Source: a virus. Taken from it: a stretch of DNA of 22,125 nt. The translations under genes and the position numbers were made by a program. The DNA lies in IMG/VR virus record IMGVR_UViG_3300042541_003418, positions 1-22,125 of that record; one strand, 5' to 3'. This document shows, piece after piece, positions 1 through 22,125 of the stretch. The notes under the pieces were generated by a model. That model saw nothing but the letters and a program-made list of their open reading frames with translations. It searched no databases and was not told the origin of the DNA. The first letter of the stretch is position 1. Each line of letters opens with the position of its first letter.

Positions 1-1900
1 TCCATACTTTGCTTCGCCACAAAAAGATTGGATAGACCGGAATTGATTCCGGCTGTGTGCCTTTGGGCTCAAGACTGGATGCCTCCGTCTTGCGATTTCC
101 GGTGGCCCCTCAGGTGAATGAGTTGGCACTACCGCTTCCCGATGAGTAATCTGCTAGCCGATGGTCATCGCCTATTTGCCCTGCGTGTCCTTCCACGCCG
201 CTATCCAAAAGAGTTTTTGACAGGCTAGCGCGCACTTCAGACGCGCTGGGGTTTCTTTGTGGTCTGGGGATACCCTATGCGTGCTTGGCGCGCCGTTAGG
301 AGGCGACAATAGGACTACTACGCCCTCAAACGCACACTCTCTCCCCTCCTGCTTGCCGCATTATTCCTCACGTGGTGGTCGCGACACTTCGTGCTAACTC
401 AAGGCACCCCGGATGGCAACTCCGTCCACTAAGCTAGACTGGCCTGTCAAAAGTGTGTGCGGCCCGGCCCGCACTGGGTAGCCCGATGTAGCTACGGTAG
501 AGTGATCCCGGCCTAACGGTGATGAGCCGCAGACCGGGCTATTCTCATACGACACCCGTGGCGGGGTTTCCAAAACCGCCATCGTATATTTCGCCTTTGG
601 TGGCCGGATTCGTCCTGTTGAAAGAGATTGATGGTGGGAATGCCCGCTATTACGCCAAAGGACGGTTGAGCCTTACCAGTTACGGGGTGCCCTTCCACTA
701 TCCGCGAAGAACACGATGGCCAACCTAAGGGACTGCTGCTCTCGTCATGTCTTCCCCCAGATTACCTCAGTCACAATGCCCAAACGCAATGTCGGGTTGC
801 CCGTAGGTGTAGGCGTCTCGCACTTTGGTCCATTCGTTATGGATTGCTGTCTCTAAGCACACCACATAACCACCATCAAAGATTTTTGTCAGCCGGGCGG
901 ATTGTCGAGGTCCCTCTCAGAAGTCGGAGGGCGACGGGACCGCCTAGCCTATTTAGAACGCGGCCTGATCAGGACTCCCACGCGGACTGGCATGGTGCGA
1001 AGGATCGGTCTACGGAGGCTTAGAACGCGGCATCAATGGGGAAATTCCTTGAGTAGCCCGAGGGCGAATAGCTCCCATGATCACTGGAGGAAGTTCTTTT
1101 CCTTGTAGCTCGCTGTTATTGCACCGAGCGGCGACTGACAAAAGAGGTTTGTGCGCGAGAGGCTTCGCTTCCGACGAAGAGCAAAATACTCGCCGATTCG
1201 CTATCCTCGTATGGCCATGGGAATGTTTTTGCGATCACAGAACCAGTAGCCTACACGCACAAAGTGAATTCCGAGAGGAAGGGCTAATTCTTACCGTGAG
1301 ACTAAACACGGCATATAGAATCGCAGCGCAGTCTACGCCGTCTGGGCCTATCTCGGAAAATGCACTCCCGCACCCTGTGGTGGAGGAGATAGAATCCTCT
1401 CCTACGCATGGTAGGTGGAAAGAAGTGCAGCGACCCCTTCGCCTTTGGTAGGGGGCTATCTCTCACCGCCCATCCCATTGCTGGGCGCACCCGCTGGTGT
1501 CGTTTGAATGGCGGACTGCCGTTACGCTGTTGAAAAAAGATTAGGGGTTGCGATCCACCCCAAAAGTCCCGCCTCTTTTACACCGTAAGGCGGCAACGCA
1601 ACCCGGACGCATCCGGGTCAAGAACTTGCTCATGTCCTTTTTCCTAACTCCCGTTAGGATACTCGGTTTGGTCACCCGCCATGAAAACACTGCGCGCGGG
1701 CTTTAGAAGATGTCAATAAACGTATTGAGTAGACCGACTGGTTGGTTACAGTCCCGAATCTCAAAAGTGGTTGGCGGGCTGACCCGCGCTGTGGAAGAAC
1801 GACTGGCTGGCTGAACGACTCATCTGACTACTCGCACAATCTACACTGTTTCTAACGGAGATCAAGACAAATCTGATGCGAGACTGAAGATTTTTTCTGA
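1..1900 (+). ncRNA. Putative large structured non-coding RNA region
   Basis: This stretch of nearly 2 kb has no convincing protein: its open frames are short and of low-complexity, non-protein-like composition. A search for tRNA T-loops on both strands found none that folds. It does contain long nested arms whose stems stack directly on one side: 547-552/582-587 with 559-564/576-581; 896-900/940-944 with 904-907/932-935 and 912-916/927-931; 1348-1354/1386-1392 with 1365-1368/1382-1385. Simple hairpins include 37-52, 70-92, 458-475, 1601-1618, 1642-1659 and 1774-1787. Plus strand is favoured because several stems use G-T wobbles there (414/424, 601/654, 635/646, 1509/1521), but I looked mainly in that orientation. 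By rough estimate, simple 5-6 bp hairpins occur near chance frequency; the long nested arms exceed it. Phages are known to carry giant RNAs such as GOLLD and ROOL; I cannot assign this to either. Boundaries are uncertain and the RNA may begin left of the window. No cognate promoter is seen inside it. Confidence 0.45.
953..1031 (+). repeat. 12-base direct repeat TTAGAACGCGGC
   Basis: TTAGAACGCGGC is present twice, at 953-964 and 1020-1031, 67 bases apart inside the non-coding region. The flanks differ, so this is not a simple tandem duplication. In a structured RNA, such repeated single-strand-to-stem junctions can be a recurring tertiary module; that is only a suggestion. Confidence 0.5.
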
Positions 1901-1931
1901 CTGACTTAACGACTGCGCTGGGCAAAGAACG

Positions 1932-1962
1932 AAAAACCGAGGCACTTTTGAGGTGGCTCGGT
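1932..1962 (-). terminator. Rho-independent terminator of the leftward operon
   Basis: Read on the minus strand, a stem of six pairs (1957-1962 with 1936-1941), one mismatch and three more pairs (1953-1955 with 1943-1945) closes a 7-base loop and runs straight into a T5 tract (A at 1932-1936 on the plus strand). It lies about 260 bases beyond the stop of the 98-residue gene and no other gene lies between, so it is placed to end the leftward transcript. On the plus strand it lacks a T tract. Confidence 0.75.
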
Positions 1963-2219
1963 CTTGAGGGGCGGGTGATAAACTCGTATCTTACTTGGTG
2001 CCCCTAGACCGTGCGACTGAACTGATTCAGCCATTTCGATTCGCACGTCAACGATGTGACGGTAATATCGGATTGGACTGGATACAGTTGACGCATTGGT
2101 GGACTAACTGAGATTACACGGAAATCTTGAAAATGTCTACAAAAATCTCTTACAAGAACAGCCCGAGTCGCGCAACCTGTTGACAAGCCGTAAGCTACAT
2201 TACGTCTTTTCTTGTCTGG
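1963..2219 (-). other. Structured 3' untranslated region of the leftward operon
   Basis: Between the last leftward gene and the terminator I see no protein gene. A 60-codon frame using a TTG start is present but is not protein-like. The segment holds a strong arm: 2010-2016 pairs with 2041-2047 (7 perfect pairs), then 2017-2021 pairs with 2026-2030 around the tetraloop 2022-2025. There are also small hairpins at 2046-2061, 2077-2088 and 2111-2127. It would form a structured tail on the mRNA and could stabilise it or be released as a small RNA. Confidence 0.4.
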
Positions 2220-2516
2220 TCAAACCGAATCTGCGTCAAGCCGAGCGGATTCCGACAGCGCGTTTAGCGTGTCTTGATGCTCGCTTGCTTGTTTCTCTAG
2301 ACTGATTACGTCACTGTCTCGCAGTTCTTCCACAAGTTCTCCATAAAGCGTGGAGACCACAGACTGAATGACTGGCTGAATGTCCTCTGAGGGGATCATC
2401 GTGACCCCAATGTCCTCCATGGTATAAAAGACCGTGACGGGCACAAAGTTTTCGTAGCCCTCGTCAGGCGGCAGTTCAGAGGGGAACGAGTAGAGGGTGT
2501 CTGGCGTGTTAGGCAT
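2220..2516 (-). CDS. Hypothetical phage protein, 98 residues
   Basis: I do not recognise a family. The product is short and acidic, with a Pro/Asp-rich N-terminal third (residues 1-25), a beta-rich middle (about 26-45) and a helical, Glu/Asp-rich C-terminal half (about 50-95) that could form a coiled coil. No signal peptide or membrane segment is visible. It is the last gene of the leftward unit. Its ATG follows the previous stop by 13 bases. It has its own promoter candidate overlapping the end of the upstream gene, with the -10 hexamer TAGCCT exactly 7 bases from the ATG, so a leaderless message is possible. There is no clear Shine-Dalgarno sequence. Confidence 0.7.
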   Translation of the reverse strand: MPNTPDTLYSFPSELPPDEGYENFVPVTVFYTMEDIGVTMIPSEDIQPVIQSVVSTLYGELVEELRDSDVISLEKQASEHQDTLNALSESARLDADSV

Positions 2517-2553
2517 GGAAGAGAGGCTATCAGTTATGCTCGATGTCTGTCAA
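2517..2553 (-). promoter_or_regulatory. Promoter, leaderless type, for the 98-residue gene
   Basis: On the minus strand TTGACA (2553-2548) is followed after 18 bases by TAGCCT (2529-2524), then exactly 7 bases to the ATG at 2516. The -35 box lies inside the end of the upstream coding region. The layout matches the dUTPase promoter, which argues against chance; the 18-base spacer is slightly long. Confidence 0.5.
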
Positions 2554-2931
2554 GAGTTTTCTAATCTGATTCGCGGTGCGACTTTCAGTTTCGCCAGAGC
2601 AGTCGAGTTCGGAGTGGTATTCCTCAAGCAGGGGTTTCGCCCGATCAATCAGCGCGTTTTTGGTGACCAGCTCAGCCTCAAGCTCTTCAGCGCGCTCCTG
2701 CCACGTAATAGCAGAGCCACCGTGCCCCCAGCCGTCAGAGCGATACCAGACGGACCGGTAAATGGACGAGGGGTCATTCCCCATGATGCCAGCCGCGCGG
2801 CAGGCGTGGGCGTTCAAAGTGCGCTCGGCTAGGGACACGGTGTCCATCAGCTCGATGTTCGTATCAAAAATGGTCGTCGCCAGTTGCTCTGCCATGTGGC
2901 AGGTTAGCCCGGGATGGAAGGTATTACTCAT
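2530..2931 (-). CDS. Hypothetical phage protein with C-terminal coiled coil
   Basis: The product has 133 residues and no family I recognise. The N-terminal 55 residues contain two His and two Cys but no clean metal motif. The middle is Gly/Ser/Trp-rich (about 55-75). Residues 77-130 are strongly helical with many Glu, Lys and Leu, consistent with a coiled coil or helical hairpin. The ATG overlaps the last bases of the upstream membrane-protein gene (ATGAGTAA shared), so translation is probably coupled. It sits in the run of small unknown genes at the promoter-distal end of the replication module, a usual place for host-interaction genes, though that is inference only. Confidence 0.7.
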   Translation of the reverse strand: MSNTFHPGLTCHMAEQLATTIFDTNIELMDTVSLAERTLNAHACRAAGIMGNDPSSIYRSVWYRSDGWGHGGSAITWQERAEELEAELVTKNALIDRAKPLLEEYHSELDCSGETESRTANQIRKLLTDIEHN

Positions 2932-3130
2932 GACCGAGGGGCGAGAGACTATCTTTGTCGAAAATCTTGCAGCGGTAGATGGAGCACCATAACCCAGAAC
3001 CCAGTAGCAGAAGCGCGGCGATTGCGTAGTCCTCTACGTTTCCTCTTTGTATTGCCCACCCCCCAGCAAACGCCATCAGAAGCGACATGGCCAAAGGCGT
3101 GTGCGAGAGAATCAGATAAAGTATTTTCAC
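2924..3130 (-). CDS. Small membrane protein, 68 residues
   Basis: Two hydrophobic segments are visible, residues about 3-27 (rich in Leu, Ile, Ala, Gly) and 33-52 (IAALLLLGSGLWCSIY), joined by a short polar loop and followed by a charged tail. This predicts a two-helix inner-membrane protein. The start is GTG, overlapping the upstream stop as GTGA, so expression depends on that gene. Its 3' end overlaps the next ATG by 8 bases. Two-helix phage proteins include holins and inhibitors of host envelope functions, but with no endolysin gene beside it I do not assign a function. Confidence 0.65.
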   Translation of the reverse strand: MKILYLILSHTPLAMSLLMAFAGGWAIQRGNVEDYAIAALLLLGSGLWCSIYRCKIFDKDSLSPLGHE

Positions 3131-3588
3131 GGCTGCGCCTCCACGACCGAGGCAATGATGTCAGCAGCCACTCCCGGCGCGGCCTTCTTCGCGACTTCAT
3201 CCATCTTCGCCATCTTCTCCTCCGCGCTCCTCAAGATGCGGTGAAAGTCGCCCGTGAGCCAAAGCACCATCATGTCAAGTCTCTTGAGGTCCACCATTTC
3301 CAGACCGTCATCCCCCTCGATCCCCTCTTTTTCATTTCGCGCAGTGCGGGCCATATCGTAGCCTGCGAAGGACACAGATTTCGTGTTAGCATTCATGCCG
3401 ACAAAACCCATGTGGATAATTGGCTTCTCAGGGGCATCCTCGGGATATTCTGCCGCGCCCACGGACCAGAGGTCGGGGTTATCGGCATCCTGCTCGATGA
3501 AATGGGTGATTTCCATTTCCTCTAGTGTATCTTCGAGGATTTGAAGCGCCTTAGACAGTTCTGGGTTGGTCGGTTTGAGTTCAATCAT
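3127..3588 (-). CDS. Hypothetical phage protein, 153 residues
   Basis: No family is recognised. The protein is acidic. Residues 1-40 look helical and then change to a short beta-rich segment (about 40-75) containing IIHMGFVGMNANTKSVSFAG. A helical C-terminal half follows, with many Met and Lys (about 100-150). No membrane segment is seen. A short GAGG-like ribosome-binding sequence lies about 12 bases before the ATG, at the end of the upstream gene. It is coupled by a GTGA overlap to the downstream small membrane protein, so the two could work together. Confidence 0.7.
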   Translation of the reverse strand: MIELKPTNPELSKALQILEDTLEEMEITHFIEQDADNPDLWSVGAAEYPEDAPEKPIIHMGFVGMNANTKSVSFAGYDMARTARNEKEGIEGDDGLEMVDLKRLDMMVLWLTGDFHRILRSAEEKMAKMDEVAKKAAPGVAADIIASVVEAQP

Positions 3589-3602
3589 GGGGGTAATTTT
3601 CC

Positions 3603-3854
3603 TCAGAGATTCGCCGCCTCAAGACTAGCCGCGAGAATACGTCGAGCATACTCCGTGGTGTCAGCCCACTGGACTTCTCGGATAACCTGCCCGCTCTTCG
3701 TGTTCACGAGACGCACACAGTTCGGGCCGAACGCGGCAGAGAATGGGCCGTCTGGGACGGAGGCTTCATCGAAAATCTCGGCAACATCATCGGGAATGAA
3801 GAGTTCGCACTGATCTGCGGTAGCTGGCTGAGCGGCTGGAATAATAGGGATCAT
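3603..3854 (-). CDS. Hypothetical phage protein, 83 residues
   Basis: The product is a small acidic protein with a Pro/Ala-rich start and alternating beta-like segments, including PDGPFSAAFGPNCVRLVNT at about residues 34-52, then a helical tail. No known motif is seen. The gene lies 9 bases after the upstream stop and 14 bases before the next gene, all in one direction, so it is almost certainly co-transcribed. A TAATTT element 6 bases before the ATG resembles a -10 box but has no -35 partner. The function is unknown. Confidence 0.65.
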   Translation of the reverse strand: MIPIIPAAQPATADQCELFIPDDVAEIFDEASVPDGPFSAAFGPNCVRLVNTKSGQVIREVQWADTTEYARRILAASLEAANL

Positions 3855-3863
3855 GATTGTAAA

Positions 3864-4325
3864 TTACTTGGGTGGGTTGAGAGACAGAAGAAAATTGCGC
3901 ACGGCCTGCCACTCGGGATTTTGATAGGCAGAGTCCACATAGATGCGAAGCGCGCCGGGGTCATGGCGACGAGAATTGGAATTGATGAACTGTTGGGCAG
4001 CAATCTCCGTGAAGAATGGCTGGACGGTTTCCCAGCGATCTACATAGCCGGTTTTGAGGTAATCTGAGAACTCCTCATCCTCTTCCTTTGAAAGATAGCC
4101 CTTAACATCCAGCTGCTCCAGCCGCTCAATCTGCGCGGGGTCTGTGACTTCCTCTCCGTCATTAGTGCTGTTTACCCAGATGCAGTTGTCACAAAAATCC
4201 ATGTCCATGCCGTCCTGTCGGACCTTCTTTTGGACTAGGAAGATGGGAAATGAGGTCATCCGGTTATCCTGAGTCGCAAGACTAGCGGCGATATCGATTA
4301 GGGCTTGAGGGATTTCTGTGGTCAT
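3864..4325 (-). CDS. Hypothetical phage protein, about 153 residues
   Basis: No family is recognised. The N-terminal part has a Cys pair (FCDNCIWVN, about residues 43-51) inside a beta-rich stretch. A helical, acidic middle follows (about 75-100), then a segment with IYVDSAYQNPEWQAVRNFL near the C terminus. I chose the second ATG at 4325 because the promoter's -10 hexamer covers the first ATG (4334) and leaves exactly 7 bases to the second. If translation uses the first ATG, the protein gains only Met-Ala-Val. No Shine-Dalgarno sequence is seen for either. It opens the transcription unit of small genes ending at the terminator. Confidence 0.7.
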   Translation of the reverse strand: MTTEIPQALIDIAASLATQDNRMTSFPIFLVQKKVRQDGMDMDFCDNCIWVNSTNDGEEVTDPAQIERLEQLDVKGYLSKEEDEEFSDYLKTGYVDRWETVQPFFTEIAAQQFINSNSRRHDPGALRIYVDSAYQNPEWQAVRNFLLSLNPPK

Positions 4326-4360
4326 AACGGCCATTCTGCTTGATTTTACACTGATGTCAA
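4326..4360 (-). promoter_or_regulatory. Promoter, leaderless type, for the small-gene operon
   Basis: On the minus strand TTGACA (4360-4355) is followed after 16 bases by CAGAAT (4338-4333) and then 7 bases to the ATG at 4325. It lies in the 48-base gap after the polymerase gene, one of the few intergenic gaps in this run, which supports a real promoter. Confidence 0.6.
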
Positions 4361-4373
4361 GAGCAAAGCGTAA

Positions 4374-7040
4374 TCAAGCGGCTGGCGCGCTGGACATTGC
4401 GGCGGGTGTTTCGGCTAGACCTGTCTCGGTCTTCTCCCCAGCCTCTTTAAGCTCAGACAGCTTCATGTAGATCTTGGCCGTCTGAACGCCGATTTCCTGA
4501 GCGAATATGCATGAGCCTTCCTTCTTGACGCCCTTGACAATCACCATATCCATCTCCTCCGGCAATCGCCCATTTGCCACAAAGATCTGATCAATGGTTT
4601 TGTTGAAGAAGCGGATGGAGATTTCCCCTGTTTCATCCGTGAGGGTGAATCGGAACATGTCATTCCCAGCTTTGCTCTTAGACTTGATCGGCTCTTTCAC
4701 AAACCCGATGAGACGGACCTTATCCTCCTGTTTGGCTGCCTCGGCATCAGCTACGGACATCAGGCCGTCAACCTCTTCCCCAAAGATTCCGCGCAGGGTT
4801 TCCGAGTAGGAGTAGCCGAGGATGGTGCGCTCGTAGAAGTAATTGGCCAGTCGCTCATTGCGACGATTCATCTCCCAGATCTCCTTGTACTTCAGATATT
4901 TCTTCTTGATGGTATCGAAACGGGTGGCGCGACTGAACAGCAGTTTACCCTTCTCGTCTTTGTTGTCTCTCAGATAGATAATGGCTTTAAGCACATCGTG
5001 ATTGATCTCAGGCTTGCCACTCAGAGTGATACAGATAGCTTTTTCCTTGTCAGTCAGTAGATTCCACGTGCATAGCTCAAGCACCAGCCGCGAGCGCGAC
5101 TCGCCATATCCCTCGATACAGCCCGCCTGAATCAAGGCGGAGCCAATGCCGATATTGAGCCCGGCGTTTTTGATAGCTTGGAAAATCTGAAATTTCGACA
5201 CAGTCTTTTTGAAGTCATCGCCACTCTTCACCACGTCTATGCGAAATGCGTCCAGCTTGCTCACAGACTTGTCGGATACCCCGCGAATCATGCTGAGGCC
5301 AAAACGAATGGATTTATCGTCTACGATGGTGAAATCGATAGAGGATTTCACTAGGTGTGGCGGCAAAAGAGTGAAGCCTCGCGAGCGCATTTCTTTTTCG
5401 ATCTGAGCGATGACCGTGTGGCCGTCCGCCTCGTTCTTAGACATGCGAAGAAGAGCCCAGTAGAACTGGATGGGGTGATTAGCCTTGAGGTAGAGGGTCC
5501 ATGCGACGATGATGGCGTAACAGGCGCTGTGAGATTTGTTGAAAGAGTAGCCGCCGGACTCTTCAGCGATTTTCAGAAGCAGGTCAACGATCTCGGGAGG
5601 ATGGCTATTCTTCTCGCACACCTCTGCAATCTTGGCCTTGACCTCGGGAACCTTGTCCACGAGTTTCTTGCCGAGGACCTTTCGCGCGCCTTCGGCCTCT
5701 TCTGCGGTCATGCCGACCTTGACCAACATGGCCAGATACTGCTCTTGAAAAAGACACACTCCGCCCGTTGGCCTTAGAATGTCATCGATCAGCGGGTGAA
5801 CCGACTTGAACTCCCCGGTCTTCAGGTAGTTGTTGTAGGTGTCCAAATAGGCAAAGGCACCCGGGCGAGCAATAGCGAGAAGCGCGCTAAGCTGTTCAAA
5901 GTTTTTCGGCGCGATCTTGGCGGCAGCATTGCCCTGCGCGAAAGTCTCCAACTGGAACACTCCATAGCGATAGCGGAAGTCCTGAAGGTAGGCGTAGATG
6001 GAGGGGTGGTGAACGTCGATCTTATCGCGGTCCAGCCCAATCAGTTTGCACGCGTCATGGACCACGTCTAGCGTGCGTAGCCCGAGGATATCCATCTTGA
6101 TGGAAATCTCTTGGGCCGAGTACATGTCGAAGCCCGTGACCAGCTCTTTGTCCGAGGACAGCTGGAGGGGCATCAGCTGATTGATCTTGCCATTCGTGAT
6201 GATAAGCGCGCTGGCGTGCTGGCCCTCGCCGCGATTCAGACCGGATAGACCCATGGAGATCTCGGCTGTTTCGGGATGAGATTCAGCCCACTCCTTGAGT
6301 CGCACATTGGCCTTATCCTCGTTATCAGACAGCGCATCTTCGATCTCTTGAGGGATGCCGAACTCGACCTCGACCAGCCCGCTCACCTCATTAGCCTGAT
6401 CCTCTGTGCCGCCCTCGAACGTCTTGAGAACGTCTTTGAGGAGGATCTTGGAGCTAAACGTGGTAGTGGTCAGCAGTTTGGAGGTCTGGCCGGGATAACG
6501 TGAATGGAGGTAGCTGAGGATTTCCGAGCGGCGGTAGAAGCTGAAGTCACAATCGATATCGGGCACCAGCCCACCGTCGATGTAGGTCACCCCGTCTATG
6601 ACCGTCTTCTTGGCGCGTGCCTTGGAGAGGAAGCGCGAAAAGAACAGGCCGTGCTCAATGGGGTCCAGATTCGTGATGCCCGTCAGATAGGACACGAGGG
6701 ATGAGCCGACAGAGCCGCGACCCGGGCCGCGCGGAATGCTGGACTCATCCGCAAAACGGCAAATGTCCCACACCATCACGATGTAGTTGGTGAAGCCGAG
6801 AAAGTCGATCATGTCCAGCTCAAACGTGACGCGCTCTCCATAGACCTTACGCTGGTCTGGCGAAAGACGCTTCAGCTTGTCCTTAAACCCGACGCGACAC
6901 AGCTGCTTGAGGAACTCAGTGTTATTGCAACCCGGCTTCGCGCCGACTGCCGCGCGCTGAGCGTCAGATATGTCAATAGAGGGCAGCACCACGCCTTGGA
7001 AAGGCAGCTTGGTTTGTGGCTGGATATTGCGGAGGATCAT
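4374..7040 (-). CDS. dnaE: DNA polymerase III alpha (DnaE-type) catalytic core
   Basis: This is the replicative polymerase core of the C family, 888 residues against about 1100-1160 for a full DnaE. Visible landmarks are PGRGS at 106-110, the palm aspartates in PDIDCDF (Asp161 and Asp163), the third catalytic Asp317 in KMDILG, the conserved ESGGYSFNKSHSACYA segment near residues 487-502, and a C-terminal OB-fold-like segment beginning at VRLIGFVKEP. The N-terminal PHP domain normally fused here is absent. The protein begins at the point where a DnaE continues after PHP (TKLPFQGVVLP), and the PHP part is a separate upstream gene. The proofreading exonuclease ends 16 bases upstream. The extreme C-terminal tau-binding region seems reduced. 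ATG is used without a clear ribosome-binding site. Confidence 0.95.
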   Translation of the reverse strand: MILRNIQPQTKLPFQGVVLPSIDISDAQRAAVGAKPGCNNTEFLKQLCRVGFKDKLKRLSPDQRKVYGERVTFELDMIDFLGFTNYIVMVWDICRFADESSIPRGPGRGSVGSSLVSYLTGITNLDPIEHGLFFSRFLSKARAKKTVIDGVTYIDGGLVPDIDCDFSFYRRSEILSYLHSRYPGQTSKLLTTTTFSSKILLKDVLKTFEGGTEDQANEVSGLVEVEFGIPQEIEDALSDNEDKANVRLKEWAESHPETAEISMGLSGLNRGEGQHASALIITNGKINQLMPLQLSSDKELVTGFDMYSAQEISIKMDILGLRTLDVVHDACKLIGLDRDKIDVHHPSIYAYLQDFRYRYGVFQLETFAQGNAAAKIAPKNFEQLSALLAIARPGAFAYLDTYNNYLKTGEFKSVHPLIDDILRPTGGVCLFQEQYLAMLVKVGMTAEEAEGARKVLGKKLVDKVPEVKAKIAEVCEKNSHPPEIVDLLLKIAEESGGYSFNKSHSACYAIIVAWTLYLKANHPIQFYWALLRMSKNEADGHTVIAQIEKEMRSRGFTLLPPHLVKSSIDFTIVDDKSIRFGLSMIRGVSDKSVSKLDAFRIDVVKSGDDFKKTVSKFQIFQAIKNAGLNIGIGSALIQAGCIEGYGESRSRLVLELCTWNLLTDKEKAICITLSGKPEINHDVLKAIIYLRDNKDEKGKLLFSRATRFDTIKKKYLKYKEIWEMNRRNERLANYFYERTILGYSYSETLRGIFGEEVDGLMSVADAEAAKQEDKVRLIGFVKEPIKSKSKAGNDMFRFTLTDETGEISIRFFNKTIDQIFVANGRLPEEMDMVIVKGVKKEGSCIFAQEIGVQTAKIYMKLSELKEAGEKTETGLAETPAAMSSAPAA

Positions 7041-7056
7041 GCGTGGTGGTTTGGTC

Positions 7057-7692
7057 TCAAATCTCCATCAGATTGGCCAGTTTCCAGAGAACCTGAGCGT
7101 TCAATCCAAGGTCATAGAGACCGTCATGGAGCCTACCCTCTTCAAACGGAATGTCAAGCTCCTTCGCCATGAGAGAGAGTCCGGTCTTCACGCCTTTCTG
7201 GTGAGCGTCTGACACCTTATGGAACCACGCGAGGAGATTGTCGCGATCAGGCTTCCAGCCCATTTTGAACGCGCGAGCGAGCAGATGAGTGTCAATCGTG
7301 CGGTGGAGAGGCGACCAGTCGGGTTTTCTGCCCAAAGCGCGCCGCCAGAGTTGGCACACGGGCAAATCGAAGCCGATCAGATTGTGTCCCCCGATCAAAT
7401 AGTCTTCATCCCGCGTGTATTGCTCTAGAATCTCCAGCACGTATTCGGGGTCATCCCCGTTGTCTACCCAGTGCTGTTGGAACCTAGTGATAGCCGCAGC
7501 GTCCTTGCCCATCTTGTAGTCGGGCCACTTGATGTAGTGGTTGTGCGACCCGAGCACCTTGCCGCGCTGCATGATCACGATGGAGCATTGGAACGGGAGG
7601 TTGTCCTGCTGGATGTTTAGTCGCTGGGTTTCCAAATCGAAAAGAGCAATCTTTTTGTCAGAGAAACGGAGGAGTTCTGCGCCGATGCTCAT
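7057..7692 (-). CDS. DnaQ-like 3'-5' proofreading exonuclease
   Basis: A DEDDh exonuclease of 211 residues. ExoI is FDLET (Asp19, Glu21), ExoII is HNLIGFDL (Asn104, Asp109), and ExoIII is HDGLYD (His189, Asp194), so all catalytic residues are present. It would remove mispaired 3' ends with two metal ions during phage DNA synthesis. It lies directly before the polymerase core and its ATG overlaps the previous stop (ATGA), so it is most likely the epsilon-equivalent of the split polymerase. No clamp-binding motif was obvious. A general DNA or RNA exonuclease is less likely given the position. Confidence 0.9.
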   Translation of the reverse strand: MSIGAELLRFSDKKIALFDLETQRLNIQQDNLPFQCSIVIMQRGKVLGSHNHYIKWPDYKMGKDAAAITRFQQHWVDNGDDPEYVLEILEQYTRDEDYLIGGHNLIGFDLPVCQLWRRALGRKPDWSPLHRTIDTHLLARAFKMGWKPDRDNLLAWFHKVSDAHQKGVKTGLSLMAKELDIPFEEGRLHDGLYDLGLNAQVLWKLANLMEI

Positions 7693-7976
7693 TTTGACTC
7701 CTCCACGATCTCGGCATCAAACTCCTCGGTCAGACACCATTCACCATCCCATCGCTCTTCGCCAACCTGTCCTCCGCCTTCGCTGGCGGGATTCTCAATC
7801 ACGCGGATTCCTCGCGCGCCTAGACTGCCGTCCTTCAGTGCCTGCTCCCAAGCGGTGAGCGTGATTCGTCGCAGGTCTTCTGGGGCGTTACAGTCGTAGT
7901 CATAGACCTCGGTCCCGGCCTTGAACCAAGTGTCGGGCTTGGCGACCAGCTTGACGTATTGTATGGGGGTGCTCAT
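7689..7976 (-). CDS. Hypothetical protein within the polymerase operon, 95 residues
   Basis: I start this gene at the ATG at 7976, where ATGA overlaps the stop of the PHP-like gene; the longer upstream frame would cover coding sequence of that gene. Residues 1-30 look like a compact beta-rich module (YVKLVAKPDTWFKAGTEVYDY). A helix follows (about 38-50), then a Gly/Glu-rich acidic tail ending EEFDAEIVEESK. The family is not recognised. Because it lies between the PHP-like and exonuclease genes and is coupled to both by 4-base overlaps, it is a candidate small subunit of the split polymerase. That role is inference from position. Confidence 0.7.
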   Translation of the reverse strand: MSTPIQYVKLVAKPDTWFKAGTEVYDYDCNAPEDLRRITLTAWEQALKDGSLGARGIRVIENPASEGGGQVGEERWDGEWCLTEEFDAEIVEESK

Positions 7977-8794
7977 GTAGTGGAAACGGGTTGGGCCATG
8001 GGCAGCGCGGCTAGGATCTCCTGATAGGCCTCCCACGAGAACTCTCGGGACACGAGGCCGTCGTTTGGTTTGTCCCAGTCCTTGCGATTCAAAATGCAGC
8101 GCCAAACCTGAAACTGTTTCGCGTCATCCCGCTTCTTGTAGTAGATAGACTTCACGGGCTGGACCTCCAGACCCTGCGTCTCGGCATAGCGCGCGACTAC
8201 CGGCTCAATCAACTGGTCTGTAGCCAGCTCCTGCCCGATCTCCTTGAGGAGCAGCGGCTTGACCCCCTCTGGAAACTGCGGGACGATGGCCGCAAACGTA
8301 AGAGTATTGCGCGCTAGGAAGCTGGAGTAGTAGGGCAACGAGAGAATCAGATCCTTGTGCCACATGGCGCAAAGGGTCTTCCAGTCAATCCTCGGGGTGT
8401 AGTAGAACCCGTCATTGGCGGCGACGCTGAAGATATTGATCAGGGCCTGATAGTCTGCCGCGCCGTCACCGCTCATCCAGATGATGACCTTGGACTCGGT
8501 CTTGAGCGAGGCATCAGACTTGTCCGCGAGATTCTCACAGACGACGAGTTTGAGTCCGAGCACCAGCTGACAGCCTACGTCCTTGAGGTTCTTGTGGCCG
8601 ACCATGAAGTCCACCCAGTTAGATGCGACGACGTGAATCTGTTTGAGATTGTGCTCCTTGACAATATCACAAAGAGAGGCCGCCCCCTTGACACGTCCGC
8701 TCTTCTTAGCGGCACCAGCCTTTTCGACCGTGAAAATGCCGCCTTGTTTCAGAGAACTAGAGACGTTAAAGAGTGGGATGGGAATCTCGGGCAT
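7973..8794 (-). CDS. Stand-alone PHP-like domain of DnaE, metal site lost
   Basis: The 273 residues follow the order of the N-terminal part of a bacterial DnaE. The best landmark is GFYYTPRIDW at 129-138, matching the FYYKPRIDW hallmark. LCDIVKEHNLKQIHVVASNW (41-60) matches the strand ending in the ALTDHGNL motif, and VLGLKLVV (78-85) matches IIGVELYV. The C-terminal part (about 212-260) matches the DAxAxxxLLCI region just before the polymerase palm. The PHP metal ligands appear replaced: HxHSDYS reads as FNVSSS, TDHG as SNWV, and the GVE glutamate as Lys. It is probably a structural, inactive PHP module that joins the DnaE core in trans. It is preceded by a TTGACA promoter candidate and starts the polymerase operon. 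Confidence 0.75.
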   Translation of the reverse strand: MPEIPIPLFNVSSSLKQGGIFTVEKAGAAKKSGRVKGAASLCDIVKEHNLKQIHVVASNWVDFMVGHKNLKDVGCQLVLGLKLVVCENLADKSDASLKTESKVIIWMSGDGAADYQALINIFSVAANDGFYYTPRIDWKTLCAMWHKDLILSLPYYSSFLARNTLTFAAIVPQFPEGVKPLLLKEIGQELATDQLIEPVVARYAETQGLEVQPVKSIYYKKRDDAKQFQVWRCILNRKDWDKPNDGLVSREFSWEAYQEILAALPMAQPVSTT

Positions 8795-8808
8795 TGGTGT
8801 GAAGCGGC

Positions 8809-8837
8809 AGATTGCCAGAGTTGACTCGCTGTGTCAA
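8809..8837 (-). promoter_or_regulatory. Promoter candidate of the polymerase operon with dyad
   Basis: Minus-strand TTGACA (8837-8832) is separated by 17 bases from CAATCT (8814-8809). The -35 element is one half of a perfect dyad TTGAC-N7-GTCAA at 8821-8837, which could be an operator. The -10 is poor, so confidence is limited. Confidence 0.35.
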
Positions 8838-8840
8838 GGC

Positions 8841-9887
8841 TCAATTCGGGTTGCGAGGGCGCTCAGTCTCTGGATTGTACCAGAATGTGCAGCCCGTATA
8901 CCGCTTCTTCACCAACTCTTCGTCCTCCAACGGCTTCAGTTGTCGCTTCACGTCCGAGAGGATTTGCTCTTCGGTCAGCTCTGTGTCTTTGAGGTGCCGC
9001 GAGATGCGCGCAGAGCGGATCTTGCCCGCTTTGTCGGTGATGGTCCAGTAGTCAAACGGGTCCTTCAGTGAGCAGACCCTCATGCAGAACCCCTCGTCCT
9101 TGTTACACTTGGGGTTATCCAGCGCGCTCTTCTCGTTCAGCGCGTTGATCGCGCGGTTGATTTCTCTGAGATAGCTGATGAAGCCGTCAAGCTGGGAGTT
9201 GCTCAGCGGCTCGACGCGCTGAAGCCACTGTTTGCCCGGGGTGCGCTTAGTCGGGCCGTGACGAAGCATGATGAATTCTACAGCGGCTGGCAGCTTGAAC
9301 TCGTGACGAATTGCAAGCTGGTAGAAGACGGACTGGATGTTCCACACCATCTCTTCGTCTGAAAAGACTTTTTTCTGAGTTTTGTAGTCTGTGCATTTTG
9401 CACGATCAGTGTAAAGCGCTACGCGATCCATGAATCCCTTGATCTGGAAGTCGCCGTAGTCGATCTCGAATGGGTGCTCAGGTTCCAGCTGTTTTATGGC
9501 ACCTTCGTCAAAGAAGTCATAGTCCAGCGCGACCATCAGGCACTTGTCTAGATCGGCCAAAGTCTTGGCGTCTAGATCGGGGTTATGGTAGCAGTAAATC
9601 TTGATCAGTCGCGCGATGGCAGCGGATGCATAGGCCGAACGTGCGGCCACGACCGATGCGTGATGCTTGCGGTGGCGGGGGTTCTGGAGGCATTCCAAAA
9701 TGATGTGGGCCAAACTGCCAAGCTTGGTCGCGGGCCATGTCCAATCGGGAACCTTCAGGAAACGGGTCTGATAGAACAGCCATGAGCAGTCCAAGAACCC
9801 CTTTACAGAGGATGCAGACAGGGTCACTTTATTCTTGGGCTTGGTAGATGTCGCGGCTGGCGTGCTGGGGGATTCGATGAAATTCAT
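8841..9887 (-). CDS. PD-(D/E)XK nuclease, RecB/Cas4-like, with four Cys
   Basis: The 348-residue product matches the RecB/AddB/Cas4 nuclease fold. GSLAH has the motif-I His61, IKGFMD has Asp154, CTDYKTQKK has Asp167 and Lys169, and QSVFYQ supplies the motif-IV Gln (about 185-190). Cys34 near the N terminus, together with Cys261, Cys268 and Cys272, has the split 1+3 layout that binds a 4Fe-4S cluster in AddB and Cas4. A single-strand or end-processing exonuclease for recombination is likely. It lies upstream of the polymerase genes and downstream of primase and small genes in the same direction. No adjacent cas genes or arrays are present, so a CRISPR role is not indicated. The N-terminal 20 residues are a low-complexity tail. 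Confidence 0.85.
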   Translation of the reverse strand: MNFIESPSTPAATSTKPKNKVTLSASSVKGFLDCSWLFYQTRFLKVPDWTWPATKLGSLAHIILECLQNPRHRKHHASVVAARSAYASAAIARLIKIYCYHNPDLDAKTLADLDKCLMVALDYDFFDEGAIKQLEPEHPFEIDYGDFQIKGFMDRVALYTDRAKCTDYKTQKKVFSDEEMVWNIQSVFYQLAIRHEFKLPAAVEFIMLRHGPTKRTPGKQWLQRVEPLSNSQLDGFISYLREINRAINALNEKSALDNPKCNKDEGFCMRVCSLKDPFDYWTITDKAGKIRSARISRHLKDTELTEEQILSDVKRQLKPLEDEELVKKRYTGCTFWYNPETERPRNPN

Positions 9888-9902
9888 GTGTGGCTTCTCT
9901 CT

Positions 9903-10130
9903 TTACGAAGGATTCATAATATAGCCCAGCCCATCGCATTCTGCGCAGGGTCCAGACTCGTAGTTGTCGCCCCAGTCTGGGTGCGGGTAGGGCAAGACTG
10001 AGACCCCTGTCTCCTCCCAGTATTCCAATCCCTGCTTATTGCAGCAGGGACACTTTCGGAATGAGGTCTTGCCCGTGATAATGTCGCGGAGTTCCTCGGC
10101 GTCAAACTCAAAATAGGGGTGACGATTCAT
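9903..10130 (-). CDS. Small zinc-ribbon protein, 75 residues
   Basis: Two CxxC knuckles are visible: CPCC-NKQG at about 27-34 and CAECDGLGY at about 62-70. The second resembles the CxxCxGxG repeat of the DnaJ zinc-finger domain. The intervening segment is acidic and aromatic. It probably binds one zinc ion and acts as a structural or protein-binding module. The 5' end overlaps the upstream stop by 4 bases (ATGA), and the nuclease gene follows after 15 bases, so all are co-transcribed. The precise role is unknown. Confidence 0.75.
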   Translation of the reverse strand: MNRHPYFEFDAEELRDIITGKTSFRKCPCCNKQGLEYWEETGVSVLPYPHPDWGDNYESGPCAECDGLGYIMNPS

Positions 10131-10459
10131 TTAGACCCCTTCTTGGACTTAGCGGGTAGTTCAGCGGCGGCAATCAGCAGATGGAGTTTATCCTTGGCGC
10201 GCTCCAGCGTGGGATAGCTCCAGCCGAATTGTCCGAAGTCCTCATTCGATGGTCCAACCTCGTGAGCCTCAACAACCTTGTCGAACATGACGCACTCCTC
10301 TTTTTCTCTGATCTTGATCACTTCAAATGCAAGACAGCCGCGCACCGGCTTGTCCGCCGTGGCGTTCAGTCGCTGTTTGTAAATGGCGAATTGACCGTTA
10401 CGGAGAATTTGTTCGTAGAAGAAAGTGTTCTTCACGAATGTGAGGGGCATAGTTTTCAT
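10127..10459 (-). CDS. Hypothetical phage protein, 110 residues
   Basis: No family is recognised. The N-terminal 65 residues look like a beta-rich fold (FFYEQILRNGQFAIYKQ, then CLAFEVIKI). A loop and an alpha helix (about 88-102) follow, ending in a basic tail (KSKKGSK). The overall pattern resembles small soluble phage accessory proteins. ATG overlaps the stop of the DUF2493-like gene as ATGA, and its own stop overlaps the zinc-ribbon gene, so translation is coupled along the operon. Confidence 0.7.
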   Translation of the reverse strand: MKTMPLTFVKNTFFYEQILRNGQFAIYKQRLNATADKPVRGCLAFEVIKIREKEECVMFDKVVEAHEVGPSNEDFGQFGWSYPTLERAKDKLHLLIAAAELPAKSKKGSK

Positions 10460-10956
10460 TTTAAGACCTTTCTAATGGCTTCAATTGTCTCTCTGAGGGG
10501 CGCGGCCTCAAGACTATCTGTGGTGTCATCAGCAGGTTCAGGAAACCCAGAGAGAATCTCGCGCGCCCACTCCACCTTTTGTTTCCACGCTGTTACAGGA
10601 TCGTAGTGGAGAACCTTGAATTTCAAGGGCTTGGCAACGCATTGTTCTTCTGCATGTTTTGCCGCTTTGCTCTGGCCATCTGTGATGATGTAGACAAAAC
10701 TGGACCTATCGATCACCTCGTTATTGGCCACGAACGCGTGGCGCGTGGACGGGTGGACGGTATAAGCCAGCTTGTTGTCGCGACAGAAGTCTTCCACCAG
10801 CTTAGCGCCCGGCTGAGAGCCGTTGGTGTGGACATGTCCGATTGACTCTATGTGTTGAGAGAGGGTCGTGATGAGCAAATCGGGATTGTCAAAAGATCGG
10901 GACACGATAATCCCAATCGGCCATTTGCGCGAGGGGACTGGAGAAGAGAGACTCAT
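10456..10956 (-). CDS. DUF2493/SLOG-like protein
   Basis: The N-terminal segment WPIGIIVSRSFDNPDLL (about 12-28) followed by HTNGSQPGAKLVEDFC (about 43-58) has the strand-Gly-rich-loop-helix pattern of DUF2493 (YspA-like) proteins of the SLOG superfamily, which bind nucleotides or nucleotide-derived ligands in a Rossmann-like fold. The usual GGARGAD signature is here NGSQPGA, so the site is divergent. The C-terminal 50 residues are an extra, partly acidic helical tail. It overlaps the primase-like gene by ATGA. DUF2493 proteins are common in phages but their role is mostly unknown. Confidence 0.6.
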   Translation of the reverse strand: MSLSSPVPSRKWPIGIIVSRSFDNPDLLITTLSQHIESIGHVHTNGSQPGAKLVEDFCRDNKLAYTVHPSTRHAFVANNEVIDRSSFVYIITDGQSKAAKHAEEQCVAKPLKFKVLHYDPVTAWKQKVEWAREILSGFPEPADDTTDSLEAAPLRETIEAIRKVLK

Positions 10957-11963
10957 TTGAATGAAAGAGTAGCTGGATCAGGATCAATGTCAAAGCAATT
11001 TGCGCCAGTCTCGGAAGATTCTTGAGAGAGGCCCTCTGGCGCGACCGGCGCGCTGGAGTCCTGCGGGCCAAAGACTCTGCGAATTTCAGAGGGGTCAGCC
11101 TCTCCCCAATCTCCACCGGATTGCGGGTGGATTACCTCGACTACATCAGGGTCGAAGAACGGAATGAGGGAGCGCCGAATCTTCTCTGCGGCCTCTTGGC
11201 CGGGTCGGCGCGTGATTCCTCCAATGACCTTGCCCTCGTCTCGATTGGTGGATATGATGATCTTGGTTGGGTTCAACGTGATGAGTTGGCCGAGGACCGT
11301 CTGGGACATGGCCGTGCCGAAGATAGCTAGGGTGTCACGGACCCCGTGTTCCCGTAGCGCCAAAAGGTCACCGGGACTCTCCACGATGATGGCGCGGCGG
11401 CTGGACTCAATGTCATCTAGCCCGCCCCAGACCCAAGTGGCTTTGGCACCCTTGATTTTCCACTTCGTCTTCTTTTCCCACTCGGTTAAACCCTCTTTTT
11501 TAAGCAATCTTCCGGTGAACCCTACGATCAGGGTCTGCTCGGGGTTGAAGATTGGGATGACGTAGCGCCCGTCGAAGAAGCCGGTGGTGGCCACGCCGCC
11601 TCGGAACTCCTCCATGGTCTCCGCCGAGATCCCTCTACCGGCCCAGTAAGAGTGATCTTTGATGAGACGATCCAATACTGATAGCGGCCATGTCTGAGCG
11701 ATTTCTAGGGGAGGCTCTTCTGCGGGCGTATACATAGTGTCTGCATCATGGCCTCCGGAGACTCCCGCGCCAGCGAGTTTCCAGATGGCCTTGCTATGCT
11801 CCGGGCTATTGTCCACAGCGCAACCATAAGCACCAGAGGAGAACAGCACGAGATGATTCCCCTTTTTATCCCCGCCTTGAGCCTGACAGGCAGGACAAGC
11901 CGATGTGGCCTTACCGCCGCCGGACGGCTTGTAGTTGATGAGTTTGGAGATGTCGAGGGGCAT
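10953..11963 (-). CDS. TOPRIM primase-like protein with zinc finger
   Basis: The 336-residue product begins with a zinc-binding module (Cys23, Cys26, Cys48 and possibly His56) of the kind used by phage and DnaG primases. A central region (about 95-185) and a TOPRIM domain follow: the catalytic Glu195 lies in IIVESPGDLLALREHG, and strands at 208-213 and 233-238 follow the fold. The usual DxDxAG motif is replaced by TNRDEG (239-244), so one metal ligand may be lost. A primase making RNA primers for lagging-strand synthesis is the best call, supported by neighbouring helicase and polymerase genes. No helicase domain is fused; the DnaB-type helicase is separate. A promoter candidate lies just upstream. 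Confidence 0.8.
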   Translation of the reverse strand: MPLDISKLINYKPSGGGKATSACPACQAQGGDKKGNHLVLFSSGAYGCAVDNSPEHSKAIWKLAGAGVSGGHDADTMYTPAEEPPLEIAQTWPLSVLDRLIKDHSYWAGRGISAETMEEFRGGVATTGFFDGRYVIPIFNPEQTLIVGFTGRLLKKEGLTEWEKKTKWKIKGAKATWVWGGLDDIESSRRAIIVESPGDLLALREHGVRDTLAIFGTAMSQTVLGQLITLNPTKIIISTNRDEGKVIGGITRRPGQEAAEKIRRSLIPFFDPDVVEVIHPQSGGDWGEADPSEIRRVFGPQDSSAPVAPEGLSQESSETGANCFDIDPDPATLSFK

Positions 11964-11982
11964 TGCGGCGATTTAAGCGGCC

Positions 11983-12010
11983 AGTCTAGGCGAGTTCTAG
12001 ACAGAGTCAA
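11983..12010 (-). promoter_or_regulatory. Promoter candidate of the primase operon
   Basis: Minus-strand TTGACT (12010-12005), 16-base spacer, TAGACT (11988-11983), about 19 bases from the primase ATG. It matches the recurring TTGAC-TAGNNT pattern of the window. One copy of GTTCTAGA (11994-12001) lies in the spacer, where a bound repressor would block it. Confidence 0.5.
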
Positions 12011-12034
12011 GGGGAATCCGAAGAAAGTTCTAGA
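11994..12034. promoter_or_regulatory. Paired GTTCTAGA sites between divergent genes
   Basis: GTTCTAGA occurs twice, at 11994-12001 and 12027-12034, 33 bases apart (about three helical turns), each with the palindromic core TCTAGA. They lie in the only divergent intergenic region, between the primase-like gene and the plus-strand ribbon-helix-helix-like gene. They would suit an operator for that small DNA-binding protein. A weak plus-strand -10, TATAAC, follows at 12041-12046 with no clear -35. Confidence 0.4.
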
Positions 12035-12078
12035 ATCTTCTATAACTCCGCTAAAGATCCGTGTAACTCCCTATACCT

Positions 12079-12252
12079 ATGAGCAAATTCAAGAAGAACG
12101 ACGGGTGGGTTTCATTCAAACTGCCCTTGGACACGGACGCGAAGCTGCGAGAGATCGCGGCAGACACAGGACTAAAGATGACCACGATTGTGGTCAAGGG
12201 GATTGAGGCGGAATACGCAAAATGGAAGATGGGGAAGGAGGGGGTGAAATGA
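12079..12252 (+). CDS. Small ribbon-helix-helix-like DNA-binding protein, 57 residues
   Basis: This short gene begins MSKFKKNDGWVSFKLPLD. A strand (about 10-15) is followed by a helix (DTDAKLREIAADTG, 18-31), a turn and a second helix (MTTIVVKGIEAEYAKWK, 34-50), which is the layout of Arc/CopG-type regulators that dimerise through the strand. It may be an auto-repressor of the plus-strand island, with the paired GTTCTAGA sites upstream as candidate operators. Its stop overlaps the ATG of the endonuclease gene as ATGA, so the two are translated together. It is one of only two plus-strand genes here. Confidence 0.65.
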   Translation: MSKFKKNDGWVSFKLPLDTDAKLREIAADTGLKMTTIVVKGIEAEYAKWKMGKEGVK

Positions 12253-13307
12253 GCGCGAGATGCAACTCGTGGACCGAGACCGAAGACGAGACTCTGAAGA
12301 GGCTCTATTTGAACGAGGGCAAAGTGATCAGAGAGGTCGCTCTTGAGATGGGTCGAACCATGAGCAGCGTGTCAAATCGGATCAATGTGATCGGCGCTAT
12401 TAAAACGGGGGCTAGGAAGCGATGGTCAAAAGAAGAGCAGCAGACCCTCAACAGATGGTTTGAGGAGGGCAAGACCGACCAAGAGATTGGTGACCTCCTC
12501 GGGAGAGATGCGATGGCCGTCAAAACCCGTCGCAGATACTCGAAAATGCTAAAACAGGATTGCACTCGGTGGGAGAAGAGCCAGATTGAGACGCTTGTTC
12601 AGCTGGTTGAGCAAGGGCAAACCAAAGAGGAGATCGCCGATACCATGGGCATGACGCTCGGTCGGGTGAAGAACAAGATCAAGATGCTCGGCATCATCAG
12701 CAGACGCAGATACGAGAAGTGGCCAGCGGAGGAGAAGAGTCGGCTTGTGGAGCTTCTGGACTCTGGACTGTCTCTTGACGAGATCTCCGCTATGATGAGT
12801 CGCCCCCACGAGGGCATCATCTCGAAATGCAAACAGCTTCGAGTGGCCCATCGATACGACTCTATCCGCAGGTTTCTGAACGCGAAACAGAATGCCAAGA
12901 TAGACTGTCTGGAAGAGCGTGTGAAATATGTGCTGAGAAACGCCAAATCGAGAGCTGGGATCAAAGGAATGGCTTTTGACCTGACCGTGGAGGGGATTAA
13001 ATCCATCTATGCCTCCCAGAAAGGGCTATGCTTCTACAGCGGGCTCCCCATGACCTTCAAAACGAACGATTCCGCGCTGATGAGCGTTGACCGCATCGAT
13101 TCCAACGGAGGCTACACACTTGACAACGTGGTCCTTACGGCATGGGCCGTAAATGCGATGAAGCAGGATTTCGATGTAGAGACATTCTTGTCGATGGCCA
13201 GACGCGTATCCCTCCAAGCCAATATCGTCCGGGGACAGATCAAAGAACGAAGCCTTCTCCGTCAGCCGCCTCCGCAGCCACAGGCTTCTGCACGTTCACT
13301 CCCGTAA
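12249..13307 (+). CDS. HNH endonuclease with four tandem Myb/SANT-like repeats
   Basis: I place the start at 12249, where ATGA overlaps the previous stop and GGAGG lies a few bases upstream; this gives 352 residues. Four consecutive repeats of about 45-50 residues begin at the conserved Trp in SWTETED (about 7), RWSKEEQ (59), RWEKSQI (about 108) and KWPAEEK (158). Each ends with a recognition-helix-like segment (MSSVSNRI, AVKTRRRY, GRVKNKIK, GIISKCKQ). The C-terminal part is an HNH nuclease: CFYSGLPM (from 261), VDRID (280-284), GYTLDN (288-293), then NAMKQ (from 302). This layout is typical of homing endonucleases and phage-encoded free-standing HNH genes. The last 68 bases overlap the helicase gene on the other strand. 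Confidence 0.85.
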   Translation: MSARCNSWTETEDETLKRLYLNEGKVIREVALEMGRTMSSVSNRINVIGAIKTGARKRWSKEEQQTLNRWFEEGKTDQEIGDLLGRDAMAVKTRRRYSKMLKQDCTRWEKSQIETLVQLVEQGQTKEEIADTMGMTLGRVKNKIKMLGIISRRRYEKWPAEEKSRLVELLDSGLSLDEISAMMSRPHEGIISKCKQLRVAHRYDSIRRFLNAKQNAKIDCLEERVKYVLRNAKSRAGIKGMAFDLTVEGIKSIYASQKGLCFYSGLPMTFKTNDSALMSVDRIDSNGGYTLDNVVLTAWAVNAMKQDFDVETFLSMARRVSLQANIVRGQIKERSLLRQPPPQPQASARSLP

Positions 13308-14808
13308 TCTTGAGACGGTCAATCATATCACCGAAAGTGGGCGGGTTTGTCTCCTTGAAAACGAAGTTGTTGAAGGAGAACAGAAGATAGTTCTCACACC
13401 ATTTCTCCACTGTCTTTTTTGTCAAAGCATTCTCCTCTGTAAACTTCACAAGTCTGTCTTTTCCCATCTCGTTCGGCCCCAGTTGGCGCGGGGCTAGGAT
13501 TTTAAGGCTGTGTGTTGCGGATTCAGGGGTAAGCTGGTTCAGCATCACACGGTCGTCCATGGAAAGTTTCTCCAAAAGGTAGATATTAGAGCAGAATTGC
13601 GCGATAGCGTCGGAGCCTGCAATCACCGTAGAGTTCTGCATGCGGCCACCAGCCTTGCTGTCCTCGCCCTCGCGGTTGGCCTGAGCAAAACTGATCATCG
13701 GAATATGCAGCTCCTTCTTTACGAGGTTCTTGTAGGCGTCCACCTTGCCCGCGATCTTCATGGACAGCGACTCCTTGCCTGCATAGTCCGCACCGCTGTT
13801 CAGCTTGAAATAATCCAGCGCGATAATCCCGCGCTTGCTCTTTCCCTTGATGTTCTTGGCGTGCCAGCGGCGCGCCGCGCTTAGTTGCTCTTCAAGGTCC
13901 CAGCCACCGATGTAAACGTGATCGATCTTCTTCCAGAGCGGCGATAACTGATCCATCACTTTCTCAACGCGCTCTTTCATGTCCTTGCGCTTCTTGTAAA
14001 TCTTGTGGCGAATGTAGAACTCCTTGACGCCGCTGAGCGATGCGACAATGCGGCTTTGAACCTCCTCGATTGACAGCTCAGTGTCTAGGATCAGCGCGCG
14101 GACACTATCGTCCTTGTCCATCAGCGCCATCTGTTGGAGCATAGACATCGCAAAACTACTCTTGCCGATCTTCATGCGGGCTACAATGCAGTAGATGCTG
14201 CCCGGGTCGAAGTAGCCGTAGAGATCGTTGTAGGTGGGGAATGGTGAGGGTATGCTAGCAGACTCATACTCATTGGGCTGATTCAGGAAGGCTGGGATTG
14301 TGCCGTAAAGGTCTTGCGGCTCTCTTTCGTCTGAGCCCGAGAATAGGTTGACCTTACTATTGAACGTTCCAGTCACTGCGGCGACCAGCTCCGAGGCCTT
14401 CATGTCCTTGGAGTTTTTGACGAGCAGCTTCATCTGGTCGATGGTCCGATCCAGCTCGCGGCGAATCGTGACCTGCTTGATCTGTTTGGAGATCTCGATA
14501 GCGGCCTTGTCCGAGACCCCATTCAGGTCTGCGATGGCATTCACATAGATCTCAGGCTCAATCACCCCGCCGATCTTGATGTTCAGCCCGTTCAGTTTTT
14601 GGACTAGGATGAAACGGTTGAATGACCCGCCCGCCAGACACGACTGAATGGCGTTGAACACCACGCGGTTAGTCTCGCTGAAATCAGCGGCGGTAATATG
14701 CGGGGTATCAGCCAGCACCGCCCCTTCAGTCCGAATTACTGCTGAGAGAAACTGTTTCTCATAGTCAATAATGTACAGCGATTGGGAAGAGGAGTTGGAT
14801 TGGGACAT
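13240..14808 (-). CDS. dnaB: DnaB-family replicative helicase
   Basis: The 522-residue product has a helical N-terminal DnaB-like domain (about 10-110: IDYEKQFLSAVI, FSETNRVVFNAI), a linker and a RecA-fold motor. Walker A is ARMKIGKSS (210-218), the catalytic Glu is probably Glu244 in LDTELS, and Walker B is GIIALDY with Asp332. A sensor-like segment MISFAQANREG follows (about 376-386). It would unwind DNA 5' to 3' at the phage fork, together with the primase-like protein and the DnaE core. ATG is 113 bases from the dUTPase gene, a gap with a promoter candidate. The 3' end overlaps the HNH gene convergently by 68 bases, so insertion of that island may have replaced the original tail. Confidence 0.9.
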   Translation of the reverse strand: MSQSNSSSQSLYIIDYEKQFLSAVIRTEGAVLADTPHITAADFSETNRVVFNAIQSCLAGGSFNRFILVQKLNGLNIKIGGVIEPEIYVNAIADLNGVSDKAAIEISKQIKQVTIRRELDRTIDQMKLLVKNSKDMKASELVAAVTGTFNSKVNLFSGSDEREPQDLYGTIPAFLNQPNEYESASIPSPFPTYNDLYGYFDPGSIYCIVARMKIGKSSFAMSMLQQMALMDKDDSVRALILDTELSIEEVQSRIVASLSGVKEFYIRHKIYKKRKDMKERVEKVMDQLSPLWKKIDHVYIGGWDLEEQLSAARRWHAKNIKGKSKRGIIALDYFKLNSGADYAGKESLSMKIAGKVDAYKNLVKKELHIPMISFAQANREGEDSKAGGRMQNSTVIAGSDAIAQFCSNIYLLEKLSMDDRVMLNQLTPESATHSLKILAPRQLGPNEMGKDRLVKFTEENALTKKTVEKWCENYLLFSFNNFVFKETNPPTFGDMIDRLKITGVNVQKPVAAEAADGEGFVL

Positions 14809-14870
14809 GCGTAGTTCGATTGGATAGGCCAGCGCGTTTTGTGCGCAAAGCTTTTTGAGATTTCAAGGCG

Positions 14871-14899
14871 ATCCTACAGGGGGTTCCTGCTAGGGTCAA
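14871..14899 (-). promoter_or_regulatory. Promoter candidate of the helicase gene
   Basis: Minus-strand TTGACC (14899-14894), 17-base spacer, TAGGAT (14876-14871), in the gap between dUTPase and helicase. The transcript would have a leader of about 55 bases containing a small hairpin (GCGC at 14832-14835 with 14842-14845). It fits the family seen before dUTPase and primase. Confidence 0.55.
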
Positions 14900-14921
14900 G
14901 CCAAAAGGACGGTCGAGTCGA

Positions 14922-15353
14922 TCAGACTCCAGATGATCCAAAGCCGCCTTGGCCGCGTGTGGTATCCGGTAGTGATTCCACCGTGATGAACTCCGCGAGG
15001 GAGCATGGCAAAATGATAAGCTGGGCGATTCGGTCGCCAGTAGAGATTCTGACGGGCGGAGAACCGAGTGGGGATGCGTTGTAAAGAATTGCTTTCACGG
15101 CCCCTCTGTAAGACGCATCAATGACTCCTGCCATTGTCATAACCCCCGATTTAGCAGCTAGACCGCTCCTCGGTGCGATTTGCCCGTAAAAGCCCTCAGG
15201 GATGGCCAAGGATAAGCCTGTTTCAATGGCGATGCGGTCACCGGGGTGAAGAACGTAGTTTTCAACAGCGTGGAGATCGGCTCCAGCGTCTGTTGGGCAG
15301 GCGCGCTTGGGCATCTTGGCGGCTACGTGAGTAAGGGTAATGGGAATAGTCAT
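14922..15353 (-). CDS. dut: Trimeric dUTPase
   Basis: Deoxyuridine 5'-triphosphate nucleotidohydrolase of 143 residues, the usual trimeric size. All five motifs are visible in order: DAGADL (22-27), PRSG (61-64), GVIDASYRG (76-84) with the catalytic Asp79, GDRIAQLI (106-113), and the flexible C-terminal RGQGGFGSSG (133-142). It converts dUTP to dUMP and pyrophosphate, keeping uracil out of phage DNA and supplying dUMP to ThyX, which is encoded further along. The start is fixed by a promoter whose -10 lies exactly 7 bases before the ATG, implying a leaderless message. Confidence 0.95.
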   Translation of the reverse strand: MTIPITLTHVAAKMPKRACPTDAGADLHAVENYVLHPGDRIAIETGLSLAIPEGFYGQIAPRSGLAAKSGVMTMAGVIDASYRGAVKAILYNASPLGSPPVRISTGDRIAQLIILPCSLAEFITVESLPDTTRGQGGFGSSGV

Positions 15354-15388
15354 TCGGGAAACCCTAGGGGATTAGCGCGCCTTGTCAA
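15354..15388 (-). promoter_or_regulatory. Promoter, leaderless type, of the dUTPase gene
   Basis: Minus-strand TTGACA (15388-15383), 16-base spacer, TAGGGT (15366-15361), then 7 bases to the ATG at 15353. Transcription would start at the start codon itself. It is the clearest example of the repeated arrangement in this window, lying in the short gap after the metallophosphoesterase gene. Confidence 0.65.
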
Positions 15389-15391
15389 GTC

Positions 15392-16657
15392 CTATTCCTT
15401 CGCGTAGTGGTACAAATGAGAGTGTAGCCCCTCATCCTTGTGGAAAAGGAATCCTTCGGCGGCTTTGATATTGCCTACGTAGCCCTGTGCGGTGTGCCAG
15501 AAATCGCTGCCGGACAGGGAGGCTAAAGTGCGGACCTTGACACCCTTTTCCTCCATGCACGCTTCACCGTGACGGTGGCCGCAATGCCACTCGTGGAAAA
15601 TGCATTCGGCCCAGTCTTGGCGGCGCTCTGTCGCACCGAGCATCGGGAGATCCTTCAGCTTTTCCTTGTCTGAGTGGGTCAGCCCGATAACCGTGTTACC
15701 GTAGCGATAGTATTTGCGGAGCACCGGGGAGTTGTCCACTGTCACGGAAGGGTCGGCGTGATACCAGCATTCCAGCGCGTCACCGAGGTGAAACATCGAG
15801 TTGCTATCGTGGTTGCCCACCACCACAACAATATCTACCGGAGCCACGGTCTTGAGGTATTCAACGGCTTCAACGAGCAGTTTGCGACCTTCCCGAAAGA
15901 TGCGGGAGAAGCGGCTGTCGGCGTCTTGTCGAGTGCCGAGTGTGGTGGTCACTTCCCCAGTGTCGATATGGAGGAAATCATTGCCGACTGGAAACAGGAT
16001 CTTGTTGATCTTGCCCTGTTTCTGGGCCTTGGTCACCAGTCCATGAATGGCCGCGATAAAGCGTTTGGCGGCAATCTTGCTGTCGTAGTTCTCGCCGCAC
16101 TCTTCATCCCAGCCGAGCTTGCCGAAATGCAAGTCAAATGCAGCGATCTCCAAAAGGATTTCTCCGCCGTTGTCCTTTGTCGCCCCTTTAGGCTGAATAG
16201 GTCTTACGAAAGCCTTGAAATCGGCTTTGAGCTGCTCAATCTCGTTCTTAGTTAAGACATCTACGACCTTCTTCGAGAACCGAGCATTCCAGCCGAACCC
16301 TGTCTTGCCGCCCCGCACCGAGAACCCGCGAGGCTCCCATTTGTCGGTGTCCACTCCGCATAGCTCCACGACTTCCTCCAGCGTTTTCGCTTTGGACTCG
16401 TGAACCTGAACCTCGTAGGTGTCGGACTCTGGTTCGCCCTTGGGCAAATCGTCCCCGGCATGCTTGCCCGCTGGTAGACCAGCCGCATTCAGAATCTTGC
16501 GCGCCCACTCGTTTTTCTGTGACTTGCTGACACCCAGAGCCTTAGCGAGGTAGTCCTTCGCAGACTTCACACTGGTCGTCCGATGCAGATTGAGGAATTT
16601 TGTAATGACGTATTCGGTCAGACGTGGATGCTGCAAGGTGTCAGTTGTGTTAGTCAT
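15392..16657 (-). CDS. Calcineurin-like metallophosphoesterase
   Basis: I start at the ATG at 16657 (MTNTTDTLQ), 421 residues; a longer frame to 16741 adds a low-complexity Arg-rich leader that overlaps a promoter-like element. Residues 1-60 look like a helical DNA-binding or scaffold region (SAKDYLAKALGVSKSQKNEW). The catalytic domain follows with the family's metal ligands: FDLHFG (Asp175, His177), GND (225-227), GNHD (281-284), GLTHSD (His about 328) and GHRH (360-363). These bind two metal ions and hydrolyse phosphoesters. Relatives in phages occur in replication modules, and nuclease or phosphodiesterase activity on nucleic acids is possible but not shown. Confidence 0.85.
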   Translation of the reverse strand: MTNTTDTLQHPRLTEYVITKFLNLHRTTSVKSAKDYLAKALGVSKSQKNEWARKILNAAGLPAGKHAGDDLPKGEPESDTYEVQVHESKAKTLEEVVELCGVDTDKWEPRGFSVRGGKTGFGWNARFSKKVVDVLTKNEIEQLKADFKAFVRPIQPKGATKDNGGEILLEIAAFDLHFGKLGWDEECGENYDSKIAAKRFIAAIHGLVTKAQKQGKINKILFPVGNDFLHIDTGEVTTTLGTRQDADSRFSRIFREGRKLLVEAVEYLKTVAPVDIVVVVGNHDSNSMFHLGDALECWYHADPSVTVDNSPVLRKYYRYGNTVIGLTHSDKEKLKDLPMLGATERRQDWAECIFHEWHCGHRHGEACMEEKGVKVRTLASLSGSDFWHTAQGYVGNIKAAEGFLFHKDEGLHSHLYHYAKE

Positions 16658-16782
16658 GTGTGAGTGAAGGGGAATTTTGGGGCCTTTATTATTGAGCTGA
16701 TCGGCGCGCCGGTCGGCTAGGATCGGTCGTCGGTCGGTCAAATGTCAGTCTATTAAGGTTACACGGAAAGTCGAGAGATTTC
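16658..16782 (-). promoter_or_regulatory. Intergenic gap with a weak promoter candidate
   Basis: Minus-strand TTGACC (16741-16736), 16-base spacer, TAGCCG (16719-16714), the latter a poor -10. The same gap carries the 11-mer TTACACGGAAA (16759-16769), also present at 2114-2124. A small GAGA-AATC-TCTC hairpin lies beside it. No gene is seen. Confidence 0.3.
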
Positions 16783-17094
16783 TCACTCTAATTCCGCGCG
16801 TTTGACCCAGAGGTCTTCTAGATCCTTGGTGAGACCGGGTGATGCGCGCTCTGCGGCGGCTATTTCCTTGATGACGTAATGTGCGACTACCCAGTTGATT
16901 GGGCGAGTAGTGATTGATAGGGACACCGCCATGCGAGTCGCGCGCCATGGGCCTTTCGGGATACATGGCCAGTTGTAAAGGATTTTGGACCACATCCACA
17001 TGGCCCAGAAGTAGAGCGTGGGGATGGCCAACGCGCAGACTGAGATCAGGCCGACCCAGCCGAGAACGATGATAGAGGTGTCAAGAGTTTCCAT
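16783..17094 (-). CDS. Small membrane-anchored protein, 103 residues
   Basis: The start at METLDTSII (17094) leaves 5 bases after the previous stop; the longer frame overlaps that gene. Residues 7-38 are strongly hydrophobic (IIVLGWVGLISVCALAIP, then LYFWAMWMW) and predict one long or two short membrane helices. The remainder is basic then acidic (RATRMAV, then IKEIAAAERA) and probably faces the cytoplasm. No lysis or transport motif is visible. It is co-directional with the recombinase and neighbouring genes. Confidence 0.65.
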   Translation of the reverse strand: METLDTSIIVLGWVGLISVCALAIPTLYFWAMWMWSKILYNWPCIPKGPWRATRMAVSLSITTRPINWVVAHYVIKEIAAAERASPGLTKDLEDLWVKRAELE

Positions 17095-17099
17095 GAATG

Positions 17100-17390
17100 C
17101 TATTTTCGGCGATACCGAACCCCCAGAATTATTCTCTGCGCCCAGCGGTGGAGAAAGCAGGGGGCGCGACTGATCCTGCAAGTGAGAGAGTAGTAATCGC
17201 CGGTTGGCGCGCAATCCCAGATCGGTTCTGGAAACGTGCGGATTGTCATCGGTCCGGATTTCTCATCTTTGCGGATGTTCGAGGGCAAATAGCCAAGGAG
17301 ATAGATGATCAGGTTGTTCATGGTGTAAATCAGCAGCCGCTGCCCGATTGGGTTAAAAAATGGGTCAGACGGGCGCGAGGCATTGGTCAT
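17100..17390 (-). CDS. Hypothetical protein, about 96 residues
   Basis: The ATG at 17390 follows the upstream stop by 5 bases. The product begins MTNASRPSDPFFNPIGQR, has a moderately hydrophobic segment (LLIYTMNNLIIYLLGYLP, about 19-36) that may sit in or on a membrane, and ends basic (RIILGVRYRRK). The C-terminal half has Cys at about 63, 74 and 80 without a known motif. No family is recognised. The tight spacing to both neighbours supports a real gene in the same operon. Confidence 0.55.
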   Translation of the reverse strand: MTNASRPSDPFFNPIGQRLLIYTMNNLIIYLLGYLPSNIRKDEKSGPMTIRTFPEPIWDCAPTGDYYSLTCRISRAPCFLHRWAQRIILGVRYRRK

Positions 17391-17395
17391 AGGAT

Positions 17396-17815
17396 TTACA
17401 GTGTCACCCCATGCTTCTCCAGAAACATCTTGGCGGTCAAGTCTGCGAGGTCTTCGTCGCCGAGTTCGATGAGGGTGAAGCCATTCTGAGCGCACCAGTC
17501 GATCTTGGATAAATCCCGGGCTACGGCGCGACCGAACTTGTGGCGGTTTTTATGGAAGAAGGGGTTGAAGGCGTGAGAGCCGGATGGGCTGATTTCCACC
17601 GCGAGGCGGCGCGTGAGGTTTATCAGGTCAATCCTCATCTTTGTCCCGGGCACGCGCAGCTCTTCCAAAACCACGTGGCTCCTCCAGTAGGGCCGCAGGA
17701 ACGCTTTGACAGCGGCCTGCGGCTTGGAGACTTCACGCTTAGGCTCCCAATTGATCAGGTATTCCGTCACGTTGACGTTTACCTGAATTTTGGAATTGGG
17801 CTTAAAGAATTTCAC
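17396..17815 (-). CDS. Possible PD-(D/E)XK-type nuclease, 139 residues
   Basis: The core LRVPGTKMRIDLINLTRR followed by LAVEISPSGSH (about 53-81) has the strand-Asp-strand-Glu pattern of restriction-endonuclease-like folds: Asp at about 63, Glu at about 74. The usual Lys two residues after the Glu is Ser here, which would be atypical, although Vsr-like and resolvase-type enzymes also deviate. The helix KNRHKFGRAVARDLSKIDWCAQNGF and the strand TLIELGDED fit the rest of such a fold. A small nuclease or Holliday-junction resolvase beside the recombinase would make sense. The start is GTG, 6 bases after the recombinase stop. The function remains tentative. Confidence 0.5.
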   Translation of the reverse strand: MKFFKPNSKIQVNVNVTEYLINWEPKREVSKPQAAVKAFLRPYWRSHVVLEELRVPGTKMRIDLINLTRRLAVEISPSGSHAFNPFFHKNRHKFGRAVARDLSKIDWCAQNGFTLIELGDEDLADLTAKMFLEKHGVTL

Positions 17816-17821
17816 ACGCGA

Positions 17822-18991
17822 TTAGCCCTGATTGGTGATCAGCGTGGAGAATTTTTTGTAGAGGAATTTTGCGACATTGGGCTTGCCCTCAAGAAGGGCG
17901 TAGACTTTGTCCATGCCTTGGATCTTATCGGGTAGCTCTTCGCCGGTTGCCTCTTTGATCTCCTCGCGGAGCTTCTCATCCACTTTGAGCCACGATCCAG
18001 ATTTTTCCAGCATGGACCAGCCGACCATCAGCTCAACGATTTCTCGCTCGATCCAGATGGCATTTCCGACACGACCTTTTTTGATCGGGATTTTGACTTT
18101 GGTTCCACTGACATCCGTTCCAGATTTCTTGATCTCAATTGTGGAGTAGACACCCACGGTCTTATTCTTCATGTAATCCGGCTTCTCACTGGGGTTCTCC
18201 AGAATGTTGTCTCCGCCATATCGGGGAAGATATTGAAAGACGTAGTCACTCTGGTGGGCGATGGCGTTTCCACCAGATGTTTCTGCTTGGCGCGGCGCAG
18301 CTGGGGCATAAGGGTCCAGCTTGATATCCGCGCTGTATTGACCCGTAACGAGCAAGAGCACGTCGTAGTGAGTGATGGGCAAGCCAAGGCGGCGGAATAA
18401 GATCTTGGTCAGCGCAGGCACACCAGCGACCTTGACGTTATCGGCCTTTTCGGCCCAGAGTGCCTTGCTCTTGTCCGAGCGCAACATGAGACCATCCAAG
18501 CTGTCGAGAATGACGCAGAGATGCTCCCCAGCCTCATGCATCTGGGGGATGAGAGTCTCAAGGAGGTCAGCGAAAACCTCGAAGATATTGACCGGGAAAA
18601 CGAATACTGTGCCGACTTCCCACTCTGCGGCGGAGAATACGAATTTCATGCCACTACGGGCGATGATCTCGGGGGTCAGCCGCGCCTCGGCCTTAAAATA
18701 GATAGTCTTGGACTTGGGCATCGTGTCCATGTAGTTTTGGGCAATGACGAAGGATTCACTGGTCTTTCCCAGCTCAGCGCCTTTGCCGACCAAGCGGACT
18801 ACGCCACCGCTGCGGATAGTAACGAGGCTGTCGAGAATCAGACTGCCTGTGGAGATAGGAGTGTGCTTGGGCTGAATGAAAGCGAAATGCTCTGCCTTGT
18901 TGTTGTCAAGGAAGGAGCTGAGAAAGTCCTTGGATGAGACTTCTGCCTGCTCGTCTTTTGGTGCGGTCTTAGCGGGGGATGATTTGGCCAT
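17822..18991 (-). CDS. RecA/UvsX-like recombinase
   Basis: The 389-residue product has a RecA-fold ATPase core. Walker A is GKGAELGKTS (69-78) and Walker B ends at Asp163 in LCVILDSLDG. Downstream, ADIKLDPYAPAAPRQAETSGGNAI (about 220-243) corresponds to the RecA L2/Gly-rich region, and the domain continues through IEIKKSGTDVSG to a C-terminal helical region. It would load on single-stranded DNA and drive homologous pairing for phage recombination and replication restart, with the PD-(D/E)XK nuclease and helicase in the window. The first 25 residues are a charged Lys/Ala/Glu tail. ATG has no obvious ribosome-binding site. Confidence 0.85.
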   Translation of the reverse strand: MAKSSPAKTAPKDEQAEVSSKDFLSSFLDNNKAEHFAFIQPKHTPISTGSLILDSLVTIRSGGVVRLVGKGAELGKTSESFVIAQNYMDTMPKSKTIYFKAEARLTPEIIARSGMKFVFSAAEWEVGTVFVFPVNIFEVFADLLETLIPQMHEAGEHLCVILDSLDGLMLRSDKSKALWAEKADNVKVAGVPALTKILFRRLGLPITHYDVLLLVTGQYSADIKLDPYAPAAPRQAETSGGNAIAHQSDYVFQYLPRYGGDNILENPSEKPDYMKNKTVGVYSTIEIKKSGTDVSGTKVKIPIKKGRVGNAIWIEREIVELMVGWSMLEKSGSWLKVDEKLREEIKEATGEELPDKIQGMDKVYALLEGKPNVAKFLYKKFSTLITNQG

Positions 18992-19019
18992 GTGATAGTG
19001 TGGTGTAAAATATTGTGGG

Positions 19020-19469
19020 TTAGTCTGATGTGGAGTCCGCCCAGTCTATCGGGCTGATCCTGCGGCGGCTCAGCTCTGGCGGCAGATCCCGCGTTTTCAC
19101 GGGCTCGTCCACGAAAGACAGGTCTTCTGCGATCATAGGGAAAGCCGCGATGGAGTCAAGAGGATTCTGTGCTTTCCCTTGATTCTTCTCAAACCAGTGC
19201 AGCCGCCACTTCTTCTCCAGCTCCTGCTTGCCGCTCTGGGAGAGGAAGAAACAGAGGCTGTTTAGGTCTAGAGGAATGCGGAGAGAGAGCCAGAATGAGG
19301 GACTTGGGTAGGTGAGTAGAAGCCCTTTGAGGATTCTCAACTCATTCTTGAGGAACTTGGGGTCCTTGGTCGCGCCCGGGTGGCCGCGCAGGAGCCAGTT
19401 GAGAATCTGGATTTTCACGCCATACGGCACGATGCCGGGTTTGCGCGCTGGAGGCTTGCAAGATTTCAT
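19020..19469 (-). CDS. Hypothetical phage protein, 149 residues
   Basis: No family is recognised. The N terminus is basic (MKSCKPPARKPG). A helical region (about 18-50: VKIQILNWLLRG, then FLKNELRILKGLLL) is followed by an aromatic segment, a Trp-rich helix (KKWRLHWFEKN, about 85-95) and an acidic, Pro-rich tail. It could bind nucleic acid through the basic parts. Its ATG overlaps the stop of the 52-residue gene as ATGA and the recombinase gene follows after 28 bases, so it belongs to the same transcription unit. Confidence 0.7.
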   Translation of the reverse strand: MKSCKPPARKPGIVPYGVKIQILNWLLRGHPGATKDPKFLKNELRILKGLLLTYPSPSFWLSLRIPLDLNSLCFFLSQSGKQELEKKWRLHWFEKNQGKAQNPLDSIAAFPMIAEDLSFVDEPVKTRDLPPELSRRRISPIDWADSTSD

Positions 19470-19624
19470 GGGGCGTTTCCCGCCTGCCGCTCCATGAGCC
19501 CTTGAATCACTTCATTGCTCAATACCCAGAAGTTTTCCTGACCATTCATCTGGAGAACGCGAATCGAAGAAAACCCACCGGGGTAAGACCTATGGAAAAT
19601 GATTTTGAAGTGATTAGGGATCAT
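19466..19624 (-). CDS. Short gene, 52 residues, between thyX and the unknown gene
   Basis: This gene is easy to miss because of its length. Its ATG overlaps the thyX stop as ATGA and its own stop overlaps the next ATG as ATGA, so it fills exactly the gap between two coupled genes. The product starts MIPNHFKIIFHRSYPGGFSS, has alternating strand-like stretches (SIRVLQMNGQENFWVL) and ends in a helix (SNEVIQGLMERQ). The pattern suggests a small beta-rich fold. The family is unknown. The double overlap is the main support. Confidence 0.75.
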   Translation of the reverse strand: MIPNHFKIIFHRSYPGGFSSIRVLQMNGQENFWVLSNEVIQGLMERQAGNAP

Positions 19625-20292
19625 GGGGTGGCGGGAATATTGCTAGAATCGGTCGCGCTGTCAAGCCCAAAGGCGCGGATTGTCTCCGCGAACGGCGCGC
19701 CCTCTATGGCGACGACCTGCCTCAGCATCTCTGCGGCAATCTCTCGAATCTCCTTTTGAGCGTCGATTTTGTTGCGGAGATGGAGAAAGTGGTAGAACGA
19801 GCGGAAGTTGAACATAATGTCCACGGTAGATTGGGTGTTGTAGCCACGGAAGAAGCGGGCCGACTCCTTGGCGCGCTTTCGGTCGATTCCGTGCGACTCC
19901 AAAGCCTTTAGACTGCTATGGTAAAGATCCAAGCCTTTTTGAGTGTGCTCTTCAAGGGCCTGCTGAAGGTGTAGCGGCCAATCCTCTGGGATGTAAAACG
20001 AGTCTTCCTTGATCTCCTTGTAACGCGCAGACTCACCATTGATAGAGATTCCGATTCTGTGCTTGAGCTTATGGATATGGCTAGCAACCTCGGACTTCAC
20101 GAGGAAGTGAAGCGAGGATTTCTCAAAGGGCGTATGATGCCCAGCCTCCGCCAGCTGTTTGAGGAGCTTTGGAATTCTAGCGCGCTTCTCAGGAGTGATA
20201 TCACGGCTGGTGGAAGTCCAAGCGGATAGCGCGTGGGCTTCGTCACCGCCATACCAGCCGATGAGTTCTACGGTGTTTTTGTGCTCGCTCAT
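19621..20292 (-). CDS. thyX: Flavin-dependent thymidylate synthase ThyX
   Basis: I start at the ATG at 20292 (MSEHKNTVEL), which follows a strong GAGGAGG ribosome-binding site; the longer frame runs into the kinase gene. The 223-residue product has GHHTPFEKS (51-59), the ThyX signature KHRIGISINGESARY (77-91, a variant of RHRxxSxNxxSxR with Lys for the first Arg and one extra residue), IMFNFRSFYHFLHLR (158-172) and AQKEIR (177-182). It methylates dUMP to dTMP using FAD, NADPH and methylene-tetrahydrofolate. With dUTPase in the same window it forms a dTMP supply route. The stop overlaps the next small gene by ATGA. Confidence 0.9.
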   Translation of the reverse strand: MSEHKNTVELIGWYGGDEAHALSAWTSTSRDITPEKRARIPKLLKQLAEAGHHTPFEKSSLHFLVKSEVASHIHKLKHRIGISINGESARYKEIKEDSFYIPEDWPLHLQQALEEHTQKGLDLYHSSLKALESHGIDRKRAKESARFFRGYNTQSTVDIMFNFRSFYHFLHLRNKIDAQKEIREIAAEMLRQVVAIEGAPFAETIRAFGLDSATDSSNIPATP

Positions 20293-20293
20293 G

Positions 20294-21112
20294 TTAGACA
20301 ACCTCCTCTGCTTTGACCGCCACGACCCCACGCTTAGACACGGCAATACGAGCGGCCATGCACGCGTAGTCCACGGCCTCGAAAAGCTCGCTGCCCTTGT
20401 ATTTGGCGAGGTAAAGGGCTAGTGCAGAAAGGAAGGTGTCCCCGGCTCCAGCCACGGATGAGACCTCAATGGAATCAACGGCAACCATCACATCTGGCTT
20501 GCCGTCTTTCCCTGTGATTCTCGCGCCCTTGTCTCCCAAGGTGACGATAAGGGTCCCGCAGAAATCCTGCGGTGACATGACCCCCGCCTTGATATGTTCG
20601 CCGTACTCCTTGGAGTTGATCTTCACGATGTCAATGTCCTTGGACCATTCTCCGAGGATGGCCTTCGTGTCCATGAACGTAGGAATGCCCGCCTCTTTGC
20701 AATATTCAGCGATGTTTGTGACAGTCCGATTCGGCAGAAAGCCTTTGGCATAACTGGAGATGACTACCGCGCTCCACTGTTCTGAACGCAGCTTCTGTTC
20801 CAGCCACGTTTCATCCACGGATTCCGCCACGTCATTCTCGTCTACTCTCAGGATCATCTGGCCGGACTGCGCGTCAACGTAGCGGGTTTTGATAATTGAC
20901 TTGAGCTGGCAGACTAGGTCTACGCGGTCGGCCCCAAGAGACAGGAGGTTGGCGCGGACGTTGCCCGCCATGCCGAAGTTCTCGGTGGTTTTCGCTGGGT
21001 TGAGTACAGCGACTGGGGCCTCAGGACACAGGCGAGTGGCGGACCCCAGAACCCAGCGATCATAGCAGATCTCGCCGATTACGAGGATGTTGATAGGATT
21101 GACCTCGCTCAC
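20294..21112 (-). CDS. PfkB-family sugar kinase, HldE kinase-like
   Basis: The product is a ribokinase-fold kinase of 272 residues. Its N-terminal region INILVIGEICYDRWVLG, the Gly-rich NFGMAGNVRANLLSLG (45-60) and the RYVDAQSGQMILRVDEND segment (77-94) follow the D-glycero-D-manno-heptose-7-phosphate kinase domain of HldE/RfaE. The signature GAGDTF begins at 222, with catalytic Asp225. The adenylyltransferase half of HldE is absent. It would phosphorylate a heptose phosphate or related sugar for surface polysaccharide or sugar-nucleotide synthesis. The start is GTG overlapping the dehydratase stop (GTGA), so the two act in one unit. Substrate specificity is uncertain. Confidence 0.8.
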   Translation of the reverse strand: MSEVNPINILVIGEICYDRWVLGSATRLCPEAPVAVLNPAKTTENFGMAGNVRANLLSLGADRVDLVCQLKSIIKTRYVDAQSGQMILRVDENDVAESVDETWLEQKLRSEQWSAVVISSYAKGFLPNRTVTNIAEYCKEAGIPTFMDTKAILGEWSKDIDIVKINSKEYGEHIKAGVMSPQDFCGTLIVTLGDKGARITGKDGKPDVMVAVDSIEVSSVAGAGDTFLSALALYLAKYKGSELFEAVDYACMAARIAVSKRGVVAVKAEEVV

Positions 21113-22125
21113 AGTCCGGCCTCCTTGAGGTCATTCTTGACCATGCGGGTTACCAGATCGTCAAATGAGACCTTGGGGGACCAGCCGAGTTCGGCGCGGG
21201 CGCGGGTAGAGTCTCCGAGAAGCAGCTCGACTTCGGCGGGGCGGTAAAAGGCTGGATTGATGCGGACCAGCTTTATCACGCCCTCTGGCGTATAGCCCCA
21301 GAGAGAGTGATAGGCCTCATCTGTGCCCTTGCCGCTCCAAGAGCCATCGATATTAGCCGCATAGAACGCCTTCTCCACAAACGTGCGGATGGTGTGGGTT
21401 TCGCCAGAGGCGAGGATATATTCCTGCAAATGCAAATTGGGGATGGTCCATTTCGTCGTGGGATCGATATCGTTGCGATATTCGTTCTGGTTCAGCATTC
21501 GCCAAATGCCTTCCACGAAATCCTCGGCGTGCGACCAGTCGCGCTTAGAGTCCAGATTTCCCAGTTCAATCGGGTCGAACGGCTTGTTGTCCTTCATGGC
21601 CCGCGCGATGCGCGCCACACCCAAGCTAATCTTGCGCGTGACGAACTCCTCGCCGCGACGCTCGCTCTCGTGATTGAAAAGGAGCCCCTGCACCGCATAG
21701 AGTTTATAGCTCTCACGATACACCTTGACGATCTGCCGCGCCGCAATCTTTGCCGCGCCATAAGGCGAGCGGGCTCGGGCGGGATGCTTTTCATCCTGTG
21801 GCGCATAGGCCACGTCGCCAAACTCCTCTGAAGAGCCCGCATTGTAGAATCGGCAGTCCGGCACATGCTTGCGAACGGCTTCGAGACAGCGAAGAACGCC
21901 CATGGCATCCACGTCGAAAGTCTGTTCAGGAATGGTCCACGAGGAGCCCACGAAGGACTGGGCCGCCAGATTGATGAAATAATCCGGCATAACCTCCTTG
22001 ACCACGTTGTCGATAGACGTGGAGTCGCTTAGGTCACCGGTCACCAGTTTGAACCGAGGGTTCTTCAGGGCCTCGGCCATGTTCTTGTAGTCCGGCTTGG
22101 CGGTACGGCGCACCATACCGAAGAC
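21109..22125 (-). CDS. GDP-mannose 4,6-dehydratase-like enzyme, 5' end off window
   Basis: The open frame runs to the window edge; residues before the first Met (VFG) fit VHGIVRRS of this family, so the true start and the GxxGxxG NAD-binding loop lie outside. Visible are LVTGDLSD, INLAAQSFVG, AGSSEEFG, the SDR catalytic SPYGAAK with Tyr and Lys, NHESERRGEEFVTRKI (the family's NHESPRRG motif), and RDWSHAEDFVEGIW, hallmarks of GDP-mannose 4,6-dehydratase and the related heptose dehydratases. It removes water from a GDP-hexose or GDP-heptose to give a 4-keto-6-deoxy sugar. Next to the heptose kinase it suggests a GDP-heptose pathway, though GDP-mannose is equally possible. Confidence 0.85.
   Translation of the reverse strand, partial: VFGMVRRTAKPDYKNMAEALKNPRFKLVTGDLSDSTSIDNVVKEVMPDYFINLAAQSFVGSSWTIPEQTFDVDAMGVLRCLEAVRKHVPDCRFYNAGSSEEFGDVAYAPQDEKHPARARSPYGAAKIAARQIVKVYRESYKLYAVQGLLFNHESERRGEEFVTRKISLGVARIARAMKDNKPFDPIELGNLDSKRDWSHAEDFVEGIWRMLNQNEYRNDIDPTTKWTIPNLHLQEYILASGETHTIRTFVEKAFYAANIDGSWSGKGTDEAYHSLWGYTPEGVIKLVRINPAFYRPAEVELLLGDSTRARAELGWSPKVSFDDLVTRMVKNDLKEAGL

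Follow-up and report, generated by a model that had tools for sequence, protein, structure and literature searches.

The GTPase-associated center (GAC) of 23S rRNA (Escherichia coli positions 1051-1108, helices 42-44) is the docking site of protein L11 and of elongation factors, and both the activation of RelA and the function of EF-G and EF-Tu require the L11-GAC region. Mimicry of rRNA is established in the leaders of ribosomal protein operons, and the GOLLD and ROOL RNAs often lie near tRNAs. GOLLD and ROOL are characterized in one report as noncoding RNAs of phages (PMC12286853). Our analysis of a viral record of 22,125 nt (IMGVR_UViG_3300042541_003418; its whole length is the window) points to an RNA gene of 252 nt (628-879, minus strand) that almost certainly specifies a replica of the GAC; the explanation favored as a whole, with a probability of about 0.6, is a free-standing phage RNA with this fold and a variable domain inserted in H44, together with a proposed action on host translation through L11. 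Like the ribosomal protein leaders, it puts a protein-binding site of rRNA to use away from the ribosome; unlike those leaders, which act in cis within an mRNA, it is a separate RNA, found mostly among tRNAs and carrying a changing insert. With GOLLD and ROOL it shares the character of a noncoding phage RNA often near tRNAs, but it is several times smaller and is built on an rRNA replica, and the GOLLD and ROOL covariance models had no match in the window or in the loci of 36 relatives.

The first part of the window, from the open contig end at position 1 to about 2220, has no convincing gene. An earlier note on this DNA had described 1-1900 as gene-free; that description holds, with the end moved to about 2220. 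The longest stop-to-stop run in this stretch is 132 codons, and its longest ORF has no match in Pfam or PHROG. The best-frame codon score (per codon) is 0.015, compared with 0.35 for the phage's own genes and 0.006 for shuffles; stops were treated as neutral in the scoring, so that a decayed gene would remain visible. ARAGORN found no tRNA or tmRNA in the window at standard settings and only noise at lowered thresholds, unusual and intron-bearing tRNAs included, and scans with all Rfam families (tRNA, GOLLD, ROOL, LSU, and the others) gave no match in the stretch at gathering thresholds or at E values up to 5. The same note's statements that the stretch lacks protein-like frames and tRNAs, and that any RNA there would not be recognizable as GOLLD or ROOL, are thus borne out. 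It had also named a frameshifted or decayed protein gene as one finding that would count against its own reading. Such a gene would account for the ORF-like stretches of up to 132 codons, but codon bias is absent in every frame with stops neutralized and no protein family matches, which makes this alternative barely credible.

Internal repeats in the stretch do not rise above those of shuffles, blastn against the E. coli rRNA operon found no other rRNA pieces there, and no second copy of the GAC was found elsewhere in the window. The two flanks of the RNA gene, 1-627 (downstream of it on the minus strand) and 880-2219 (upstream), together about 1.97 kb, are noncoding stretches with no codon signal and no Rfam match, and neither phage records nor the fetched loci contained a relative of them. 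A search through DnaE and DnaB found no close relatives of the phage itself.

When the stretch was compared with phage records by permissive blastn, a single short match (645-705) emerged, shared by three phages; there it falls within a tRNA-array spacer or next to a tRNA, the strand of the tRNAs corresponding to the minus strand of the window. The 5′ end of the spacer RNAs shows GGCUUAGAAGCAGCCAUC..UUUAAAGAGU and the 3′ end GGCGUAAUAGC, which are the two sides of the 23S GAC; the RNA of Pseudomonas phage UNO-G1W1, compared with E. coli by BLAST, matches the 23S genes (median of 7 places per genome). Pattern scans and BLAST yielded a family of 77 complete copies, 52 of them non-redundant. About 19 named phages carry the RNA: Pseudomonas phages pf16, UNO-G1W1, Astolliot, and Milchi; Aeromonas phage 4_4572; Xanthomonas phages XacN1, XaC1, and XbC2; Cronobacter phage GAP32; Pectobacterium phage CBB; Serratia phage BF; Erwinia phage Kaldavass and six pEa_SNUABM phages; and Acinetobacter phage ME3. 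XacN1, GAP32, and CBB are jumbo phages. None of the fetched carrier records annotates the element as an RNA; a few place short ORFs over it, which are probably spurious.

The exact 5′ motif of the family occurs in 70 stretches among 2.9 million viral contigs versus seven contigs from 84,980 genomes; of these seven, three are true 23S, two are phage-like by RNA type, and two are plasmid-like by gene content. No exact match to the main insert type was found in the 84,980 genomes. On plasmids the best matches, considered together rather than singly, span only the GAC part of about 44 bases and are probably 23S genes on chromids. Judged by these searches, the family is nearly absent from cellular genomes and specific to mobile elements. 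The two plasmid-like contigs belong to two deltaproteobacterial MAGs and carry the RNA upstream of a PLD-family gene (4604-4676 of locus L098 and 927-999, minus strand, of locus L101); the family may therefore reach beyond phages.

The architecture shared across the family comprises a closing helix (P1) in the place of H42, then H43, the tip of H44, and a 4-bp helix (P4) that closes an insert. In E. coli numbering the insertion site is exact: it lies between 1090 and 1091 and is followed by an extra UUUG; 51 of the 52 members retain its UUU, which 23S rRNA lacks. The sequence of P1 is fully variable, with compensatory changes in all eight of its pairs, and compensatory changes likewise affect all four pairs of P4. 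In a 12-sequence alignment (A2), 97.7% of cells are paired compared with 82.5% after shuffling (0/500 shuffles as high). A 39-sequence alignment, in which the 3′ mates were picked partly by pairing, gives the same result as A2, which was assembled from sequence motifs alone: 95.2% of cells paired against 71.0% in shuffles, and a covariation score of 0.645 against 0.171 (again 0/500), with only 33-57% paired in controls in which the partner strand was slid. The covariation in homologs for which the earlier note had proposed to test is therefore present, in the family to which the 628-879 RNA belongs.

The resemblance to the 23S GAC extends to individual residues. The family keeps the H43 stem, the UUAGAAGCA loop, the UUUAAAGA turn, and the GCGUAAUAGC tip, and both family models (R1 and R2) score the E. 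coli 23S GAC. Counterparts of A1067 (51/52), A1088 (52/52), A1095 (48/52), and A1098 (52/52) are conserved; conservation in H43 and at the 5′ positions is inflated because one scan required that motif, outside of which positions 1095-1098 lie. The GAC reportedly contains a long-range base triple, 1072-(1092-1099), described by Conn, Gutell, and Draper in 1998. This triple is kept in 60 of 60 distinct copies, as C with C-G in 57 and, with all three bases changed at once, as U with U-A in three; conservation without exception implies that tertiary structure, beyond the helices, appears to be under selection. Unlike the 23S GAC, the family RNA is free-standing (150-400 nt), with its own closing helix, the insert at 1090/1091, and the UUUG linker. 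The UUU beside P4, kept almost universally and foreign to the 23S GAC, could alter the fold.

True pieces of 23S rRNA do exist in phage-labeled records, among them that of Paenibacillus phage Pd_22F and small unannotated records, and the window copy might be supposed to be another stray fragment, from contamination or from recent capture of host rRNA without function. The family departs from 23S rRNA, however, in a precise and shared way (the 1090/1091 insertion and the UUUG linker), and this shared derived insertion and the covariation of the closing helix refute the stray-fragment explanation, to which we give next to no weight; true 23S pieces are distinguishable. No parts of rRNA besides the GAC were detected in the family RNA, and Rfam scans found no LSU match in the window, the GAC alone being shared with 23S rRNA. 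The Pd_22F record (locus L025) contains at 2366-2440 a genuine 23S rRNA stretch, probably host contamination or a chimeric assembly.

The inserts range from 35 to 326 nt (median 142), and the 52 non-redundant ones fall into 27 blastn clusters. The largest cluster (20 members) is marked by GGCACCCCG..GGUAAGGCU and includes the window copy; a second group, to which XacN1 and GAP32 among others belong, has AGACCCUUAGAGCA or a similar sequence at its end. A constant rRNA replica joined to a changing insert is what would be expected of a docking module plus payload.

The window copy was delimited with MFE folding and with covariance model R1, trained on 12 phage RNAs that did not include it. R1 matches the minus strand in two adjacent and correctly ordered parts, 761-628 (38.0 bits, E = 2.7e-9) and 875-762 (16.9 bits, E = 2.1e-3), and the MFE structure of 618-889 independently closes the same 10-bp helix (z = -2.5 for 628-879 and -1.7 for 618-889). 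That helix is P1: its 5′ strand, TTGATGGTGG (870-879, the position of H42 in 23S rRNA), is a perfect complement, 10/10 bp, of its 3′ strand, CCACCATCAA (628-637), ahead of which stand about eight extra bases. H43 (840-864), placed by cmsearch alignments and a systematic register search, reads GGUGUGC-UUAGAGACA-GCAAUCC, with a 9-nt loop closed by UGC/GCA in the register of the family; the counterparts of A1067, C1072, and A1073 are kept, and U-A replaces G-C at 1062-1076. At the H44 insertion point the 5′ strand of P4, GGAC (828-831), pairs 4/4 with GUCC (660-663), one base being missing ahead of P4. Between these strands lies the variable domain (664-827), assigned from family insert lengths and clusters to the 1090/1091 site. 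It contains the hairpin motif GGCACCCCGUAACUGGUAAGGCUCAA (666-691), a marker of the largest insert subfamily, with 78-85% identity to pf16, UNO-G1W1, and 4_4572, 86% identity over 66 nt to locus L018, and covarying pairs 71-91 and 78-83. The UUUG linker and the H44 tip GCGUAAUAGC (23S 1091-1100), together UUUGGCGUAAUAGC, occupy 646-659 and keep the counterparts of A1095 and A1098.

The H43 loop, the UUUG and tip, the P4-closed insert, P1, and the match to a model built without the window make membership of this copy in the family firm, even though a neighboring same-strand tRNA, a usual but not a defining trait, is absent from the window. Intactness, as judged from its predicted helices and conserved residues, is likely but not certain. 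Of the copies examined this is the most diverged, and a search of IMG/VR found no close relatives of its GAC half. With the core model R2 the 5′ half scores E = 0.005 but the 3′ half no better than E = 0.36, so the copy could be degenerate. The strong divergence of the GAC half, the missing tRNAs, and the featureless surroundings would suit a decaying relic, an RNA gene (perhaps once with tRNA neighbors) losing function in a degenerate region. Against decay, P1 is perfect over 10 bp and P4 over 4/4; U-A in place of G-C at 1062-1076 is a compensatory change; the insert hairpin is intact, as are the loop counterparts of A1067, C1072, and A1095; and junk is purged fast from lytic phage genomes. 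We regard a relic as unlikely, though it deserves to be kept in mind, and prefer a functional GAC-replica RNA.

The earlier note had interpreted the entire stretch as one large ornate RNA rich in multi-helix arms, and had proposed comparing its folding energy with that of shuffled controls. No excess was found. In 200-nt windows the mean z is -0.03 on the plus strand and -0.35 on the minus strand, with coding controls alike; 750-nt pieces of the minus strand give z of -0.8 to -1.3, and pieces of E. coli 16S and 23S rRNA of the same length, which scarcely exceed shuffles either, give only -0.7 to -2.5, so that the folding-energy test has low power in both directions. Inverted repeats in the stretch show no excess over shuffles. 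Some of the arms are real, above all the perfect 10-bp helix, but neither z nor the inverted repeats confirm an excess across the whole stretch; likewise a structured, unrecognized RNA is present, as covariation in homologs attests, but the proven part is the 252 nt of 628-879 on the minus strand and not a giant of about 2 kb.

We consider it improbable that the entire stretch of about 2.2 kb, or something longer, forms a single giant RNA with the GAC replica among its domains. The lack of codon signal over 2.2 kb would be in keeping with it, as would contig L006, where several GAC modules lie in an ORF-free stretch of about 2 kb, and normal folding energy is compatible with it because pieces of real rRNA show weak z as well. 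On the other hand, the flanks have no homolog in phage records or fetched loci, folding energy in the stretch is not in excess, and the GAC-replica RNA has a perfect closing helix of its own and, in other phages, stands alone between tRNAs. In several relatives, too, long ORF-free sequence surrounds the RNA; most of these spans bear tRNAs, L006 and L074 being exceptions. Beyond the gene-free stretch, strong local folding occurs at 2701-2900 of the window (z = -5.1 minus, -2.9 plus), inside a 133-aa ORF (2530-2931).

In the family as a whole, a tRNA lies within 1 kb of 58 of 82 copies, and all 58 share the strand of their nearest tRNA; the contigs are partly redundant, and these figures are counts rather than independent events. 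Sequence comparison and covariation establish how the RNA folds, where exactly the insert lies, how broad the family is, and that its members usually neighbor tRNAs in the same orientation. A rival idea is that of a cis-acting leader, in which L11 would bind the mimic within an mRNA and control a downstream gene. Leaders of ribosomal proteins provide an established precedent for rRNA mimicry, and in the MAG contigs L098 and L101 a PLD-family gene follows the RNA; yet the downstream gene is not conserved (mostly tRNAs or unrelated ORFs come next), and in the window the RNA sits downstream of the gene row. We therefore rate a cis-regulatory role as quite improbable compared with a separate, trans-acting GAC-replica RNA.

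As a trans-acting element, the GAC-replica RNA would be transcribed and processed alongside the translation-related RNAs that large phages encode. It would then bind host L11, and perhaps other GAC contacts such as EF-G, EF-Tu-tRNA, or RelA; binding of L11 in the cell, suggested by the conserved fold, is somewhat favored. As a decoy the RNA would compete with the ribosome; as an adaptor it would use L11 as a handle by which the variable domain is brought to a target. That its use is one of these two rather than another is plausible, but at slightly less than even odds. The outcome would be a retuning of host translation or of the stringent response during infection; because RelA, EF-G, and EF-Tu need the L11-GAC region, the stringent response and elongation are natural targets. 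More tentatively still, these modular phage RNAs may use a counterfeit GTPase center to dock L11 or a GAC-binding factor and so position diverse payload domains on the host translation machinery.

The GAC-replica RNAs apparently constitute a large, undescribed phage RNA family. Rfam 15 scans of 36 loci returned only tRNAs, one tmRNA, and one group I intron, with no match to the RNA itself. No description of a phage GAC mimic was found in full-text searches of the open-access literature, so priority is likely rather than certain, and the articles reporting the XacN1 and CBB genomes make no mention of one. To our knowledge, no trans-acting phage RNA that counterfeits a functional rRNA domain has been described. 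The RNA is widespread, occurs in well-studied jumbo phages (GAP32, CBB, and XacN1), and offers a concrete handle on the role of the translation-gene arrays of large phages; the GAC with its insert at 1090/1091 is also a natural scaffold design of interest to RNA biologists.

Several loci have unusual arrangements. Pseudomonas phage Astolliot (locus L022) has tandem GAC-replica RNAs with different insert types (2150-2495 and 2487-2686), the first of which has U1072 with U1092-A1099, by eye. In locus L066 a phage tmRNA (11048-11373) adjoins the RNA (about 11380-11570, minus strand), and a group I intron lies at 1354-1608. Locus L006 has three GAC modules (2698-2899, 3885-3942, and 4758-5060), of the middle one of which only a 5′ half was found. 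An ORF of 234 aa follows it at 3966; its weak match to a C2H2 zinc finger would suit a homing endonuclease that has possibly inserted itself into the RNA. At the far end of the window, a GDP-mannose 4,6-dehydratase (21109-22125) and a PfkB-type sugar kinase (20294-21112) possibly represent a sugar-nucleotide pathway beside replication genes.

Follow-up and report, generated by a model that had tools for sequence, protein, structure and literature searches.

A phage clade encodes the PHP domain and the catalytic core of DNA polymerase III alpha as separate proteins

A sizeable group of large, uncultured phages encodes a bacterial-type DNA polymerase III (Pol III) in three genes that keep one order and are inherited together: one for a PHP protein that has lost its canonical metal ligands, one for a DEDDh exonuclease and one for a catalytic core that lacks PHP, the latter two with their active-site motifs intact. 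This three-gene Pol III is the only polymerase detected in the contigs searched. The separate encoding of its parts suggests a working enzyme put together from pieces, and the explanation that we favor, with good confidence, is a C-family phage replicase whose inactive PHP is now a separate scaffold subunit that would assemble non-covalently with the core and the exonuclease. A natural clade with a separate and apparently catalytically dead PHP offers a direct test of the role of this domain: the subunit can be added or omitted, and stability, polymerization and proofreading measured, without mutating a folded enzyme.

Results

Four genes on one strand

The window analyzed here is a 22-kb phage fragment from IMG/VR, in which the genes of interest all lie on the minus strand. 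The PHP gene (7973..8794, 273 aa) encodes a DnaE-type PHP domain alone and is followed by an orphan gene that belongs to no family (7689..7976, 95 aa), by the gene for a DnaQ-like DEDDh 3'-5' exonuclease (7057..7692, 211 aa) and by that for the Pol III alpha catalytic core (4374..7040, 888 aa), which comprises palm, thumb, fingers, HhH and OB fold. These sizes and positions, with the exonuclease gene and the 95-aa ORF between the PHP gene and the core, agree with an earlier note on this DNA. The same note called the genes all coupled, which is true at only two of the three junctions, where minus-strand ATGA overlaps join the PHP gene to the 95-aa gene (7973..7976) and the 95-aa gene to the exonuclease gene (7689..7692), because the exonuclease and core genes are separated by a gap of 16 nt. 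The first 74 sister loci contained no homologue of the 95-aa protein, which also had no match in Pfam.

A polymerase-type PHP fold without metal ligands

The 273-aa protein scores below the cut-off for the Pfam PHP family (E = 0.0028) and matches the DnaE N-terminus in PHROGs (phrog_405 positions 85-256, 1.1e-8) and in NCBIfam (3.3e-7). An hhalign comparison of 40 members of this PHP family with fused DnaE gave 5.2e-14, an E-value for a single comparison. The AlphaFold2 model of the protein (pLDDT 85) aligned to solved DnaE PHP structures with VIA-align Z of 16-18; overall, structural Z was 14.9-18.3 against DnaE and PolC and at most 10.5 against other PHP enzymes. In a Foldseek search of the PDB, all 18 matches with E ≤ 0.001 were Pol III alpha, rows other than Pol III (E > 0.04) being disregarded. 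By hhalign and structural Z the protein therefore has the polymerase-type PHP fold of DnaE and PolC, and the proposal that it corresponds to the N-terminal PHP of DnaE, which a lack of structural similarity to PHP would have overturned, is borne out.

It is very improbable that we are instead looking at an unrelated enzyme of the PHP family recruited beside the polymerase. The sub-threshold Pfam score and a pairwise identity of 10-20% to solved DnaE PHP domains would fit such an origin, yet an NCBIfam scan of 40 PHP proteins returned matches solely to Pol III alpha/PolC families, the structural scores set the model apart from other PHP enzymes, and the alignment spans the DnaE PHP domain from end to end.

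None of the nine canonical PHP metal ligands that mark a catalytically active polymerase-type PHP is found in the window protein, all nine having been replaced, and the same columns are almost entirely replaced across the 40 members. Metal catalysis has presumably been lost.

A catalytic core without PHP

The 888-aa protein matches phrog_405 positions 322-1082 (1.5e-142, PHROGs) and carries the PF07733 palm/NTPase domain (3.7e-54), the finger domain (8.2e-24) and the HhH domain (3.2e-9). Among 30 cores, PF07733 and the finger domain were present in all and the HhH domain in 29. The catalytic motif PDIDCDF (6543..6563, minus strand; core residues 160-166) includes D163 and D165, which we take to be D401 and D403 in E. 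coli numbering; the third catalytic aspartate is D317 in KMDILGL (6090..6092, minus strand). D161, D163 and D317 are conserved in 30/30 cores and D165 in 28/30. Its palm, finger and HhH domains and three aspartates identify the core as C-family Pol III alpha of the DnaE type.

Modeled without PHP, the core folds (pLDDT 85) and aligns to DnaE structures from residue ~263-301 onward. A complete PHP elsewhere in the core would have undone the idea of a split; none of the 30 core chains matched PF02811, and the window core starts at DnaE residue 281. Across 24 large contigs, the sole PF02811 match was a separate ORF near the core (16 contigs), with none in the other eight. A regular-expression search of the 30 cores found no clamp-type motif common to one position, and the sliding clamp family PF02768 gave one match, below cut-off, across 14 contigs.

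Conservation and co-inheritance of the three genes

IMG/VR scans brought together 147 distinct contigs belonging to this clade, in 142 of which PHP, exonuclease and core are separate genes, in that order and on one strand (the count is drawn from two sets of loci, with the order kept in 72/74 and then in 73/76 further loci). The remaining five are cut by contig ends; PHP is never missing where the flanks suffice, and no contig of the 147 has a fused PHP-core. Tight coupling is not universal, since 16 of 72 loci have a gap of at least 100 nt between two of the genes, and in one locus (L055) the PHP gene lies 3.4 kb away from the exonuclease gene.

In a tree of the core, 30 split rows form one side of a branch (100/100) and 11 fused rows the other; the branch to the split clade is long and fully supported, without a firm rooting against fused DnaE. 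The PHP and core distance matrices correlate with r = 0.92, a value reached in 0 of 2000 permutations. Co-inheritance is to be expected of neighboring phage genes, and helicase-core distances already give r = 0.90; after removal of the helicase, the partial r between PHP and core is 0.73.

Relatives in viral contigs were recovered with the PHP protein and then with alignments, one IMG/VR scan yielding at least 535 related stretches; a search of viral contigs with the window core alone returned nothing, presumably owing to overly specific peptide patterns of that query. Family A or B polymerases (PF00476/PF00136) had no match in 14/14 large contigs. No relative is encoded in any of 40 stretches of genome contigs from the PHP alignment search, which thus tie the clade to neither a provirus nor a host. 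GenBank phages gave no near match to the window DNA. Among the best GenBank protein matches, several came from phage-filed contigs that read as bacterial; these were dropped as comparators for phage biology and kept as examples of DnaE.

The break between PHP and core

Profile alignments place the PHP protein on DnaE residues 8-250 and the start of the core at 281, so that ~30 residues linking PHP to the palm are missing. This connector is absent from the PHP protein and from the core alike, and the earlier note's view that the 273-aa protein ends where the core begins has to be refined accordingly. The note also saw no intein at the break, and here our results concur: intein families of Pfam and NCBIfam matched none of the window proteins at E up to 1, and the break has no spare length that could hold an intein. 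Nor is there a homing endonuclease gene at the break, where the only genes are the 95-aa ORF and the exonuclease. The intein models are weak, given that an intein-like insert within the core of L177, a close relative, scored only 0.1, 0.2 and 0.005 with them.

A split produced by frameshift, misassembly, or breakage of the gene by a mobile element or intein with rejoining of the product is extremely improbable. Homing endonucleases do interrupt Pol III genes in some phages (KLEB27-3, phage G and CB457P2), and the L177 insert also speaks for this reading. Against it, 142 of the 147 contigs in this single clade share the arrangement, a conservation that rules out sequencing error; other genes stand between PHP and core; the window proteins match neither intein nor endonuclease families; and the connector is in neither part.

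The exonuclease and a possible assembly

The exonuclease matches RNase_T (5e-5, Pfam), phrog_192 (9.2e-12, PHROGs) and the PolC exonuclease region (8.9e-9, NCBIfam), and had no match in GenBank phages at 1e-3. Its DEDDh residues are D19, E21, D109, H189 and D194, and this DnaQ/epsilon-type motif is intact in 68/68 exonucleases. Its closest likeness is to the exonuclease of PolC, which is located inside PHP in one chain. The epsilon subunit of E. coli has a long C-terminal tail. This tail binds PHP, as described in the available part of PMC3666897. All 68 exonucleases here stop 17 or 18 residues past the last motif and therefore lack an E. coli-type PHP-binding tail; judging from these sequences, docking on PHP, if any, must differ from that of epsilon. 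The pairing of an active exonuclease with an inactive PHP is one that the accessible text of PMC3666897 describes for E. coli.

In the assembly that we favor, the PHP protein most likely packs non-covalently at the site that the N-terminal PHP occupies in DnaE, where it would stabilize the core and position the separately encoded exonuclease for proofreading, the complex probably being used to replicate the phage genome. It is unlikely, in our estimate, that the protein descends from the same ancestral gene and is now free-standing, with another task such as that of a regulator or host-factor binder, while the core works alone. PHP-less Pol III alpha in jumbo phages, as reported in the part of PMC7824862 available, indicates that PHP may be dispensable, and the divergence of the window protein, its loss of every canonical metal ligand and the 3.4-kb separation in L055 would agree with a new task. 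However, PHP is kept with polymerase and exonuclease throughout the clade wherever flanks suffice, its invariant residues are distributed from near the N-terminus through to the C-terminus, and its rates follow the core beyond what the helicase explains. Quite doubtful is a further variant of separate assembly, in which the separate PHP did not arise by late fission and instead preserves, or has gone back to, a modular organization with PHP, exonuclease and core as distinct subunits. In this variant, PHP acting in trans could be exchanged or released, allowing the fork to switch proofreading or to change polymerase partners.

Fused and split forms elsewhere

Fused DnaE-type Pol III alpha, as in E. 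coli, Thermus and the phages Dattran, MTATph1, BUCTxx99 and MA9V-3, has the same PHP fold, palm, fingers, HhH, OB and catalytic aspartates. In these four phages PHP and core form one chain of ~1070-1185 aa, whereas here they are two genes without a connector. A scan with a mainly fused alignment covered, out of 590 relatives, the 80 most similar to a fused query; the absence of split forms among these 80 is biased by that ranking and is not taken as a frequency. In 81 loci from this and one further scan, the core ORF was at least 950 aa in 76; the five shorter ones comprise a locus running off its contig (L128), three with a frame break (L133, L134 and L138) and one fused short ORF. The frame breaks of L134 and L138 lie inside PHP and could reflect either a split of another kind or a frameshift.

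Among phages, split Pol III is already known in the form of homing-endonuclease breaks, palm breaks and a minimal PHP-less form; in the literature covered, mostly openly accessible papers, we found no report of a split between PHP and palm. Group 2.2 jumbo phages, according to the available part of Iyer et al., 2021 (PMC7824862), have a minimal split Pol III alpha that is cut between the nucleotide-binding and template-binding subdomains, lacks all other Pol III domains and is accompanied by a family B polymerase. As there, Pol III alpha is encoded here in separate phage proteins without an intein; unlike the form described in that part of the paper, the window core is whole (fingers, HhH and OB) and so is not of the minimal type, it is accompanied by a PHP gene, and the search of the 14 large contigs detected no B polymerase.

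Cellulophaga phage phiST, Rossellomorea phage phiT1 and Bacillus phages KLEB27-3 and G likewise have at least two genes per Pol III alpha. Going by gene lengths and match positions, their break is inside the polymerase part (palm or fingers) and the N-terminal gene exceeds the length of a PHP domain; in KLEB27-3 and G a homing endonuclease sits at the break. The phage Pol III gene of CB457P2 is also broken by a homing endonuclease.

In cyanobacterial split DnaE, a split intein joins the two parts. Two NCBIfam half-DnaE families, which we take to be this cyanobacterial form, have their break at a point corresponding to somewhere between residues 342 and 499 of the window core. The earlier note's comparison with cyanobacteria is thus a loose one: DnaE is in two genes in both, the break (if our label for the families is right) is elsewhere in the protein, and the window break has no intein halves. 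Intein-split DnaE sequences are mentioned in PMC3919608.

Siphoviridae sp. ctLqe90 has two proteins with consecutive accessions, one of 175 aa annotated as 'PHP domain-containing protein' and one of 536 aa annotated as 'DNA polymerase III, alpha subunit'. Compared by protein records alone, these are possibly another separate PHP beside a core, with both parts much shorter than those described here.

Organisation of the divided polymerase genes

In the 22,125-base IMG/VR virus record that forms the window, five minus-strand genes follow one another in transcription order: a PD-(D/E)XK nuclease (8841-9887), the 273-residue PHP protein (7973-8794), a 95-residue protein (7689-7976), a 211-residue exonuclease (7057-7692) and the 888-residue polymerase core (4374-7040). 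These ORF coordinates agree with the earlier note in placing an exonuclease gene and a small gene between the PHP protein and the core. Its description of all these genes as coupled holds for the 273-residue/95-residue and 95-residue/exonuclease junctions, which are ATGA overlaps, but not for exonuclease and core, which are separated by 16 nt. Genes for a DnaB-like helicase, a primase, a UvsX-like recombinase and thymidylate synthase lie alongside, identifying the region as a phage replication module. On the strand opposite the replication genes, a 361-residue product (12222-13307, plus strand) joins Myb/GcrA/sigma-4-like helix-turn-helix repeats to an endonuclease VII-like part.

A separate PHP protein and a PHP-less core

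The Pfam match of the 273-residue protein to PHP was weak (E 0.0028, below cut-off), and PHROG and NCBIfam placed it on DnaE N-termini. Among 40 family members, 36 matched PF02811 at 0.01 or better, and all NCBIfam families matched were Pol III alpha or PolC (PRK05673 in 28). Profile-profile comparison of the family with 11 fused polymerases gave 5.2e-14 over DnaE residues 8-250. With an AlphaFold2 model built from 40 sequences (pLDDT 85), every one of the 18 PDB hits reaching E 0.001 was a Pol III alpha, and VIA-align Z scores were 14.9-18.3 against Pol III/PolC and at most 10.5 against other PHP enzymes. The profile-profile and VIA-align results confirm the proposal that the protein is PHP-like and corresponds to the DnaE N-terminus. 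PF02811 was matched in 16 of 24 large contigs, 12 of which passed the curated threshold; each of the 16 had a single match, in a 222-284-residue frame close to the core.

The core itself lacks PHP. Its alignment begins at DnaE residue 281, and its model (pLDDT 85) could be superposed on chains of solved DnaE structures starting at about residue 263-301. A complete PHP elsewhere in the core was sought, and none of 30 cores matched PHP; PF07733 was matched only once in each of 24 large contigs. The two proteins thus keep their order along DnaE, but the first does not end where the second begins, as had been suggested, since residues 250 and 281 leave a gap. This stretch is the PHP-to-palm connector; most PHP proteins of the family end close to where it begins, and that of the window continues for about 16 residues of unrelated sequence.

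Relative to DnaE, the window core carries a family-conserved insertion (RAKK...YxxG, about 138-157) just ahead of the catalytic PDxDxD motif. Past the OB fold, most members share a C-terminal KIYxKLxDLK (856-865), possibly a partner-binding tail. At locus L063 (5956-9003), the core occupies two ORFs of 200 and 780 residues, about 100 nt apart.

Catalytic residues

None of the nine PHP metal ligands, as set out in PMC3666897 and PMC12926913, is present in the window protein, and an alignment of 40 members shows other residues almost throughout the ligand columns. The DEDDh residues were kept in all 68 exonucleases, which are without an epsilon-type tail. The catalytic aspartates of the window core are intact. 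In 2 of 30 cores the third aspartate of the PDxDxD motif is Asn (L011, core 9487-12036, motif CDADLN, and one other), making their polymerase activity uncertain. Barros et al. (PMC3666897) describe loss of PHP ligands as accompanying a separate proofreading exonuclease, and PHP as stabilising the whole polymerase. The split clade resembles these cases in combining an apparently dead PHP with a separate active exonuclease. The dead PHP may have been retained for structure and as a seat for the exonuclease, now in trans.

Spread of the split arrangement

Loci were found by searching with the PHP protein, then with PHP and core alignments, giving 74 loci on 72 contigs (L010-L083) and 76 on 75 further contigs (L177-L252). 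PHP, exonuclease and core were arranged in this order on a single strand in 72/74 and 73/76 loci, and in 142 of 147 distinct contigs, a figure that shows uniformity inside the clade rather than frequency among phages, as split cores were used to seed the search. The five contigs without the full trio (L012, L015, L187, L188, L235) are all cut by contig ends. Contigs were often closely related; representatives at core differences of at least 15% number 30 to 42. PHP and exonuclease lay within 100 nt in 60/72 loci, exonuclease and core in 63/72, and many larger gaps were filled by other small genes. The first 74 loci held no homologue of the 95-residue gene, which is therefore an accessory of the window phage outside the conserved unit. 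All 12 large contigs matched phrog_2, which we take to be the terminase large subunit.

Relation to fused polymerases

A tree combining 30 split with 11 fused cores put the split sequences on one side of a branch supported at 100/100; it is unrooted, and several fused sequences are long-branched. No close relative was found among GenBank phages (INPHARED, August 2025): among the matches listed, core identity reached at most about 33%, and PHP matches were annotated fused polymerases or unannotated contigs. We inspected polymerase regions in 19 records (4 bacterial-looking). Judged from the lengths of the genes and where the matches fall, PHP was fused to the core, or, in broken genes, the break lay inside the polymerase part; the arrangement is less certain in Gekk3-15, whose region is oddly annotated at the record end, and in CB457P2, whose gene is broken by endonuclease genes. 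We found no report of a PHP/palm split in open-access papers, which do not speak for the whole literature.

Two fused-type phage Pol III loci, L134 (5992-9319) and L138 (547-3880), have a break of the reading frame inside the PHP domain, either a frameshift or another kind of split. Four GenBank entries labelled 'phage' (L002-L005: MT837297, MT836213, MT838831, OQ572403) look like bacterial chromosome around dnaE, with lpx-, rnhB- and pfk-like ORFs, named from reading of translations.

The closest relative, L177 (6001-9126; IMGVR_UViG_3300036770_006434; core identity 62%), has an in-frame core insert of about 134 residues at FNK|SHS, starting CLDPCTTV and ending VVVSN before Ser. By eye, and with weak support from families, it appears to be a mini-intein, which suggests that inteins enter the split polymerase, though at a site other than the PHP break.

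Probable replicase role and possible shared complex

Searches of 14 large contigs detected no polymerase of family A or B in any of them, an absence that, like that of a clamp, is provisional because contig completeness is not given. The split Pol III is therefore probably the replicase. Unlike the split clade, the jumbo phages that encode a minimal split Pol III have a family B polymerase beside it, according to PMC7824862. Distance matrices of PHP and core correlated at 0.92-0.93, those of the neighbouring helicase and core at 0.90, and the partial correlation of PHP and core given helicase was 0.73. This co-variation beyond the helicase is evidence for a shared complex, though not proof of one.
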